This document shows positions 1-64,000 of a stretch of DNA of 64,000 bases, piece by piece. Origin of the DNA: Paludibacteraceae bacterium. Its GTDB lineage: Bacteria; Bacteroidota; Bacteroidia; Bacteroidales; Paludibacteraceae. Each line of letters begins with the position of its first letter. The first letter of the stretch is position 1. Made by a program: the position numbers and the translations under genes. The notes under the pieces are model-generated. The model was not told the origin of the DNA and did no database searches. It saw nothing but the letters and a program-made list of their open reading frames with translations. The DNA lies in NCBI GenBank assembly GCA_017451525.1, contig JAFTOD010000001.1:124001-188000 (forward strand), in the 5' to 3' direction.

Positions 1-888
1 ATCACCCTCGCCAACCCCATCATCCCTGCATCGGGTACCTACGGTTTTGGTGATGAGTTTGCTGAGTTATACGATATAAACTGCCTTGGTGGTATATCCT
101 TCAAAGGCACTACCCGCGAAGCGCGCTATGGCAACCCATTGCCTCGTATCGCCGAGTGTGGCAATTACGGCATGATTAATGCAGTCGGACTCCAAAACCC
201 AGGCGTAGAACATGTGATTGCACACGAACTCCCTCGCCTCAAAAGCCACTACAATGGCTGCATCGTGGCGAACGTCAGCGGTTTCTCCGTGCAAGACTAT
301 GTAGAGACTTGCGCTATGCTTGACAAAGAACCCATTGATATTCTCGAGGTAAACATCTCCTGCCCTAATGTCCACAATGGTGGTATGGCATTTGGCACCA
401 GCCCAGAGGCAGCAGCCGAAGTGACAGCAGCGGTTAAAGCCGTGACTACCAAACCCGTATATATGAAGCTATCGCCCAACGTAACTGACATCGTGGCGAT
501 CGCCAAAGCATGCGAAGCAGCAGGAGCAGACGGACTTTGCCTCATCAATACCGTACTCGGCATGCGCATTGATATCCGCCGTCGTCGTCCTGTGATAGCC
601 AACCGCTATGGTGGTTATTCGGGCGCAGGTATCTTCCCGCTCGCGCTCCGCATGGTGAACCAAGTAGCACGCGCAACTTCTCTGCCTATCATCGGTTGCG
701 GTGGCGTGAGCAGCGCAGAAGATGTGATAGAGATGATGATGGCAGGCGCAACAGCCGTAGAGATTGGTGCAGCTAACCTCACCAACCCCATGGTGGCAAA
801 AGAGATTATCGACCGCCTACCAACCCTAATGGATGAACTGAAAATAGAAAAACTAACAGATATAATTGGAATAGTAAACCATGAATAA
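1..888 (+). CDS. pyrD: Dihydroorotate dehydrogenase, class 1B catalytic subunit (5' end missing)
   Basis: The reading frame is open from the first base, so the start lies outside the window. The protein oxidises dihydroorotate to orotate in pyrimidine synthesis. Visible family features are ASGTYGFG near the start, the substrate-binding and active-site motif NISCPNV, INTVLGM, and an FMN phosphate-binding end with GCGGV followed by a glycine/alanine-rich [10 protein letters not shown] segment. Class 1B enzymes pair with an FeS/FAD electron-transfer subunit (PyrK). None is visible here; it could lie just upstream, outside the window. The stop overlaps the next gene (pyrF) by 8 bases, so the two are almost certainly co-transcribed and translationally coupled. 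The class 1B assignment is from sequence style and is less certain than the enzyme itself. Confidence 0.95.
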
Positions 889-1579
889 AGATGTAATCAT
901 TGCATGCGATTTCGCTTCGGCAGAAGAGACCTATCGCTTCCTTGACAAGATGGGCGATGTAAAGCCTTATGTAAAGATTGGTATGGAACTCTACTATGCA
1001 GAAGGTCCTGCTATCGTGCACGAACTCAAACGCCGTGGACACAAGATCTTCCTTGACCTCAAACTCCACGACATACCTAATACGGTCAAGAAAGCCATGT
1101 CCGTACTCTCTCGTTTGGACGTAGACATGTGCAACCTCCACGCCGCAGGTACTATTGAAATGATGAAAGCAGCCCTTGAGGGCTTGACACGCGAGGATGG
1201 TACACGTCCTATCCTATTGGCAGTTACCCAACTCACCTCTACCAGCGAAGAGCGTATGCACAACGACCTCCTTATCCCTGGCAATATTGGCGATGTAGTG
1301 GTACACTATGCCAAGAACGCCCAAGCCGCTGGTTTGGATGGCGTGGTTTGCTCGCCACTGGAGGCAGGTATGGTGAAAGAGGCATGTGGCAAGGATTTCT
1401 ACACCGTGACCCCAGGCATTCGCTTTGCCGATGGCGTAGTAGGCGACCAAGTGCGTATCACTACTCCTGCCAAAGCACGCGAGATTGGTTCTGACTTCAT
1501 CGTCGTTGGTCGCCCCATCACCGCCGCCGAAGACCCAGTAGCAGCATACCAACGCTGCGTAGCAGAATTCTGCGGATAA
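881..1579 (+). CDS. pyrF: Orotidine 5'-phosphate decarboxylase
   Basis: This enzyme catalyses the last step of UMP synthesis, decarboxylation of OMP. The 232-residue length fits the short bacterial (group I) family. The catalytic charged network D-x-K-x-x-D is seen at residues 59-64 (DLKLHD), the substrate aspartate at residue 10 (IACDFAS), and the phosphate-binding loop near the C-terminus (VVGRPIT). The ATG lies inside the end of pyrD, which supports this start and a pyrD-pyrF operon. The other pyrimidine genes pyrE and pyrB sit about 7.5 kb away, separated by RNA A and an AT-rich block. Confidence 0.96.
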
Positions 1580-1880
1580 GCAAATTCATAGCTCAACATA
1601 GTTCAGTATTGTTCAGCGCTTTGCGTTCAGTATTGTAACAATGTTGAACCACATTGAACAACATCCAGCAATCGCATCTCATTCGAGGTGCGATTGCTCA
1701 TTATAGTTCGTTTGTTAAGATTGCCCCTCCCCATTGGTTTAGTGCTCGGCGCTATCCCGCCGAGTATTCTCTTCTCTATGTTCATTACCCCGAATATTAT
1801 TCGGGTATTCCCTGTCTTTACACTATACACTTTACACCTTTAACAAAAAATCACCCCAATAGTCATTTTTATTTGCTCAA
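1580..1880. repeat. Gap after pyrF with hairpins and short repeats
   Basis: This stretch has no convincing gene. It contains direct copies of gttcagtattgt (about 1602 and 1626). A hairpin at 1667-1698 has arms agcaatcgca/tgcgattgct and may end the pyrDF transcript, although no U tract follows. A second hairpin at 1746-1765 has arms ctcggcg/cgccgag, and a small one is at about 1790-1806 (cccgaat/attcggg). The motif tttgttaagattgcc at about 1709 recurs three times near 41 kb. Confidence 0.5.
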
Positions 1881-1903
1881 TTCAAAATAATTTACTACCT
1901 TTG
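1872..1903 (+). promoter_or_regulatory. Promoter of RNA A
   Basis: TTTG at 1872-1875 and TACCTTTG at 1896-1903 are separated by 20 bases, which is the Bacteroidota housekeeping promoter layout. No ORF starts soon after it, so it is best read as the promoter of the RNA that follows. Confidence 0.8.
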
Positions 1904-1908
1904 CACCC

Positions 1909-2295
1909 GAAAGTCCAACGCTGGGGTTTAGAGGGTGGGAAGTGTCTCCTCTCGGAAAGCCAAATTATTTGACCAAACACCCCAGTCGTGGCTTTCAAGA
2001 CATATTTAAAAGGCGTTTATTGACGCTCTGTTCTGACGTTATGAAACTTCGCAACTTTCAAAATCAGTTTCAGGACTTGGCAACGGTAGATGTCCTACGG
2101 GATATAGATTGTCCCTCTGTGCTTGTTTTGGTACATCTTTTGCGTGTATACGTATGCGCACACGCGTACCTTTAACTATGTTAGCACGGAGAATGTTTAT
2201 ATTCGGCGTGGGCTTCGCGTTGTTGTTCTAAACTGATTAGGCAATGCGAAGGCCTCATAACGTGGAACGACAGCAGTCGGAATCCACGTTTTTTG
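1909..2295 (+). ncRNA. Structured non-coding RNA A, about 390 nt, family not identified
   Basis: The region has a strong promoter upstream and an intrinsic terminator at its end, with many self-complementary segments and no credible ORF. Pairings seen: 1921-1927 with 1979-1985 and 1955-1962 with 1989-1996, which interleave as an H-type pseudoknot; a GGAC/GTCC hairpin near 2073-2096; a GGGA/TCCC hairpin near 2100-2116; and a long arm CTCTGTGC/GCACGGAG (about 2115-2192) enclosing GGTAC/GTACC and GCGTGT/ACACGC. It shares ordered sequence boxes with RNA B at 52.1-52.5 kb on the other strand: gacatatt then gcgttta, a GGGATA hairpin, a CTGTGC-type hairpin and atattcggcgtgggc. I saw no tmRNA, RNase P, SRP or 6S hallmarks. 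Bacteroidales-1 RNA is a candidate only because of the promoter/terminator-bounded layout. Confidence 0.75.
2259..2294 (+). terminator. Intrinsic terminator of RNA A
   Basis: The 8-bp stem aacgtgga/tccacgtt, with an inner cgac/gtcg stem, is followed directly by a run of T. The cgtgg arm could also pair with the conserved ggcgtgggc box upstream, so an alternative fold is possible. Confidence 0.8.
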
Positions 2296-2342
2296 TATGC
2301 CTATATGAGAGTAATTAGAGTAATTGAAAAAATTATATAACA

Positions 2343-3683
2343 ATGAAGAAAATACTATTTTTGCTACTCTTGGCAATATCGCAAGTGGCTATTTGTGCAC
2401 AGGAAGCACCCCAATGGGTGCAGAAAAAGCCTAAACCTGCCAACGACACGTATTTGTATGTAGTGGAACGCGGTGTCGGTGCCACCGAGATGGAAGCACG
2501 CAATCGCGCTATGGGATTAGTGTATCGCAACACAATAGAGCGTTTGGCATTGCCTATCAATTTGGCAAGTATCAACGAGGCTATTAATAATGGTAGCAAC
2601 TACGGCGATAATGCAGAAGTAATGAATATACCAGTAAACAAAGTGTGTGAGTACATTCAACAGGAAGCGACTCAATATGCAGTATATGTACTATGCCAAG
2701 TGGCACAATACGGCAATAGAGAGGCTCGATTCACCGCATTTACCCAATGTAATTCATTTGTTGAAAAACAAGATGTTGCACCCTTTTGGTGCAATGATAC
2801 TTGGCGAGCAACGAACTATCCACGCGAACAGTATGTACAGGGATTTGTAGTAGGTTCGAAACAAGCAGGCGAAAGTATAGAACAAACGTACCAACGCCTA
2901 AAAGAGCAAGCCCAAGCGGAAGCACTGCAAAATATCATCGCTACACAAAATGCGATAAAAGATATTCCCAACTTATCCGTAGAGAGTTGGCATAATCCCC
3001 AAACGAATGAGGTCTTTGCTTTTGCATGGGCAAAGAAAGAGGATTTGGTGCGCACGCTAAAGAAGCAGATTATTAGTCATATTACTCGTGCAGAAATGGC
3101 AATAGAAGAGGCAGAGGACTTGTTGGCTGAAGGCGAGAAAAGTGCAGCACGCAAGGCGATAGCCAAAGCCATTGAACATTTACAGCAAGTAGAGGAACAA
3201 CAAAAAGTAGTGCAAAGTGTGGACAGTAGCACAGAAATGGAAGATATTGCTTTTGCGGAGAGTAAAGCACTCAAACAACGAGCAACAGCATTGTATCAGC
3301 AGCTGAAGCATGGAGTGTCTGTGTATATCGGTGGAGAGATTACTATTTTCGATAAATTATACCCCACATTTATTCAGCAGATTAAGCAGGAGATTTCTCC
3401 CATGGGTTGCACTTTCACTACAAACGAGGTAGAGGCGGATTGGGTGATTCGTTTGCAGGGAACGACGCAAGAGTACAATACCATGCAAAAAAGTTCGTAC
3501 AGCGCATTTGTGGTTATGGCAGATGTAGCAATAGAGATAGCAAAGAAGGGGCAGATTATTTATTCGGGCAATGTGAGCCAAAAGGGTGTTCACACAATTA
3601 ATACAGAACAGGCAGCCAAAGAAGCATATACAGATGCAAGCAAGGAGATTGCAGCACAAATCAGCGAAATAATAAACAACTAA
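2343..3683 (+). CDS. Exported LPP20-domain-like protein
   Basis: The 446-residue protein has a clear signal peptide (MKKILFLLLLAISQVAICA), probably cut near residue 19. Residues about 22-100 resemble the LPP20 fold: PQWV at the start, then alternating strands, then a helix in which small residues repeat (ATEMEARNRAM). Residues about 255-320 are rich in E, A, K and Q and look like a coiled coil or long helix. The end carries a second small domain with ADWVIRL and a final helix. LPP20 proteins are periplasmic or outer-membrane-associated and often sit beside CsgG/LpoB-like proteins, as here: the next gene begins 27 bases downstream. The exact function is unknown. The start is supported by the signal peptide. 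Confidence 0.7.
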   Translation: MKKILFLLLLAISQVAICAQEAPQWVQKKPKPANDTYLYVVERGVGATEMEARNRAMGLVYRNTIERLALPINLASINEAINNGSNYGDNAEVMNIPVNKVCEYIQQEATQYAVYVLCQVAQYGNREARFTAFTQCNSFVEKQDVAPFWCNDTWRATNYPREQYVQGFVVGSKQAGESIEQTYQRLKEQAQAEALQNIIATQNAIKDIPNLSVESWHNPQTNEVFAFAWAKKEDLVRTLKKQIISHITRAEMAIEEAEDLLAEGEKSAARKAIAKAIEHLQQVEEQQKVVQSVDSSTEMEDIAFAESKALKQRATALYQQLKHGVSVYIGGEITIFDKLYPTFIQQIKQEISPMGCTFTTNEVEADWVIRLQGTTQEYNTMQKSSYSAFVVMADVAIEIAKKGQIIYSGNVSQKGVHTINTEQAAKEAYTDASKEIAAQISEIINN

Positions 3684-3710
3684 AATACAAACAATTAAAC
3701 AATTACAACA

Positions 3711-4652
3711 ATGAAAACAAAAACTATTTTATTCTTATTCCTATTGATTTCAGGAATAATGTCTGCCCAAGTAAAACGTGTGGCTATCCTTGAAACTGTG
3801 GACAGAGAAAACAAGGTGTCGTATGGAAATAAACTGATTTTGCGTGCGAACTTAAGTAAAGCAATTACTAATACAGCGGGTTACGAGGCGTATGATCGTA
3901 CTGACATTGATGCTATTATGGGCGAACAAAACTTCCAACGTACGGGTTTAGTAAGCAACGACCAAATCAAGAAATTGGGTGAAATGACGGGTGCAAACTA
4001 TATTCTTGTGGCCGAGGCAGCAGTTGTAGATGCAAATAATATGTTTATCACAGCCAAATTGTTGGATGTTGAAACAGCCCGCACAATTATGACTGATAAT
4101 GTGATGATGGCAGCAAATCCAGAAGCTATTCAAAAGGGGTGCGTATCACTCGCGAAAAGATTATTTCACGATAATTCTATTTCAAATGAAGAATCTTCTC
4201 CTACAGACATCTCGCAAAATGCACAAGTTATACCCCTAATGAATGACATATTGGTTAAAAATTCTAAGAGTGAACAAAGGTTGTATCATTTAAAAGAATT
4301 CTCTTACGGAAATGTCCAAATGGACAAAAAACAATTACGCTATTTTTTACGAAATAACAGCCCCGATGCCTATAAAAGCTACAAAAGTGGTGAAACATTA
4401 ATTAAAGCAGGTTGGTGGACTTTAGGAAGTGGATTGATTTTATCCGCAGCGACAGCTCCATTTTTGTATTATTATCCAGCTTTTATAATAGGAATACCTG
4501 CGACTATTACTTCGGTATCGTTAATTTGCGTAGGCTATGCTAAAAAAAATCAAGCTATAGAAATTTTTAATAGCCAAAATAACTCTCATTTAAATCTATC
4601 AGTAAATTTGGGTATCAGTAATGATGGGATTGGCATTGCTTTAAAATTTTAA
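3711..4652 (+). CDS. Exported CsgG/LpoB-like protein with C-terminal membrane segments
   Basis: The 313-residue protein has a signal peptide (about residues 1-19, ending MSA before QV). Residues 20-150 look like the CsgG/LpoB-type fold: VKRVAILE, then a middle stretch with YDRTDIDAIMGEQ and GLVSNDQIKKLGEMTGANYILVAEA, the region that in this superfamily pairs strands with a nucleotide-binding-like sheet. Residues about 232-276 hold two hydrophobic helices. A plausible role is a lipoprotein-like accessory factor of the envelope, acting with the LPP20-like protein just upstream; this is inference from the pairing. Base composition becomes clearly AT-rich from about the middle of this gene. Confidence 0.65.
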   Translation: MKTKTILFLFLLISGIMSAQVKRVAILETVDRENKVSYGNKLILRANLSKAITNTAGYEAYDRTDIDAIMGEQNFQRTGLVSNDQIKKLGEMTGANYILVAEAAVVDANNMFITAKLLDVETARTIMTDNVMMAANPEAIQKGCVSLAKRLFHDNSISNEESSPTDISQNAQVIPLMNDILVKNSKSEQRLYHLKEFSYGNVQMDKKQLRYFLRNNSPDAYKSYKSGETLIKAGWWTLGSGLILSAATAPFLYYYPAFIIGIPATITSVSLICVGYAKKNQAIEIFNSQNNSHLNLSVNLGISNDGIGIALKF

Positions 4653-4662
4653 AATATAAATT

Positions 4663-5037
4663 ATGAAGTATAGTATTCTTTTCATATTACTATTTTTCCC
4701 GACTGTAGCACATGACGTAAATGCATTTTTTACGGAAGAAATAATAGGAGAAAATATTAAAATAGTGAATAAATTAAACGACGACTCTTCTTTATCTGTG
4801 ATAGAGAATGACACCACGAATATGCAACCTAAGGACACGACTTTACTATCAATAAATTCTACTTACCAACAACAATGTTTAATGAAAAGCCGAACAACTA
4901 CTATAACAGGTTGGTTTTTATATGGAGGAGCTCTCGCTTTAGTTACTATAGGTTGCTCGTACTCATTTGTTTTTGTCCCTTTAGGAGGACTTGTAGCAAT
5001 AGTATCTATGGTATTATTGATAAAAGGATATAGCTAA
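4663..5037 (+). CDS. Small membrane protein, unknown function
   Basis: The 124-residue protein has an N-terminal hydrophobic stretch (MKYSILFILLFFPTVA) that may be a signal peptide, a polar middle, and two hydrophobic helices near the C-terminus. The C-terminal helix pair resembles that of the preceding CsgG/LpoB-like protein, which also starts its membrane part with a W-G/S-G-L/A pattern. It lies 10 bases after that gene and is probably in the same operon. I do not recognise the family. Confidence 0.55.
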   Translation: MKYSILFILLFFPTVAHDVNAFFTEEIIGENIKIVNKLNDDSSLSVIENDTTNMQPKDTTLLSINSTYQQQCLMKSRTTTITGWFLYGGALALVTIGCSYSFVFVPLGGLVAIVSMVLLIKGYS

Positions 5038-5103
5038 AAAATCTTTATTGACAATAATGTATCATACTGAGAATAAATAATATTAATATCTATACAATAG
5101 TAT

Positions 5104-6240
5104 ATGAAAATCTTATTTGTAATAGATGATTACGTATCATCTAATAATGGTACGACTATAAGTTGTCGTCGATTCGTTTCAGAATTACAAAAATTAGGAC
5201 ATGATGTCCGTATTTTGGGAATATGTAATTCAGAAGAAACAAAATGTTTTCATTTAGAGCAGTATCACGTTCCTATATTTGGAGGATTAATCCAAAAATA
5301 TGATTTTAAATTTGCAAAAATTGATTCTACAATATTGCGTAATGCCATCGGATGGGCTGATTTAGTACATTGTATGATGCCTTTTGCTCTAACTTATAGA
5401 TGCATACCAATCATCAAAGAATTAAAAAAGGCATCAACAAGTGCTTTTCATATTCAACCAGAAAACATTCTCAGTGCAATACATCTAGCTAAATGCGATT
5501 TTGCGAATAGATGTTTATACGCATTATGGAGAAAAAAAATATATCGTCATTTTCAATATATCCATTGTCCTAGTATGTTTATGGCTAACGAACTAAAAAA
5601 ACAATCTTATAGTGGAGATATTCGTGCCATTTCTAATGGTATCAGCACAGATTTCACGCAACTAAATCATTATAAGTCAATAGAATATAAGGATAAAATC
5701 GTCATTACTATGGTAGGACGATTGGCGCGGGAAAAACGACAAGATTTAATTATTAATGCAGTTGCAAAATCAAAATATTCGGATAAAATTCAAATTGTAT
5801 TCGCAGGAAAAGGTCCGCTAAAAGATTATTATATGAATTTAGCAAAAGCAAGAACATTGAAAAATAGTCCGCAATTTGTTTACTATAATCAGAAAGAATT
5901 ATTGGATTTATTAGCACAAACAGATCTCTACATACATGCCAGTGACATGGAAAGTGAAGCGATTGCATGTATAGAAGCTTTCGCAACAGGGTTAGTACCC
6001 ATTATTTCTGATAGTAAACAATCCGCTACTAAAGTTTTTGCCGTAGACAAACGAAGTTTATTTAAAGCAGGAGATTCAGATGACTTAGCTCGTAAAATTG
6101 ACTATTGGTTGGAACATTCAGAAGAAAAGCACTTAATGGAAAAACAATATGCTCAATTAGCGATACAATATTCATTAAAATCTTCAGTTCAAAAGTTTGT
6201 AGAGATGTGTGAAGAGGCTTTCGAAACTTTGAGTAAATAA
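5104..6240 (+). CDS. Family 4 glycosyltransferase
   Basis: The 378-residue protein has the two Rossmann-like halves of GT-B enzymes. The N-terminal half opens with KILFVIDDY and a NGTT loop. The C-terminal half begins at MVGRLAREKRQDL (about residues 203-215), followed by FAGKGPLKDYY and the E-x7-E nucleotide-sugar motif (E283 and E291, in the segment ESEAIACIEAFATG). It probably transfers a hexose from a nucleotide sugar onto a glycan or lipid; the specificity cannot be read. The gene is strongly AT-rich compared with the flanking housekeeping genes. It ends flush with the following esterase gene, suggesting a shared transcript. Confidence 0.85.
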   Translation: MKILFVIDDYVSSNNGTTISCRRFVSELQKLGHDVRILGICNSEETKCFHLEQYHVPIFGGLIQKYDFKFAKIDSTILRNAIGWADLVHCMMPFALTYRCIPIIKELKKASTSAFHIQPENILSAIHLAKCDFANRCLYALWRKKIYRHFQYIHCPSMFMANELKKQSYSGDIRAISNGISTDFTQLNHYKSIEYKDKIVITMVGRLAREKRQDLIINAVAKSKYSDKIQIVFAGKGPLKDYYMNLAKARTLKNSPQFVYYNQKELLDLLAQTDLYIHASDMESEAIACIEAFATGLVPIISDSKQSATKVFAVDKRSLFKAGDSDDLARKIDYWLEHSEEKHLMEKQYAQLAIQYSLKSSVQKFVEMCEEAFETLSK

Positions 6241-6288
6241 TTGTTAATGTATATTAAGAGTTTTAGAATAAATGAGTTTGCTATTTAT

Positions 6289-7404
6289 ATGAAAAAATAT
6301 AAATATATTATTAAATGTTTGATTTTTGCTTTTTATCCTGCTGTATACACACCTGCCAACATCAACATTGAATTAAATCATGATAGTACTATTACTTTTA
6401 CATACAAAGATTCATTAGCACATAGAGTTATTATCAAGGGGGATGGTATGCTATTTCATAAAAAAAGTGTGAATGGGCATCAACGAATGTATAATAAATC
6501 AAAAGGTGTATGGGAATACACTACCACAATGCCTATTGCTCCAGATTTATATACCTATCAACTATTTGTAGATGGTGTTTTGATAGATTCTGTTGATTCA
6601 AACTACTTATATTTGAGAAATAAAAAGAAAAACTTTTTTTTGATTGAAAATAATCAATCTATGTTGTATAAATGTGGTGCGAATGAACGAGGAACTATTA
6701 AACATATTGAATTTTTAGATTGTGATAGCAATGCCTTTATAGGCAATATTTACTTACCTTATCAATATCAGGATACTATGCGTTATCCTGTACTATTTCT
6801 ATTTCACGGAATAAACGGAAATCACTTTGATTGGATTGAACAAGGAAGAATCGCTAATATTTTGGATAATTTAATCCAAAATAGAAAAATTCAGCCAATC
6901 ATAGTGGTTACACCTCGTTGTTTTTTAACCAAATCAAAAAATAATTATGTACGCAGCTGTATATTTAATTACAATAAAATTTTAACTATGCAATTTGAAA
7001 AGCATTTTTTTAAATGGGAAAATTATATTGATGCTCACTATTCTATTACACACGAAAATAATGCAATTGCAGGATTAAGTTGTGGAGCTAGGCAAGCTGC
7101 AAATATTAGAAATACCAATACAAATAGATATAAATACATGGGTTTACTTTCTCCTGTTTTAACAAAACAACAACTACCTATGCGTAGTATAGACACATTA
7201 AAACTATGGATAGGTGTTGGGGCTGATGATTGGGTTGCTTATGGTAATACTCAGCGATATATTGAGAATTTAAATAAAATGAATATTGGATATACATATT
7301 TAGAGACAGAAGGAGGGCATTGTTTCATGAATTGGCGTAAGTATATAACGTATTTTTTATTGTGGGCATTCCCTATCATAAATAACAAAGAAGTAGCAAA
7401 ATGA
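6289..7404 (+). CDS. Exported esterase-D-like alpha/beta hydrolase with N-terminal beta domain
   Basis: An upstream TTG at 6241 is in frame, but ATG 6289 gives a proper signal peptide (MKKYKYIIKCLIFAFYP), so it is preferred; the product is 371 residues. Residues about 30-125 look like the E-set/CBM48-like domain that precedes many feruloyl esterase-like enzymes. The hydrolase part starts near IYLPYQY and FLFHGINGN. The nucleophile elbow is G-L-S264-C-G, a probable acid is D313 or D314, and the histidine is H344 in EGGHCF. The family removes acyl groups from polysaccharides or lipids. It is AT-rich like its neighbours and overlaps the upstream end of the next gene's open frame by 4 bases. Confidence 0.8.
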   Translation: MKKYKYIIKCLIFAFYPAVYTPANINIELNHDSTITFTYKDSLAHRVIIKGDGMLFHKKSVNGHQRMYNKSKGVWEYTTTMPIAPDLYTYQLFVDGVLIDSVDSNYLYLRNKKKNFFLIENNQSMLYKCGANERGTIKHIEFLDCDSNAFIGNIYLPYQYQDTMRYPVLFLFHGINGNHFDWIEQGRIANILDNLIQNRKIQPIIVVTPRCFLTKSKNNYVRSCIFNYNKILTMQFEKHFFKWENYIDAHYSITHENNAIAGLSCGARQAANIRNTNTNRYKYMGLLSPVLTKQQLPMRSIDTLKLWIGVGADDWVAYGNTQRYIENLNKMNIGYTYLETEGGHCFMNWRKYITYFLLWAFPIINNKEVAK

Positions 7405-7430
7405 TGAAATTATTAAATATTTATTGCAAT

Positions 7431-8378
7431 ATGAAAAATATTATCTGTTCTATTTTTTTATTATATACAACATGTTCTTTTGCCAAAGATCGAGAAGAAA
7501 TGATTCCATATGGAGATATGAATCAGTGGCAAGTACGGTACATAAAAGAATCATCTATTCTAGGTGGAAAGACCAAAACACTATATGCAATTGCACCAAA
7601 CGATACTATTAGTAAAAATATTCCGTATCGACCCATAATAGGAAATCCTTGGGCGACGAGTAATACATATGCTAAGTGGATTGTTGAAACAGCAGCAGCA
7701 AGCGCTGTCACACCCGAAAAAAGGGGAAATGGTTATTGTTGTCGCTTGGAAAATAAAATAACTCATATTAAGTTTGGTAATATATATGCAATGGTTACTG
7801 GTAGCATATTTTTTGGGTTAAATCTGGAGCCTGTAGGTATTTCTGCAAAAGAAAAACCATATACAGCTATTGATTTTGGTATTCCTTACACCCAACATCC
7901 AAGAGCATTAAAACTAGATTACAAAGCAATTGTAGAAAATGTTGACTTTATTGTTTCTACAGAAAGAAATAAAATAGATACCATTTATGGTCAACAAGAT
8001 TGCGTGGGTATAGTTGTTTATTTGCAACATCGTTGGGAAGATAATTCAACAGGTAAAATTTATGCTTATCGGGTAGGAAGTGCAAGTAAACAGATTTTGG
8101 AGAGTACTACTGAATGGGTCAATGATTGTGAGATTCCTATTATTTGGGGGGATAATCAAAAATCATCTATATTAAACCCTAATGAACAATTAAATGCGAC
8201 CTGTATGATGACACATAATTCTCGTGGTAATATGGTAAAGATAGAAGAAGTGGGTTATAGTTCTCTTGCCCCCACACATGTGGTTTTACAAATTTCTGCG
8301 AGTTGGGCTGGTGCTTTTCGTGCGCACGAGGGAAACATACTATGGGTGGATAATATTCGATGGGTCTATGAAGAATAA
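7431..8378 (+). CDS. PCMD-domain (putative carbohydrate metabolism) exported protein
   Basis: The frame opens at 7401, but ATG 7431 begins a good signal peptide (MKNIICSIFLLYTTCSFA), giving 315 residues. The body has the features I associate with the PCMD beta-sandwich family of Bacteroidota surface proteins: a Trp-rich start (MNQWQVRY), the FG-IPYTQHPRALKLDYKA segment, a QHRW strand and a final WAGAFRAHEG and VDNIRWVYE. Such proteins usually accompany glycan-handling loci. Here the partners are the glycosyltransferase and the esterase immediately upstream. The family call is by eye; the substrate is unknown. Confidence 0.65.
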   Translation: MKNIICSIFLLYTTCSFAKDREEMIPYGDMNQWQVRYIKESSILGGKTKTLYAIAPNDTISKNIPYRPIIGNPWATSNTYAKWIVETAAASAVTPEKRGNGYCCRLENKITHIKFGNIYAMVTGSIFFGLNLEPVGISAKEKPYTAIDFGIPYTQHPRALKLDYKAIVENVDFIVSTERNKIDTIYGQQDCVGIVVYLQHRWEDNSTGKIYAYRVGSASKQILESTTEWVNDCEIPIIWGDNQKSSILNPNEQLNATCMMTHNSRGNMVKIEEVGYSSLAPTHVVLQISASWAGAFRAHEGNILWVDNIRWVYEE

Positions 8379-8459
8379 AATTGTAATGTACTAAAATATA
8401 TAAGAAGTTAAGACAACAACATACTATTTTTTTTATTTCAGGAATATGACGCTTTTGTA

Positions 8460-8875
8460 TTGGGGAGTTACATTCATACAAGCTAACCTCGCCCCAATCT
8501 TCAGCACGCGAAAACTTTTTTCAAAAAAACACACTCACGCGGGAAGCTTAGTAAACACTACACTTCCCGCGTGTTGTATATACCATTTTACCCTCCGTTT
8601 TCTCAAATCTTCGGCACAAAAGTAGCATAATGCCGAAAATACGGCATTACTATAATATATAGAGGCACAAACAAATAGCTGCAGAACTAGCGGCAATAGC
8701 AAAAAATATTTTTATCAGTATTCATCGCACCTCGCAAGCCATAAAACACAAATCAGCTGCAACTTTATCCACCATTGCAGCTACTTTTTGCAGCATTATT
8801 ATAGAGGCACATCAAAGAAGCCACAGAAAGCCCAAAGATGTCCCAAAGATCTCCTATGGTGGTCCCGAAACTTGC
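8460..8875. repeat. Dispersed hairpin repeat element, copy 1
   Basis: This non-coding stretch shares ordered blocks with copies at 46.1 and 47.9 kb. The blocks are a hairpin with arms cacgcgggaag/cttcccgcgtg at 8536-8573, a ttcggcacaaa block, a small palindrome aatgccg/cggcatt near 8629-8647, gcattattatagaggcac near 8793, and agccacagaaagccc with gatctcctat and ggtcccgaaactt to 8874. It lies directly downstream of the PCMD gene. The strong hairpin could stop transcription, but no long U tract follows. Confidence 0.7.
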
Positions 8876-8935
8876 AGGGAATTTGACACCCGATTTTGCA
8901 AAATGTAGATTGACCAAAAACTTTCTGCTCATTTT

Positions 8936-8967
8936 CTTGCATATTCGCTAGAAAATTTGTACCTTTG
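8936..8967 (+). promoter_or_regulatory. Promoter of pyrE-pyrB(-guaB)
   Basis: CTTG at 8936-8939 and TACCTTTG at 8960-8967 have the 20-base spacing used throughout the window. It leaves a leader of about 90 bases that contains short repeats of aaactttgaaacattg just before the pyrE ATG. Confidence 0.75.
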
Positions 8968-9062
8968 TGCCCGATTGTATTTGTATATTGTCCATATACT
9001 AAGCAATTTTGAAACAAGCGGCTATACCGCATTAAACTTTGAAACATTGAAACTTTGAATAT

Positions 9063-9692
9063 ATGAAACAACTTATCGCAGAAGACTTGCTTAAGATCAA
9101 AGCCGTCTTCCTTCGTCCAAACGAGCCATTCACATGGGCTAGTGGTATCAAGAGTCCTATCTATTGCGACAACCGTCTTACCCTAAGCGACACACAAGTG
9201 CGCAACGACGTGGAGAACGGTCTCGCAGCATTGATAAAAGAGCACTATCCCGAGGCAGAGGTACTTATGGGTACTTCCACCGCAGGTATCGCTCACGCAG
9301 CTATCACCGCTACTATCCTCAACCTGCCAATGGGTTATGTGCGCAGTGGAGCGAAAGACCACGGCCGTGGCAACCAGATAGAAGGTAAACTGCTCCCTGG
9401 TCAGAAAGTCGTTGTAGTAGAAGACCTTATCTCCACTGGCGGTAGTTGTATTGAGGTGGTGAACGTCCTCCGCGAAGCAGGTGCCGATGTCCTTGGTGTA
9501 GTAAGTATCTTCACCTACGGCATGAAGAAAGGTCTTGAGCGTTTGGCTGCTGCCGAAGTGAAGAACGTTAGTCTGTGCGACCTCGATACTCTTGTAGAAG
9601 TAGCGGCAGAAAAAGCATACATCGCTCCAGAAGACAAAGAACGCTTAATCCAATTCCGCAACAATCCTTCTGACGAAAGTTGGATGAAATAA
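9063..9692 (+). CDS. pyrE: Orotate phosphoribosyltransferase
   Basis: The enzyme joins orotate and PRPP to give OMP, the substrate of PyrF. The 209-residue length is normal. The PRPP-binding loop is at residues 116-129 ([14 protein letters not shown]), and the orotate-contacting N-terminal region has [16 protein letters not shown]. The flexible loop has GRGNQIEG. The gene opens a compact cluster, pyrE-pyrB-guaB, with gaps of 9 and 21 bases, so pyrimidine and purine steps are likely co-transcribed. Confidence 0.96.
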
Positions 9693-9701
9693 ACCGAATA
9701 A

Positions 9702-10754
9702 ATGAGACACTTAATTGACCCTACTGATTTGACCACTGCCGAAGTGGATATCATCATCAATCGTGCGTTGGATATCATTGACCACAAGGAGATGTATGCC
9801 GAAGCATGCCATGGCAAAAAATTGGCTACACTTTTCTACGAGCCAAGTACTCGTACTCGCCTCAGTTTCACAGCAGCAATGATGGAACTCGGTGGCAATG
9901 TCCTTGGTTTCTCCGATGCCAAGAGTAGTAGTGTGAGCAAAGGAGAGACAGTGGCTGACACCGTACGCGTAGTAAGTAGCTTTGCGGACATCATTGCCAT
10001 GCGCCACTATAAAGAGGGTGCACCCCGTGTAGCATCCGAATATAGCCGAATACCTATCATCAATGCGGGTGATGGTGGCCATTCGCACCCAACGCAGACT
10101 CTCACCGACCTTCTCACAATCCGCAGAGAATTAGGGCATTTCGATCATCTGACAGTAGGACTTTGTGGCGACCTTAAGTATGGTCGTACTGTCCACTCGC
10201 TCATCAAAGCCATGAAGCGTTACGAGGGCGTACACTTCGTATTGATTTCTCCTAAAGAGCTTCGTTTGCCTGACTATATGAAGCATGAATTGGGCGATAA
10301 TTATAGCGAATATGCTACTATCGAAGAAGCAATGCCTCTTCTCGATGTTCTCTACATGACTCGCGTACAACAAGAGCGCTTCGACGATCCTGCCGAGTAC
10401 GAGCGTCTCAAAGATGCCTTTATCCTTGATACCGAGAAAATGGCACTTGCCAAGGAGAATATGGTGGTGCTCCACCCACTACCTCGCGTCAACGAAATCA
10501 CGGTAGATGTAGACAAAGACCCACGCGCTGCGTATTTCCGACAAGTGGAGAATGGTAAGTATGTCCGCATGGCACTTATCTATACTTTGCTCTCATGGAA
10601 AGATGCCGAAGAGTCGCACAAGGTGGACACTTTCATCACTGACCAACTCTGTAGTAATGACCGCTGTATCGTGACTACCGAACCTGTGGAGCGCAAAGCA
10701 TACACCGACAAAGAAGGAATTGTACGCTGCTATTATTGTGATCATAAATTGTAA
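9702..10754 (+). CDS. pyrB: Aspartate carbamoyltransferase with a fused PyrI-type zinc-ribbon tail
   Basis: The enzyme makes carbamoyl aspartate. Residues 1-305 form a standard catalytic chain: carbamoyl phosphate loop S49-T-R-T-R53, HPTQTLTD, the mobile TRVQQERF segment and HPLPRVNEI. The chain then runs about 45 residues past the usual end. That tail holds C317-x4-C322-x20-C343-x2-C346 within CSNDRC and CYYCDH, the spacing and wording of the zinc domain of the regulatory subunit PyrI. In E. coli that domain makes the contact between regulatory and catalytic chains. The N-terminal allosteric nucleotide-binding domain of PyrI is not present here, and no pyrI gene is seen in the window. The enzyme may therefore use the zinc tail for assembly only. 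Confidence 0.93.
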
Positions 10755-10775
10755 ATTCGTAAATTGTAAATAAAT

Positions 10776-12239
10776 ATGACCGACCGTATTTTAAACGAAG
10801 GCCTCACATTTGACGATGTGTTGCTCGTCCCAGCCTATTCTGAGGTACTTCCTCGCGAAGTGGACCTCAAGTGCCAATTCACCCGTAACATCAGCCTCAA
10901 GATCCCTGTGGTATCGGCTGCTATGGACACCGTGACCGAATCTAAGATGGCTATTGCCATTGCTCGTGAGGGTGGTATTGGTGTGATTCACAAGAATATG
11001 TCCATCGCTGAGCAAGCGGCAGAAGTGCGTCGTGTGAAGCGTGCCGAGAACGGACTCATTTCTGATCCTATCACCATCACTGCAGACCAAACTGTAGGCG
11101 ATGCAGAGCAACTCATGCACGACAACCACATCGGCGGTATCCCTGTGGTAGATGCAGAAAACAACCTCGTAGGTATCGTTACCAACCGTGACCTTCGCTT
11201 TGAGACCGATTACTCACGCAAGATCGGCGAAGTGATGACCAGCGAGAACCTCATCACCATCAATTCTACCGACAATGAAGTCATCATGGCCGCTCTCCAA
11301 GCACACAAAGTAGAGAAACTTCCAGTCGTGGACAATAATGGCAAACTCGTGGGGCTCGTGACATACAAGGATATCACCAAACTCAAAGACTTCCCTAATG
11401 CTTGCAAAGACGCTAAAGGTCGTCTTCGTTGCGCGGCTGGAGTAGGTATCACCCCTGACTTCATGGACCGCGTGGCTGCATTATATAAAGAAGGTGTAGA
11501 TGCTGTGGTGCTTGACTCTGCACACGGCCACTCCAAGAATATCGTCAATGCCCTCCGCACCATCAAGACTACTTATCCTAACCTCGATGTAGTAGTCGGT
11601 AATATCGCTACCGCTGAGGCAGCCAAGTACCTCGTAGAGAACGGTGCTGACGGCGTGAAGGTAGGTATCGGTCCTGGTTCTATCTGTACCACTCGTATCA
11701 TTGCAGGTGTAGGTGTTCCACAATTGACCGCTATCTTCGAAGTAGCTGCTGCGCTTGAGGGCACAGGCGTACCTATGATTGCCGATGGTGGTCTTCGCTA
11801 CTCTGGCGATGTGGTGAAAGCCCTCGCAGCTGGTGGCAACTGCGTTATGTGCGGCTCTATGTTTGCGGGGACCGAAGAAGCTCCTGGTGACACTATCATC
11901 TACAACGGTCGTAAGTTCAAAGCATACCGTGGTATGGGTTCTATTGATGCCATGAAAGCAGGTTCTGCTGATCGCTATTTCCAAGGCAAAGAGACCAATG
12001 TCAATAAACTCGTGCCAGAAGGTATCGTAGGTCGTGTGCCTTACAAAGGACATGTGGCAGAGACTATCTTCCAACTCATGGGCGGACTTCGTTCAGGTAT
12101 GGGTTATGTAGGTGCGCACAATCTCACCGAACTCAAGTCGGCTAAATTTGTGCGTGTCACTGCTGCTGGTATGACCGAAAGCCACCCACACGACATCACC
12201 ATCACCAGTGAAACTCCAAACTACACTCGTGGACAATAA
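10776..12239 (+). CDS. guaB: IMP dehydrogenase
   Basis: This enzyme oxidises IMP to XMP with NAD+, the committed step to GMP. The 487-residue length is standard. The TIM-barrel start carries [13 protein letters not shown]; two CBS domains lie at about residues 95-205 ([20 protein letters not shown] and [19 protein letters not shown]). The catalytic loop is [10 protein letters not shown], and the flap region has YRGMGS. It follows pyrB by 21 bases, and the short gap consists of repeats of gtaaattgtaaat. A strong terminator follows. Confidence 0.97.
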
Positions 12240-12269
12240 TTTTGTTAAAGAAAATAGTCCTATCATATA

Positions 12270-12306
12270 AATACAAAAAAAGCGCACATGCGCTTTTTTT
12301 TGTATT
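12270..12306. terminator. Bidirectional terminator between guaB and the converging gene
   Basis: A near-perfect palindrome, aatacaaaaaaagcgc / gcgctttttttt with loop acat, sits between two converging genes. It has A on one side and T on the other, so it can stop both. Confidence 0.9.
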
Positions 12307-12335
12307 ATCAAGAACGTATCAAACAGTCATTCATA

Positions 12336-12956
12336 TTAATCGTTGTTCATATCCCAATACGCATCATTTGGTTGATTACCTTCTGCAGTCATCTTCAAGT
12401 TAGTCACAAAGCGTACCAGTCGCCAATCGATTGTTTCGCTATACACTTTGCGCGAGATAAAGATGCGGAAAAACCAACCGAACTTCACATGCACATCCAT
12501 ACCAATCTTCGCACTCTTCTCGCCCATTGACAATACATGAAACGTACCATATGCCTCCTTAATCAGCGTACCCGCATAGTGAATATCCACTCGTATATCA
12601 CGCTGTGCTCCCCGCATAGAATCAGTCACTTGACTCTCAATCACCACATCCGACAAGAAAGGTCGCTCGTTCACCAGCACATCCAATACCAATTTGCTAT
12701 ACTGCTTCTCAGGCAAGTATTCCGATGCTTTCCAAATCAAGTAAAACGCATTCTTCTTCGCATCTTCTTGCTTACCTAAACCTGCAAAAAACTGTTCGGA
12801 TAACTTTGCAGGATCCGTTTGCAGGTAATAAATCATCGAATCTATCACCACATTGCACGCCTCTGCGCTCGCACCGACCTCAGTCTCATACTGTGTATGA
12901 AACATGCCGTCAGACAACGTAGTCAATACCGAAAACAATATCGCAAATACCATCAT
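12336..12956 (-). CDS. Exported protein of unknown function (about 206 residues)
   Basis: The N-terminus is hydrophobic (MMVFAILFSVLTTLS) and probably acts as a signal peptide or anchor. The rest is soluble with mixed strands and helices and no motif I recognise. Two adjacent ATG codons are possible starts. It converges on guaB and ends 30 bases from the shared terminator. The 42-base gap to the gene upstream contains a small hairpin gcagcgcagc flanked by actaaac repeats, one of several such linkers in the window. It probably shares a transcript with the upstream phosphotransferase-RapZ gene. Confidence 0.6.
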   Translation of the reverse strand: MMVFAILFSVLTTLSDGMFHTQYETEVGASAEACNVVIDSMIYYLQTDPAKLSEQFFAGLGKQEDAKKNAFYLIWKASEYLPEKQYSKLVLDVLVNERPFLSDVVIESQVTDSMRGAQRDIRVDIHYAGTLIKEAYGTFHVLSMGEKSAKIGMDVHVKFGWFFRIFISRKVYSETIDWRLVRFVTNLKMTAEGNQPNDAYWDMNND

Positions 12957-12998
12957 GCTCTAAACACTAAACAGCAGCGCAGCGTCCACTAAACAACA

Positions 12999-14450
12999 CT
13001 AATCCTTCGCATCTAGCACACGCTCCATATTCTGCTCACGGTGAATCAATTGCACCTCTACGCCGAACTTCTCATTGATATGCTGTGCCATCTTCTCTGC
13101 CGAATATACAGAACGGTGCTGACCGCCTGTACAACCAAACGACACCATCAAGTTTTGGAAACCGCGATCCATATAGCGTTTTACCGAAAAATCCACCAAC
13201 TGATATGCCTGCTCTAAGAATGGCTGCATCTCACCATCCTCTTCCAAGAACTGTATCACTGGCTCATCCATACCTGTAAAATGAGTATAACGCTCGTACT
13301 TGCCTGGGTTATTCACCGCACGACAATCGAACACGAATCCACCTCCATTGCCCGATGGGTCTGCTGGAATACCTTTCTTATACGAAAAGCTCATCACACG
13401 CACTACCAATGGTTTGCGCACACCTACATCCTTAAACTGCTTCATCTCCGTCATCTTCTGCAGCACCTCTATCAGATAAGGATAATCCTCGCTCGCGTGC
13501 TTTAGCAGATGACGCAAGTTATCTATCGCAAATGGAATGGATTGCAAGAAGTGGGGTTTCTTCTCGAAGTATCCTCTGAAGCCATATGCGCCCAGCACTT
13601 GCATCGTGCGGAACAGCACAAAATGCTTCAAGGTATCATAGAACAATTCTCTATCCACTGGCATATACTTCTGCAACTCTTCCAGATATACCTCCACCAA
13701 TTCCTCTCGTAAATCTGGATGATAATTCGCTTTGGCTTGCCACAAAAAGGATGCTACATCATAGAACACTGGTCCGCGTCTTCCGCCTTGAAAATCAATA
13801 AAGTATGGTACTTCATTTCCGTCCGCATCCTTACATACCATCACGTTGCGTGATTGGAAATCGCGGTACATAAACGCATTCATTCTATTTTGAAGCAATA
13901 TATATGCCAAACGCTCAAACTCGTTCTCCAACTTATCTTCCTGAAAATCCAACCCCGTCGCCTTCAGGAAACAGTACTTGAAATAGTTCAAATCCCACAA
14001 TATGGAGCGCAAATTAAACTCAGGTTGTGGATAACATTGGTTGAAATCAAACTCCTCAGCACCAATCACCTGAAAGCGCGCCAACGCACGCATCGTTTCG
14101 CGCAACATATCCTTCTCTTTCGCACTGAATACGCCTGTCTTTCTACCTTCTGCTATGTAATCGAACAGCAGCACATTACCCAAATCTTGTTGCACATAGT
14201 TCATCTCATCATCGCTCACAGCCAGCACTTTAGGCACATTCAACCCCTTCTGCATAAAATGTTCAGCCATATAGAGGAAGGCATGATTCTCGTCACGCGA
14301 AGTGCCTTGTACACCAATGAGTGAGACTGTTTTATCTTCACTCTCTATACGATAGTACCTGCGATTGCTGCCCGAAGCCGTCAAAGCGGTCAGCTCACCT
14401 GCTTTCTTGCCTGTTGCTTCAAAAAATAATAGACTTAATGATTGTGCCAT
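12999..14450 (-). CDS. Sugar/aminoglycoside-type phosphotransferase fused to a RapZ C-terminal domain
   Basis: The 483-residue protein joins two known modules. Residues 1-330 are an APH-like kinase resembling AmgK sugar kinases (anomeric N-acetylmuramate/N-acetylglucosamine kinases): a glycine/serine loop SGSNRRYYR near residue 27, catalytic D197 in YRDFQSRN, and metal-binding D219 in FIDFQGG. Residues about 345-483 match the C-terminal domain of RapZ, with RVMSFSYKKGIP, FDCRAVNNPG and the glycine motif FGCTGGQHRS. In enterobacteria RapZ senses glucosamine-6-phosphate and controls glmS RNA decay. A fusion with a cell-wall sugar kinase would place both on amino-sugar metabolism; that link is inference. 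Start ATG at 14450; a promoter lies at 14475-14506. Confidence 0.85.
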   Translation of the reverse strand: MAQSLSLLFFEATGKKAGELTALTASGSNRRYYRIESEDKTVSLIGVQGTSRDENHAFLYMAEHFMQKGLNVPKVLAVSDDEMNYVQQDLGNVLLFDYIAEGRKTGVFSAKEKDMLRETMRALARFQVIGAEEFDFNQCYPQPEFNLRSILWDLNYFKYCFLKATGLDFQEDKLENEFERLAYILLQNRMNAFMYRDFQSRNVMVCKDADGNEVPYFIDFQGGRRGPVFYDVASFLWQAKANYHPDLREELVEVYLEELQKYMPVDRELFYDTLKHFVLFRTMQVLGAYGFRGYFEKKPHFLQSIPFAIDNLRHLLKHASEDYPYLIEVLQKMTEMKQFKDVGVRKPLVVRVMSFSYKKGIPADPSGNGGGFVFDCRAVNNPGKYERYTHFTGMDEPVIQFLEEDGEMQPFLEQAYQLVDFSVKRYMDRGFQNLMVSFGCTGGQHRSVYSAEKMAQHINEKFGVEVQLIHREQNMERVLDAKD

Positions 14451-14474
14451 AGTTATCCAATGTAAAATAGGCTA

Positions 14475-14506
14475 CAAAGATACTACTTTTTTATGAAATA
14501 TGCAAA
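14475..14506 (-). promoter_or_regulatory. Promoter of the phosphotransferase-RapZ gene
   Basis: Reading leftward, TTTG at 14506-14503 and TATCTTTG at 14482-14475 have 20 bases between them. Confidence 0.75.
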
Positions 14507-14530
14507 AAAAAGCAGTTTTTTATAAAAATA

Positions 14531-14562
14531 TTTGGTCAATTCAAAAAAAAGCAGTACCTTTG
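14531..14562 (+). promoter_or_regulatory. Promoter of tRNA-Lys
   Basis: TTTG at 14531-14534, 20 bases, then TACCTTTG at 14555-14562, ending 22 bases before the tRNA. Confidence 0.8.
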
Positions 14563-14584
14563 CACCCGCTTTCGAAAAAAGCAG

Positions 14585-14657
14585 GTCTTCCTAGCTCAGT
14601 TGGTAGAGCAACTGACTCTTAATCAGTGGGTCCAGGGTTCGAGTCCCTGGGAGGACA
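14585..14657 (+). tRNA. tRNA-Lys (anticodon CTT)
   Basis: The cloverleaf can be drawn completely. The acceptor strands are gtcttcc and ggaggac (with one G-T pair), the D arm contains agctcagttggtagagc, the anticodon stem actga/tcagt encloses loop ctcttaa with anticodon CTT, and the T arm is caggg-ttcgagt-ccctg. The discriminator is A and CCA is not encoded. It is 73 nt long with its own promoter. Confidence 0.97.
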
Positions 14658-14704
14658 CAAAAGGGCATTCGTATGGATGTCCTTTTCATTTTTATCGGTA
14701 ATAT

Positions 14705-14736
14705 TTTGCATATCTCACAAAAAAGTATTACCTTTG
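14705..14736 (+). promoter_or_regulatory. Promoter of the SDR gene
   Basis: TTTG at 14705-14708 and TACCTTTG at 14729-14736 with a 20-base spacer; the ATG follows 16 bases later, giving a very short leader. Confidence 0.75.
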
Positions 14737-14752
14737 TAGCAAAAATAAAATT

Positions 14753-15511
14753 ATGTCTAAAATCGTATTTATCACAGGTGCATCATCTGGTATTGGCGCT
14801 GCATGTGCACGCAAGTTTGCCAAGGAGGGCTACACCTTATTATTAAATGCGCGTAGTGTGGACAAACTACAAGCAATCAAAACGGAGTTAGAAAATGTTT
14901 ATGGCACAGATGTACATATCCTGCCTTTTGATGTGCGTGACCGTGAGGCCGCAGCGAAAGCATTGACTATCCTACCCGAGTCCTATCAAGCAATTGATAT
15001 CTTGGTAAACAACGCAGGGTTGGCCCTCGGCATGGACAAAGAATATGAAGGCACAGAGGAGAACTACGACACCATGATTGAAACCAATATCACCGCGCTA
15101 CTGATGATTACCCGCTTGGTAGTACCAGGTATGGTAAAGCGAGGAATGGGACATATCATCAATATCGGTTCAGTAGCGGGCGATATAGCATACCCTGGCG
15201 GAAGTGTTTATTGTGCTACGAAAGCAGCCGTGAAAGTACTTAGCGACGGATTGCGTATGGACTTGGTAGATACACCGTTACGTGTAACAAATGTAAAACC
15301 AGGATTAGTAGAAACAAATTTCAGTGTGACCCGTTTTGCGGGCGATAAAGAGCGTGCAGACAAAGTATATCACGGTATCAAGCCATTGACAGGCGAAGAT
15401 ATTGCGGAAGTGGTTTATTTCGCTGCCAGTGCTCCAGCTCATGTGCAAATAGCCGAAGTGCTCGTACTCGCCACCCACCAAGCCAGTGGATCAATTGTAT
15501 ATCGTCAATAA
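14753..15511 (+). CDS. Short-chain dehydrogenase/reductase, YdfG-like
   Basis: The 252-residue protein is a classical SDR. The cofactor loop TGASSGIG is at residues 8-15, NNAG near residues 87-90, and the catalytic serine and Y-x3-K follow in GSVYCATKAAVK. An NADP preference is suggested by the RS after the second strand (LLNARS), as in the serine/3-hydroxy-acid dehydrogenase YdfG. The substrate is not determined. It is 35 bases upstream of queD and might be co-transcribed with it. Confidence 0.9.
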   Translation: MSKIVFITGASSGIGAACARKFAKEGYTLLLNARSVDKLQAIKTELENVYGTDVHILPFDVRDREAAAKALTILPESYQAIDILVNNAGLALGMDKEYEGTEENYDTMIETNITALLMITRLVVPGMVKRGMGHIINIGSVAGDIAYPGGSVYCATKAAVKVLSDGLRMDLVDTPLRVTNVKPGLVETNFSVTRFAGDKERADKVYHGIKPLTGEDIAEVVYFAASAPAHVQIAEVLVLATHQASGSIVYRQ

Positions 15512-15546
15512 AAAGTTTTTATCCATAACATTAATCATCTATTTAT

Positions 15547-15876
15547 ATGTATTACGTAGAAAAACGAATCACCATTTCGGCTGCACACAACTTGCACTTG
15601 AGTTATGAAAGCAAATGTGAAGCATTGCATGGACATAATTTTGTAGTAACTGTCTATTGCAAATCAGAAACCCTCAATGAAGATGGTATGGTTACTGATT
15701 TTACACACATCAAACGCATAGTCAAAGAAACATTCGACCACAAATATATCAACGAAGTGTTGGATGTCAATCCTTCATCCGAAAATATTGCTCGTTGGAT
15801 ATGTGACCATGTTGAGAACTGCTACAAAGTCAGTGTACAAGAATCAGAGGGTAATATTGCCACTTACGATCGATAA
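15547..15876 (+). CDS. queD: 6-carboxy-tetrahydropterin synthase (QueD family)
   Basis: The 109-residue protein belongs to the PTPS/QueD fold and acts in queuosine precursor synthesis from dihydroneopterin triphosphate. Zinc ligands are visible as H14 (SAAHNL) and H28 and H30 in C24-x3-HGH. That C-x3-HGH spacing is typical of QueD rather than of mammalian-type PTPS. DHKYIN and a late Glu (VQESEGN) complete the active site. No other queuosine genes are in the window. A true PTPS role cannot be fully excluded. Confidence 0.88.
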   Translation: MYYVEKRITISAAHNLHLSYESKCEALHGHNFVVTVYCKSETLNEDGMVTDFTHIKRIVKETFDHKYINEVLDVNPSSENIARWICDHVENCYKVSVQESEGNIATYDR

Positions 15877-15929
15877 TCGTTTGGTGGTTTATTCGAAATA
15901 GCAAATAAATTGCTTTTTTGTCGCAATTT

Positions 15930-15961
15930 CTTGCATATATCAAAAAAAAGCAGTACCTTTG
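15930..15961 (+). promoter_or_regulatory. Promoter of the TPR membrane protein
   Basis: CTTG at 15930-15933 and TACCTTTG at 15954-15961 with a 20-base spacer. Confidence 0.75.
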
Positions 15962-15995
15962 CGCGGTTTATTGAAAATTATAAAATACAACAAAT

Positions 15996-16673
15996 ATGGC
16001 AAAGAAAAAACAAACTGTAGAGGACCAAAATCTTGAAAACGTACAAGAGGCCCTGAACACCACCAGCGTGTGGATTGAGAAAAATCAAAACAAACTAACT
16101 TGGGCAGTAACTATCATTGTTGCTATCGTTGTTGGAGTGTTGGCTTTGAATACTTATGTAATCAAACCAAAAGCTGTAGAAGTTAGCAATGAGAATGCTA
16201 AAGCTGTTACTTACTTCATGCAAGGCGATTGGGAAAAAGCCCTCAACGGTGACGATGCTGAATGCCTTGGTTTCCAAGCTATTGCTGATGAGTACAAGTG
16301 CTATCAAGGTGGCAAATTAGCAGCATTATATGCAGGCATCTGCTACTATCAAATGGAGCAATACGAGGACGCTGCTGCATATTTGAGCAAATTCTCTGCA
16401 AACGACTTGACCATTGAGCCTGCTGCATTGCAACTTTTGGGTGATGCATATGTGCAAATGGAAGAGTATGCAAAAGCAGTAAAGGCATTTGAAGCTGCTG
16501 CTAAATCAGGTAATGATTTGATTGCACCTATGAGTTTAAAGAAAGCAGGTCTAGTTTACCTTGAGCTTGATAACAAAGCTGCTGCAAAGAAAGCTTTTGA
16601 GACCATCAAAGCCGAATACCCTGCTTCTACCGAAGCTCAAGATATTGAGAAATATATCGCAATTGCAGAGTAA
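15996..16673 (+). CDS. Membrane-anchored tetratricopeptide-repeat protein
   Basis: The 225-residue protein has a charged N-terminus, one transmembrane helix at about residues 36-56 (WAVTIIVAIVVGVLALNTYVI), and then helical repeats outside the membrane. The repeats carry TPR-like phrases AGICYYQMEQYEDAAAYL, LGDAYVQMEEYAKAVKAF and AGLVYLELDNKAAAKKAF. The layout resembles YfgM-type tethered TPR proteins, common in Bacteroidota, which help periplasmic protein quality control; that role is inference. It is followed after 34 bases by ribH, with caactgttaact repeats in the gap. Confidence 0.85.
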   Translation: MAKKKQTVEDQNLENVQEALNTTSVWIEKNQNKLTWAVTIIVAIVVGVLALNTYVIKPKAVEVSNENAKAVTYFMQGDWEKALNGDDAECLGFQAIADEYKCYQGGKLAALYAGICYYQMEQYEDAAAYLSKFSANDLTIEPAALQLLGDAYVQMEEYAKAVKAFEAAAKSGNDLIAPMSLKKAGLVYLELDNKAAAKKAFETIKAEYPASTEAQDIEKYIAIAE

Positions 16674-16707
16674 TTACTACCAACTGTTAACTAAACTGTT
16701 AACTGTT

Positions 16708-17241
16708 ATGACAACAGATTTGTCGCAATATAATGCGAATGAATTGCCTAGCGCTGACGTGCTTTCGCGTCAGCGCTATGCTATTGTAGTGGCTGATTGG
16801 AATAGCGAAATCACACACGCTCTTGCTCAAGGAGCAATTGATACCCTCCTCAAGCATGGCGTTCAAGAGGAGAATATAGATGTAATGCACGTGCCAGGCA
16901 CTGTGGAATTGACCTACGGTGCTGCGTTGTATGTGAGTGGTAAGAAGAAGTTTGGTATGCTCAAATATGCAGACGCTGTTATTGTTATCGGCTGTGTGAT
17001 TCAAGGTGACACACCTCACTTCGACTATGTGTGTCAATCCGTAACACAAGGTGTTACGATACTGAATGCACAAGGAGGAGCTAATGATAATGCATACTAT
17101 ACTCCACGTCATTGTCCTGTCATCTTCTCTGTTCTCACTACCTTAGACAAACAACAAGCCCTTGACCGCGCGGGCGGTCATTTAGGCAATAAGGGAGTAG
17201 AAGGTGCGGTGACAGCCATCAAAATGGCTAATTTGAGTTAG
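16708..17241 (+). CDS. ribH: 6,7-dimethyl-8-ribityllumazine synthase
   Basis: This enzyme makes the riboflavin precursor lumazine. The reading frame stays open leftwards into the TPR gene, but ATG 16708 gives the normal short protein (177 residues). Family landmarks are ADWNSEIT for the substrate pocket, VPGTVELTYGA, AVIVIGCVIQGDTPHFDYV and the catalytic-histidine neighbourhood, then GGANDNAYY and a C-terminal GGHLGNKGVEGA. The start is preceded by ctgttaactgttatg, a short tandem repeat that seems to serve as the translation initiation spacer. Confidence 0.94.
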   Translation: MTTDLSQYNANELPSADVLSRQRYAIVVADWNSEITHALAQGAIDTLLKHGVQEENIDVMHVPGTVELTYGAALYVSGKKKFGMLKYADAVIVIGCVIQGDTPHFDYVCQSVTQGVTILNAQGGANDNAYYTPRHCPVIFSVLTTLDKQQALDRAGGHLGNKGVEGAVTAIKMANLS

Positions 17242-17260
17242 TATATATATAATTATAGGA

Positions 17261-18490
17261 ATGAAGGTCTATAAGTTTGGTGGTGCATCGGTGAAAGACG
17301 CCAATGGCGTTCGCAATTTAAAGGAAATTGTCGCTCAAGCGAGTGATGATCTGATGGTTGTGATTTCGGCTATGGGCAAAACCACTAACGCTTTGGAGCG
17401 CGTAGTCGCAGCATTATCAAAAGACGATGAGCAAACAGCAGAGCAAGAATGGCTCAATGTATTGGATCAGCATGTCTATATCATGCAAGATCTAGGGCTA
17501 CAGCCCAATGTGGATGTACGTTTGCCACTAATGCCTGGATATAATAAGGAGTGGTCATATGACCAAAACTACGACCAAATTGTTAGCCTTGGCGAGATCA
17601 TGTCCACGCAAATTGTGGCTGTATTCTTGCTCAAAAGTGGTATTCCTACCGAATGGTGGAACATGCCCAAGCTCCTACGTACAGATTCTACCTACCGCGA
17701 AGCAGTTGTAGATTTTCAGGCTTCCGCACAAATTATCCGTGCAGGATGGGATCGATCAGCTAGACCACATGTAGTTGTAGCACAAGGATTCATTGGTGGT
17801 ACATCCGACGGGCTTCACACCACGCTCGGTCGCGAAGGTTCCGATTATACAGCGGCTCTGATGGGTAATTTCTTAGATGCAGAGTCTGTCACGATTTGGA
17901 AAGATGTTCCAGGTATTCTGAACGCTGACCCCCGACTGATAGCGAATACCGTGAAGATTGACCAACTTACCTACCACGATGCGGTAGAATTGGCATACAG
18001 CGGTGCACAAGTCATTCACCCTAAAACTATCCGTCCGCTCGAAAATAAAAAGATTCCGCTATATGTTAAGCCATTTGGCGACCCTACAGCAGCAGGATCG
18101 GTGATTACCGAGAAAGCCGAACCAATCCATGTACCTGTCTATATTTGGCGTATGAATCAGGTGCTGATTACCTTACGGGCAAAGGATTTTGCATTCGTGT
18201 TGGAAGAGAGTTTGAGCCATATATTCCAAATCATCCACGCCAACCGATTGCGTGTATCGCTAATACAATCCAGCGCGGTAACCATATCTGTATGCGTAGA
18301 TAATAGCCGCTTTGTAACTAAAGCTATTGAGCAACTACAAGACGCTTATCGCGTGACATGGAACGAAAACCTCAGCCTGCTCACCATCAGAGGTACTACC
18401 CCTGATATACTCAAGCAGGAGCAACAAGGTCGGGACATTTTGCTAAGCCAATTAACACGCCGTACGGCGAAACTAGTGATAAAAGATTAA
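17261..18490 (+). CDS. Aspartokinase
   Basis: The 409-residue enzyme phosphorylates aspartate to start lysine, threonine and methionine synthesis. It begins with the kinase motif KFGGASV (residues 5-11). It later has the substrate part TLGREGSDYTAAL and KDVPGILNADPR, followed by two ACT-like regulatory halves in the last 130 residues. It is monofunctional; no homoserine dehydrogenase domain is attached. Which of lysC or a paralogue this represents cannot be told. It ends 3 bases before the YitT gene. Confidence 0.93.
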   Translation: MKVYKFGGASVKDANGVRNLKEIVAQASDDLMVVISAMGKTTNALERVVAALSKDDEQTAEQEWLNVLDQHVYIMQDLGLQPNVDVRLPLMPGYNKEWSYDQNYDQIVSLGEIMSTQIVAVFLLKSGIPTEWWNMPKLLRTDSTYREAVVDFQASAQIIRAGWDRSARPHVVVAQGFIGGTSDGLHTTLGREGSDYTAALMGNFLDAESVTIWKDVPGILNADPRLIANTVKIDQLTYHDAVELAYSGAQVIHPKTIRPLENKKIPLYVKPFGDPTAAGSVITEKAEPIHVPVYIWRMNQVLITLRAKDFAFVLEESLSHIFQIIHANRLRVSLIQSSAVTISVCVDNSRFVTKAIEQLQDAYRVTWNENLSLLTIRGTTPDILKQEQQGRDILLSQLTRRTAKLVIKD

Positions 18491-18493
18491 AAC

Positions 18494-19603
18494 ATGGAAA
18501 ATACAATCAAACAATACTTCTCTGGGCAATATTGGAAAGAGTTGTTATTAGAGTTTTGGCACGCTTTGGGTACCAAGAAGTTTTGGAAAGAGTTCCTAGC
18601 AATGAACATTGGTATCATGATTGGTGCCGCTGCGGTTTATTATTTCTTGATGCCAAGCAACTTGATCATCGGTACTATTTCTGGTCTAAGTATTGTCATC
18701 AACACACTCATTGGAGGCAATGCAGATACTTTTTCGTATCTGGTGATGGGGATAAATGCCGTACTCTTGATTATGGCATTCCTGCTCATTGGTAACGAGT
18801 TTGGGGCAAAAACCGTCTATACTGCCATGATTCTTGGTCCGTTGACGCAACTTTGGGACAGGATTTATCCTTATACCAATTTCACTCACCGAGTGATTGA
18901 GAATCCTGATGTACTGGCACAATTGCAAACAGGTCAATCGGTAATAGATATGAATGGTAATCCTTATCTATTAAGCCGTGCAGGCGAAGTGTTAGAACAG
19001 GTCAAAGGGTCTGTTATGTCGGCAGGTTTAGGTATGGGAGATGTGTGGTTTGACCTCATTTGCTTTGTATTGCTTCTGTCTATCAGCCAAACGATTGAGT
19101 TCCGCGTGAATGCCTCTACTGGTGGATTGGATATCCTCGCTAAGATTATCAATAAGTTCCTCCATTTTGATATCGGTATGTCGGTATCTATTGGTGGTGC
19201 GCTAATCTGCTGTACTGCATTCCTAATCAACGATTTCCGTATGGTGGTTATCGGTTTGATAGGCACATGGATTAATGGTGTGGTAATCAATTATTTCACA
19301 GCATCTATGGATCGCCGTAAGCGCGTATGCATCATCACACGCGAGCATGAGAAAGTACGTCATTATATTGTACACGAGCAGTTACGTGGCTGCTCACTTT
19401 ATCGTGTAGAAGGAGGATATAGCGGCGAGGAATACATTGAGATTCAAGCACTATTGACGCAAGAAGAGTTTGCTAATGTACTAGCATTCATGCGCGAGAA
19501 CAACATCCAAGCCTTCACCACTGCTGGCAACTGCTCAGAAGTGTATGGTTTGTGGTTCAAGCACCGCAAACGCAATGGCAAATTAGAAATAGAAAAAGAT
19601 TAA
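18494..19603 (+). CDS. YitT-family membrane protein with DUF2179 domain
   Basis: The 369-residue protein has several transmembrane helices in its first 290 residues, beginning NIGIMIGAAAVYYFLMPSNL, with the glycine-rich ISGLSIVIN and ASTGGLDILAK segments of the YitT family. The last 80 residues are a soluble DUF2179 domain (RKRVCIITREHEKVRHYI). Compared with typical family members of about 290 residues it has an insertion of about 60 residues after helix 3 (around 115-180). Its transport substrate is unknown. It is packed tightly after aspartokinase. Confidence 0.85.
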   Translation: MENTIKQYFSGQYWKELLLEFWHALGTKKFWKEFLAMNIGIMIGAAAVYYFLMPSNLIIGTISGLSIVINTLIGGNADTFSYLVMGINAVLLIMAFLLIGNEFGAKTVYTAMILGPLTQLWDRIYPYTNFTHRVIENPDVLAQLQTGQSVIDMNGNPYLLSRAGEVLEQVKGSVMSAGLGMGDVWFDLICFVLLLSISQTIEFRVNASTGGLDILAKIINKFLHFDIGMSVSIGGALICCTAFLINDFRMVVIGLIGTWINGVVINYFTASMDRRKRVCIITREHEKVRHYIVHEQLRGCSLYRVEGGYSGEEYIEIQALLTQEEFANVLAFMRENNIQAFTTAGNCSEVYGLWFKHRKRNGKLEIEKD

Positions 19604-19627
19604 TCATAACTTAACTAACTATATACA

Positions 19628-20530
19628 ATGAAACCAACATTATTTATTCTCGCGGCTGGTATGGGTAGCCGCTACGGAGGACTCAAACAATTGGATGGCC
19701 TGGGTCCTAATGGTGAAACAATCATGGATTATAGCGTGTTTGACGCTATGCGTGCTGGCTTTGGCAAAGTTGTGTTCGTTATCCGCAAGGATTTCGAAGA
19801 GGACTTCCGTCGTGTGGTACTCAGCAAGTATGCTGACCATGTGCCATGTGAGGTGTGTTTCCAAGGTATTGATTGCTTGCCAGAGGGCTTTACTCGTAAC
19901 CCTGAGCGTACCAAACCATGGGGTACTAACCACGCAGTGTTGATGGCAAAAGACCTTATTCACGAGCCATTTATGGTGATCAATGCCGATGACTTCTATG
20001 GCAAAGAGTCATTCGAGGTAATGGCTAAGTTCTTATTAAGCGTCAATGGCGAGCAAGGCAAATATTGTATGGCAGGCTATCGCGTAGGTAACACTCTCAG
20101 CGAGCATGGTACAGTTAGTCGTGGCGTATGTGCTACCGACAAGTTGGGTTTCCTGACCGATGTAGTGGAGCGTACTGCTATCGAGTCTAAAGATGGTCAT
20201 ATCGTGTTCCCAGATGAGAATGGCAACGAAGTAGAGATTCCATTCGATACTCCTGTAAGCATGAACATGTGGGGCTTTACTCCTGAATATTTTGAATATA
20301 CAGAAAAGGCATTCAAGGAATTCTTGAAGGTCAGTGGTCAAGAGCTCAAAACCGAGTTCTATATCCCTACCCTTGTCAATGACCTTATCAAGGCAGGCAA
20401 AGCTACATGCCAAGTATTGGATACTCCTGCTAAGTGGTTTGGCGTAACCTATGCCGATGACCGTCAAATGGTAGTGGATAAGATCCAAGCATTGGTAGAT
20501 GCAGGTGTATATCCCAACAAACTCTTCTAA
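19628..20530 (+). CDS. Sugar-phosphate nucleotidyltransferase
   Basis: The 300-residue protein opens with the nucleotidyltransferase signature LAAGMGSRYGGLKQL, in which the usual GxGTR is GMGSR. It also has the metal-site phrase VINADDFYG, a PFDTPVSMNMWGF stretch, and VKWFGV-like APAKWFGVTYADD near the C-terminus. The family adds NMP to hexose-1-phosphates. The next gene is a UDP-glucose 4-epimerase, so UTP and glucose-1-phosphate are plausible substrates (inference). Confidence 0.85.
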   Translation: MKPTLFILAAGMGSRYGGLKQLDGLGPNGETIMDYSVFDAMRAGFGKVVFVIRKDFEEDFRRVVLSKYADHVPCEVCFQGIDCLPEGFTRNPERTKPWGTNHAVLMAKDLIHEPFMVINADDFYGKESFEVMAKFLLSVNGEQGKYCMAGYRVGNTLSEHGTVSRGVCATDKLGFLTDVVERTAIESKDGHIVFPDENGNEVEIPFDTPVSMNMWGFTPEYFEYTEKAFKEFLKVSGQELKTEFYIPTLVNDLIKAGKATCQVLDTPAKWFGVTYADDRQMVVDKIQALVDAGVYPNKLF

Positions 20531-20561
20531 AAAATATTAACTGTTAATTGTCAACTGTTCT

Positions 20562-21587
20562 ATGGCTCGTATTCTCGTTACTGGTGGCACTGGCTATATT
20601 GGCTCGCACACAACTGTTGAGTTGATGCAACAAGGCTATGATGTTGTTATCATTGACAACCTTAGCAATTCTACTTCAGATGTTCTTGATGGTATTGAAG
20701 CCATCGTGGGTACTCGCCCTGCATTCGAACAAGTTGATTGTAATGATGCACAAGCAGTAGCAGATGTCTTTACCAAATATACTGACATACAAGGTGTGAT
20801 TCATTTTGCAGCTAGCAAAGCTGTAGGCGAATCAGTGGAACAACCATTGATGTACTACCGCAACAACCTCATGTCGCTTGTCACATTGCTTGAGCAGATG
20901 AAGGCACACAATGTACACAACATTGTTTTCTCTAGTTCTTGCACCGTGTATGGGCAACCTGCTGAGGAGCACTTACCTGTAGATGAAACGGCTCCTATCC
21001 AAGTAGCCCTATCTCCTTATGGTAATACCAAGCAAATCAATGAGGAGATTATTCGCGATGAAGCACATGCGAATACGCAGTTGCACGCTACAATCTTACG
21101 CTATTTCAACCCTATTGGTGCACACCCATCTGCTATGATTGGTGAATTGCCTAATGGCGTTCCACAAAACCTATTGCCATTTGTCACACAAACGGCTATA
21201 GGTCTGCGCCCAGAGTTGAAAGTATTTGGTGATGACTACAACACGCCTGATGGCTCTTGCATCCGCGATTATATCTATGTGGTTGATCTTGCCAAAGCAC
21301 ATGTCAAAGCAGTAGAACGCATGCTTAACCATCAAGCTAAAGAGCAAGTAGAAGTTTTCAATCTTGGTACAGGTCGTGGTTTGAGCGTTTTGGAGATTCT
21401 CAACACGTTCATGCAAGTCACTGGTGTGAAAGTTCCATATCAAATCGTCGGTCGTCGAGAAGGCGACATCGAACAAGTATGGGCAAAACCAGATAAAGCG
21501 AACAACGTACTAGGGTGGAAAGCAGACACGCCAATCGAAGATGTTTTGCTCAGTGCGTGGCGTTGGGAACAAAAGATCCGCTCATAA
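20562..21587 (+). CDS. galE: UDP-glucose 4-epimerase
   Basis: The 341-residue protein interconverts UDP-glucose and UDP-galactose. NAD binding is shown by GGTGYIGSH at residues 7-15, with IDNLSNS after the second strand. The catalytic set is SSSCTVYG and S-x-YGNTK, and the sugar-binding part has FNPIGAHPS and GTPDG-like NTPDGSCIRDYIYV. It follows the nucleotidyltransferase after 31 bases of tgttaattgtcaact repeats. Together the pair can supply nucleotide sugars for the envelope. Confidence 0.96.
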   Translation: MARILVTGGTGYIGSHTTVELMQQGYDVVIIDNLSNSTSDVLDGIEAIVGTRPAFEQVDCNDAQAVADVFTKYTDIQGVIHFAASKAVGESVEQPLMYYRNNLMSLVTLLEQMKAHNVHNIVFSSSCTVYGQPAEEHLPVDETAPIQVALSPYGNTKQINEEIIRDEAHANTQLHATILRYFNPIGAHPSAMIGELPNGVPQNLLPFVTQTAIGLRPELKVFGDDYNTPDGSCIRDYIYVVDLAKAHVKAVERMLNHQAKEQVEVFNLGTGRGLSVLEILNTFMQVTGVKVPYQIVGRREGDIEQVWAKPDKANNVLGWKADTPIEDVLLSAWRWEQKIRS

Positions 21588-21607
21588 TAGACACGAACAA
21601 TCTACAA

Positions 21608-21644
21608 TAAGAGGGAGGTCATTGTTGACCTCCCTCTTATTTTT
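21608..21644 (+). terminator. Terminator after galE
   Basis: A perfect 13-bp stem taagagggaggtc/gacctccctctta with a 6-base loop, followed by five T. Confidence 0.95.
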
Positions 21645-21733
21645 CCGCTATATTTCTCGATACCATTTCGTTACCACTCCATTACTACTCAATAAGCATC
21701 TAATACTTTCCTTGAAGGTACGTAGTATTTTCC

Positions 21734-22264
21734 CTACTGAAAGAAACTAAAGTGCACGCTGCCGTAATTGCGTTGCTCTACAAAGTGCGGATGGTTGTAA
21801 AAATCGTTGTGTTTTGAATGTTCCAACACGAAATATCCACCCTCTTTCAATATCCCCTGCTCAAATATCAGATCAGGTAATGTAGGCAATTGTTCCAAAT
21901 CGTATGGCGGGTCTGCATATATAAAGTCGTATTGCACATGGCAGGCTTTCACAAACTTAAACACATCACCGCGAATCAAATGCAAATTTCTCACGCCCAA
22001 CTGTTTGCAGCATGATATGATAAAGTTCTGTTGCGTGTGTGCCATCTCCACAGCAGTCACCTCTCGTGCACCACGCGATACAAACTCCAATCCAATACCG
22101 CCTGTGCCCGCAAACAAATCCAGCATATCCACGCCCTCAAAATCCATACGATTTGTAAGGAGGTTAAACAAACTCTCCTTTGCAAAATCCGTCGTCGGAC
22201 GTGCTGTGATATTTTTAGGGGGCATCAATCGACGCCCCCTAAATATTCCCGAAATAATTCTCAT
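21734..22264 (-). CDS. rsmD: 16S rRNA (guanine-966-N2)-methyltransferase
   Basis: The 176-residue protein has the RsmD start RIISGIFRGRRL and ARPTTDFAKESLFN, the SAM-binding loop DLFAGTGGIGLE and the catalytic DPPY motif (YADPPYDL). It modifies 16S rRNA in the small subunit. It lies downstream of the unknown membrane protein, separated by an array of small hairpins. The gap beyond its 3' end (21645-21733) contains a sequence whose complement resembles the region at about 52610-52670. Confidence 0.94.
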   Translation of the reverse strand: MRIISGIFRGRRLMPPKNITARPTTDFAKESLFNLLTNRMDFEGVDMLDLFAGTGGIGLEFVSRGAREVTAVEMAHTQQNFIISCCKQLGVRNLHLIRGDVFKFVKACHVQYDFIYADPPYDLEQLPTLPDLIFEQGILKEGGYFVLEHSKHNDFYNHPHFVEQRNYGSVHFSFFQ

Positions 22265-22274
22265 TATATTCTTT

Positions 22275-22382
22275 ACTTTACTGCCTATAACCTATAGGCG
22301 CTTGCGCCGTCCCATAGCCTCAAAGAGGCGTCCTATAGGAGGCATCGCCTCCGTCCTATAGCCCGAAGGGCGTCCTATAACC
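22275..22382. repeat. Array of four small hairpins with a cctatag linker
   Basis: Four consecutive units have the form cctatag, hairpin, gt. The hairpin cores are gcgcttgcgcc, cctcaaagagg, ggaggcatcgcctcc and cccgaagggc. The linker is constant while the hairpin sequence changes. The array fills the gap between two genes on the minus strand. The core cccgaagggc with flanking tag...gt recurs at 34.1 kb with a different linker. Confidence 0.85.
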
Positions 22383-22387
22383 CAATA

Positions 22388-23152
22388 TTACTCCCAGTTA
22401 CCAGCGTTGTTATTAGGTGCATCCACCGAACCAACCTTCAGACCTGGATAGTGATCCAATTTCTCCTCTTTATCGATCAAGTTCACGCGCTCTTGATTGT
22501 TGAGGTCGTGAAGATAGGTATTGTAGTGAGCACGAATCTCAAAGATAGGTACCTTGATACCTTGTGAAGTAGTGTAATCATTGTTGGTCTCTACTTCAAA
22601 CTTCACATTGTCAGTGTAAGGAATATATACAATCTCGCCGATAGTTTCCTCTGTATATTGACCTTTGTACAATGATTGAATCATGTTGGTCAAGATAGTA
22701 TCACGACGGAAACCTTGCAAACCTTCAGCTTTCACTTCGCGGTCATTCTCCCAAATGTAGTTATACAATAGATTCAAACTATCTGTACCTTGAAATTTCA
22801 TCTTACGTTGTGCTTTCAAGCGTGCACGCTCCAAAATCTTTGCTGCTTTATTCTCGGTCAAGCCATCTTCCAATTGCTTCTCAGTCAGAGAACCTACTTT
22901 ATAAACCTCTTTCTTTGGAGTAGTCTTCAAATACTCTATCAAAGAGTCAAGGTCTGCCGTAAAATAACCCTTATCCAAACGGAATTGCGCCTCCGCAGTA
23001 CGCAAACTAACAAGATTGTTAATGACTTTCACTTCGCGTTGTACACGAGCTTCCTCAAATTGAATAGGAGTTACAACACTCTTAACGCAGATGTATGCCA
23101 TAAAAACTACAGCTACACCCAACAAAATACGGATAATTACTTTTGTATTCAT
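22388..23152 (-). CDS. Single-pass membrane protein of unknown function
   Basis: The 254-residue protein has one N-terminal transmembrane helix (VIIRILLGVAVVFMAYICV) and a soluble remainder. Residues 35-80 contain EVKVINNLVSLRTAEAQFRLDKGYFTADLDSL, which resembles the long helix plus loop after the hydrophobic stem of type II secretion pseudopilin-like proteins. A basic helix (KILERARLKAQRKMKF) follows. I cannot name the family with certainty. It is divergent from the RSH gene, 140 bases away. Confidence 0.6.
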   Translation of the reverse strand: MNTKVIIRILLGVAVVFMAYICVKSVVTPIQFEEARVQREVKVINNLVSLRTAEAQFRLDKGYFTADLDSLIEYLKTTPKKEVYKVGSLTEKQLEDGLTENKAAKILERARLKAQRKMKFQGTDSLNLLYNYIWENDREVKAEGLQGFRRDTILTNMIQSLYKGQYTEETIGEIVYIPYTDNVKFEVETNNDYTTSQGIKVPIFEIRAHYNTYLHDLNNQERVNLIDKEEKLDHYPGLKVGSVDAPNNNAGNWE

Positions 23153-23234
23153 GATTACTTAAATTTATATTCTAGCCTTTTATTATGAGAAATTCTACAA
23201 AATCCCACAAATTCGCTGCAAAATTACTAAATCT

Positions 23235-23266
23235 TTTTCATATATGCAAATTTTTTTGTAACTTTG
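23235..23266 (+). promoter_or_regulatory. Promoter of the RSH gene, which decides its start
   Basis: TAACTTTG at 23259-23266 is a good -7 element; the upstream element is weak. Because it lies downstream of the first in-frame codons at 23185, translation must begin later, at ATG 23293. Confidence 0.7.
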
Positions 23267-23292
23267 CAGCCGAAAAAGGTAAATTTGTTACT

Positions 23293-24741
23293 ATGGCAAA
23301 CGAAGATAGCAATAAGGTGCTATACGATATCCTCAACGAACGCTTGGAATTATTGCGTTCTTTGGATAAGGAGGGCGACTCTGATCGTCGTCGCCACGTA
23401 GCGCGTGAGACCAAAGAGCTCCATGCTCCTTTGGCGCATCGACTAGGTCTATATGCCATCAAAACGGAAATGGAAGATCTTTCGCTAAAATTTACCGACT
23501 ACAAGACCTATAAGTATATCGCGCACGCGCTCAATGAGAAGAAAGCCCAGCGCGATGCTTACATCTCCTCTTTCATTACGCCACTTGAGCAAAAACTCAA
23601 AGATAACGGATTTACTTTCACTATCAAAGGTCGTCCTAAATCCATCCATAGCATCTACAACAAGATGCAAGCGCAACATTGCGATGTGGATCGTATCTAC
23701 GACCTTTTTGCTATCCGTATAATCCTCGATTCGCCGCTTGACCGCGAGAAACTCGACTGTTGGCAGGTCTATTCCCTTATTACAGATATGTACCGCCCCA
23801 ACCCAAAGCGCCTTCGAGACTGGCTCAGCGTACCCAAAGAGAATGGCTACGAGAGTCTCCATACCACCGTATTAGGTCCAGAAGAGAAATGGGTAGAGGT
23901 ACAAATTCGTACACGCCGTATGGATGAGGTTGCAGAAAAAGGTGTGGCAGCCCATTGGTCTTACAAAGGTGTAGACGGTAATAGACTCAATACGGATCAT
24001 CAGAGTGTCTATGTCTTTACACCAACGGGAGACCTCAAGCGACTGGCTGCAGGAGCTACTGTGCTTGATTTTGCATTCTCTATCCATAGCGATGTGGGCT
24101 GCAAATGTGTAGGTGGACGCATACGCAACCAGAATGTGAGTATTCGCCAGAAACTCCAAAATGGTGATCAGGTGGAAATTCTAACATCTCCTAATCAAAA
24201 ACCTACTGCCGATTGGCTCAATGCTGTCGTTACTAGCAAGGCGAAAAATAAGATTCGCCAAGCCCTCAAAGAGATAGAGTATCGCAATGCGGCAGAAGGA
24301 CGTGAGATGCTGGAACGACGTTTCAAGAATTGGAAACTTGACTACGAGGAGGGCGATATCTCCCGCCTCGCACTCAAACTAGGATATAAAGTCACCAACG
24401 ACCTTTACCAGTCCATCGCTTTAGGCAAGGAGGATATACTGCGTATAAAAGATGTGTTCCTCACGTTGGATACTCCTAACACCGATTTCCAACGTTCAGA
24501 GCACGTATATGTGCCTCAAAATCACGAGGCGTTGGCTATTGAGGTGGATATTAATGTTAAGAGTGTGGATTACAACCTTGCCAAATGTTGCGATCCGCAA
24601 CCGGGCGACGCTATCTTTGGGTTTATCAGTATCAACAATGGTATTCGTATCCACCGTTGCGACTGCCCCAATGCCGAACATATGCGCGAGCGACATGCCT
24701 ATCGTATCCTCCCCGCTCGATGGGCTAAAAAGAAAGAATAA
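23293..24741 (+). CDS. RelA/SpoT-type (p)ppGpp synthetase lacking the HD hydrolase and ACT domains
   Basis: The product is 482 residues, against about 730 for a full RSH. It starts just before the segment that ends the HD domain (ETKELHAPLAHRLGLY). The synthetase is complete by eye: GRPKSIHSIYNKM, YDLFAIRIIL, PKENGYESLHT, and the EVQIRT motif followed by AEKGVAAHW. A TGS domain follows (VYVFTPTGDLKRL), then a helical part and a CC/zinc-type end (KCCDPQPGDAIFGF, HRCDCPN). The chain ends where the ACT domain would begin. No histidine-aspartate hydrolase motif precedes it, and a promoter sits directly upstream, so the short form is probably real. A synthesis-only alarmone enzyme is the simplest reading. 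Confidence 0.88.
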   Translation: MANEDSNKVLYDILNERLELLRSLDKEGDSDRRRHVARETKELHAPLAHRLGLYAIKTEMEDLSLKFTDYKTYKYIAHALNEKKAQRDAYISSFITPLEQKLKDNGFTFTIKGRPKSIHSIYNKMQAQHCDVDRIYDLFAIRIILDSPLDREKLDCWQVYSLITDMYRPNPKRLRDWLSVPKENGYESLHTTVLGPEEKWVEVQIRTRRMDEVAEKGVAAHWSYKGVDGNRLNTDHQSVYVFTPTGDLKRLAAGATVLDFAFSIHSDVGCKCVGGRIRNQNVSIRQKLQNGDQVEILTSPNQKPTADWLNAVVTSKAKNKIRQALKEIEYRNAAEGREMLERRFKNWKLDYEEGDISRLALKLGYKVTNDLYQSIALGKEDILRIKDVFLTLDTPNTDFQRSEHVYVPQNHEALAIEVDINVKSVDYNLAKCCDPQPGDAIFGFISINNGIRIHRCDCPNAEHMRERHAYRILPARWAKKKE

Positions 24742-24763
24742 CTCATAACTCATAACTCATAAC

Positions 24764-25390
24764 TTGAACAACTATCCTTCCATATTACTCTCCGAAGCGG
24801 TTGACCAGTTCGCTTCTTTGCCTGGAGTAGGACGCAAGACGGCTTTGCGCCTTGTGTTGCATCTGCTTCGTCAGAGCGATAAGGATGTGGAGGTTTTTGC
24901 GGGGGCACTCACCCGCCTCAAGCAAGAGGTGAAGTACTGCCGTGTATGTCATACTATCTCTGATCAAGAGGTGTGTCCAATATGCCAATCTCACTCGCGT
25001 GACAAACATACTATTTGTGTAGTGGAGAACGTGCAAGATGTGATGTCGATTGAGAACACTAGTCAGTATAATGGTCTGTACCATGTCTTGGGCGGAATCA
25101 TCTCCCCAATGGATGGAGTAGGACCATCGGATATTGAGATCGACTCATTAATAAAACGCGTAGAAAGCGGTGATATCCATGAAGTTATCCTCGCTCTTCC
25201 GACCACCATGGAAGGCGACACTACCAACTTCTATATCTACCGTCGCTTGCAAAATACAACTCTACACGATACTACACCACTTAAGATTTCTCAAATCGCC
25301 CGTGGTGTGGCTATTGGCAACGAGATAGAATATACCGATGAGATCACCCTTGGGCGTTCCATCGTTAACCGCATAGAATTCAAAATGTAA
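24764..25390 (+). CDS. recR: Recombination mediator RecR
   Basis: The 208-residue protein acts with RecO/RecF in gap repair. The helix-hairpin-helix part reads [17 protein letters not shown], the zinc finger [16 protein letters not shown], and then a Toprim domain with [12 protein letters not shown] and [13 protein letters not shown]. No ATG fits the family start; TTG at 24764 gives the expected [12 protein letters not shown] beginning. The TTG follows a run of actcataactcataac repeats. The stop codon shares a base with the next start. Confidence 0.94.
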
Positions 25391-25854
25391 TGGAAAAGAA
25401 CATCATCAAAACCCTCAATCTGTACTACTACGGTGTACTGATTCTCACCCTCATCTCAGGAACATTGGCATATTTCCTGATCATGAAAGACTTCGTGCAA
25501 GCCATAGATCCTTCGTCCACACTTGGCGTGGTATTACAATATGTCATAATCTTTGACGCATTGCTGACTATCCCAACAGGGTTGTATCTTTGCAAACGTC
25601 AATGCACCAAACTAGCGGAGCTTACAGATGAGCAGCAAAAACTTGCAGGTTACAAGAAAGCATCCACATGGCGTATCTTGATGGTTAGCAATACGATGGT
25701 ATTTGGCATTGCGGCTTTCTACCTGATGGGCGCATACCAATCCATGTTGTGGATAACAGCCGTTTCTGCAATTGGTTGGTATTTTACCAAACCCTCTGAA
25801 GCTAAACTCCAAGCTGAACTTCAACCCAAAGACCCTAATCAAGAACAATACTAA
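25390..25854 (+). CDS. Small membrane protein of unknown function
   Basis: The 154-residue protein has four probable transmembrane helices, near residues 14-34, 48-68, 95-115 and 118-138, and short charged loops. The ATG overlaps the recR stop by one base, so the two are translationally coupled. I do not recognise the family. Confidence 0.7.
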   Translation: MEKNIIKTLNLYYYGVLILTLISGTLAYFLIMKDFVQAIDPSSTLGVVLQYVIIFDALLTIPTGLYLCKRQCTKLAELTDEQQKLAGYKKASTWRILMVSNTMVFGIAAFYLMGAYQSMLWITAVSAIGWYFTKPSEAKLQAELQPKDPNQEQY

Positions 25855-25886
25855 ACTATAATAACAATAATAATTCACAAAACTCT

Positions 25887-26306
25887 ATGACAATAGCTAT
25901 TGACTTTGACGGTACTATCGTTACCTACGCATATCCTGCAATTGGCAAACCCATTCCATTTGCTATTGAGACACTCAAGAAACTTCAGCAAGAAGATCAC
26001 CATCAACTCATTCTATGGACTTGCCGCGAGGGTGACCTCTTGCAAGAGGCCATTGACTACTGTGCTGCGCGCGGATTGGAGTTCTATGCTGTGAATTCCA
26101 ATTTCCCAGAAGAAACTGCTGATATTGTACGTGCTCGCAAGTTGGAGGCGGATCTCTTTATTGATGACCGCAACTTAGGTGGTATTCCTGATTGGGGAGT
26201 AATCTACCAAATGATTCATTCAGGCAATCACTTCAAACCTGCACCAACTGGAATACCTGCAGAAGAACCTCAACGCAAAAAGGGTCTCTTTGGTCTATTC
26301 GGATAA
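25887..26306 (+). CDS. HAD-like hydrolase, BT0820 type
   Basis: The 139-residue protein has the HAD nucleophile motif at residues 6-10 (DFDGT), a threonine in WTCREG as motif II, and the acidic motif FIDDRN as motif IV. No cap domain is visible. It resembles the small Bacteroides HAD proteins of the BT0820 type, whose substrate is uncertain. The C-terminal 25 residues are basic and proline-rich and end GLFGLFG. It probably shares the recR transcript. Confidence 0.82.
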   Translation: MTIAIDFDGTIVTYAYPAIGKPIPFAIETLKKLQQEDHHQLILWTCREGDLLQEAIDYCAARGLEFYAVNSNFPEETADIVRARKLEADLFIDDRNLGGIPDWGVIYQMIHSGNHFKPAPTGIPAEEPQRKKGLFGLFG

Positions 26307-26372
26307 ACGCATAGCCATTTACGTGAAACCAATTTCGCAAAGCCACTTTCGTGAGCGAAGCGAACCATAAAC
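26306..26372. repeat. Hairpin-module linker before the acetyltransferase
   Basis: The gap consists of modules each starting ca, including caatttcgcaaagc, cactttcgtgagcgaagcgaac and cataaacg. The complement of 37430-37625 contains the same modules with the first two in the opposite order. The GTG start of the next gene lies within the final repeat (gtgaacgaagtgaacc). Confidence 0.7.
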
Positions 26373-26897
26373 GTGAACGAAGTGAACCTTAGATTGCGCA
26401 AAATAGAGCCCTCTGATCTCCCTTTTCTTTATCAATGGGAGAATGATGCCACAATGTGGGCTGACTCGGACACGCATAATCCGCTATCTCGTCACGACCT
26501 GCATCAATACATTGAGAACACCACAGGCGACATCTACCGCGATGGACAATTACGCCTCATCATCGAAGCTTGTCAATTGTCAACTGTCAACTGTCAACTG
26601 CCAACTGTCCTCGGCTGTATCGACCTTTTTGATTTCGATGCCCGCAATCGCAAAGCAGCGATTGGTATGTATATCGCTCCCGAAGCGCGTGGCAAAGGTG
26701 TAGGGAAACAAGCAGTCCAATTGCTTCTAGAATACGCCTTTAATTTCTTACACTTGCGTATGGTCTATGCCATCATCAGCGTGCATAATACCGCTTGCTC
26801 GCATATCTACGAGCAGATGGGCTTTACCCCTTCTTCTCCTCTCGCCAACTGGACCCTCGAAGGCGACGCCATCCTCTGGCAAAAATCACACGATTAA
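26373..26897 (+). CDS. GNAT N-acetyltransferase with a repeat-derived insertion
   Basis: The 174-residue protein is a GNAT acetyltransferase of the RimJ/SpeG style: NLRLRKIEPSDLPFLYQWEND at the start, then IDLFDFDARNRKAAIGMYI and the acetyl-CoA loop RGKGVGKQA. GTG 26373 is the only suitable start. Residues about 67-79 (CQLSTVNCQLPTV) are encoded by three to four tandem copies of a ten-base unit (tgtcaactgt), the same sequence type found between genes elsewhere in the window. It lies where relatives have a short loop before the central strand, so it may be tolerated. The substrate is unknown. Confidence 0.85.
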   Translation: MNEVNLRLRKIEPSDLPFLYQWENDATMWADSDTHNPLSRHDLHQYIENTTGDIYRDGQLRLIIEACQLSTVNCQLPTVLGCIDLFDFDARNRKAAIGMYIAPEARGKGVGKQAVQLLLEYAFNFLHLRMVYAIISVHNTACSHIYEQMGFTPSSPLANWTLEGDAILWQKSHD

Positions 26898-27078
26898 TCT
26901 TATCCTCCCTAAGCCCGAAGCCTCCTCATTCTAAGGAATCAGCGCATCAATAACTTTGCCGTTGTCAGTATGGCGATTTATATTGTTCAACTGGCAACAA
27001 GTCTATTAACAAAAGTAGCGCGTGCACTCTACGGCACGGGTTTTGTTCTGCAATGGGTAGTACCATTCATTATTAACT

Positions 27079-28233
27079 ATGAGAATTTTAATTCTTTCAT
27101 GCAATACAGGAGAGGGGCACAATTCCTGTGCAAAGGCACTGAAGATAGCCATGGATAGGCGCGGTATAGTGTGCGATATCCAAGATACATTGGCATTGGT
27201 CAGTGATGAACTATCGCAGCGTGTAGCTAATGCGTACGTCTCTTCTACACAAGGTGCATTATTTGAAACGGTGTATAAGATTGGTGGTTTCGTGAGTGAT
27301 AATATCGACTTCCATCAATCGCTCGTTTATGGTGTCAATCGTTTGTATGCTAATACTTTATATGAACATATTCGTGATGGTGCATATGATGTGGTGGTGT
27401 GCGTACACCTCTTTCCTGCAGAGGCGATGACTGCTCTGCGTCGCAACGCCATGTTGCAGATTCCTACTTATTTTGTAATGACCGACTATACCTGCATCCC
27501 TTTCTTAGCAGAAACAGACTTAGACTACTACATTATTCCGCACGAGCATTTGGTGGAGGAGTTTGTGGAGAAAGGTGTGCCTCGCGAGAAGTTGGTGCCG
27601 ATAGGTATTCCTGTAGATGAACAGAAATTCACCACTCGTAAGCCCAAACGTCAAGCACGCCAATTGTTGGCAGATTCGCTCGGACTTCATGATTGGACTA
27701 CGAATAGTGGACATTGGTATTTAATTATGTCTGGCTCTATGGGATATGGCAATCTTGACGCGCTGATGCATCAGTTGTTGATGCGTATCCGTAAGGAAGA
27801 TAAGGTGGTTTGCGTTTGTGGTCGCAATCAACAGATGTATGACAACCTGCAAACAACCTTTGCCAACAATAAACAACTCTGTTTGTTGGGCTTCACCGAT
27901 CAAGTGTCGCTATTGATGGATGCTTCGGATGTGATCTTTACTAAGCCCGGTGGTATCACTTCCACCGAGGCAATAGTCAAGAATATTCCTATAGTTCACA
28001 CCGCTCCAATTCCCGGTTTAGAGAACTATAATGCACGATTTTTTCATAATCATGGCTTGTCGTATCATAGTAACGACACCAACCAACAAGTAGCAATAGC
28101 CATGCGATTATGTGAAGATAAAGTATTTAGAAATAGGATGTTGCAGCAGCAACGCTTGAATAGCAATCCGCACACTTCGGATGATGTGATAGATTTGATA
28201 TTAACCAAACAAGAGATAGTATATGAAGAATAA
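27079..28233 (+). CDS. Monogalactosyldiacylglycerol synthase-like glycosyltransferase (GT28)
   Basis: The 384-residue protein has the N-terminal acceptor half of the MGDG synthase/UgtP family (ILSCNTGEGHNSCAKAL; TDYTCIPF) and the GT28 donor half with a glycine loop ISGSMG-like MSGSMGYGN and the sugar-nucleotide motif FTKPGGITSTEA. Enzymes of this family add glucose or galactose to diacylglycerol or related lipids at the inner membrane. A TAACTTTG element at 26953-26960 is a likely promoter, about 120 bases before the start. The gene overlaps the next one by 11 bases. Confidence 0.88.
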   Translation: MRILILSCNTGEGHNSCAKALKIAMDRRGIVCDIQDTLALVSDELSQRVANAYVSSTQGALFETVYKIGGFVSDNIDFHQSLVYGVNRLYANTLYEHIRDGAYDVVVCVHLFPAEAMTALRRNAMLQIPTYFVMTDYTCIPFLAETDLDYYIIPHEHLVEEFVEKGVPREKLVPIGIPVDEQKFTTRKPKRQARQLLADSLGLHDWTTNSGHWYLIMSGSMGYGNLDALMHQLLMRIRKEDKVVCVCGRNQQMYDNLQTTFANNKQLCLLGFTDQVSLLMDASDVIFTKPGGITSTEAIVKNIPIVHTAPIPGLENYNARFFHNHGLSYHSNDTNQQVAIAMRLCEDKVFRNRMLQQQRLNSNPHTSDDVIDLILTKQEIVYEE

Positions 28234-28936
28234 GAAACAACGCACATTGCACGATAGTTTGAAACGCATTTATACGGTGCTATTTGTCTTGACTATTGGT
28301 TTTGGTGCAGGCAATATAGTATATCTGTGGCATCAACCAGATGTTACGGCTAATGCATTGTTTTTCTGCGCAATACAGTATGTCGTGATATTGGCTATTC
28401 TCACAATCCCTGTGCTACTGCGCAAGCGATTCATGATTCACATTCCGCTACTTATCACTGTGGTATGCGCGCTCTTTGGCTTTGTGACAATGATTATGGG
28501 CGACGGACTGAACTTCTATGGTCGCTTCAGTTGGTGGGACTCTGTGCTACATCTGTTTTCAGGCAGTGTGTTGGCGTTTGTGGGATTGTGGATTATCAGT
28601 ATAATGTTTGAAAGCAGCAGTCAGGTGGTGCTGAGAAACAAGGCGTTTCTCGCGTTTTATGTATTGCTCTTTGGCTTGAGTTGTGGCGCTGTGTGGGAGG
28701 TGTGCGAGTATGCGTATGATGCCATTGCTGGCACGAATACGCAGCAATTCATGGCCACCACTACTGCCTCTATTGTTTCGGCGGAAGATGTGCCACTATG
28801 CGGTCACGAGGCACTGCGCGACACCATGGGCGACATGATACTGAATTTGGTAGGCAGTCTGTTGGTGGCTATTTTTGTCTTTCTTCGCTATGATAAACTG
28901 ATGGACATGCACCAGTCGGCAATAGAGGAAGAGTGA
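28223..28936 (+). CDS. Multi-pass membrane protein, YjdF/DUF2238-like
   Basis: The 237-residue protein has about six transmembrane helices. Conserved-looking polar residues lie at helix ends: SWWDSVLHLFSGS, EVCEYAYD and DTMGDMILNLVGS, which match the DUF2238/YjdF pattern. The function of that family is not known. Its start overlaps the glycolipid glycosyltransferase, which suggests a membrane-lipid role. It converges on the gtrA-like gene. Confidence 0.75.
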   Translation: MKNKKQRTLHDSLKRIYTVLFVLTIGFGAGNIVYLWHQPDVTANALFFCAIQYVVILAILTIPVLLRKRFMIHIPLLITVVCALFGFVTMIMGDGLNFYGRFSWWDSVLHLFSGSVLAFVGLWIISIMFESSSQVVLRNKAFLAFYVLLFGLSCGAVWEVCEYAYDAIAGTNTQQFMATTTASIVSAEDVPLCGHEALRDTMGDMILNLVGSLLVAIFVFLRYDKLMDMHQSAIEEE

Positions 28937-28949
28937 GTTAACTCAGGAA

Positions 28950-29384
28950 CTACTGCAGCTTTTTGCTCTGTCTGAATACATACGAGTTTTGGACTAAGAA
29001 ATTCACAATACCAGAGAAGATCATAGCAATCAAATTGCACGGCACTACATCCCAACCCGACCAATGGTGTAGGAACAACGAGATACCGACTCTAACACAA
29101 AAAGCAAAGATACAAGATAGATTGTATTTGGCAAGACGTTTCCAAAGAGGAATGTTAGGAGAATTTTGTATTCGATCCTGCCAAACAAAACGCTGGGCTA
29201 CAAAGAAGTTGGTGATAACTCCAAACTCAAATGAGATACATGGAGCCACAATATACACACCAAGATATCCGTGAAACAAGTAATCCGAACAAAGCCACAG
29301 CACCAGCATATCTATTGCCGTGCCAAGCAATGACCAAACTAATGCCTTGCCAAGGCGAACAAGGGTTTGTGTGAAATTACTCAT
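28950..29384 (-). CDS. GtrA-family membrane protein
   Basis: The 144-residue protein has four transmembrane helices in the GtrA arrangement, opening LGKALVWSLLGTAIDMLVLW and containing NFFVAQRFVW and a final IVNFLVQNSYVF. GtrA-like proteins are thought to flip polyprenyl-linked sugars. Its start overlaps the end of the CDP-alcohol phosphatidyltransferase gene by 8 bases, so the two are co-translated. Confidence 0.85.
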   Translation of the reverse strand: MSNFTQTLVRLGKALVWSLLGTAIDMLVLWLCSDYLFHGYLGVYIVAPCISFEFGVITNFFVAQRFVWQDRIQNSPNIPLWKRLAKYNLSCIFAFCVRVGISLFLHHWSGWDVVPCNLIAMIFSGIVNFLVQNSYVFRQSKKLQ

Positions 29385-30090
29385 GCTTTTTCAGTGGGTC
29401 AACTCTTGCAAAATAGCGTGCGTCCTTGATAAAGCAGACCAGATACATTAGGAACATAATCGCTGCTACAATACAGCCCACATAATCCATAAAGCGGCAG
29501 GTGGTTTCTACTCCAAGAAGTATGTGTGAGCGGCTAAACGCTTGCAGATGAGGAGAACAAATAATAATGGTATTTAGAATGATTACCAATAGTCGAAACT
29601 CAGTAGGTCCCATTTTGGCATAAGTCAAGCGGAACTCACTCTTTAGGTGCGCATTGATAGAGACATAGACCTCTAACATCAGATACATCACCAATACCAA
29701 CATAGCTACGCCCATATTCATCATCGGCGATAATCCGATACCGCCAAAGATGGCTAATTGGCAGAGTAGGTCGGTATTGTGGTCGAGGTAATAGCCATAA
29801 ATAGGGCGTTGCGTGTTGCGTACACGCGCAAGTGTTCCGTCCAAAGAGTCGCCAAACCAATTGACTATCAATCCAAATGAGGATAGCCATAGCCATTGGT
29901 AACTAAAATAGGTTAGTACGAATCCTGTGCCAGTGAGTAACGCACCGAATACGCCTATCAAGGTGAGCATATCCGATGTAACCCAAGAGGGGAGATGATT
30001 TGCCATTTTGACAAGTACTTTCTTTTCTATGCCATTGAGCACAGATGTTTGAATGCGAGTCGCTTGTTTGACTTGTGAATCAGGTTTCAT
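29377..30090 (-). CDS. CDP-alcohol phosphatidyltransferase family protein
   Basis: The 237-residue membrane protein has the family signature in GDSLDGTLARVRNTQRPIYG followed by YYLDHNTD. That gives DG-x2-AR-x9-G-x3-D-x3-D, which binds the metal and the CDP-lipid. Several transmembrane helices surround it. It transfers a diacylglycerol phosphate to an alcohol, or a phospho-alcohol to a lipid; which one is not visible. Nearby genes for a glycolipid transferase and cardiolipin synthase point to membrane lipid metabolism. Confidence 0.87.
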   Translation of the reverse strand: MKPDSQVKQATRIQTSVLNGIEKKVLVKMANHLPSWVTSDMLTLIGVFGALLTGTGFVLTYFSYQWLWLSSFGLIVNWFGDSLDGTLARVRNTQRPIYGYYLDHNTDLLCQLAIFGGIGLSPMMNMGVAMLVLVMYLMLEVYVSINAHLKSEFRLTYAKMGPTEFRLLVIILNTIIICSPHLQAFSRSHILLGVETTCRFMDYVGCIVAAIMFLMYLVCFIKDARYFARVDPLKKHE

Positions 30091-30106
30091 ATAGTTTAGT
30101 GTTTAA

Positions 30107-30685
30107 TTATTTGATTATTCCTTCTATAAATATTTTCAATCCTATCAGTATGAGATCAATGCCGCCTATTAATTTGGCATTAAAATGGAAGTGGTCGCCT
30201 GCGAGTTTTCCTACAATAAATCCTACAAGAGAAAATAAAAAACCAGTTAGTGCAATAATGCCTATTGCACGCCATATAATTTCGGAATAAGGGACAAATA
30301 CTACACCTGTGACCAACGCATCTATTGATGTTGCGAATGCTAATGCAAGCAACATGCGCAGAGATAATCCGTCATGTGTATCAAATTTCTCAGGCTTGAA
30401 TGATTCGTAAATCATTTTGCCACCAATATAGCCAAGCAGTACCAACGCAATCCATGGTGCAAAGCGTTCTGTAAAGGATGTAAACAAGGAACCCGCAAAA
30501 TATCCTATCAGTGGCATCATTCCTTGAAATAGCCCAAAGATGATAGCCATCAGGAGCGGCGTTGTAGTTTGTCGGTTAGAGTGGCGCGGCAAAGGTGAGC
30601 GCGTAACTAATCCCTCGCAAGCAGCGACCGAGAAGCAGTCCATTGATATACCAATGGCTATAAGAAAAATATTGAGTGTTGACAT
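30107..30685 (-). CDS. mntP: Manganese efflux pump MntP
   Basis: The 192-residue protein has six helices with the paired acidic motifs of MntP: AIGISMDCFSVA in helix 1, GLFQGMMPLIGY in helix 2, and AFATSIDALVTGV in helix 4. It exports Mn2+. In enteric bacteria the gene is often preceded by a manganese riboswitch; the 47-base gap upstream here is too short for one and contains only a small hairpin (ggcgcgaggcgcc) between gtttagtg repeats. Confidence 0.92.
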   Translation of the reverse strand: MSTLNIFLIAIGISMDCFSVAACEGLVTRSPLPRHSNRQTTTPLLMAIIFGLFQGMMPLIGYFAGSLFTSFTERFAPWIALVLLGYIGGKMIYESFKPEKFDTHDGLSLRMLLALAFATSIDALVTGVVFVPYSEIIWRAIGIIALTGFLFSLVGFIVGKLAGDHFHFNAKLIGGIDLILIGLKIFIEGIIK

Positions 30686-30732
30686 ATTGTTTAATGTTTA
30701 GTGGACGGCGCGAGGCGCCAACCGTTTAGTGT

Positions 30733-31812
30733 TTAGGGGGTTATTATTCGATATGTGAGATAAGCAGCGTAGGTGAGAAGGAGGATGGCTCCGTGCCAAC
30801 GCTTAATCTCGTGTTTCTTGGTGAGATAGACGAAGAGCATCACAAAGATACTACCCAAAGCTGCCATCAACGCATCAATCTCCAGTCCGTGGTAGCCAGG
30901 CAATGCTTTGACGCATGCGCTCGTACCGAGAATAAAGAAGATATTGAAGATATTGCTACCTATCACATTACCTAACGCAATATCGCAGTTCTTTTTGAAT
31001 GCTGCCATACAAGAGGTTGCCAGTTCGGGCAATGATGTACCCAACGCTACAACCGTCAAACCGATAATTGCATCGCTCACACCTAAGGAGTGTGCAATAG
31101 AAGTAGCACTCTTGACTATCAACTCGCCACCGACAACCAAACCCACCAGTCCGCCGAGAATCAATGCCAATGCACGTTTGGCAGACATGGGTTTGTAGCC
31201 CTCGTTACTCTCCGTTTGTGGGGCGCTACCAATACCTTTGAAATTATGCCAAAGGAAGATGAGGAAGAGAATGAGCAATATACTACCACCGATACCTGAG
31301 ATGAAGCCCGCTTTACCTTGTCCAACGTTGATTGACCCTAAATCGCTGATAGATGGTTGGTTGATGCTCATATTGAATAAATGCTCAATTTGCAACCATG
31401 ATGGGCTGTTGTATACCGCAAACAGCAAGACCAATAGTGCTGCCAACATACTGAAAGGTATGTCAAATCGGCGAGTGGATTTTTGCGATGAAATCGGGAA
31501 AATTAGTGCAGTAAAGCCCAATATCACGAAGATATTGATGATATTACTACCCAGCACATTGGTGATGGCAATCTCCGTGCTTCCTTGCCCTACTGCCACC
31601 ATGTTCACCACAAACTCGGGCATACTGGTGCCGAACGCCACTACGGTCAGACCAATCACAATATCACTGACACCATATTTCTTTGCCAGACCCGAAGCAC
31701 CATCCACGAGGAAGTCGGCACCCTTGATGAGGGCTGCACAACCAATGATAATCAACGGGATTGCTACCCAAAAGCCGCCTATGGCGAGCCAATTGTCTAA
31801 GAAGTCAAACAT
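30733..31812 (-). CDS. Calcium/sodium antiporter (CaCA family, YrbG-like)
   Basis: The 359-residue protein has two homologous halves with the alpha-repeat motifs of cation exchangers: GLTVVAFGTSMPEFVVN in the first and GLTVVALGTSLPELATS in the second, each followed by GNVIGSN-like GSNIINIF/GSNIFNIF. It exchanges Ca2+ (or a related cation) for Na+ or H+ across the inner membrane. A TTG 18 bases upstream is in frame, but ATG 31812 is preferred because it lies just past the stop of the upstream gene and gives the usual short N-terminus. Confidence 0.92.
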   Translation of the reverse strand: MFDFLDNWLAIGGFWVAIPLIIIGCAALIKGADFLVDGASGLAKKYGVSDIVIGLTVVAFGTSMPEFVVNMVAVGQGSTEIAITNVLGSNIINIFVILGFTALIFPISSQKSTRRFDIPFSMLAALLVLLFAVYNSPSWLQIEHLFNMSINQPSISDLGSINVGQGKAGFISGIGGSILLILFLIFLWHNFKGIGSAPQTESNEGYKPMSAKRALALILGGLVGLVVGGELIVKSATSIAHSLGVSDAIIGLTVVALGTSLPELATSCMAAFKKNCDIALGNVIGSNIFNIFFILGTSACVKALPGYHGLEIDALMAALGSIFVMLFVYLTKKHEIKRWHGAILLLTYAAYLTYRIITP

Positions 31813-31813
31813 T

Positions 31814-33097
31814 TTATAATAAGTGTGCAAATGGTTTAACGATTACTTGCAGCAGTCGCTCTTGGATGGAGCGTTGTTGCCACCAATCTTGCGGAATCAT
31901 GTCGCAGTACCACATGTCTTGTTCGAATATCTGCCGCATTTGTTGAGTAAAGATTGTGTCATAGACAAACGCATTCACTTCGGAACTTTGCGTAAAACTG
32001 CGAAAATCTATATTTGAAGAACCTACCATGGCTATCTTATCATCTGCCACCCACGCTTTGGCGTGGATAAAACCAAAGGTATGGAAATAGACTTTCACTC
32101 CTGCTGCCAGTAGTGGTTTGAGATAGGAGCGCGAAGCATAGGAGATGAAGATTGAGCGATCACCTCGTTGCGGAATCATCAGTCGCACATCTACTCCGCG
32201 TTTGGCAGCCTCGCATAAAGCCTCTTGTAGCGGCTTTGGTGGCAGGAAATAGGGGGATTGGATATATAGGTACTGCTTTGCAGAGTCCGCCATTTGTATC
32301 ATGGCTTGCAGAATAGGTGGTGTGCTGTCCTCTGGGTCTGAAGCGATAATTTGGATAGCGCTTTGCGCTGGTTGTGCGCCTTCGGCGGGTTGCGTCGGCG
32401 TTGCCGAAGTTGTGTCGGCATTGCCGAGGTAGAGTGTAGGAAGGTCTATATCGGTAGCAGAAGATTGTTTGCGCCAATCGTCCATGAATACTTGTTGCAA
32501 TTGTTGGCATGCTGCACCCTCAATGCGCAGATGTGTATCGCGCCAATCGCCATTGTGTACGCCCTTTAGATAACGCTCAGCGATATTCATCCCGCCCACA
32601 TAACCTATATGACCATCAATAACCACGATCTTGCGGTGGTTGCGATTGTTAGAGTAAGCAGACGGAATAGGCAATACGGGGTTGTAACGATGTACCTTGA
32701 CACCAGCCCTTTGCATCTCTCGAAAGAATGAGTGTTTGACTATACTACCTGGAAACGCATCGTAAATGACCAATACAGGCACACCATCTTGGGCTTTTTT
32801 TATCAATGCCTCTCGCACCACCATGCCCAACGAATCTTTTTCGAACTTAAAGAACTGAAATAATACATATTCTTTCGCGCAGTCAATATCGCGCAAGAGG
32901 GGAGGAATGAGTTGGGAGATATTGGTGTATGTTTCTATACTATTGCCTTGTGTGGCATGCTCTGGCGAGAGCGATTGCTTTAGTTCACGGAGTTGCGCAG
33001 AAGGTTTGTACTGCCTTCTGCGAACAATATCACACACCATCGCGCCAAGAACAACAATGGTGCATATAATGATGATTATCAAATGGTTTGTTTTCAC
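31814..33097 (-). CDS. cls: Cardiolipin synthase (phospholipase D family)
   Basis: The 427-residue protein has an N-terminal transmembrane helix and two HKD motifs: NHRKIVVIDGHIGYVGGMNI and HAKAWVADDKIAMVGSSNID. Each has the H-x-K-x4-D spacing of the PLD superfamily. It condenses two phosphatidylglycerols. The middle (about residues 230-260) has a proline/alanine/threonine-rich insertion (ATPTQPAEGAQPAQSA) of low complexity. It is packed with the antiporter gene downstream; the stop is one base before that ATG. Confidence 0.92.
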   Translation of the reverse strand: MKTNHLIIIIICTIVVLGAMVCDIVRRRQYKPSAQLRELKQSLSPEHATQGNSIETYTNISQLIPPLLRDIDCAKEYVLFQFFKFEKDSLGMVVREALIKKAQDGVPVLVIYDAFPGSIVKHSFFREMQRAGVKVHRYNPVLPIPSAYSNNRNHRKIVVIDGHIGYVGGMNIAERYLKGVHNGDWRDTHLRIEGAACQQLQQVFMDDWRKQSSATDIDLPTLYLGNADTTSATPTQPAEGAQPAQSAIQIIASDPEDSTPPILQAMIQMADSAKQYLYIQSPYFLPPKPLQEALCEAAKRGVDVRLMIPQRGDRSIFISYASRSYLKPLLAAGVKVYFHTFGFIHAKAWVADDKIAMVGSSNIDFRSFTQSSEVNAFVYDTIFTQQMRQIFEQDMWYCDMIPQDWWQQRSIQERLLQVIVKPFAHLL

Positions 33098-33121
33098 TTT
33101 TCAGTTTTCCGTTTTCCCCTT

Positions 33122-33640
33122 TCACTTTTTCCGTTTCCTTCGTTCTTCACGGCGCAGTTGGCGTTGGTATGCACGACGTTGGCGTTCTAAAGCGCGCTCT
33201 TGGTGCTGCTTCCACATTGCCTCTTGGCGCGCTTGAATCTCATCCTGATGCTTCTCCATATACCGCTGTAACCATGTCTTGCGCGGACGGACTACGGCAG
33301 GTGCTTCTTGCGTATTTGTGACCGTCACATCATAGTAACTCTTGCGCTTGAAGATACGGTATATCCACCATAGCCACGAGCGCGAGAAGGTGATATGCGT
33401 GTAGGCATTGTCTTCCGACAGGAAAGTGGTACTGGTGGAAACAGTAAAATTGAGCGTCTTGCCTTTTTTGCCTATTGGCAGGTATCTGCCGCTACGAATC
33501 GTTAAGAAATACGCACCACGAGGGAGCGTAAAGCGCGCTTGCGGTGTTGACATCATGCCTACCAACCGTCCATTAACCACAATTTCATAGCGACGCCCTA
33601 CGCTTAACCCTTGGTGCGTGATAACAATATTGGATTTCAT
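33122..33640 (-). CDS. Protein of unknown function with a basic C-terminal helix
   Basis: The 172-residue protein begins with a beta-rich domain of about 80 residues (RYEIVVNGRLVGMMSTPQARFTL then GAYFLTIRSG), which resembles PEGA-type surface domains. A short aromatic stretch (SWLWWIYRIF) follows, then a long strongly basic, Gln/Arg-rich helix to the end (QRRAYQRQLRREERRKRKK). There is no signal peptide. I do not recognise a named family. It is probably co-transcribed with the DnaJ-like gene 9 bases upstream. Confidence 0.6.
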   Translation of the reverse strand: MKSNIVITHQGLSVGRRYEIVVNGRLVGMMSTPQARFTLPRGAYFLTIRSGRYLPIGKKGKTLNFTVSTSTTFLSEDNAYTHITFSRSWLWWIYRIFKRKSYYDVTVTNTQEAPAVVRPRKTWLQRYMEKHQDEIQARQEAMWKQHQERALERQRRAYQRQLRREERRKRKK

Positions 33641-33649
33641 AGTTAATAA

Positions 33650-34051
33650 TTACTTTATATTTCGTTGTTGTTTGATATGTTCGTATGCTTTGTTGGCAGC
33701 ACGAAACTTCTCAGCAGCTGCTTGTTTTTCTTGCTCGGAAGCATTGACCTGTTTGTCGGGATGATACTCCATCGCCATTCTGCGGTATGCCTTTTTTACT
33801 TCGTCATCGGTGGCGTTGGGCGATATGCCCAAAGTAGTATAAGCGGTAGGCATATCGTAAGCAGGTTCCCGTTTGGGTGGAGTATATTGTTCGTAGAATG
33901 ATTCGGCGTGCTGGAATGTGCTTTGTGCACCTGCCAAACGCTTCATAAGGCGTTGGAAGAAATAAATCACACAGCCCAATTGTAGCCCCATAAACAAGCC
34001 CACTGGACCTGCCCATAACCAACCTAATAGTACACAGATGATAATTGCCAT
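33650..34051 (-). CDS. Membrane-anchored DnaJ-domain protein
   Basis: The 133-residue protein has a short hydrophobic hairpin at residues 2-35 (IIICVLLGWLWAGPVGLFMG). Residues 65-128 form a J domain (AYTTLGISPNATDDEVKKAYRRMAMEYHPDKQ) with the HPD tripeptide needed to stimulate DnaK. The layout resembles DjlA-type membrane co-chaperones without the TerB part. It is the first gene of a likely unit with the next downstream gene. Confidence 0.85.
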   Translation of the reverse strand: MAIIICVLLGWLWAGPVGLFMGLQLGCVIYFFQRLMKRLAGAQSTFQHAESFYEQYTPPKREPAYDMPTAYTTLGISPNATDDEVKKAYRRMAMEYHPDKQVNASEQEKQAAAEKFRAANKAYEHIKQQRNIK

Positions 34052-34074
34052 TTGTTTTATATTTATCTTATTTC

Positions 34075-34262
34075 TCTAAGCTGTAGCCCGCAGGGCGTTC
34101 TCTAAACCCTAAACAGTAGCCCGTAGGGCGTTCACTAAACCCTAAACCCTAAACTACACCTCGTGTTCTTTTTTCGTAGTTCCCGCTGTTTGACCGAATA
34201 TTGTATATTTTGCTATAGCTGTCCACCTACAATACTCGCAGCGGGAGATTACGAAAAAGAGA
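34075..34262. repeat. Hairpin pair with ccctaaac linker, and a long inverted repeat
   Basis: At 34083-34155 two hairpin units, gtagcccgcagggcgtt and gtagcccgtagggcgtt, are separated by ctaaaccctaaac, a linker repeated again after the second unit. At 34168-34258 a long imperfect inverted repeat pairs ttcgtagttcccgctg with cagcgggagattacgaa, and inner gaatattgta with tacaatactc. No gene is present. Confidence 0.75.
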
Positions 34263-34302
34263 TTATCACTAACTTATAGGCGAAAACTGTGCCAAAAGGT
34301 CA

Positions 34303-34340
34303 TAAAAAAGCCCTTTGGCAGTTCTTTTCCGTCAAAGGGC
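34303..34340 (-). terminator. Terminator of the AraC-family gene
   Basis: Read leftward, an 8-bp stem gccctttg/caaagggc is followed by six T. It lies 25 bases after the stop codon. Confidence 0.85.
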
Positions 34341-34364
34341 AAATGCGCGTATCCATTTGGACAA

Positions 34365-35207
34365 TTACCTCTGTTCGCGAAAGGACAATGCTGACATGCC
34401 TGTCAGGCGGTGGAAATACTTGCAGAAACTGCTGGAAGAGGAGAAGTGCATCTCGGATGCTATCTCCTTGACACTCTTATTGGTATTGGATAGCATCGCT
34501 TTGATTTCTGCTACTGCCACTTTATCAATAATCTCTGTTGGGGTAGCTTGGACGGTGGTACGGCAAATAGATTGCAAATACTTGGTTGTGATACACATCT
34601 GTTCGGCATACCAACCTACATTGCGTTCTTTGCCTTTGGTGTCCTTCAGCAAGCGCATGAACTCAAGCATTAATTGTTGCTTGCGGTCGCTGGTGGGAGT
34701 GTCTGCAGGGGCGTAGCGCATCTGCTCATCTATCCACGAAAGTAATTCAAAGACAGCCGATTGGCACAACAGGTATTGAATACGCTGGTGATAGATATTA
34801 TCGGGATCGGTATGCGACAATAGTATATTATAGTACTGCTGCATGTGCTCACGCACGGAGGAGGAAATAGTCAGCACGGGATGGGCGTGAAGGAACTGAA
34901 TCTTCTTGTGCCATTCTTTCTCTATTTGCAGGCAGGAATAGATGGTTTCATCCATCTGCGAGGTGGGATTGATGATGATATTGCACTGCCAATCGGGCGA
35001 GAGGGCAAGTATAACGAGCTCTGCTGCAAAGCTACCAAATAGCACCATTTGTGAAGTCAGGTGGTAGTGGACATGATTAAACTCAATGTCTGCCCAACCT
35101 TTTGTAACCAATAGGGTGTAGTTGGCAGTAGCAGGAAGATACTGTTTGTCGCAGAGCAAATGGATATCGTTGCTGGTTGTGATGTGTTGGAATAGGTTAG
35201 TTGGCAT
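34365..35207 (-). CDS. AraC-family transcription regulator
   Basis: The 280-residue protein has an N-terminal beta-rich cupin-like sensing region (residues 1-140) and a C-terminal pair of helix-turn-helix motifs: AVAEIKAMLSNTNKSVKEIASEM and FSSSSSFCKYFHRLTGMSALSFR. The latter matches the conserved second HTH of the family. It stands alone, between hairpin repeats and the methylmalonyl-CoA decarboxylase operon, which is transcribed in the same direction upstream. Whether it controls that operon cannot be told from sequence. Confidence 0.88.
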   Translation of the reverse strand: MPTNLFQHITTSNDIHLLCDKQYLPATANYTLLVTKGWADIEFNHVHYHLTSQMVLFGSFAAELVILALSPDWQCNIIINPTSQMDETIYSCLQIEKEWHKKIQFLHAHPVLTISSSVREHMQQYYNILLSHTDPDNIYHQRIQYLLCQSAVFELLSWIDEQMRYAPADTPTSDRKQQLMLEFMRLLKDTKGKERNVGWYAEQMCITTKYLQSICRTTVQATPTEIIDKVAVAEIKAMLSNTNKSVKEIASEMHFSSSSSFCKYFHRLTGMSALSFREQR

Positions 35208-35279
35208 GGTGGGTTAATTATAAATTAAGAATTATGCATTATAGTTGCAGCGCTAAAGCAATAGCAGATTAAATCGGGG

Positions 35280-35311
35280 CAAAGGTAATAAGATTTTTTG
35301 GAATGAGCAAA
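35280..35311 (-). promoter_or_regulatory. Promoter of the AraC-family gene
   Basis: Leftward TTTG at 35311-35308 and TACCTTTG at 35287-35280, 20-base spacer. Confidence 0.75.
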
Positions 35312-35404
35312 TAAAATGCTAATAAATGCTATTTCGCGGGGTACTATAAACGTTTTGAATAGTGCGGTGCGAACTGCTGTTTAGAGCGCACTATTATGAC
35401 ATAC

Positions 35405-35434
35405 AAAAAAGAGAGCCAAGTGACTCTCTTTTTT
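35405..35434. terminator. Terminator of the methylmalonyl-CoA decarboxylase operon
   Basis: The palindrome aaaaaagagag/ctctctttttt with loop ccaagtga lies 21 bases past the last gene of the operon. Confidence 0.88.
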
Positions 35435-35454
35435 GCTATATATAAAAAGGTGTC

Positions 35455-36633
35455 TTATCCGAGCATAGTGAGCAAGATACCTGCAGCCACAGCTGAACCA
35501 ATCACACCTGCTACGTTTGGACCCATAGCGTGCATGAGGAGGAAGTTGCTTGGGTCAGCCTTTTGACCTTCGGCTTGGCTCACACGAGCAGCCATTGGCA
35601 CAGCAGATACACCAGCAGAACCAATCAGCGGATTAATCTTCTCTTTGGAGAAGAGGTTCATAAACTTAGCGAGAAGCACACCACCAGCAGTACCCATACC
35701 GAAGGCCACGATACCCATACAGAGAATCAAGATGGTCTTCACATTGAGGAAGGTAGCACCTGTAGCAGTAGCACCTACAGAAAGACCGAGGAAGATAACC
35801 ACGATGTTCATCAATTCGTTTTGAGCCACCTTGCTCAAGCGATCAACTACGCCAGACTCTTTCATCAAATTACCCAACATCAAGCAGCCAATCAATGGAG
35901 CTGCATCAGGCAATACCAATGCGATGATAGCAGTGATAATGATAGGGAAGACAATCTTCTCTACCTTGCTCACAGAACGGAGTTGTTTCATCTTAATCTT
36001 ACGCTCTGCTGGAGTAGTCAACGCACGCATGATAGGTGGTTGAATCACTGGCACCAATGCCATGTAGGAATAAGCTGCGATAGCGATAGGGCCGAGCAAG
36101 TGAGGAGCCAACTTAGATGTCAAGAAGATAGAAGTAGGACCGTCCGCACCACCGATGATACCGATAGAACCTGCCTCTGCTGGAGTAAAGAATGCACTTG
36201 CACAGAGGAAAGTGATAAAGATACCCACTTGCGCTGCAGCACCCAAAATCAATGATTTAGGGTTAGCAATCAGCGGACCAAAGTCAGTCATCGCACCTAC
36301 ACCGATGAAAATCAAGCAAGGATAAACACCTGCTTTTACACCGATATAGAGCACATCCAATAGACCTGCATTCTTCAAGATGTAGCCATAGCTGTGATAG
36401 CCTTCGTGGTTGACATCAAGGAAGTTGGTCCACAATTCTGGGTGATACATTTCCGCGCCTGGCAAGTTGGTAAGCAACATACCAAAGGCAATAGGCAATA
36501 GGAGCAGTGGCTCGTATTGCTTCTTAATAGCCAAGAAAAGTAGGAAGAACGAAATCAATAGCATCAGACCTTGACGCCAGTCGATATTCATAAATCCCAT
36601 CCCTTGGAAGAAGGTTAAAACGTCATTCCACAT
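35455..36633 (-). CDS. mmdB: Sodium-pumping decarboxylase beta subunit (methylmalonyl-CoA decarboxylase type)
   Basis: The 392-residue protein is the membrane subunit that couples decarboxylation of carboxybiotin to Na+ export. Family landmarks include [29 protein letters not shown], and [16 protein letters not shown] near the C-terminus. Many transmembrane helices are visible. It is the last gene of mce-mmdA-gamma-biotin carrier-mmdB, the full set for making propionyl-CoA from methylmalonyl-CoA in propionate fermentation. OadB for oxaloacetate is the alternative, but the neighbouring epimerase favours methylmalonyl-CoA. Confidence 0.93.
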
Positions 36634-36686
36634 AATCTTAAAAGTTTAAAAGTTTTAAGGGTTTTAAAAGTTTTAAAGGTATAAAA

Positions 36687-37430
36687 TTATGCGATAACAA
36701 CGAGCAAGTCATCTTGCATTACGCTTTGACCTGGAGCCACAGCAATCTTGGTAACAGTACCGTCGCAGTCAGCCATGATTGGGTTCTCCATCTTCATACT
36801 CTCGAGCACGAGGAGGGTATCACCTTTCTTCACTGCTTGACCTTCTTTTACAGCCACAGAGATTACTGAACCTGGCAATGGGCTATTCACTTTGTTGCCA
36901 CCTACAGGTGCAGCAGCAGGTGCTGGAGCTGGTGCAGGTTGTGGAGCAGGAGCAGCCTTAGGAGCCACTGGTGCTGGCTTTGGAGCAGCAGGAGCAGCAG
37001 CCACAGCTACGGTCTCTATCTCAACCAACTTGTCGTCTTGCATTACGTTTTGACCTGGTTGAACGAGTACGTTCTTCACTGTACCAGTGTATTCGCTTGC
37101 TACGACGTTCTCCATCTTCATACTTTCCATGGTGAGGAGGGTGTCGCCCTTCTTCACGCTATCGCCTGGCTTAACCATCACTTTCACGATGCTACCTGGC
37201 AATGGACTCTTAACGGTTGCAGCACCAGCAGGTTGTGCAGGAGCAGCTACAGGTGCGCTACCTGCAGGAGCAGCTACGCGAGCAGCTTTCACTTTCTTAG
37301 ACTCATTTTTCTTGAACTCTACAATGAAGGAAGTACCATTTACAACTACTTCTGCTACATTTGGTTCTATCTCTTTAACGGTGGTATCATATTTCTCACC
37401 ACCGATAGTAAAACTAAATCCTTTTTTCAT
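36687..37430 (-). CDS. Biotin carrier protein with two biotinyl domains
   Basis: ATG 37430 gives a 247-residue protein; the frame upstream is hairpin-repeat sequence and unlikely to be coding. Residues 1-45 form a short domain (FSFTIGGEKYDTTV). It is followed by an Ala/Pro linker, a first biotinyl domain with biotinyl lysine K105 in ESMKMEN, a long Ala/Pro linker (about 141-178), and a second biotinyl domain with K213 in ESMKMEN. Each has the SPLPGS and GD/GQ-V-KKGDTL phrases. Decarboxylase carriers usually have one such domain, so this is a duplication. It shuttles the carboxyl group from MmdA to MmdB. Confidence 0.93.
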   Translation of the reverse strand: MKKGFSFTIGGEKYDTTVKEIEPNVAEVVVNGTSFIVEFKKNESKKVKAARVAAPAGSAPVAAPAQPAGAATVKSPLPGSIVKVMVKPGDSVKKGDTLLTMESMKMENVVASEYTGTVKNVLVQPGQNVMQDDKLVEIETVAVAAAPAAPKPAPVAPKAAPAPQPAPAPAPAAAPVGGNKVNSPLPGSVISVAVKEGQAVKKGDTLLVLESMKMENPIMADCDGTVTKIAVAPGQSVMQDDLLVVIA

Positions 37431-37435
37431 AACTT

Positions 37436-37625
37436 TGTTGTTTCGTTTCACTTCACGTTGTTGGCTCGCTGTGCGAGCGTTTATGGCTTTGCGAAAATGG
37501 TTCGCTTCACTCACGAAAGTGGTTTCACGTATTTTACGTCGAAGACCACTGTTCGCTTTAGCCACTCTCGCGGCTATGCCGCCAATCTCGTCGCTTTAGC
37601 GACCACCAACGTTCACGCAAGTGAA
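37436..37625. repeat. Large hairpin-module array between the carrier and gamma-subunit genes
   Basis: The gap contains many small palindromes separated by short linkers: ggctcgctgtgcgagc, ggttcgcttcactcacgaaagtgg, gtcgctttagcgac and gttcacgcaagtgaac, with linkers such as ccaacgttca. On the complementary strand the modules cactttcgtgagtgaagcg, cattttcgcaaagc and cataaacg occur; the same modules occur in a different order at 26306-26372. It sits inside an operon, so it would be transcribed. Confidence 0.8.
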
Positions 37626-38000
37626 CTATCTGTGTAAATTGTTCATGCCGTACATCTTGTTGTTCCATTGTGTACGGTGTGGTTGAATTGTAATTTTGGT
37701 ATCCTCCTCGTCGTGTACACCATTATAATAAAGGTGTAACGCAAGTGCAATAGCAGCGGTACTATCCGCAGTAAGCGTGATAGAATCGTTGATTTTACTC
37801 TTGGTATAGGTAACGGTTTCCTTGGCTGTTGTTTCTACTTTCTTCGCTTTCACGCGGGGTTGCATAATCCAACCCATCAACTTCATGATATACACGAAGA
37901 CAAACAGCAGAAGTACCACCATACCAAAGCCAAGACCGGTGATAAACCAAGTCTGGGCGGTAATGCCGGTTGTTTCGGCTGCAACTTGAAGTAACATCAT
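37626..38000 (-). CDS. Decarboxylase gamma-subunit-like small membrane protein (OadG family)
   Basis: The 124-residue protein has one transmembrane helix near the N-terminus (WFITGLGFGMVVLLLFVFVYIMKLMGWI) and a charged, Lys/Thr-rich remainder, the layout of OadG gamma/delta subunits that hold the carboxyltransferase and membrane parts together. The sequence is otherwise poorly conserved, as is normal. It lies 2 bases downstream of mmdA. Confidence 0.8.
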   Translation of the reverse strand: MMLLQVAAETTGITAQTWFITGLGFGMVVLLLFVFVYIMKLMGWIMQPRVKAKKVETTAKETVTYTKSKINDSITLTADSTAAIALALHLYYNGVHDEEDTKITIQPHRTQWNNKMYGMNNLHR

Positions 38001-38002
38001 AA

Positions 38003-39559
38003 TTACAATGGAATATTAGAGTGTTTCTTGAGAGGGTTAGTCAAGCGCTTGGTTTGCAAGTTCTCGAATGCGCGAACGATACGCTTACGAGTGTTGCGTG
38101 GCTCGATGATGTCATCGATATAACCGCGGTTAGCTGCTTGATATGGGCTAGCGAACAAGTCTTTGTACTCTGCCTCCTTCTCTGCAATAAATTTCTTCTT
38201 CTCTTCTGGATCCTCGATAGCTTTGAGGGCTTTAGCTTGGAGCACACCTACTGCGCCACTTGCACCCATCACAGCAATCTCAGCGTTTGGCCATGCGTAG
38301 CATACGTCACCGCGCAATTGCTTGCAGCTCATCACGATATGGCTACCACCGTAAGACTTACGGATAGTCATAGTCACCTTAGGCACAGTTGCCTCGCCGA
38401 ATGCGAACATCAACTTTGCTCCGTGGTCGATGATACCTGCGTACTCTTGACCTGTACCGCAGAGGAAACCAGGAACGTCCACAAGGGTAAGGATTTGGAT
38501 ATTAAATGCGTCGCAGAAACGAACGAAACGAGCTGCTTTACGACTTGCGTCGCAGTCCAACACACCCGCCAACCAGCTTGGTTGGTTAGCGATGATACCG
38601 GTAGAACGGCCGTTGAAACGTGCGAAACCGCAGATAATGTTCTTAGCGTAGTCTTTTTGAACCTCCATGAAGTCGCCATTATCTACGATAGTGTAGATGA
38701 TGTCCTTCATATCGTATGGTTTGTTTGGATCATCTGGAACGATTTCGTTCAGACCTTCCTCTACGCGCATTGGGTCATCGGTGCATTGCATGAGTGGTGC
38801 CTCCTCCATGTTGTTTTGTGGGATGAAGCTAACCAAACGACGAACTTCTTGCAATGCCTCTTCCTCGGTAGCTGCTACGAAGTGAGTAACACCAGACTTG
38901 GTTGCGTGTACCTTAGCACCACCCAATTGCTCTACGGTTACATCCTCACCTGTCACGCTCTTCACTACCTTTGGACCTGTGATGAACATGTATGAATTTT
39001 GCTCGGTCATCATGATGAAGTCGGTCAAAGCTGGGCTATATACCGCACCACCAGCGCAAGGGCCAAAGATTACGGAGATTTGTGGTACTACACCTGAAGC
39101 CAAGATGTTACGCTCAAAGATTTCTGCATAACCAGCGAGTGCGCAAGCACCTTCTTGAATACGAGCACCACCTGAATCGTTCAAACCGATGATAGGAGCA
39201 CCGAGTTTAACGGCTTGATCCATTACGTTGCAGATTTTTTGTGCCATGGTCTCGCTCAGTGAACCACCAATTACGGTAGCATCTTGTGCGAATACGAATA
39301 CGAGGCGACCGTCGATAGTACCGCTACCTACTGCCACACCGTCACCCAAGAACACTTTTTTCTCCATACCGAAGTCGTGGCAACGGTGGGTGAGGAACAT
39401 GTTCACTTCCTCGAATGAGCCCTCATCGAGGAGCATGTTGATACGCTCGCGAGCAGTATAGCTGCCCTTTGCGTGATGTTTTTCTACTGCTGCTTCACCG
39501 CCACCAGCTGCTGCTTTCACGCGGTTGTCAATCAGTTTTTGCAATTTTGTTGTATCCAT
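38003..39559 (-). CDS. mmdA: Methylmalonyl-CoA decarboxylase carboxyltransferase subunit
   Basis: The 518-residue protein belongs to the acyl-CoA carboxylase beta family. It carries a first crotonase-like half (GVGSGTIDGRLVFVF-type strand, GGSLSETMAQK, LNDSGGARIQEG, GPCAGGAVYSPA) and a second half with DVPGFLCGTGQEYAGIIDHGAK and MTIRKSYGGSHIVMSCK. It transfers the carboxyl group of (S)-methylmalonyl-CoA to the biotin of the carrier. The same protein family can also act as propionyl-CoA carboxylase; no biotin carboxylase gene is present here, and the Na+ pump subunit favours the decarboxylase role. Confidence 0.92.
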   Translation of the reverse strand: MDTTKLQKLIDNRVKAAAGGGEAAVEKHHAKGSYTARERINMLLDEGSFEEVNMFLTHRCHDFGMEKKVFLGDGVAVGSGTIDGRLVFVFAQDATVIGGSLSETMAQKICNVMDQAVKLGAPIIGLNDSGGARIQEGACALAGYAEIFERNILASGVVPQISVIFGPCAGGAVYSPALTDFIMMTEQNSYMFITGPKVVKSVTGEDVTVEQLGGAKVHATKSGVTHFVAATEEEALQEVRRLVSFIPQNNMEEAPLMQCTDDPMRVEEGLNEIVPDDPNKPYDMKDIIYTIVDNGDFMEVQKDYAKNIICGFARFNGRSTGIIANQPSWLAGVLDCDASRKAARFVRFCDAFNIQILTLVDVPGFLCGTGQEYAGIIDHGAKLMFAFGEATVPKVTMTIRKSYGGSHIVMSCKQLRGDVCYAWPNAEIAVMGASGAVGVLQAKALKAIEDPEEKKKFIAEKEAEYKDLFASPYQAANRGYIDDIIEPRNTRKRIVRAFENLQTKRLTNPLKKHSNIPL

Positions 39560-39610
39560 TTCTATACTTGAATTTTTGTTAGTTTTCAGTTTTCACCTTT
39601 CACTTTTCAG

Positions 39611-40024
39611 TTACTTAGGTTGCTCGCAGAGCTCTGTCAAGATACCCTTAGTTGATTTTGGGTGCAAGAATGCGATCATGAGGTTCTCAGCACCTTTGCG
39701 TGGAGCTTTGTCGATGAGTTGAATGCCTGCTGCCTCTGCCTCTGCCAATGCCTCTTCTACGCTATCAACGTTGAATGCAACGTGGTGAATACCACCGCGA
39801 CCACCATTCTTCTCAATGAATTTTGCAATAGAAGACTCTGGGCTAGTTGCCTCAAGAAGTTCGATTTTTACTTCACCTACTTTGAAGAAAGCGGTTTTTA
39901 CTTTTTGGTCAGCTACCTCTTCGATAGAGTAGCATTTACCACCAGTTAAGAACTCGAAGAAAGGCATTGCCTCTTCCAAACTTGTTACAGCGATTCCAAG
40001 ATGCTCAATGTGAGTTGGTTTCAT
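39611..40024 (-). CDS. mce: Methylmalonyl-CoA epimerase
   Basis: The 137-residue protein is a vicinal-oxygen-chelate enzyme. It starts THIEHLGIAV with a metal-binding histidine, has a glutamate in IELLEAT and the second histidine pair in GGIHHVAFNV. It interconverts the (R) and (S) forms of methylmalonyl-CoA, linking succinyl-CoA mutase to the decarboxylase. It is the first gene of the operon, and a tttcagttttcacctttcac repeat lies between it and mmdA. Confidence 0.92.
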   Translation of the reverse strand: MKPTHIEHLGIAVTSLEEAMPFFEFLTGGKCYSIEEVADQKVKTAFFKVGEVKIELLEATSPESSIAKFIEKNGGRGGIHHVAFNVDSVEEALAEAEAAGIQLIDKAPRKGAENLMIAFLHPKSTKGILTELCEQPK

Positions 40025-40128
40025 TGTTTTTTAGATTTTTTGTGACTTCGGATGGGGTGAGTACTTATTCCTGTTCCTCTATCCTCAGTCGGGTTAATGT
40101 ATAAAGTTGTTTATTTTGTTTTGTCAGT

Positions 40129-40323
40129 TTAAAAACTCGGTACTGGTTCGTTGTATAGTTTCACGAACACTTCGCGAGCGGAGACCTCACGCCAACCGTT
40201 TTCTTCATCCCCCTGAATAATTGTCTCGTTATGCATCGCTTTATCTCGAAGCATACGATACTCCGCCAATTCAAGACCGCGCAAAAGGTCTGCTTGATAT
40301 TGTTGTTTTTCATTTGTTGACAT
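40129..40323 (-). CDS. Small protein, probable partner of the zeta-like kinase
   Basis: The 64-residue protein (ATG 40323, inside the end of the kinase gene) is rich in Glu, Arg and Leu and largely helical: LLRGLELAEYRMLRDKAMHN, then EVSAREVFVKLYNEP. An in-frame TTG lies 9 bases further upstream. The 14-base overlap with the preceding stop suggests co-translation. Its size and position suggest an antidote or regulator, but no known antitoxin family is recognised and the kinase is encoded first, the reverse of the usual antitoxin-toxin order. Confidence 0.65.
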   Translation of the reverse strand: MSTNEKQQYQADLLRGLELAEYRMLRDKAMHNETIIQGDEENGWREVSAREVFVKLYNEPVPSF

Positions 40324-40873
40324 AAGCTTCAATTTTGTTATAAAGTTCTACATCCTTTATTTCTTCATCCGTTGCTATCACGCGACGTGGATTACTTGCG
40401 TTATCTACTAAAGTCCAAACATCCACTATATCTTTGTACAGCAAAAAGAAGTTTTGCAATCCTAATTTATAGCGTCTGTGTATCACAGCTACTGGAATGT
40501 CATGCCCTCCGTTACTAACTCGTTTCGCCACACGTTGTACCGCCATATCTGGGTTTTTTAGCCAAAAGAATAGCAGATTTACGGTGTATCCTTCTGCTTG
40601 AGCGCGTTTGACCAATTGAACATACGAGCGAGTAGCCAGCGTTGTTTCTATTGAAAAAGACACTCCTTGCTTCAACAATTCCTCAATACGCTGTAGCATG
40701 ATTCGTCCTGCTTGCACCGCCATGCTATTAGGGTTAAGAGGTGAAAGACCGCGTGCTATCTCATCGGCATTCACAAACTCTTGGCAGTGCCATATCTCTG
40801 GCAGAATAGTGTATGAAGCAGTTGTCTTTCCCGCGCCATTGCAACCTGCTATTATGTAGAGTGTTTTGCCCAT
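40310..40873 (-). CDS. Zeta-toxin-like P-loop kinase
   Basis: The 187-residue protein has Walker A AGCNGAGKTT near residues 8-17, the zeta-type switch FVNADEIARGLSPLN, SFSIETTLATRSY and an arginine-bearing lid (RVAKRVSNGGHDIP). Zeta toxins phosphorylate UDP-N-acetylglucosamine and block cell-wall synthesis. Many chromosomal homologues are uncharacterised. With the small overlapping gene it may be a toxin-antitoxin pair. It has its own promoter at 40891-40922. Confidence 0.82.
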   Translation of the reverse strand: MGKTLYIIAGCNGAGKTTASYTILPEIWHCQEFVNADEIARGLSPLNPNSMAVQAGRIMLQRIEELLKQGVSFSIETTLATRSYVQLVKRAQAEGYTVNLLFFWLKNPDMAVQRVAKRVSNGGHDIPVAVIHRRYKLGLQNFFLLYKDIVDVWTLVDNASNPRRVIATDEEIKDVELYNKIEAYVNK

Positions 40874-40890
40874 AACCCGAAATTAGCGCA

Positions 40891-40922
40891 CAAAGGTACT
40901 AAATATTTGCGACATGTGCAAA
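40891..40922 (-). promoter_or_regulatory. Promoter of the zeta-like kinase pair
   Basis: Leftward TTTG at 40922-40919 and TACCTTTG at 40898-40891, spacer 20. Confidence 0.75.
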
Positions 40923-40994
40923 TAAATAATTATTAATTATTTTTTAATTCCCTTTTTGTCATTTGCGATTGCCAATTTCATGTCTAAAAATAGG

Positions 40995-41425
40995 AGTAAG
41001 TTGGCGGTACAAAAAAAGCACTTTTGTTAAGATTCCCTTCTCCTGTACCTTCTCTATCTTTCCCGTGTTAATAACCAAGGACGAACCAAAGACTAACCAA
41101 GGAACTACCAAAGAACTCCGAATCAGGAAAAGTGCTTTTTGTTAAGATTGCCGTCTCTTTCACCTTTCTTATACCTTGCCTGATTCTACCGAGCGACGAG
41201 CGGGAGAAGAGCGACTGAACAACGACAGAACTCCCCGTGACTAAAAAGTGCTTTTTGTTAAGTGAAGGAGTGCGACGGAACGCACTCCGAGTGAAGCACC
41301 CGAAGTGTCCCCACACTGAGGAGATAGTGCGAACATAGAATGGCGTACCCCTCGCGGGTACGCAGCCGTATGGCTATAGGGTAGTGCCGCACAGGGTAGG
41401 CACGACCGCCCATTAAATATTAAAA
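40995..41425. repeat. Direct repeats of about 117-bp period and one arm of an inverted repeat
   Basis: The motif aaaagtgctttttgttaag occurs three times, at about 41012, 41129 and 41245, and the first two continue attcccttctcc / attgccgtctct. The spacing of about 117 bases is nearly constant. At 41263-41340 begins a 78-bp sequence whose complement recurs at 48250-48327. No gene is supported here. Confidence 0.75.
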
Positions 41426-41448
41426 TCATCCGAAAAAATCACCATTTT

Positions 41449-41480
41449 CTTGCACATCTCAAAAAAAAGCACTACCTTTG
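41449..41480 (+). promoter_or_regulatory. Promoter of the DUF6922-like/AbiEii pair
   Basis: CTTG at 41449-41452 and TACCTTTG at 41473-41480, spacer 20; the ATG follows 31 bases later. Confidence 0.75.
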
Positions 41481-41511
41481 CAGCGCAAAGGTCAAAATAA
41501 ACGAACAAGGT

Positions 41512-41844
41512 ATGCTACAACCACAAGCCAAACAACAATTGATTGGACTCTTGAAGCAGGAACAATGCTTTTGGTCTTATAGTCCTGATTCTATTGATAA
41601 CATCTCAGATGATATATTGATAGAAAAGGTTTTGTTGTATCTTGACATGCCAGAGATTGACCAATTATTTCAGATATATCCCTATCAGAAAATAAAACAA
41701 GTTTGGTTGGACAAATTGATTCCTCAATTGGATTATTACTATTCGTTGAATCGTTTCTTTGCATGGTACTATTTCAAATCTAAGCGCCCCGACCAATATG
41801 TAAAATCTATGGCAACACGCCGTTTCAATCGAAAGTTTAAATGA
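41512..41844 (+). CDS. DUF6922-like protein, probable antitoxin of the AbiEii pair
   Basis: The 110-residue protein begins with a helix (QPQAKQQLIGLLKQE) then FWSYSPDSIDNISDDILIEKVLLYLD, and ends with a basic arm (SMATRRFNRKFK). The FWSY...LIE-VL-Y phrase is what I associate with DUF6922 proteins of Bacteroidota, which precede nucleotidyltransferase toxins. The stop overlaps the next ATG (atga), so the two are coupled. The antitoxin role is inferred from position. Confidence 0.7.
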   Translation: MLQPQAKQQLIGLLKQEQCFWSYSPDSIDNISDDILIEKVLLYLDMPEIDQLFQIYPYQKIKQVWLDKLIPQLDYYYSLNRFFAWYYFKSKRPDQYVKSMATRRFNRKFK

Positions 41845-42482
41845 TAGGTTTAGCCCCACATACAGGTAAGATTATTGATGCAGTAGCACAATTAGATTGT
41901 ATCCGTTCGTATTGGTTAGTAGGAGGAACTGCCTTGTCATTGCAATTGCATACCCGCCAAAGCGAAGATTTAGATTTCCAAAAATGGCGCACATCTAAGG
42001 ATGAAAAGATGGAGGTTGCTTGGGATGTGATAGAAAAAGAGTTGTCCACTATCGGCGAGATTGAGCGCAGAGATATTTACGACTTTGACCATGTGGAGTT
42101 TCGTGTTGCTGGAGTAAAATTCTCTTTTTACGCATGCGATAAATACTCCCCAGTACAAAACGAAGTCATCTATCAAGGCAATATCAAACTGGCTGATGTG
42201 ATGGCTATTGGAGCGATGAAAATGGAAGTAATGCTTCGCAGAAGTAATTTTAGAGATTATTACGACATCTATTCTATTCTGCAAACGGGTGTAGATATTC
42301 ATGAATTGATGAATCATGCGTTGCAATACTCGCGCCATCGTCTCAAGAGTAAGAACCTTTTGTCGATGCTTACGAGAGGCGAATTGTTTGCGCAAGATGC
42401 CAATTTCCATTTGCTAGAACCTATATATAATGTATCTGCTCAAGAAATTGAGAGTTATATCAAAACTTGTTTAACCAAATAA
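41841..42482 (+). CDS. AbiEii/AbiGii-type nucleotidyltransferase toxin
   Basis: The 213-residue protein has the nucleotidyltransferase motif VGGTALSLQL followed by SEDLDF, the G-G-x-x-L and D-x-D elements of the DUF1814/AbiEii superfamily. It also has a lysine/aspartate-bearing ADVMAIGAMKMEVMLRR and FRDYYDIYSIL. Family members modify tRNA ends or otherwise arrest growth during phage attack. The partner gene overlaps upstream by 4 bases. A terminator follows at 42569. Confidence 0.82.
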   Translation: MIGLAPHTGKIIDAVAQLDCIRSYWLVGGTALSLQLHTRQSEDLDFQKWRTSKDEKMEVAWDVIEKELSTIGEIERRDIYDFDHVEFRVAGVKFSFYACDKYSPVQNEVIYQGNIKLADVMAIGAMKMEVMLRRSNFRDYYDIYSILQTGVDIHELMNHALQYSRHRLKSKNLLSMLTRGELFAQDANFHLLEPIYNVSAQEIESYIKTCLTK

Positions 42483-42568
42483 AACAACTTATCACTCATC
42501 ACTCATAGTTTATATTAATCCGCAACGATACCGTTGCCCGACATATTTAATATAGCGTTATAAGCCCC

Positions 42569-42605
42569 TGCCATTTATGCAATTAAATCGCATAAATGGC
42601 ATTTT
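42569..42605 (+). terminator. Terminator of the AbiEii pair
   Basis: A perfect 12-bp stem tgccatttatgc/gcataaatggca with a 9-base loop and a T-rich tail. It lies 86 bases past the stop. Confidence 0.85.
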
Positions 42606-42746
42606 ATTTGCTCAATTCAAGATACTAGCAAAATCAAAAATTCGCCTTAAAAAATACTAACTAATATCCTTCTCACCAAGAGTATTATTCTAACGAAGCT
42701 GTTATTAGCTTTGACATCAAAAAGAATAAAAATATTCTGCAAAATA

Positions 42747-42778
42747 TTTGCATATATCAAAAAATAACAATACCTTTG
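42747..42778 (+). promoter_or_regulatory. Promoter of the 42.8-43.4 kb transcript
   Basis: TTTG at 42747-42750 and TACCTTTG at 42771-42778, spacer 20. No long ORF follows. Confidence 0.8.
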
Positions 42779-43072
42779 CGGCGTCTTCGAAGATTAAGAT
42801 AGTACTTATTAAAGATAGTGATGCTAAACCTTATTGACGAGCTCTTATTCTATTACGAGAATCTATTTTGAGAGTTAGTTTATATTAATTTGCTACTAAT
42901 TATACTGATTTTGCCAATAAACAAACGAGTAGCGTTGATTCTTTTATTGGTAATATTGATTGCAACAACAAATGTTAGTTGCTTCTATAATGCGAGTAGA
43001 TGTTTCTGCTATACCGCTACACTTAACATTTACTCAATGTAAACAACATTGTAGCGGTGAAACTTTTAAATT

Positions 43073-43177
43073 ATGACTTATATGTTAAGCATAGAAGAAA
43101 TTAATTTAATCTTACAAGTTGCTGAGGTAATTGTCGGGATTGTACTACCTATTGCATTAGCTTGTTACAAACATTAA
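43073..43177 (+). CDS. 34-residue hydrophobic peptide, possible membrane toxin-like peptide
   Basis: The peptide begins MTYMLSIEEINLIL, continues with a hydrophobic helix of about 20 residues (AEVIVGIVLPIALA), and ends with a positively charged CYKH. That pattern, polar start, one membrane helix, basic end, is shared with small holin-like and type I toxins. Its ATG overlaps the stop of another 34-codon frame (atga). There is no ribosome binding site, as usual in this phylum. Coding status is unproven. Confidence 0.4.
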   Translation: MTYMLSIEEINLILQVAEVIVGIVLPIALACYKH

Positions 43178-43369
43178 GAATTTACTCTGCTATTTCAGCA
43201 TAAAGCACATGTCGCTTTTCATACTGAAATAAATGATAAGAAATGCGATATTATGCAGCATTTCAAATATTAAAAAGAATATGCAAAAGTTAATATTAAT
43301 AGTTCAATAACAACATTATCATCAGCAATATATTTATGTACATATTAAGAGTGATTATGATGGGTCACT

Positions 43370-43408
43370 TAGAGGCAATGCTCGAATTAGAAGCATTGCC
43401 TCTATTTT
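43370..43408 (+). terminator. Terminator of the 42.8-43.4 kb transcript
   Basis: A perfect 13-bp stem tagaggcaatgct/agcattgcctcta with a 9-base loop, then tttt. Confidence 0.9.
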
Positions 43409-43447
43409 ACATTAAACACATATTTGTTCTATAAAAAATCACATTTA

Positions 43448-43479
43448 TTTGCATATTTTCTAAAAAAAGTGTATCTTTG
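43448..43479 (+). promoter_or_regulatory. Promoter of the LRR gene
   Basis: TTTG at 43448-43451 and TATCTTTG at 43472-43479, spacer 20; ATG 28 bases later. Confidence 0.78.
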
Positions 43480-43506
43480 CAGCAAATTACAATATAAATC
43501 AAAGCC

Positions 43507-45882
43507 ATGGAAAAAGTAACCATCGACAATGTATGCTATGAGTTAAATGCAAAAAATCGTACAGCAGTTATTGTAAAAGGAAAATGTGAAGGTAATATTG
43601 TTATTCCAGACAATATTACACATCGTGATATTGTCTACATTATCAAAGGTGTTGGCGAGAGTGCCTTTTATAATACTCGCACAAAGTTTACTAAAACTGA
43701 GGATTCAAAAATGGAAATGATTATTTCACCTCGTTCTCCAATCACTTCTATTGTTCTTCCTCAAAGCGTTACTCGTATACAAAAATATGCATTTTCATAT
43801 TGTACACACCTTACTTCAATTATAATTCCACAAGGTGTTACCTTTATAGGTGAACAGGCATTTGAATTTTGTTCTCTTAAATCTATCACACTTCCGAGTT
43901 CTATATCGGAGATTGAAGATTACACTTTCCAGATGTGTTCTTCGCTTACTGAAGTGTTGATTCCAAACGGTGTTACACGAATTGGGAATGGAGCATTCAC
44001 AGGTTGCTCATCACTTACTTCAATAACCATCCCTGATGGTGTAACTGAGATTGGAGAGGGAGCATTTTCTGGTTGTTCATCACTTACTTCAATAATCATT
44101 CCTGAAACTGTAACTGAAATAGGAGAATCTGCATTTTCAGGTTGTTCGTCTTTAACTTCTATAACGATTCCAAAAAGCGTATCTTACATTGGAAAAAATG
44201 CTTTTAGAGGCTGTACATCTGTTACATCTATTATTGTTGATAAAAATAATCCATGTTATGATAGTCGTGACAATTGTAATGCTATTATATCAAACGATAC
44301 TTTAAAAATTGGTTGTCAGAAATCTATTATTCCACAAGGTGTTACCTCTATAGAAGATAGTGCATTTGAAAATTGTACTTCATTAGAATCTATTACGATA
44401 CCAGAGTCAATCATCTATATTGGACAAAATGCTTTTTATAACACAGGAATATACAATAATGATTCTAATTGGGATAAAGGCTTATTATATATTGATAAGT
44501 GTCTTATTGCAGTCAAGGAGATAAAGCAATGTGAACTTATTGATAGACATTTGTACGAATCTTACCCTCGAAAATGCCGTATCAAAGAAGGTACTTTGGT
44601 AATTGGAGAATATGCTTTTAAAGATTGTACACATTTTACTTCTATTACACTTGCCAAGAGTATACTTACTATTGGAGATTATGCATTTAATGGTTGTCAT
44701 TCTATTAAATCCATTACAATCCCCAATAATATAGAATATATTGGCTATGGTGCGTTTAAAGATACTGAACTATATGGAAATGAATCCTATTGGGATAATG
44801 GTGTTTTATATATTGATAATTGTTTGATAAAAGCAAAAACATCAATATCTGAATGCCTTGTAAAAGAAAATACCGTAATTATTGCAAATGGTGCCTTTGC
44901 AAGTGATAATTCCAATATTTCTCCTTCGCTTGTTTCTATTACAATTCCAAATAGTGTAAGAAGAATTGGGAGTAGTGCATTCTACAAATGTGCATCATTG
45001 ATTTCAATTAATATTCCCAAAGATATTAAGGTCGTAGAAAGTAGCACATTTGAGGGGTGCTCATCTATTAAATCTATTTATATACCAAATGGTGTCGTTA
45101 GAATTGGTGATAGTGTCTTTTCTTGTTGTAGAAACCTTTCTACAATCAATCTTCCAGATACTGTGACAACGATTGAGCAATCTGCTTTTCAAGGATGTTC
45201 TTCTTTAACAGCAATCAATATTCCCAATAATGTACAAGAAATAAGCACTAGTGTTTTTTGGGGGTGTTCTTCTCTTATGTCAATTAATATTCCTAATAGC
45301 ATAATTACTATTGGGAACAGTGCATTTTATCGCTGTAACAAGCTGACTTCAATAACCATTCCAGAGAGTGTAACAACCATTGAAGGATTTGCTTTTGGAG
45401 AATGTTCGGCTATAACATCAGTAAAATTACCTCATAATATCATCAAATTTGAAGAGCACATATTCGATACTTGTAGATCATTGCAGACTATTATTGTTCC
45501 TGCTGGTAAAAAAGAAATTTATTGTAAACTTGGTTTAGAGAATTTGCGTCGTTTCATAGTAGAAAAACAAGATACAGCAGAGTCCATTCCAAATACTCAT
45601 CAAGAGGAGTATATTATTCTCCTCAATATAGCTAAAGGCTATGAACTTGGTATTGGAGTAATGAAAAATCTTGCGCAAGCAGTCCTTTGTTATAGTCAAG
45701 CAGCAGAAAAAGGATGTGCTGAGGCTGCATATCATTTAGGTGAATTATATGAAACAGGGAAAGGACTTCCGCTAAATTATTCTTTAGCTATTGATTGGTA
45801 TACAAAGGCTGCAAATTTATCACATCCAGATGCACTAAATCGTAAACAATATTGTCAACAACAATTGCTCAACGAACAATAG
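43507..45882 (+). CDS. BspA-type leucine-rich-repeat protein with C-terminal Sel1 repeats
   Basis: The 791-residue protein consists mainly of 23-residue LRR_5 repeats of the Treponema/Bacteroides BspA type, for example SSLTSITIP followed by GVTEIGEGAFSGC; well over a dozen copies are visible between residues 75 and 670. Two islands (about 315-350 and 425-460) interrupt them with YWDNGVLYIDNCLI-like sequence, which is common in such proteins. Residues about 700-785 hold two Sel1-like helical repeats (KGYELGIGVMKNLAQAVLCYSQAAEKGCAEAAYHLGELYE). No signal peptide is present, so unlike BspA adhesins it is probably cytoplasmic. It may bind proteins; its partners are unknown. Confidence 0.9.
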   Translation: MEKVTIDNVCYELNAKNRTAVIVKGKCEGNIVIPDNITHRDIVYIIKGVGESAFYNTRTKFTKTEDSKMEMIISPRSPITSIVLPQSVTRIQKYAFSYCTHLTSIIIPQGVTFIGEQAFEFCSLKSITLPSSISEIEDYTFQMCSSLTEVLIPNGVTRIGNGAFTGCSSLTSITIPDGVTEIGEGAFSGCSSLTSIIIPETVTEIGESAFSGCSSLTSITIPKSVSYIGKNAFRGCTSVTSIIVDKNNPCYDSRDNCNAIISNDTLKIGCQKSIIPQGVTSIEDSAFENCTSLESITIPESIIYIGQNAFYNTGIYNNDSNWDKGLLYIDKCLIAVKEIKQCELIDRHLYESYPRKCRIKEGTLVIGEYAFKDCTHFTSITLAKSILTIGDYAFNGCHSIKSITIPNNIEYIGYGAFKDTELYGNESYWDNGVLYIDNCLIKAKTSISECLVKENTVIIANGAFASDNSNISPSLVSITIPNSVRRIGSSAFYKCASLISINIPKDIKVVESSTFEGCSSIKSIYIPNGVVRIGDSVFSCCRNLSTINLPDTVTTIEQSAFQGCSSLTAINIPNNVQEISTSVFWGCSSLMSINIPNSIITIGNSAFYRCNKLTSITIPESVTTIEGFAFGECSAITSVKLPHNIIKFEEHIFDTCRSLQTIIVPAGKKEIYCKLGLENLRRFIVEKQDTAESIPNTHQEEYIILLNIAKGYELGIGVMKNLAQAVLCYSQAAEKGCAEAAYHLGELYETGKGLPLNYSLAIDWYTKAANLSHPDALNRKQYCQQQLLNEQ

Positions 45883-45900
45883 TTCACTTATACTATTAAA

Positions 45901-46080
45901 ATGCCATTATCTGATTATCAGGCAATCCGTTTTGCCAATGAGCGTATATATGGAGATGATGATTATTATGATATCAGCGAATATCGGCATGTATGTGGTT
46001 GGTGTATTGGCAAGGATTATATGTATCTGAATTATATTCTTTCAGCCCAACAAACTGAATATATCTACATCATTAATTAA
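45901..46080 (+). CDS. Small acidic, tyrosine-rich protein (59 residues)
   Basis: An ORF of 59 codons starts 18 bases after the LRR gene and is in good position for co-transcription. The product is tyrosine- and aspartate-rich (IYGDDDYYDISEY) with a Cys pair in VCGWCIG. It has no signal peptide and no known motif. It could be a genuine small partner protein of the LRR-Sel1 protein or the remnant of a larger gene. Confidence 0.5.
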   Translation: MPLSDYQAIRFANERIYGDDDYYDISEYRHVCGWCIGKDYMYLNYILSAQQTEYIYIIN

Positions 46081-46104
46081 GGCACAACATCCTAACATAG
46101 CCAT

Positions 46105-46365
46105 TCTTGAGTACAATCTTCGGCACAATCTTCGGCACAAAGAAAAAAATAACAAAAAAATCACTCAAGCGGGAGGCGTTGGTAATCAACACCTTCCGTT
46201 TGCTTTAAGCGTCTTTTTATAGCAAAATTTACAAATCTTCGGCACAAAACCCCTTCCGTGCCGAAGATTTTTGCAGCATTATTATAGAGACACGTTTATA
46301 GAAAGCCACAGAAAGCCCATAGAAGTCCCACAGATCTCCTATCGTGGTCCCCTAACTTCGTTCGT
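46105..46365. repeat. Dispersed hairpin repeat element, copy 2
   Basis: This copy has cttcggcacaa blocks, a degenerate hairpin (gcgggaggcgt...accttccgtttgc), tttttgcagcattattatagagacac, then agccacagaaagccc, gatctcctat and ggtcccctaactt. The ends match copy 1. A palindrome aatcttcggcac/gtgccgaagatt lies near 46230-46268. It follows the LRR gene and the small ORF. Confidence 0.65.
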
Positions 46366-46377
46366 TAAACCAGAAAT

Positions 46378-46468
46378 AGCCAAACGGCGTATTGAAATTG
46401 CGCCAAATGTACGATTGATTTTCAGCCAAATGGCGGATTAAAATTGCGCTAAATGCACGATTTGTTGC
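46378..46468. repeat. Tandem duplication, 46-bp period, before the ATPase promoter
   Basis: Two adjacent units begin at 46378 and 46424 and share agccaaa-ggcg, attaaaattgcgc-aaatg and acgatt. The second ends just before the promoter of the ATPase gene. They could be paired binding sites for a regulator. Confidence 0.7.
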
Positions 46469-46475
46469 AAAAATA

Positions 46476-46507
46476 TTTGCATATATCAAAGATTTTCAGT
46501 ACCTTTG
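46476..46507 (+). promoter_or_regulatory. Promoter of the AAA/DUF4143 gene
   Basis: TTTG at 46476-46479 and TACCTTTG at 46500-46507, spacer 20. Confidence 0.78.
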
Positions 46508-46532
46508 CAGCAAAATTAAAAATTAATCAATT

Positions 46533-47831
46533 ATGACAAACTATCGCCCTCGAATTGCAGACCAATTATTGGCTGATTTGTTGGACGCATGCGGATGCGT
46601 TCTAATAGAAGGTAGCAAATGGTGTGGCAAGACCACAACCGCTGAAAAAATCGCAAATAGTGTAGTTTATATGGCGGACCCTACAGAAGGTGAACGTAAT
46701 AGACAGTTAGCAAAGGCGACACCTAATTATTTGTTGCAAGGCGACATACCTCGTTTGATTGATGAATGGCAAGTCGTCCCTACATTATGGGATGCAATAC
46801 GCGGCGAGGTAGATCATCGCCGAGCATTGGGGCAATTTATTATCACGGGGTCAGCGGTTCCGCCACAGCGTGATGAAATTGTGCATACTGGTACAGGTCG
46901 AATTACCACATTGCTCATGCGCCCTATGTCTTTATGGGAATCAGGAGATAGCAATGGCGCAATAAGTTTGGAGAATCTATTTGACCAACCAGAGCAACTC
47001 TTAGCCGACAACTCTATTGATATAGAGGAATTGGTATATCTGATTTGTCGAGGAGGTTGGCCAATGGCTACATTAACCACCAATCGCAAAGCGGCCCTTA
47101 GACAAGCCACCATCTATTATGAGGGTGTGGTCGGAAAAGGCAATGGCGAAAACTCTGATATTTCACGAGTAGATGGCGTCAAGCGTGATCCTGAAAGAGT
47201 TAGGCGATTGATGCGCAGTCTGAGTCGTCATCAAGGCACACAAGCACCACTAAAGACTATATATCAAGATATTGTTGCAAATGATGTAGATTCACTAAAA
47301 GAAGAAACTATTTCTGCATATATAACTGCATTAAAGAAAATCTTTTGCGTAGAGGATATGCCAGCATGGAATCCGTGTCTGCGCAGCAAAACGGCTATTC
47401 GCACTTCCGATACACGCTATTTTGTAGATCCTAGTATAGCAGTTGCAGCTATGCGTATTGGTCCACAAGACCTCATCAACGACTTAGAGACGATGGGATT
47501 ATTATTCGAAGCAATGGCTGTACGCGATTTGCGTGTATATGCAGGGGCATTGGATGGTCATATCTATCATTACCGCGACAAGAATAATTTAGAGTGCGAT
47601 GCCGTTCTACATTTAGAAAATGGCAAGTACGGCTTGATTGAAATCAAATTAGGTGGCGATGATGCAATCAACAAAGGAGCAAGTACACTGCAAGCATTAG
47701 CAGATAAGATAGACACCACTCGAATGCCTAAACCATCCTTCTTGATGGTTATCGTTGGCGTAGGAAAGCATGCTTATCGCCGCCAAGAAGATGGAGTGTA
47801 TGTTGTACCAATTGGTTGTTTGAAACCATAA
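46533..47831 (+). CDS. AAA-type ATPase with DUF4143 domain
   Basis: The 432-residue protein has Walker A EGSKWCGKTTT near residues 27-37, a Walker B-like LIDEWQ near 78-83, and a TGS sensor (FIITGSAVP), followed by a winged-helix part and a DUF4143 domain whose core has FEAMAVRDLRVYAG, YRDKNNLECDAVL and YGLIEIKLGG. The last resembles the PD-(D/E)xK-like end of these proteins. The family is abundant in Bacteroidota, with poorly known function. It stands alone with its own promoter inside the accessory region. Confidence 0.88.
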   Translation: MTNYRPRIADQLLADLLDACGCVLIEGSKWCGKTTTAEKIANSVVYMADPTEGERNRQLAKATPNYLLQGDIPRLIDEWQVVPTLWDAIRGEVDHRRALGQFIITGSAVPPQRDEIVHTGTGRITTLLMRPMSLWESGDSNGAISLENLFDQPEQLLADNSIDIEELVYLICRGGWPMATLTTNRKAALRQATIYYEGVVGKGNGENSDISRVDGVKRDPERVRRLMRSLSRHQGTQAPLKTIYQDIVANDVDSLKEETISAYITALKKIFCVEDMPAWNPCLRSKTAIRTSDTRYFVDPSIAVAAMRIGPQDLINDLETMGLLFEAMAVRDLRVYAGALDGHIYHYRDKNNLECDAVLHLENGKYGLIEIKLGGDDAINKGASTLQALADKIDTTRMPKPSFLMVIVGVGKHAYRRQEDGVYVVPIGCLKP

Positions 47832-47867
47832 ACTAAAATCGCCATAAAAAACATTTAGCTTATCATT

Positions 47868-48245
47868 ATTCGGCAGAACTTTCGGCATACAAAAACTTTT
47901 TTCTAAAAAAATACACTACGCGGGAAGCATAGTAAACACTACACTTCCCGCGTGTTGTATATACCATTTTACTCTCAAAAATCACCTATCGTCTTATCTC
48001 GCCCAATGGGCTTGAACGATTAATCGCAAGCGATTTTTCGGCACAAAACTACCAAAATGCCGAAAATACGGCATTATTATAATATATGGAGGCACAAATA
48101 ATATTAGATAATCGCCACAGATAGGGCACAACTAGGCGATAGATGTGCTACAGTGGTCGCGAAGTGCTCGCGTAGCCCGAGGGGAACTTGAGAGCGACCT
48201 AATACAGCCACAGAAAGCCCACAGATCTCCTACAGATCTCCTTAT
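47868..48245. repeat. Dispersed hairpin repeat element, copy 3
   Basis: This copy has an attcggcagaac/ttcggcataca start, the hairpin acgcgggaag/cttcccgcgt at 47918-47953, then ttttcggcacaaaa, a palindrome aatgccg/cggcatt near 48056-48076, tattataatatatggaggcac, and agccacagaaagccc with gatctcctac. The order of blocks matches copy 1. A private segment with cgcaagcg hairpins is inserted near 47985-48035. Confidence 0.68.
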
Positions 48246-48249
48246 TTTG

Positions 48250-48327
48250 TTCTATGCTTGCGCTGATTCCTCAAAGTGGGGACTCTTCGGGCGCTACGCT
48301 CGGAGTGCGTTCCGTCGCACTCCTTCA
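48250..48327. repeat. Second arm of the inverted repeat (partner of 41263-41340)
   Basis: The 78 bases match the complement of 41263-41340 with roughly four in five bases identical by eye, and ggagtgcgttccgtcgcact is identical in both. Inside it, cggagtgcgttccg is itself a small palindrome. The pair flanks the accessory segment. Confidence 0.75.
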
Positions 48328-48338
48328 GATCCCGAAAC

Positions 48339-49115
48339 TTATAGAGAACTTGTGGGAGTCTCGCTAAGGTAGCTACTTATCCGATATTGTTTCTTCCCTT
48401 TTGTGAACTTACCATACTGAATGGCATTCACAGGGCAGATATGGAAACATGCCAAGCACTGCGTACAGTGGTCGCTCCACTCTGGACGACCATCTGCCAG
48501 CGAGATATTATGTACTGGACATGTCTGTGCACAACGCCCACAGGCGGTGCAAGCGTCTGTTGTGAAGAATGGCTCGGCGGTAAGTTGGTACTTATTGAAA
48601 CTACTACCTATCACATAACTCTTGAATCGTGCCAATTGTCCTTCGTGGCAGTCAAAAACATGTTGCTGCGCCTTTAGTCGCTCCACAATCTGTGGCAATC
48701 GCTCTTTGGCAGCAGCAATCTTGCGAGCAGCCACCTCGTCGGCATCAATGCCAAAACCAGGGAACGACACATAGGTGTTAGGCATCACCACCGAATAACC
48801 CGCATGGCATTGCCATCCACGTGCAGTCACCGCCTCACAGAAGATATCCGCCGTCTTGCCTGTCTCCGCTCCGCAAGTGCATACGAAATACAGATAATTG
48901 GGCGCACTCATCTTCACACGTCCAATAAAATCCATCACCAGTTTGGGCGGAGCCCACGAATAAACAGGAAACACAAAGCCCACCTTCTCGTCGGGCTGAA
49001 TATCCAACTGCTCATCCGCATAATCAGCCACTTTTACGAGCCGTTCGCCCAACTGCTCTGCCAACACTTGCGCCACCCACGCCGAGTTGCCTACTCCAGA
49101 AAAATAGAAAATCAT
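48339..49115 (-). CDS. EFR1-type flavodoxin-ferredoxin protein
   Basis: ATG 49115 gives 258 residues; the upstream extension of the frame lies before the promoter and is unlikely to be coding. Residues 1-160 form a flavodoxin-like domain with FMN loop FSGVGNSAWVA and FPVYSWAPPKLV, then YFVCTCGAETG. Residues about 195-245 carry two 4Fe-4S clusters, CTACGRCAQTCP and CTQCLACFHICP. These EFR1 family proteins are single-chain electron carriers of anaerobes. The partner enzyme is unknown. Confidence 0.9.
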   Translation of the reverse strand: MIFYFSGVGNSAWVAQVLAEQLGERLVKVADYADEQLDIQPDEKVGFVFPVYSWAPPKLVMDFIGRVKMSAPNYLYFVCTCGAETGKTADIFCEAVTARGWQCHAGYSVVMPNTYVSFPGFGIDADEVAARKIAAAKERLPQIVERLKAQQHVFDCHEGQLARFKSYVIGSSFNKYQLTAEPFFTTDACTACGRCAQTCPVHNISLADGRPEWSDHCTQCLACFHICPVNAIQYGKFTKGKKQYRISSYLSETPTSSL

Positions 49116-49139
49116 ATCTGCCTTCTTTTTATTCTGGGA

Positions 49140-49171
49140 CAAAGGTACAGAAAATTTTTCGTATATGCAAA
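49140..49171 (-). promoter_or_regulatory. Promoter of the EFR1 gene
   Basis: Leftward TTTG at 49171-49168 and TACCTTTG at 49147-49140, spacer 20. It decides the start at 49115. Confidence 0.78.
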
Positions 49172-49278
49172 TTTTTGTTCTTGGAGCGCTTTTGAGGTAA
49201 GTAATCTGTGCCACCTACAAAAACAGCATCGCCCATTTCGAGCGGTGCTGTTGAATGATAGTCATCAATCAGGAAGAA

Positions 49279-49770
49279 CTACACCTCCTTTTTAGGAGAA
49301 ATGATTTCTCGCAAGAGTGCGAAGAGTTGCTGCACCTGTGCCCAATCGCGTTGCACCGATGCGATGTCGCGCTCCAATAGTTCGCGCTGCATAGTAGATT
49401 GGTTTTCAATGGATTGCTTCTGTTGCTTCAGTGGAGCAGGACTATCCATTATGACTTCGCTAAGGTGCTTTTCTATTGGGCGCACAAACCACAACCATCT
49501 GCCCCAATACACCCCTAACGCAATCAATCCCATGCCTCCAGCAATCACCAGATACGATGCCCACATCGGCAGCCACTGTTCGAGCCAAGCAGCCAAAGCT
49601 ATCGCCAAGAAAATAAGTCCAACAACCACGATTGCTGTAATAGAGAACAGCGCAATAATGAGCCCTAACAACTGACTTGTTTGCTCTATGCTCTGCACTT
49701 TCAGCAGTTGAAATTGCGACTTGATATATGATTGAATATCAGCAAGTAGCTGATTGTAAAAATCTTTCAT
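49279..49770 (-). CDS. Phage-holin-superfamily (DUF1469-like) membrane protein
   Basis: The 163-residue protein has an N-terminal helix (YIKSQFQLLKVQSIEQTSQ), two transmembrane helices (LLGLIIALFSITAIVVVGLIFLAIALAAWL and YLVIAGGMGLIALGVYWGRWL) and a long charged C-terminal helix. That is the DUF1469/holin-superfamily III pattern, commonly next to a YtxH protein as here. It is a housekeeping envelope protein of unknown role rather than a phage holin. A small-hairpin array separates it from the YtxH gene. Confidence 0.8.
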   Translation of the reverse strand: MKDFYNQLLADIQSYIKSQFQLLKVQSIEQTSQLLGLIIALFSITAIVVVGLIFLAIALAAWLEQWLPMWASYLVIAGGMGLIALGVYWGRWLWFVRPIEKHLSEVIMDSPAPLKQQKQSIENQSTMQRELLERDIASVQRDWAQVQQLFALLREIISPKKEV

Positions 49771-49774
49771 AGTT

Positions 49775-49940
49775 AAACGTTTTTGGTCGGCAATGCCGAC
49801 GTTATTTGCTTTGCGTTATCTGTGCTGCGCACGTTTTCTGTTTCGCGTTATTAACGTTTACTAATAACGTGCCAAAGGTACATAAAACGCCGAAGGCATG
49901 AAACGTCCCATAGGAACATATAACGCGCCTTCGGCGCCTA
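49775..49940. repeat. Hairpin array with aacgt/gttat linkers
   Basis: About seven small palindromes follow each other: ggtcggcaatgccgac, gtgctgcgcac, gttattaacgtttactaataac, gccgaaggc, cccataggaac and cgccttcggcgc, joined by linkers containing acgtt or gttat. A TACCTTTG element (49873-49880, minus strand) lies among them. The array is transcribed if YtxH and the downstream gene share a message. Confidence 0.75.
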
Positions 49941-49942
49941 AG

Positions 49943-50206
49943 TTACTTCTTCGCAGCATCTTCTACTGCGGCTTCGATGTCGGCTTTGCAGTGGCAGTTG
50001 CACATACCATTGCGGATACGGCTCATCACTTTGTCCACGAGTTTGTTGATTTCATCGAGATTGAGGTTTTTGTACTTCTCGCGAGCGATGGCCGCGATCT
50101 CTGCGCGTAATTCTGCGCCACTCTTTGGAGCAAATAGCAATGCTGCTGTAGCTCCTACCACTGCTCCTCCCAGAAGAGCCAATAGCATTTTGGTTACGTT
50201 TGTCAT
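49943..50206 (-). CDS. YtxH-domain protein
   Basis: The 87-residue protein has a glycine/alanine transmembrane segment LLALLGGAVVGATAALLFAPKSGAELR, the FAP-KSG motif of YtxH proteins, and a charged helix. The last 25 residues carry a CNCHC cluster (GMCNCHCKADIE), which is unusual for the family and may bind metal. Such proteins are small membrane-associated stress or envelope factors. Confidence 0.82.
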   Translation of the reverse strand: MTNVTKMLLALLGGAVVGATAALLFAPKSGAELRAEIAAIAREKYKNLNLDEINKLVDKVMSRIRNGMCNCHCKADIEAAVEDAAKK

Positions 50207-50254
50207 AGTTGGTTTGGTTAAAAAGTTAATGATTAAGGTTTAGGTTTATTGGTT

Positions 50255-50299
50255 CATCTATTAGGGCAAGAGCTTTTTCTGCCCTTGCCCTAATAGATG
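50255..50299 (-). terminator. Long stem-loop upstream of YtxH
   Basis: A perfect 16-bp stem catctattagggcaag/cttgccctaatagatg encloses a 13-base loop. A second stem-loop precedes it in the direction of transcription. It probably backs up termination of the lipoprotein gene; the T tract is weak. Confidence 0.65.
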
Positions 50300-50327
50300 C
50301 AATTTCTATGCCAAAGTGATAAAACAA

Positions 50328-50361
50328 CTCACCCCGCAAATAAATTGATTTGCAGGGTGAG
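50328..50361 (-). terminator. Terminator of the lipoprotein gene
   Basis: Read leftward, stem ctcaccctgcaaat/atttgcggggtgag, with one mismatch, is followed by ttgtttta. Confidence 0.75.
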
Positions 50362-50384
50362 GGAAAAAATACTATTTTCGTTTC

Positions 50385-51062
50385 TTATTCGTTGATATTC
50401 TTCACGAAATTATAGGCATGTGAGTAGGCATCTAATAAAGCATTGTAGAGAAGATTACGATAACGGTCGTTGACTGCTTCAACATCGGTGTGCTTATGCG
50501 TGAATTGACCTTTATACATATCCTTCTCTTGTACTTCGATAGGTGTTGTCATAACAACCTCTTTCTTTACAGTATCATATACATACAAATGATACTCTCC
50601 ATTCAAGATGATTTGGCAATCATTGGCATCCGCAGCACACATCATAGGAACATATACAGGGAATAATGTAAAACATGTAATACCTGCAATGAGCCAACCT
50701 CCAAGTTCTAATCCATAACTATCACTAACAGCATCATTTTTCGAATATGAATGCTTTACTACATCTATAAAAGTGATGTAACGCATGGATGCTTTGTAGG
50801 TTTCTAATTCTTGCAATGAATAAATACCCATATAGAATTTTTGATGGTTTATTGCAATATGTCTGCGCTCTAATTCTGCTCCAAAATCCTTAAGCAGAAT
50901 ATCACCACGCTTCATATTCTTAAAACCAATAAACTCCATATTCTCTTGTCCAAAATGGCTTTGCGTGCGTGCTACGGGTTGTACGCCTTGTAACGCAGTA
51001 TGACAAGAGGAAAGAAATAGCACTCCAATAAAGAGTATTGCAAATATTTTAGTTGATTTCAT
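50385..51062 (-). CDS. Putative lipoprotein of unknown function
   Basis: The 225-residue protein has a lipoprotein signal peptide ending LFLSSC, so Cys20 is likely acylated. The remainder contains a middle hydrophobic helix (WLIAGITCFTLFPVYVPMMCA) and strands on both sides. I recognise no family. It follows the next exported protein after 20 bases; both are AT-rich and probably form one operon. Confidence 0.68.
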   Translation of the reverse strand: MKSTKIFAILFIGVLFLSSCHTALQGVQPVARTQSHFGQENMEFIGFKNMKRGDILLKDFGAELERRHIAINHQKFYMGIYSLQELETYKASMRYITFIDVVKHSYSKNDAVSDSYGLELGGWLIAGITCFTLFPVYVPMMCAADANDCQIILNGEYHLYVYDTVKKEVVMTTPIEVQEKDMYKGQFTHKHTDVEAVNDRYRNLLYNALLDAYSHAYNFVKNINE

Positions 51063-51082
51063 GTTGAGTATATTTATGGAAA

Positions 51083-52051
51083 TTAAAATTCTTTTACAGC
51101 AACGATGTATGGACCATAATTAAATGCTCCGAACATGGAACCTGCTTTCCAATAGTGACAGTAAAAGTCTAAAAAAGCTTGTGGATTAATTCCTCCTTCA
51201 TACAGTGTACCAAATGTATAAAAATCATTGTATTTCTTCTTATTATTTACATTTCCTTTTATCCCCCATTTCCCTTTTTTATAGATTTTACTTTGATTCT
51301 CATCTTCAAAAGTCCACGAAGATTTAATCAAAGTAGAAGACTTTAGGTTAGTAGGAGCAAAAAACTCTACGCCTGGTAACAGCAAACCGCCTGTATAACC
51401 AACAATATGTCTGTGGAGATGATACATGCTCCATATTCCATTGTTCCATTTTTTATCTTTTTTCTGAATTTCAAATATATTCTTTGCGTAGTCTTCTCCC
51501 ATCTCTTGTCCTTCTCCGAGGAAATCGGCATATAACTCAATTTCAGCATTCCCAGGAATAAACCAACCTTCACCAAGAGCTTGCGCCCAGACTTGATCAG
51601 GGAAATAAATGGACATGTCTAATCCATTATCTGCGCAATAATCTGCAATTTTTTCTGCATTTTCTTTGCCTTTTTCCGTCAACATACTTGCTAATGCAGG
51701 AAGATGTTTTTTCATTATTTTTTTACGAATCTTTTTGTATGCTTTGTAATCGTATTCAGGCATTTCAAGATATGCCGCCTCAAAATCAGGGCGTGGTTTG
51801 CCAAACTCATTTATGCACCTTGACTTATATTCTTCCCATTGCTTTGAAGCAAAGATTCTTTGTATGCCTTTATTATTTTCGATATGCGCTGTAGCTGACA
51901 TCACCAATCCATGTTCTCCAGTAGCATCTACATAGATTACTATACTTGGTACGCCATCAATTTCCATATAATCGCCTAATTCAACTGCATTTACATTTGT
52001 GCAAAAGCATACTGCAATAACTGCAAGTAAAAATAATTTGATAGATTTCAT
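51083..52051 (-). CDS. Exported protein of unknown function (322 residues)
   Basis: The signal peptide is clear (MKSIKLFLLAVIAVCFCTNVNA). Then comes VELGDYMEIDGVPSIVIYVDATGEHGLVMS, a start often seen in Bacteroidota proteins of the DUF1566-like, product-display type, followed by helices rich in Lys and Glu, and a late Trp/Phe-rich part (GWFIPGNAEIELYADFLG; LLLPGVEFFAPT). I cannot assign a family. It is the first gene of a pair with the lipoprotein. RNA B is encoded just upstream on the same strand and ends at about 52130. Confidence 0.62.
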   Translation of the reverse strand: MKSIKLFLLAVIAVCFCTNVNAVELGDYMEIDGVPSIVIYVDATGEHGLVMSATAHIENNKGIQRIFASKQWEEYKSRCINEFGKPRPDFEAAYLEMPEYDYKAYKKIRKKIMKKHLPALASMLTEKGKENAEKIADYCADNGLDMSIYFPDQVWAQALGEGWFIPGNAEIELYADFLGEGQEMGEDYAKNIFEIQKKDKKWNNGIWSMYHLHRHIVGYTGGLLLPGVEFFAPTNLKSSTLIKSSWTFEDENQSKIYKKGKWGIKGNVNNKKKYNDFYTFGTLYEGGINPQAFLDFYCHYWKAGSMFGAFNYGPYIVAVKEF

Positions 52052-52130
52052 AATTTATTTCTATTTTTAGATTGTTGCTACTCACTTATTGGCTTTTCGC
52101 AAACTCCATGCATCACTAATAAACATAAGA

Positions 52131-52543
52131 ATCTCATCCAATATGTGATGCGATATTGGAATGAGAGATAAATGGTTTCTCACATAGGCATAATCTATTT
52201 GGTTGGGTTATCGGCTCCAAACGACCCGTGAATATATAAAGAAAGCGTGGAACCTTACCTTTGCTTATTCTCTGTAACGAGGCTCTGGTAAACCCTTTCG
52301 CAAGAATAAGCAAGCAACGCCCACGCCGAATATGAAAAGCCACCAAACAGAGCAATCCACGCATGGATGCTCTGTGGCGGGATAGTCATATCCCAAAGGG
52401 CGTTTACTGCCTTCTTGTTTTGGGCGATTGTGAAATTTACCAGATTTCGTTACACCAAAACAAGCGCTGAGGACACCCCACTGCTTAAAATTGTGGGATC
52501 CCCGTAGTAAACGCTTTTTAATATGTCTGCAAACTTTTGGTTT
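52131..52543 (-). ncRNA. Structured non-coding RNA B, about 410 nt, related to RNA A
   Basis: Transcribed leftward from its own promoter. Ordered pairings: a 5' hairpin gcaaac/gtttgc; the arm agcgtttact/agtaaacgc enclosing ccca/tggg and cttgttttgg/ccaaaacaag stems; a gggata/tatccc hairpin; a cagagc-atcca/tggat-gctctg hairpin; then the box atattcggcgtgggc. A cgtgg/ccacg pair closes a long arm ttgcttattct/agaataagcaa. A last stem, tctcat-ccaatat/atattgg-atgaga (52131-52166), may end the RNA; an earlier stop near 52235 is possible. It shares sequence boxes and layout with RNA A. No ORF of credible length is present. Confidence 0.75.
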
Positions 52544-52550
52544 GCGGTTG

Positions 52551-52582
52551 CAAAATTACTACATTTTTTTGATTTGCGCAAG
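52551..52582 (-). promoter_or_regulatory. Promoter of RNA B
   Basis: Leftward CTTG at 52582-52579 and TAATTTTG at 52558-52551, spacer 20. Confidence 0.72.
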
Positions 52583-52589
52583 AGGATAA

Positions 52590-52850
52590 GTAAAAAATAT
52601 ACAAAATAGCAGGAAAGTACGGGGAAAGTACTGGATGGTAATGAAGTGGTAACGAGATGATAACGGAGTAGTTTCGAGAAAGAAAGCGGGAAAGAAGCAG
52701 GCAGAAGGCAGGATGAAGATAGGAGGGAGATAGGGTATTCTCAGGTTAACGACCCGATTATCCTACGTATATGTTACGTATATCCTACTTATATTGTACG
52801 TAAATGAAAAGGGAAAGTTAAGGGATTAACAAGAGAAATTATACTTTTAT
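52590..52850. repeat. Gap upstream of pheS with a phased TACGTA array
   Basis: No gene is seen. The first part has repeated ggaaagtac and ggtaatg/ggtaacg phrases. At 52762-52803 four TACGTA-type sites follow each other at 11-base steps (cctacgtatat, gttacgtatat, cctacttatat, tgtacgtaa). The same array with its flanks (ggtta...cgattatcc before, tgaaaaggg after) recurs at 61708-61800. Confidence 0.78.
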
Positions 52851-52892
52851 GAGAGAGTCATGCCATATTTTTTCGACAAATTATTTCAAACA

Positions 52893-52924
52893 TTTGCAAA
52901 TATGCAAAAAATGTTGTACCTTTG
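52893..52924 (+). promoter_or_regulatory. Promoter of pheS
   Basis: TTTG at 52893-52896 and TACCTTTG at 52917-52924, spacer 20. Confidence 0.78.
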
Positions 52925-52969
52925 CGGGTTGATTGGTGGATTGTGCACCAACACACCGAAAAATAGATT

Positions 52970-54016
52970 ATGACTATCAAAGAAAAAATACAAGACCTGC
53001 TCGCCCAAGTAGCTGAATTGCAGGCAACTAACGCAGAGCAATTAGAAACTCTACGTATCAAATACCTCAGTAAGAAAGGTTTGGTTACCGAACTCTTCAA
53101 CGAGTTTCGCGAAGTACCTAAAGAGGAGAAACGTGAGATTGGTCAAGCACTCAACGCATTGCGTCAGGCTTACGAGGCACGTATCAATGAGTTGCGCGAA
53201 GCGGTAGAGGCCAATGGCGCTAAAGCAGCAGCCGAGGAACTTGATCTCACACGTACACCTGACCCTATTGCATTGGGTACACGTCACCCACTTTCGCTTG
53301 TGCGTGAGCAGATCATCGACATCTTCGCTCGCGTGGGCTTTACCGTAGCGGAAGGTCCTGAGGTAGAGGATGATAATCACGTTTACTCGCTGCTTAACTT
53401 CGCACCAGAGCACCCTGCGCGCGACATGCAAGACACGTTCTTCATTGAGAAGGAGATTGGCGTGCAAAAGCCATCCGATATTCTGCTTCGCTCCCACACC
53501 TCCAGCGTACAGACACGCACCATGCTCAGCCAAGAGCCTCCAATCCGTGTGTTGTGCCCAGGTCGTGTGTACCGCAATGAGGCAATCTCGGCACGTGCAC
53601 ACTGCTTCTTCCATCAGGTAGAGGGATTGTATATCGACAAGAACGTCAGCTTCGCTGACTTGCGCGAGGTGTTGCTCTACTTCGCCAAAGAGATGTTTGG
53701 CCCAGAGACACAGATTCGTCTTCGCCCAAGTTACTTCCCATTTACCGAGCCTTCAGCTGAGATGGATATCTCTTGTGACCTCTGCGGTGGCAAGGGCTGT
53801 TCGTTCTGCAAAGGCACAGGTTGGGTAGAGATTCTCGGTTGCGGTATGGTGGACCCTAACGTATTGGAGTCTTGCGGCATTGATTCTAAGGTATATACAG
53901 GCTACGCCTTCGGTTTGGGTGTAGAGCGTATCACCAACCTCAAATACCGCGTGAAGGACCTTCGCCTCTTCTCTGAGAACGACGTCCGCTTCCTCCAGCA
54001 GTTTGAAGGATGCTAA
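52970..54016 (+). CDS. pheS: Phenylalanine-tRNA ligase alpha subunit
   Basis: The 348-residue protein joins Phe to its tRNA together with PheT, which is not in the window. The N-terminal coiled coil (residues 1-90) precedes the class II core: motif 2 area FCHQ-like HCFFHQVEGLYID with PGRVYRNEAI, and motif 3 GLGVERI. A zinc-like CDLCGGKGCSFCKGTGWVE insertion near 270-290 is typical of bacterial alpha chains. Its last 7 bases overlap the murF-alr gene, so the two are coupled, which is uncommon outside this phylum. Confidence 0.96.
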   Translation: MTIKEKIQDLLAQVAELQATNAEQLETLRIKYLSKKGLVTELFNEFREVPKEEKREIGQALNALRQAYEARINELREAVEANGAKAAAEELDLTRTPDPIALGTRHPLSLVREQIIDIFARVGFTVAEGPEVEDDNHVYSLLNFAPEHPARDMQDTFFIEKEIGVQKPSDILLRSHTSSVQTRTMLSQEPPIRVLCPGRVYRNEAISARAHCFFHQVEGLYIDKNVSFADLREVLLYFAKEMFGPETQIRLRPSYFPFTEPSAEMDISCDLCGGKGCSFCKGTGWVEILGCGMVDPNVLESCGIDSKVYTGYAFGLGVERITNLKYRVKDLRLFSENDVRFLQQFEGC

Positions 54017-55881
54017 TCCGAGATATCATACAAGCCATTCATCCTCTGCAAGTTATTGGCAATACCAATGGCTTGCAGGATTTGGATATTCGCCACTTGC
54101 TCACGGATAGTCGCCAACTCGGCGCAGAGCCAGAGGCAACACTCTTCTTTGCACTCAAGACCGACAAGAACGACGGCGCTAAATACATCCCGCAACTGAT
54201 TGAGCGTGGGGTAAAAGTGTTTGTGGTATCGGAGTCGGGAATCAAGAATCGGATATCGGATAGCGGGACACAAAGCATATTCCTCATCGTAGAGGATGTC
54301 CTCACCGCCCTACAGCGATTAGCCGCCTACAAGCGCTCGCTCTATCACGGACCAGTGATTGGCATCACGGGCTCTAATGGCAAGACTGTGGTCAAAGAAT
54401 GGCTATATCAATTGCTCAAAGATGATTATCATATCACTCGTTCGCCTAAGTCCTACAACTCGCAGATTGGCGTGCCATTGTCGGTATGGCAACTCAGCGA
54501 AGAGACCGAACTGGCTATCTTTGAGGCAGGTATATCTGAGATGGGCGAGATGGCTCGTCTGCAACCTATCATCCAACCCACGATAGGTGTTATCACCTAT
54601 ATCGGCACCGAGCACGGCGAGAACTTCCCTTCGCTCGAAGCAAAACGAGCCGAGAAAATGTTGCTATTTGCAGACTGCCCTACCCTCATCGAAGATTCTA
54701 CACATCAAAATATACGCACGTGCGCGGCTGTCATGCGCGCGCTAGGCTACGACGAAGAAACCATCACCCAGCGCATTCTACACCAAACTCACGAGACTAT
54801 TCTTGAAGTCAATCTCTCCGCTTTGGTGGACAATGTACGCTATTTTCGTTCGCTAATGCCAACCACCACCCGCCTCACTTGCATGGTGAAGGCATTTGCT
54901 TATGGAGCTGGTAGTGTGGAGGTTAGCAAAGCATTACAGCAATCCAACCTCGTTGATTACCTTGCAGTGGCCGTGGCAGATGAAGGCGTAGAACTTCGTA
55001 AAGCGGGCATTACCTTGCCTATCATCATCATGGATCCAGAGGTGGCTGCACTCGATCTCATTATCGAAAACAACCTCCAACCTAATATATACTCATTCCA
55101 AGTACTCGACGACATCATCCATGCCGCCGAAGCAAAAGGTTTAGAGTCGCTACCCGTACATATCAAGATTGATTCGGGCATGCATCGTTTGGGTTTTTAC
55201 CAAGAGGATATGCCTAAGTTAATTGCCCGATTGCAGGGACAGAAGGCAGTACGCGTAGCAAGTGTTTTCTCCCATCTTGCGGGTAGTGACGAAGCACAGT
55301 TTGATGCCTTCACCCACGAACAAGCCAACTACTTCAACACCTGTGCTACCCAACTGCAATCGGCACTCAAGTATCCGATAATCAAGCACATATGCAACAC
55401 AGCAGGCATTGAGCGTTTCCCTGAATATCATTTCGACATGTGCCGTTTGGGTATTGGTCTATATGGATTATCATTTGCCCATGCAACATTGCGCAATGTA
55501 TGCACATTGAAGACCACTATCCTGAGCATCAAGACTGTACCTGCCAACGCTACTATTGGCTACGGGCGCCATACTACCCTCTCCGAACCACGACAAATAG
55601 CCGTCATCCCTATCGGATATGCCGACGGTTTCGACCGCCGCTTCTCCAACTATGGAGGCGAGGTACTAGTGCGCGGCAAGCGTTGTCCTGTGGTAGGCAA
55701 CGTATGCATGGATCAAGCAATGATAGATGTCACGGGAACTGATGCTCAAGTGGGCGATGCAGTAGAGGTATTTGGCGACCGTCTGCCATTAGAAGAATTA
55801 GCTGCAAAATTAGGAACTATTACCTACGAGATATTGACATCTGTTTCACGTCGTGTGCAACGTATATATTTCTACGAATAA
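54010..55881 (+). CDS. MurF-alanine racemase fusion with a shortened MurF part
   Basis: The 623-residue protein has two parts. Residues 1-255 are MurF-like: an N-terminal substrate domain, ATP loop GITGSNGKTVV, and NSQIGVPLSVW, with E-rich FEAGISEMGEM and IGTEHGENF. The rest of MurF, the end of the middle domain and the whole C-terminal domain, is mostly missing; the chain jumps from a short NIRTCAAVMRALGY stretch to the racemase. Residues about 262-623 are a complete alanine racemase: PLP lysine in MVKAFAYGAG, HIKIDSGMHRLGF, the base Tyr in GYGRHTTL, and GNVCMDQAMIDV. Bacteroidota fusions are usually about 820 residues. The racemase should be active; ligase activity is doubtful, so another murF may exist outside the window. 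Confidence 0.9.
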   Translation: MLIRDIIQAIHPLQVIGNTNGLQDLDIRHLLTDSRQLGAEPEATLFFALKTDKNDGAKYIPQLIERGVKVFVVSESGIKNRISDSGTQSIFLIVEDVLTALQRLAAYKRSLYHGPVIGITGSNGKTVVKEWLYQLLKDDYHITRSPKSYNSQIGVPLSVWQLSEETELAIFEAGISEMGEMARLQPIIQPTIGVITYIGTEHGENFPSLEAKRAEKMLLFADCPTLIEDSTHQNIRTCAAVMRALGYDEETITQRILHQTHETILEVNLSALVDNVRYFRSLMPTTTRLTCMVKAFAYGAGSVEVSKALQQSNLVDYLAVAVADEGVELRKAGITLPIIIMDPEVAALDLIIENNLQPNIYSFQVLDDIIHAAEAKGLESLPVHIKIDSGMHRLGFYQEDMPKLIARLQGQKAVRVASVFSHLAGSDEAQFDAFTHEQANYFNTCATQLQSALKYPIIKHICNTAGIERFPEYHFDMCRLGIGLYGLSFAHATLRNVCTLKTTILSIKTVPANATIGYGRHTTLSEPRQIAVIPIGYADGFDRRFSNYGGEVLVRGKRCPVVGNVCMDQAMIDVTGTDAQVGDAVEVFGDRLPLEELAAKLGTITYEILTSVSRRVQRIYFYE

Positions 55882-55895
55882 TCACACAAGACTAA

Positions 55896-57080
55896 TCAAT
55901 AATAGAAACCTATACCTAACGATACAAACTCCACTTTCGTTAGATGGCTTTTCATCATACCTTGTACAAAGATATGCCAAGGCAAATGGTAGCGCAGTAC
56001 TAATGCCGTGTACAACCATCCGTCGGGATACCCCGCACTACCTGCTTTCAACAAATCATAAGAATAAAAGATTGGCTTATCCAATCGCCCCGTTGCGGTC
56101 TTTTCTGCTTCAGACTTAGGCTCCAACTCTTTGATAGGATCATACATATAAGCACCAATATGCAAACCTGCAGTAAAATCACCAACTACAAACTCGGGTT
56201 GCACACTCACACCTACGCGCCAACAATCTCCTGATTGCGCTGCTGCCAGATTGGTCTTTCCAAAATAGGTTTCACGCTGCACATACGCACCATCATAAAA
56301 CACATCTACCCCCCCTCCCAAACGGAATATAGGGTGTGCATGCCAATATGCCGCCACATGCATTGAGGCCGTAGCAAATGCTTGCTGATCACGATAATAC
56401 ACCTGTCGTCCACCAGCAGTACCCGCTACTGCTACTGACCAACGCTTAGCCAAACTATCAGGACTATTCAACACCTTAGACAGCTGTGAAGCATTAGACC
56501 AATCATACTTGACAGCAATCTCTCCAGCAAAGATATTATATCCTGAATTAGGTTGCCTAATACTGCCATTGCTAATATGATACCAGCCACCTGCCAATGA
56601 CACTCCCCAACCTTTTGCAATCGGAAAGTTGAAATATATAGCCTCTGGAAAATACAAATTGGTCACACTACCAATGCATTGATTGGCATCTATCACATCC
56701 ACATACAAATGACCATCAGGCACAGTATTGCGATAGGTTTTGGTCACAAATGCAGCACCTATACCTGGGCGCAAACCTAATTCAAAATGCTTCAAACGCA
56801 ATAATGGAACATCCATATATACATAAGGTGTAATAGCATGCCCTAACATCTCGTGTCCCAAATTCCAATAACCTACCCCCACTCCTATATTGGCATTATT
56901 CCACTGCTGCAATGCCTGCCAATCTGGCGCAAAAGACACACGCAAATCTGCACCATACACTGGCGCATGCCATGCATTAGGGGCAGTTACAACCTTATCC
57001 ACTTTGCCATCAGGCATCACTCCCCCCGTAAGGAAAGAGGTAGATATGGAGTGTATAAAAAAGAGTAAAGAGAGTATCAT
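55896..57080 (-). CDS. PagL-like lipid A deacylase family outer-membrane protein
   Basis: The 394-residue protein has a short hydrophobic N-terminus (MILSLLFFIHSISTSFL), probably a signal peptide, and alternating strands throughout, as expected for a beta barrel. The PagL catalytic motif H-x-S-N is seen in YHISNGSIRQPNSGYN. It would remove the 3-O-acyl chain of lipid A. It is larger than classic PagL (about 170 residues), as is common for the acyloxyacyl hydrolase-type proteins of this phylum. The start overlaps the end of the Crp/Fnr gene by 4 bases. Confidence 0.82.
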   Translation of the reverse strand: MILSLLFFIHSISTSFLTGGVMPDGKVDKVVTAPNAWHAPVYGADLRVSFAPDWQALQQWNNANIGVGVGYWNLGHEMLGHAITPYVYMDVPLLRLKHFELGLRPGIGAAFVTKTYRNTVPDGHLYVDVIDANQCIGSVTNLYFPEAIYFNFPIAKGWGVSLAGGWYHISNGSIRQPNSGYNIFAGEIAVKYDWSNASQLSKVLNSPDSLAKRWSVAVAGTAGGRQVYYRDQQAFATASMHVAAYWHAHPIFRLGGGVDVFYDGAYVQRETYFGKTNLAAAQSGDCWRVGVSVQPEFVVGDFTAGLHIGAYMYDPIKELEPKSEAEKTATGRLDKPIFYSYDLLKAGSAGYPDGWLYTALVLRYHLPWHIFVQGMMKSHLTKVEFVSLGIGFYY

Positions 57081-57796
57081 CCCAAGCGACTTATGCGAGT
57101 CAACTCGCTCTCATCTAACAACTTTATTTTGCGTCCGTCTAGACTAATAAGACCTTCCGAAGCAAACTGAGAGAGCGTACGAATAGCGTTGGAAGTAGTC
57201 ATATTTGACATATTAGCTAAATCCTCACGCGCAATATACATAGCGATTGTGGCACCATCGCCATCCAGACCATAGGTATTCTTAAGCGTAATCAGAGTCT
57301 CTGCCAATCGACCACGAATATGCTTTTGCGTAAGGTTGACTGTCTGTGTCTCGGAGATACCCAAATCTTTTGACATTGCCACCAATACAGCATAGCAGAA
57401 CTTGATATTTTTCTGAATCACCTCCAGAAACGCATCACGCTCCACATAATACAATATAGTAGGCTCCAATGCAGTTGCCGAAGTGGAATGACTATCACCC
57501 GCCATTGCACTACGATAGCCAAAAGTATCGTATGGTTTTAGCAAACGAATAATTTGCAGGCGTTGTCCGACACCTTCTTTAGACAAACGAACAATACCAC
57601 GAACCACCATCACAACGTGCTCAGTCAAATCACCCTCGTTGTAGATAGTTTCGTTCTTGCGATAATACTTTACTGACGTATGTTTATCTATAAATTCTTT
57701 CTCGTCTGGCTCAAGATAATTCCAGACTGAATTCAGTTCCCAAAGTTTACCAAAATCTTCTTCGTTTTTACGCATACGTACTCTATTTTGAAACAA
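57077..57796 (-). CDS. Crp/Fnr-family transcription regulator
   Basis: The 239-residue protein has an N-terminal cyclic-nucleotide-binding-like domain (residues about 35-150: YYRKNETIYNEGDLTEHVVMVVRGIVRL) and a C-terminal winged helix (YIAREDLANMSNMTTSNAIRTLSQFASEGLI). No Cys cluster for Fe-S binding is seen, so it is not a classic Fnr. A second ATG 21 bases later is possible. Its stop overlaps the PagL-like gene, suggesting both share a message and a link to envelope stress. A leftward promoter lies at 57816-57847. Confidence 0.88.
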   Translation of the reverse strand: MFQNRVRMRKNEEDFGKLWELNSVWNYLEPDEKEFIDKHTSVKYYRKNETIYNEGDLTEHVVMVVRGIVRLSKEGVGQRLQIIRLLKPYDTFGYRSAMAGDSHSTSATALEPTILYYVERDAFLEVIQKNIKFCYAVLVAMSKDLGISETQTVNLTQKHIRGRLAETLITLKNTYGLDGDGATIAMYIAREDLANMSNMTTSNAIRTLSQFASEGLISLDGRKIKLLDESELTRISRLG

Positions 57797-57815
57797 ACTA
57801 ACCTTATTTTTGCTG

Positions 57816-57847
57816 CAAAGATAGTCATTTTTATTGAATCTTGCAAA
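57816..57847 (-). promoter_or_regulatory. Promoter of the Crp/Fnr-PagL operon
   Basis: Leftward TTTG at 57847-57844 and TATCTTTG at 57823-57816, spacer 20. It is divergent from the next promoter. Confidence 0.78.
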
Positions 57848-57886
57848 AAAAAATGAAATTATTATGATTATTTCGAATAATTTTAT

Positions 57887-57894
57887 TACTTTTG
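57887..57894 (+). promoter_or_regulatory. Promoter -7 element of the GT2 gene
   Basis: TACTTTTG at 57887-57894 is followed by the ATG at 57924. No clear -33 element is seen. It decides the start. Confidence 0.65.
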
Positions 57895-57923
57895 CAGTCG
57901 CAATTGATTATCACAATATTTTT

Positions 57924-58874
57924 ATGGATATTTCAGTAATAGTACCTTTGTATAACGAGGCGGAAAGTTTGCCTGTACTTCATGATTGGATTGTGCGCGT
58001 GATGCAAGCGCACCAATATACGTATGAAATTCTATTCATCAATGATGGTTCGTCTGATTCCTCGTGGCAAGTAATCAAACAATTACGTGCTCAGAACGAG
58101 CATGTACGAGGCATTTGTTTCCGTCGCAACTACGGTAAATCTGCCGCTCTATATTGTGGATTTGAAGCCGCTCAAGGAGATGTAGTAATTACTATGGATG
58201 CTGACTTGCAAGATTCACCCGATGAGATACCCGAACTCTATCAGATGATTACCAAGCAAGGATATGACCTCGTCAGTGGTTGGAAGCAAAAGCGCTTTGA
58301 CAATAAGTTTACTAAAAATCTTCCGAGCAAACTCTTTAACGCTACTGCGCGTTGGGTTACAGGTATAAAGCTCCACGACATGAACTGTGGACTAAAAGCA
58401 TACCGCCAAGAAGTTGTGAAGAATATCGAAGTATTTTCTGAAATGCATCGATATATTCCTTACCTCGCCAAGAATGCTGGTTTTACCAAGATTGGTGAGA
58501 AAGTGGTGCAACACCGCAAGCGTGAATTTGGAGTTAGTAAGTTTGGTATTAATCGTTTTGTAAACGGCTATCTTGATTTGCTAACCCTTTGGTTCTTAAA
58601 CAAGTTTGGTAAGCAGCCAATGCACTTCTTTGGTTTGGTAGGAAGTGTGATGTTTGTCTTGGGTTTTATTGCTATCGTTGTGGTAGGTAGTATGAAGCTC
58701 TATGCATTATCACAGGGTGTGGCGGCAATGCTTGTAGGAGTGAATCCATATTTCCATCTCAGCATACTGATGATGATTCTTGGATGTATGCTCTTCTTAG
58801 CAGGTTTCTTAGGCGAACTAATTATTCGCAACTCCTCCGAACGCAACAACTACCTCATCAAAGAGGAGTTTTAA
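57924..58874 (+). CDS. Family 2 glycosyltransferase, polyprenol-phosphate type
   Basis: ATG 57924 gives a 316-residue protein with the GT2 start MDISVIVPLYNEAESL, the metal site MDADLQD near residues 90-96, a GWKQKR loop, and HDMNCGLKAYR. The C-terminus carries two membrane helices (FGLVGSVMFVLGFIAIVVVGS and LSILMMILGCMLFLAGFLGELII). This is the layout of dolichol/undecaprenol-phosphate sugar transferases such as GtrB/DPM1. It could load sugars for the GtrA-like flippase. The sugar is unknown. In-frame codons upstream precede the promoter and are excluded. Confidence 0.9.
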   Translation: MDISVIVPLYNEAESLPVLHDWIVRVMQAHQYTYEILFINDGSSDSSWQVIKQLRAQNEHVRGICFRRNYGKSAALYCGFEAAQGDVVITMDADLQDSPDEIPELYQMITKQGYDLVSGWKQKRFDNKFTKNLPSKLFNATARWVTGIKLHDMNCGLKAYRQEVVKNIEVFSEMHRYIPYLAKNAGFTKIGEKVVQHRKREFGVSKFGINRFVNGYLDLLTLWFLNKFGKQPMHFFGLVGSVMFVLGFIAIVVVGSMKLYALSQGVAAMLVGVNPYFHLSILMMILGCMLFLAGFLGELIIRNSSERNNYLIKEEF

Positions 58875-58893
58875 GAGTTAATAGTTTTTAACA

Positions 58894-59868
58894 GTGACTA
58901 ACATAGAAATCTTTAATTATTATCGTAGCCACACCACCTTCTCCGAAGATGATGTAGCGGATTTCTATGTTTATACCCAAGATACTATCCATCCTACCGA
59001 TGGACTAATGGCAATTGCAGGACTAACCATCAATCTGCTTGAAAATCAATGGAACAAGGACCACTTAATGCTCCTTATCACTTGTTGCGACGGTATCTCT
59101 CCTGAAGGATTTGAGCGCGTGATAGTGGGTTTGTTGCTTGTGATGATGCAACATAATCAATACATCCGTTGCGATCGTGCACTACTCGGTGAGATACAAG
59201 AGGTACTTACTTACGCGCCTGAACTTAGCTTTACTGCGCTCTCTAATATTGCTCGCACCACGCAAATGAAACGTATGGAGCAATTCAATGCACAACTAAC
59301 AAAAGAGTTGATGCCACTTATGAATAATCGAGAAACAAATGAGTTCTACGATATTATACGCAGTCGTCAAAGTGAAATGGAGCATATTGCCAAGATGAAA
59401 TTGGACCAAAACTTCATGCTTTTTCGTGAGTTCTACTCGACCCCATTCTTCCGAGAGCAACCAGCCAACTGGCTACTCCCTTGGACAGATGATGCATTGC
59501 TCAATATAGAAGAAGGTGACCGCGAAGAGATTGGCAGTCTGATGGATCTATGGCCCATGTGCGATAGCGACAAATATGCATTTGCCCAAATGTACAAATC
59601 TTTTAAGTTAATGATTCAGAGTCAATTATCTATTGATTCTCTCCGAGAAGTAGGTGTAGATATGCAAGGTCGTAGTATTGTTACCAATGGCTATGTGCAA
59701 CAACTCTATCGCTTCTTTCGTTTAGGTGGTTCTTCGATCAACTCCACCACCAAGACTACAGGAAGTGGCGTATTCGAAAGAGCATACAATCTCCGCGAGT
59801 TATTAGTCTATCGCCTCGTAGTAGTCGGCTCCCAAGCTCAAGCAACCATCAACCAACTATTAGCTTGA
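58894..59868 (+). CDS. Conserved-looking cytoplasmic protein of unknown function
   Basis: The 324-residue protein starts with GTG (MTNIEIFNYYRSH). It is mostly helical with few Cys and no signal or membrane segments. I recognise no motif. It fills the space between the GT2 gene (20 bases upstream) and ettA (48 bases downstream), so an operon is likely. The start is preceded by a ttaatagtttttaac repeat. Confidence 0.62.
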   Translation: MTNIEIFNYYRSHTTFSEDDVADFYVYTQDTIHPTDGLMAIAGLTINLLENQWNKDHLMLLITCCDGISPEGFERVIVGLLLVMMQHNQYIRCDRALLGEIQEVLTYAPELSFTALSNIARTTQMKRMEQFNAQLTKELMPLMNNRETNEFYDIIRSRQSEMEHIAKMKLDQNFMLFREFYSTPFFREQPANWLLPWTDDALLNIEEGDREEIGSLMDLWPMCDSDKYAFAQMYKSFKLMIQSQLSIDSLREVGVDMQGRSIVTNGYVQQLYRFFRLGGSSINSTTKTTGSGVFERAYNLRELLVYRLVVVGSQAQATINQLLA

Positions 59869-59916
59869 ACACGTTTGATACGATTAAAACTATTGAAACA
59901 TTTTAACATATAAGAT

Positions 59917-61590
59917 ATGGCAGACGATAAGAAAATTATTTTCTCAATGGTGGGAGTAAGTAAGACCTTCGCCCCACAAAAACGAGTACTCAACAACATC
60001 TACCTTAGTTTCTTCTACGGAGCAAAAATTGGCATCATTGGTCTCAACGGTGCGGGTAAATCTACCCTACTCAAGATTATTGCAGGTATTGAAAAGAATT
60101 ACGAAGGTGAGGTGGTATTCTCTCCTGGCTACAGCGTAGGTTATCTAGAACAAGATCCTCAACTTGACCCCGAAAAGACCGTGCGCGAGTGCGTGCAAGA
60201 AGGTGTACAACCCATCATGGATATGCTCGCCGAATACGATGCTATCAATATGGCATTCGCAGAGCCAGACGCCGATTTCGATAAGTTGCTTGCCCGCCAA
60301 GCAGAGCTACAAGACAAACTTGACAGCGTGGACGCATGGAATATTGACACACGTCTTGACCGTGCTATGGACGCATTGCGTTGCCCTGCTGACGATGCAC
60401 AAGTGAAGCATCTGTCGGGAGGTGAGCGTCGTCGTGTAGCACTATGTCGTTTGCTACTTCAACAACCTGATATCCTGCTGCTGGATGAGCCTACTAACCA
60501 CCTTGACGCGGAATCAATCGACTGGTTGGAGCAACACCTGCACCAATATGCGGGTACAGTGATCTGTATCACCCACGACCGCTACTTCCTCGATAATGTA
60601 GCAGGTTGGATTCTTGAATTGGATCGTGGCGAAGGTATTCCATGGAAGGGCAACTACTCTTCTTGGTTAGAGCAAAAGACTGCTCGTATGGCAATGGAGG
60701 AGAAGCAAGCCAGCAAACGTCGCAAGACACTGGAGCGCGAGTTGGAATGGGTACGCATGGCACCTAAAGCACGTCAAGCTAAAGGTAAAGCCCGTTTGGC
60801 TGCATACGATAGGATGTTGAACGAAGAGCAGAAAGAGCGCGAGGAGAAGCTGGAAATATTCATTCCTAACGGTCCACGTTTGGGTAACAAAGTTATCAAT
60901 GCTGAGGGCGTAAGTAAGGCCTTTGGCGAGAAATTGCTGTTCGAGGATTTGGAGTTTATGCTTCCACCTAATGGTATCGTAGGTATTATCGGCCCTAACG
61001 GTGCGGGTAAAACAACACTCTTCCGCATGATTATGGGTATGGAGCAAGCCGATAAAGGTACCTTTGCCGTGGGCGAGACTGTGCGCGTGGGTTATGTGGA
61101 TCAAGTGCACTCGAATATAGACCCTAACAAGAGCGTCTTTGAGACCATCTCTGAGGGTACGGAATATATCCGCGTAGGTGGCCGCGAAGTGAATGCACGT
61201 GCATATCTGAGCCGTTTCAACTTCACAGGTGCTGACCAAGAGAAGAAATGCGGTGTGCTCTCTGGTGGTGAGCGTAATCGCTTGCACTTGGCATTGACAT
61301 TGAAGTCCGAAGCCAATGTATTGCTGCTTGATGAGCCAACCAATGATATTGACGTGAACACCTTGCGTGCATTAGAAGAAGGTCTGGAGAACTTTGCTGG
61401 TTGTGCGGTAGTCATCTCGCACGACCGTTGGTTCCTCGACCGTATTTGTACGCATATCCTTGCTTTTGAAGGAGATAGCAAGGTATTCTGGTTTGAAGGT
61501 AGTTATTCGGAGTATGAGGCAAACAAGAAAATGCGCCTTGGCGATGATGCTACCGAGCCTAAGCGTATTCGCTATCGCAAGTTAGAGTGA
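59917..61590 (+). CDS. ettA: Energy-dependent translational throttle protein (ABC-F)
   Basis: The 557-residue protein has two ABC cassettes: Walker A LNGAGKSTLLK and GPNGAGKTTLF, signatures LSGGERRRVA and LSGGERNRLH, and Walker B LLLDEPTNH and LLLDEPTND. Between them is the tRNA-interaction linker (about residues 240-310; KQASKRRKTLERELEWVRMAPKARQAKGKA), and an arm insertion in the first domain. It binds the ribosomal E site and throttles initiation according to ATP level. Length and motifs match EttA rather than other ABC-F proteins. Confidence 0.94.
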   Translation: MADDKKIIFSMVGVSKTFAPQKRVLNNIYLSFFYGAKIGIIGLNGAGKSTLLKIIAGIEKNYEGEVVFSPGYSVGYLEQDPQLDPEKTVRECVQEGVQPIMDMLAEYDAINMAFAEPDADFDKLLARQAELQDKLDSVDAWNIDTRLDRAMDALRCPADDAQVKHLSGGERRRVALCRLLLQQPDILLLDEPTNHLDAESIDWLEQHLHQYAGTVICITHDRYFLDNVAGWILELDRGEGIPWKGNYSSWLEQKTARMAMEEKQASKRRKTLERELEWVRMAPKARQAKGKARLAAYDRMLNEEQKEREEKLEIFIPNGPRLGNKVINAEGVSKAFGEKLLFEDLEFMLPPNGIVGIIGPNGAGKTTLFRMIMGMEQADKGTFAVGETVRVGYVDQVHSNIDPNKSVFETISEGTEYIRVGGREVNARAYLSRFNFTGADQEKKCGVLSGGERNRLHLALTLKSEANVLLLDEPTNDIDVNTLRALEEGLENFAGCAVVISHDRWFLDRICTHILAFEGDSKVFWFEGSYSEYEANKKMRLGDDATEPKRIRYRKLE

Positions 61591-61613
61591 TATGTAATAC
61601 ACGATAATAGAGA

Positions 61614-61652
61614 AAACCCTCTTACCTGAATATAGGTTAGAGGGTTTGTTTT
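61614..61652 (+). terminator. Terminator after ettA
   Basis: A stem aaaccctct-acct/aggt-agagggttt with a small bulge and a gtttt tail. It lies 23 bases after the stop. Confidence 0.85.
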
Positions 61653-61707
61653 ATGCCTTTAATTTTTGTCGTGGTAGCCTATGGGAGGCTCGAATCAGAT
61701 TCGGTGT

Positions 61708-61800
61708 TCTTAGGTTATTAACCGCATTATCCTACGTATATCTTACGTATATGTTACGTATATCCTACGTATATGGTACGTAATTGAAAAGGGATTGACA
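61708..61800. repeat. Phased TACGTA array, second copy
   Basis: Five TACGTA sites at 11-base steps (61731-61790; linkers atatct, atatgt, atatcc, atatgg). It is preceded by ttcttaggttattaaccgc and followed by attgaaaaggga. The flanks and array match 52738-52815. It lies between converging genes, downstream of both. Confidence 0.8.
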
Positions 61801-61815
61801 AGGAAAAGCAAAGTG

Positions 61816-63219
61816 TTAGTCCTTACGAATGACACTACCTCCAACTGCCATACTCTGCTTGATACGTGGTGTGCCTTTGTAGGTGATATGGCTCGCACCC
61901 GCAGCTTGCGCCCATAATTCGCGTGCGACATTGACCTCCGCCTTGCTGGCACCTGCACAATTGATGTGCATCACTTGGGTGAACAAATCTTCAGCTTCCA
62001 CCTCGCCCGCACCTGCAAGAGTGATATTCACATTATCAGCCGTACCCTCTAAATCTAATTTGCTTGCCCCCTTAGCATCTACCGACAATGTTTGGACATT
62101 CAAAAGCAAGTCAGCTTCCGCAGCACCATTGAGATCAAGTGCGAAATCAGGCTGTGCAAGTACTTGATTATCTGCGGTTTCTATTTTGCTCGCACCATAA
62201 ACCGTTAGCTGGCGCAAATTAGGCGAAGTAATAGCAAACTCTATCATGATGTCGTCCAATGGCAATTGATTGGACGTTTCGATATAGAGTACACTATCCC
62301 GCACCTCTGCTTTGATTCCGCCTTCATCCATGAGAGAGTATATTTGGTTGGTGGTCAATAGAGTAGATGGTTGTGTACCGTTATTGAGTTGCAATTTAGC
62401 AGCACCTCTTACCTCAATACTATGGTATGGCTCCAATTGGAGTTCTGAAGTAATGATACCTTGTTGTTCGTCCACATCCAAACCGTCCCATACCATGGTT
62501 TTTAGAATCTCAGGAGCCATATCGTATGATTGATACAAACGCACGAGTGATACTCCCCAGAAAATGATAGACGCAAGCCAGAAGAGAATAGTAATCCACC
62601 AAAAACGTGCCTTTGGTCCGCGTCGCGTGCGCATGTATGTGACTATGGTGTGCACTAACATCACAATTGGTAGTGCAATAATCAGGATAAGTGCAACCAT
62701 CAAAAGCGGAATCATCACCGCTCCACCGTCCACTAAAAGATCAGCAAAAACGGGGAAAATAGGCATGATGGATGCCAAACTAGTCGTCCCAGCCACTGCA
62801 ACACCAAAGAGCGAAAGTACGATGGCGAAAAGGATAGCAAGCCCCACGAAAATCATCGGCAAAGCCAAGATAGCCAATATGACGTTGAGGACAATGCTAA
62901 ACACACGACCACAACCACTATTTTGCGACTTATCTACTTTGACTTTAGGACGGCGGTTAGGTCCAAACTCTGAAGGAGCACCAATTTGCTCTTTGACAGA
63001 CTGAACCATCTGAACATTAACTACTTGCACGTTCTTTGCAAAGAGCGCTTTTTGTAGCAATTCGGCAATGCGTGCTTCAATATCAGTCATTACTTCCTGA
63101 CGGTCGTCCTGAGGAAGACGTAGCTCAATATCGTGAAGATAATCACGCAAAAGTTGATAAGCATCGTAGTCGATGTGATATACTAAACCATTGAGGTTGA
63201 TTGTACGAGTTTCGTTCAT
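61816..63219 (-). CDS. Membrane protein with GIN (DUF2807) auto-transporter-like beta domain
   Basis: The 467-residue protein has an N-terminal helical HAAS-like part (residues 1-80, containing LLRDYLHDIELRLPQ), three or four transmembrane helices (about 110-230), and a C-terminal right-handed beta-helix of GIN repeats (VRGAAKLQLNNG; VYGASKIETADNQ; AKGASKLDLEG; CAGASKAEVN). The N-terminal part matches the start of stress-sensing PadR-linked proteins of this phylum. It follows the padR gene after 3 bases. It probably senses or shields envelope stress. Confidence 0.85.
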   Translation of the reverse strand: MNETRTINLNGLVYHIDYDAYQLLRDYLHDIELRLPQDDRQEVMTDIEARIAELLQKALFAKNVQVVNVQMVQSVKEQIGAPSEFGPNRRPKVKVDKSQNSGCGRVFSIVLNVILAILALPMIFVGLAILFAIVLSLFGVAVAGTTSLASIMPIFPVFADLLVDGGAVMIPLLMVALILIIALPIVMLVHTIVTYMRTRRGPKARFWWITILFWLASIIFWGVSLVRLYQSYDMAPEILKTMVWDGLDVDEQQGIITSELQLEPYHSIEVRGAAKLQLNNGTQPSTLLTTNQIYSLMDEGGIKAEVRDSVLYIETSNQLPLDDIMIEFAITSPNLRQLTVYGASKIETADNQVLAQPDFALDLNGAAEADLLLNVQTLSVDAKGASKLDLEGTADNVNITLAGAGEVEAEDLFTQVMHINCAGASKAEVNVARELWAQAAGASHITYKGTPRIKQSMAVGGSVIRKD

Positions 63220-63222
63220 AAT

Positions 63223-63543
63223 CTATTGAGTTATTTTGTTAATAGCTTGGCAGATAGCATGCCATTCTTCATCAAGTTGAGCAAGCAGTTGCTTTCCCTC
63301 TTCTGTGAGGGTGTAATACTTGCGCGGCGGTCCGCCCGTGGACTCCTGCCAACGATAAGACAACAAGCCTTCGTTCTTCATGCGGGTGAGGAGTGGATAT
63401 ACTGTCCCCTCCACTACCAATAGCTGAGCTTCCTTCAGGGTATCAAGGATATCCGAAGCATATGCCTCGCTTTGATGGATAATGGAGAGGATACAATATT
63501 CCAATAATCCCTTGCGCATTTGGCTTTTGAGATTGGATAGCAT
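63223..63543 (-). CDS. PadR-family transcription regulator
   Basis: The 106-residue protein is a winged helix with the PadR phrases LLEYCILSIIHQ, YASDILDTLKEAQLLVVEGTVYPLLTRMKNEGLLSY and GPPRKYYTLTEEGKQLL. It probably represses its own operon with the GIN protein and the PspC protein. It starts 13 bases downstream of the PspC gene. Confidence 0.92.
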   Translation of the reverse strand: MLSNLKSQMRKGLLEYCILSIIHQSEAYASDILDTLKEAQLLVVEGTVYPLLTRMKNEGLLSYRWQESTGGPPRKYYTLTEEGKQLLAQLDEEWHAICQAINKITQ

Positions 63544-63556
63544 CTTTGCTTACAAT

Positions 63557-63757
63557 TTACTGATTTTCAATCTGATTGTAATTTGGAATGAGAATCATCA
63601 AGATGATGTAGAGTAGCAAACCAGGAAATGCCGCAGAAAATAATGTTAATACCGCAAATACTACTCGAATCAAAGTAGGATCTACATCAAAATACTCGGC
63701 GATTCCGCCACAAACACCCGCTAAAATGCGATTGGGAGAACGATACAGTTTTTTCAT
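63557..63757 (-). CDS. PspC-domain protein
   Basis: ATG 63757 gives 66 residues; an upstream in-frame ATG exists but adds an unlikely extension. The PspC core is MKKLYRSPNRILAGVCGGIAEYFDVDPTLIRV, with one transmembrane helix after it. PspC proteins anchor phage-shock-like envelope responses. It is the first gene of the PspC-PadR-GIN unit. Confidence 0.9.
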   Translation of the reverse strand: MKKLYRSPNRILAGVCGGIAEYFDVDPTLIRVVFAVLTLFSAAFPGLLLYIILMILIPNYNQIENQ

Positions 63758-63827
63758 TGTTTGAATTATTAAATAGTTATAAATCAATTGCATACTTCAT
63801 CGCTCTATGACATAAGATATTGGCACA

Positions 63828-64000
63828 TTAGTCATCCACACGAATGAAATGTCCTTCCATATCGAAGATAAGCTCTAGTCCATTGCTGAGTTCAACCTGC
63901 AAATGACGGTATTCTATTGTATATTCCACAATAAAATGGTCAGGATGATGCAAAGCAACAAAATTGGTAATCAACTCAGGTATGATTCCCGAAGGAACTG
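63828..64000 (-). CDS. C-terminal end of a PepSY-like (DUF2874-type) protein, partial
   Basis: A frame is open from the window end to TAA at 63828-63830 and gives 56 residues. The sequence (VPSGIIPELITNFVALHHPDHFIVEYTIE, then VELSNGLELIFDMEGHFIRVDD) matches the repeated-strand ending of PepSY-like periplasmic proteins of Bacteroidota. The start lies outside the window. The family call is tentative. Confidence 0.7.
   Translation of the reverse strand, partial: VPSGIIPELITNFVALHHPDHFIVEYTIEYRHLQVELSNGLELIFDMEGHFIRVDD

Follow-up and report, generated by a model that had tools for sequence, protein, structure and literature searches.

Several kinds of described RNA invite comparison with the locus reported here. 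OLE, GOLLD and ROOL, which we take to be Rfam families, are large ornate RNAs, the EAR and put RNAs act by processive antitermination, in which RNA polymerase is modified so that it passes terminators, and attenuation leaders and riboswitches are usually smaller than the RNA considered below. The epsC RNA appears in the structured-RNA table of PMC2864571, and the supplementary tables of PMC8040213 contain 3161 candidate motifs. The smtA motif, more than 350 nt in length, is regarded by its authors (PMC11109978) as too long for cis-regulation.

The window, meaning the whole stretch of 64,000 nucleotides analysed (C7:124001-188000), belongs to the genome of a Paludibacteraceae bacterium (1,836,094 bases in 7 contigs, 84% complete), in which an initial annotation had pointed to two related RNAs, RNA A and RNA B, each with a promoter of its own. 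The relatedness and the promoter-like sites are both supported, and the present analysis adds a leader-like placement of the copies before same-strand genes and three covarying long-range helices. RNA A and RNA B are best explained as paralogous copies of a single pseudoknotted RNA that is large, about 300-400 nt. This RNA mostly fronts variable genes, often for exported proteins, and is common in one genus and spread through its order.

Copies within the genome and distribution in Bacteroidales

RNA A (1908-2294, + strand) and RNA B (about 52546-52238, - strand) are two of 23 recognised copies in the 1.84-Mb genome. With the two as BLAST queries against this genome, dispersed copies were recovered in two sets, and between RNA A and RNA B themselves BLAST returned two short, non-significant stretches only (E 0.35 and 7.9). 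The two are joined through a chain of intermediate copies together with a model built from 18 copies of the genome, under which RNA A scores 110 bits and RNA B 100 bits, both being members of the building set. The copies were sorted into group A (8), group B (8, including the remnant B7), group C (3) and group D (1). With R1, a covariance model of the middle domain (115 positions and 24 pairs, built from 18 copies), 21 places were found at E below 1e-6, three of them newly recognised, and the addition of D1 and B7 brings the number to 23. A weak R1 match at C2:70255-70361 (20.8 bits, E 0.66), about 140 nt upstream of a same-strand DUF805b hit at C2:70082-70116, may be a 24th copy. The boxes said to recur in one order in both RNAs, namely GACATATT, GCGTTTA, a GGGATAT..ATCCC-type hairpin, a CTGTGC/CAGAGC-type hairpin, ATATTCGGCGTGGGC and a 3' arm, are indeed shared in that order.

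Two observations concern individual copies. B7 (L052, G000 C2:121499-121700) is a shortened copy that keeps the promoter, the 5' hairpin and the 3' end and has lost the middle domain; it precedes a gene of the T9SS type, paralogues of which have full RNA copies. L040 and L041 are two very similar units of RNA and MBOAT-like gene within one genome, and look like a leader and gene duplicated together.

The covariance-model search of Bacteroidales genomes that had been proposed as a check gave matches at E<=1e-4 in 51 of the 393 genomes sampled from the order, covering 29 of 206 genera and 19 family codes. Within the genus, 57 of 60 other genomes match at E<=0.01 with 1-30 matches each, counts that, like those for the genome of the window, include opposite-strand shadow matches (one at E<=0.01 in the latter); 5 of the 40 further genomes searched alongside also match. 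Two of the 395 genomes in a phylum sample match, the genome of the window and G165, both in the order Bacteroidales. A pattern scan of named genomes yielded at least 113 stretches, and among the 80 pattern-scan matches listed, a full-length model match was obtained in 77 (E<=0.001), one was cut at a contig end and two gave none. Most of the listed carriers are metagenome-assembled genomes titled Paludibacteraceae or uncultured Bacteroidales, many of them of ruminant or other animal origin, and a few are named Bacteroidaceae, Porphyromonadaceae, Bacteroidia or Candidatus Colicola. In total, 171 loci representing 163 distinct cores were assembled.

Common carriage on phages or plasmids was not encountered. 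A BLAST search with one query, RNA A without its 5' domain, gave no match in plasmid records and one in phage records, an unannotated and unverified entry that the model confirms at 47 bits, while three pattern hits in viral contigs yielded none confirmed by the model. The phage entry (L257, MT839469.1, "Bacteriophage sp.", 4260 bp) carries the RNA at 2509-2620, followed by an open reading frame that by eye looks like a PAPS-reductase type, and is possibly bacterial DNA.

Anatomy and covariation of the large RNA

From 5' to 3', the plan of the RNA comprises the promoter, P0, which varies by subgroup, a linker GACATA..AAA, P1, P2 and P3 with loop 1; next are a local GGRTAT hairpin and the variable hairpin domain, then GGCGTGGGC, P5 and P4, the latter bearing loop 2, and at the end a GC stem followed by a T-run. 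The consensus of P1 is GCGTTTAYT with ARTAAACGC or wobble forms. The features of RNA A are as follows.

1872..1903, +, promoter-like site: TTTG at 1872-1875, 20-base spacer, TACCTTTG at 1896-1903
1908..2294, +, RNA A, from the 5' stem to the end of the T-run
1908..1997, +, P0, 5' hairpin domain closed by CGAAAG/CTTTC, variable by subgroup
1999..2012, +, conserved linker GACATATTTAAAAG
2013..2094, +, P1, GCGTTTATT at 2013-2021 with GGTAGATGTC at 2085-2094, enclosing P2 (2030-2036/2070-2076) and P3
2037..2043, +, Y strand, CGTTATG/CATAACG, 7 bp with Y' at 2256-2262
2043..2059, +, P3 hairpin, whose loop 1 (CTTCGCA, 2047-2053) kisses loop 2
2062..2069, +, X strand, AATCAGTT/AACTGATT, 8 bp with X' at 2231-2238
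2099..2115, +, local hairpin GGGATAT..TGTCCC
2116..2197, +, variable hairpin domain, differing among copies in length and sequence
2205..2228, +, GGCGTGG as 5' strand of P6 (2205-2211) and 5' strand of P5 (2219-2228)
2231..2238, +, X' strand
2239..2255, +, P4 hairpin, AGGC..GCCT, with loop 2 (TGCGAAG, 2245-2251)
2256..2262, +, Y' strand
2260..2294, +, sequence resembling an intrinsic terminator, hairpin ACGTGGA..TCCACGT and T-run
2265-2274, +, 3' strand of P5, placed by eye

By eye, the 5' arm of the local hairpin of RNA A can alternatively pair with TATATTC at 2198-2204. RNA B, on the opposite strand, has the following features.

52551..52581, -, promoter-like site: TTG at 52581-52579, 20-base spacer, TAATTTTG at 52558-52551
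52238..52546, -, RNA B, from the 5' stem to the end of a T-rich tract
52529..52545, -, P0 hairpin, GCAAAC..GTTTGC
52400..52514, -, P1, GCGTTTACT at 52514-52506 with AGTAAACGC at 52408-52400, enclosing P2 (52463-52455/52423-52415) and P3
52469..52504, -, extra hairpin inside P1
52436..52454, -, Y (52454-52448) and loop 1, TCTGGTAAA (52444-52436)
52263..52311, -, P5, GCTTATTCT at 52311-52303 with AGAATAAGC at 52271-52263, enclosing X', P4 with loop 2, and Y'
52238..52250, -, CCACGC arm and T-rich tract that end RNA B; far partner GGCGTGG at 52327-52321

The long-range partners in RNA B are Y' at 52279-52273 (TGTAACG/CGTTACA) and loop 2, TTTACCAGA, at 52292-52284; by eye, the X helix of RNA B extends over about 4 bp only. 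The extra hairpin inside P1 is also present in four other group-B copies and missing from B6 and B8.

The promoter sites with a 20-base spacer that had been assigned to both RNAs are present, and both fit the Bacteroides consensus TTTG / TAnnTTTG given in PMC7366714. A stem-loop end had likewise been assigned to both: RNA A does end in the terminator-like hairpin with its T-run, whereas for RNA B the 3' boundary at 52131 does not hold, the unit ending at the T-rich tract near 52238 and a hairpin at about 52131-52170 falling between RNA B and its downstream gene. A GC stem with T-run was found in 147 of 163 loci. Upstream of RNA A, a hairpin GTGCTCGGCG..CCCGCCGAGT lies at 1742-1765 (+) of the window, and its motif recurs upstream of copy B8 (L053/L035) and in L205.

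The dense self-pairing reported at first sight is reflected in minimum-free-energy z-scores of -4.9 for RNA A and -7.0 for RNA B, with none of 100 dinucleotide shuffles as stable. The four local helices (P1-P3 and the local hairpin) were assessed in 101 matches fitted to the model, an alignment that includes one opposite-strand shadow match (L056) and that, as is the case for any alignment fitted to a structure, is biased towards that structure: standard pairs occupy 93.4% of cells against 83.5% after shuffling, both sides change in 17 of 24 pairs against 12.8, and the covariation score reaches 0.412, compared with 0.228, and is lost when the partner strand is slid. Six of the seven pairs of P2 are changed on both sides. 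The covariation of P5 is moderate (48 of 94 loci against 500 of 1880 foreign pairings).

Three long-range helices, Y:Y', L1:L2 and X:X', link the strands around P3 with those around P4. In the 94 of 100 loci with a locatable 3' domain, at least six contiguous Watson-Crick pairs are formed with the locus's own partner in 80 (Y:Y'), 92 (the kissing loops L1:L2) and 60 (X:X'), whereas foreign partners differing on both sides gave 7 (Y), 101 (L1) and 31 (X) of 1880 pairings, and wrong-partner controls gave 0-2 of 94. These 94 loci hold 81 distinct sequences of Y, 26 of L1 and 88 of X. In an energy test covering 159 of the 163 cores, the own long-range pairing was better than all 40 foreign ones in 134. 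Covariation, which had been named beforehand as the test of a structured RNA, is therefore found in four local and three long-range helices, and since it goes beyond the shuffled, slid, foreign-partner and wrong-partner controls, the family is a structured RNA. The earlier suggestion of a multi-copy structured RNA family is borne out by the 23 recognised copies, the strong covariation and the lack of an Rfam match at the gathering score.

The minimum-energy folds of RNA A and RNA B are rods. If P2 and P5 coexist with Y, L1 and X, the molecule would either present facing closed loops, a paranemic fold with double kissing, or switch back and forth between the long rod and a local state. The triple long-range pairing offers a natural system for studying the folding of large RNAs during transcription.

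Position upstream of genes and proposed leader function

The two copies in the window are followed by these genes.

2343-3683, +, gene downstream of RNA A, 446 aa, signal-peptide-like start, 48 nt behind RNA A
52051-51083, -, gene downstream of RNA B, 322 aa, signal-peptide-like start, about 186 nt behind RNA B

Among the 23 copies of this genome, 20 were examined, and in all 20 the next open reading frame is on the same strand (in A8 and B2 the mechanically called frame starts within the RNA, an internal ATG being likelier) and a -7 box precedes the first stem at a short distance. Sequence sufficed for this comparison in 136 loci: a gene on the same strand, encoding at least 100 aa, begins no more than 200 nt behind the RNA in 119 of them, and a divergent gene comes equally near the promoter in 20. 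The distance from T-run to ATG has a median of 57 nt (n=142, the 163 loci less 16 without a recognised 3' end and 5 without an open reading frame). In 143 of 163 loci, the promoter motif TAnn(T/C)TTG occurs in the 260 nt that precede GACATA, and TAnnTTTG is found in the gap between RNA and ATG in 8 of 142, although these counts refer to stretches of unequal length (260 nt against a median of 57 nt) and carry no chance level. In most loci, as judged by consensus matches, the RNA thus lies between a promoter-like site and a same-strand gene, with few -7 boxes in the gap.

The gene downstream of RNA A has two close homologues in the genus, both in genome G025 and both with the RNA upstream; 3 of its 22 matches were checked with the model (its own and the two close homologues, one aligned over 145 aa only), all positive, the other 19 matches being weaker. 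The gene downstream of RNA B is rare: at E<=1e-15, only 2 of the 61 genomes of the genus have a match, and one of these is its own genome. At the loci homologous to the gene behind copy A3, the RNA is present in 10 of 24. Judged from the homologues of the RNA A gene and from these 24 loci, the RNA often stays with a gene yet is not fixed to it.

Such variable presence (10 of 24), together with the 1-30 matches found in each of 57 genomes out of 60 in the genus, the copies that accompany duplicated genes (B3/B4, B6/B7/B8) and the shortened copy B7, would also suit a dispersed mobile or selfish DNA element of the MITE-like kind, inserted upstream of genes and structured as a by-product. We consider that explanation very improbable in view of the strong bias of strand and position, the preservation of compensatory change in three long-range helices of diverged copies, and the promoter box near the first stem in 20 of 20 copies examined.

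Signal-peptide-like starts, as defined by a home-made rule rather than a trained predictor, are present in 94 of 142 downstream proteins, compared with 13 of 61 genes in the window and, within the 8-kb loci, 113 of 396 other genes. Family scans covered 113 of 122 distinct complete downstream proteins, one of more than 1500 aa and those of L117, L162, L131, L167, L104, L180, L174 and L176 being excluded. The commonest families among these 113 include BspA-type leucine-rich repeats (8) and type IX secretion sorting domains (7 by Pfam, 8 by NCBIfam), followed by CxxX-repeat radical-SAM targets (4), trypsin/HtrA-like proteases (3), EcoRI-type methylase (2), glycosyltransferase (2) and GtrA (2), and the scans of the 113 proteins revealed no shared pathway. 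TIGR04117 matches four of the 113. In L217, L074 and L139, the leader appears, from the sequences of the proteins, to precede CxxX-repeat radical-SAM-target-like members, which may be RiPP precursors.

Further small elements occupy the gap between the RNA and the start codon. DUF805b (RF02914) lies there in 7 of the 31 loci scanned with Rfam (L084, L072, L074, L075, L076, L098 and L062), divided as 7 of 14 in a set chosen partly for the visible motif and 0 of 17 in the other loci, and a looser ad hoc pattern finds it in 8 of 147 loci. The genome of the window has seven DUF805b hits, four of them over the cut-off, of which one follows a clear copy of the RNA, one the weak match and five neither. 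The idea that the large RNA is itself DUF805b RNA was rejected, all seven RF02914 matches in the set of 14 loci lying downstream of the RNA and none over it. In several group-B leaders, such as L051, L056 and L088, a conserved element containing GGAGCC (..CGGGnCGTTTGGAGCCnACTTCCCAC..) is located about 30 nt before the ATG, and the 6-mer occurs in 18 of 131 gaps against 0.3 expected. Behind RNA B, this element lies at about 52205-52235 (-) of the window, 169 nt before the ATG, and GGGGAG-type cores are found near the same pre-ATG place in some other families. Elements of the DUF805b and GGAGCC types have no promoter of their own and therefore need readthrough to be transcribed.

The order of promoter, structured RNA, terminator-like stem and start codon leads us to propose that the family is a cis-acting 5' leader that controls readthrough into the following gene by regulated termination, an interpretation that we hold to be about evenly poised between right and wrong. 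The existence of the family, its helices, its promoter-like and T-run sequences, and its position and strand are read directly from the genomes. Transcription would start at the promoter adjoining the first stem, and in the folded RNA the three long-range helices would tie P1-P3, the middle domain, to P4-P6, the 3' domain; the GC stem with its T-run would end the RNA unit, so that most transcripts would stop at the T-run, and the frequency with which RNA polymerase continues into the gene would depend on the fold. As the candidate switch we consider three choices between pairings that exclude each other. In the first, the local GGGATAT hairpin would compete with its long-range partner, and both alternatives are visible by eye in groups A to D; in the second, the GCGT strand of P1 would pair either within P1 or, as P7, with the terminator arm; and in the third, the terminator arm would choose between a near and a far partner. 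Because the P1/P7 and the near/far terminator-arm pairings are weakly above foreign pairings, the switch is offered as a proposal. That many Bacteroidales carry the RNA, often in several copies and as a rule directly before a gene, suggests a large built-in control device.

The same data can be read in another way, namely as a family of stand-alone, terminated RNA genes acting in trans, as an RNP, a sponge or a base-pairing RNA, with the genes in the readthrough path or mere neighbours. The RNA's own promoter-like sequence, the T-run in 147 of 163 loci, the many paralogues, a fold larger than usual for leaders and neighbours without a shared pathway agree with this reading, as does the length argument made for the smtA motif in PMC11109978. 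We nevertheless regard it as rather unlikely, given the excess of same-strand genes no farther away than 200 nt (119 of 136 loci) over divergent ones (20 of 136), promoter-like sites in only 8 of 142 gaps, the exported-protein bias of the downstream genes, and the elements, DUF805b in some loci and others besides, that stand between RNA and gene.

An antitermination element resembling EAR/epsC or put RNA, whose fold would modify RNA polymerase to pass the adjacent and later terminators, is suggested by a promoter-proximal pseudoknotted RNA placed before surface, glycosyltransferase and exported-protein genes and by the terminator-like stem directly behind it; against this, several units of this genome look by eye like one or two short genes, and we consider such an element distinctly unlikely.

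Should the leader model be true, it would point to an order-wide signal that regulates surface and accessory genes in gut bacteria; within that model the transcript itself, the readthrough, the switching and a trans signal common to many copies are inferred. A bolder version, which we rate as a long shot, would make the RNA a new class of leader, very large and two-state, that serves Bacteroidales as a portable module to control exported and accessory genes; one common trans signal would act on up to 30 leaders per genome, and copy-specific, self-matching Y/L1/X pairing between molecules would also allow recognition of own kind and paralogue-specific RNA complexes.

Comparison with known RNA families

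The whole window gave one match in Rfam 15 at the gathering score, a tRNA at 14585-14657, and none over RNA A or RNA B. At E up to 5, no match overlaps the RNA A region, and the RNA B region shows a sub-threshold SNORA40 at its 5' end (18 of 51 bits, E 2.5). At further loci, none was found over the RNA in 14 at the gathering score or in 17 at E up to 0.5. Scanning both regions thus agrees with the initial annotation, which had been unable to match them to tmRNA, RNase P, SRP or 6S by landmark sequences, and a strong hit to a known family, named there as the result that would speak against novelty, did not appear in the Rfam scans. Among the candidates considered, comprising tmRNA, RNase P, SRP, 6S, introns, riboswitches and the Bacteroidota motifs, no family reaches the Rfam 15 gathering score over the RNA. 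No published description of the large RNA was found in the literature searched, as judged by the titles and abstract openings of part of the matching papers, and a fragment of it may be listed in supplementary motif tables such as those of PMC8040213.

DUF805b RNA (RF02914) resembles the large RNA in being a cis-regulatory element of Rfam that occurs within the same leaders; it measures 35 nt against about 300-400 nt and is a separate neighbour with its own model. Bacteroidales-1, Bacteroides-1, Bacteroid-trp, Flavo-1 and 6S-flavo share with it the character of Bacteroidota structured RNAs, as presented in PMC2864571, where they carry Rfam numbers; they are unmatched in the window. In the table of that paper, Bacteroides-2 stands without an Rfam number, and the Rfam comparison covers the numbered motifs only.

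Attenuation leaders and riboswitches are similar in that a promoter-proximal structured RNA with a terminator-like 3' end and possible alternative pairings precedes a same-strand gene, whereas the genes behind the large RNA share export rather than a pathway. The kind would in this respect be a known one, that of the large structured leader RNA, while the RNA itself lies outside the Rfam families scanned. With OLE, GOLLD, ROOL and the smtA/Soda Lake RNA it has in common that it is long, elaborate and covarying (compare PMC12286853 and PMC11109978). It differs from OLE, GOLLD and ROOL in giving no Rfam match at the gathering score, and from the large ornate RNAs as a whole in having many paralogues per genome, mostly placed before a gene.
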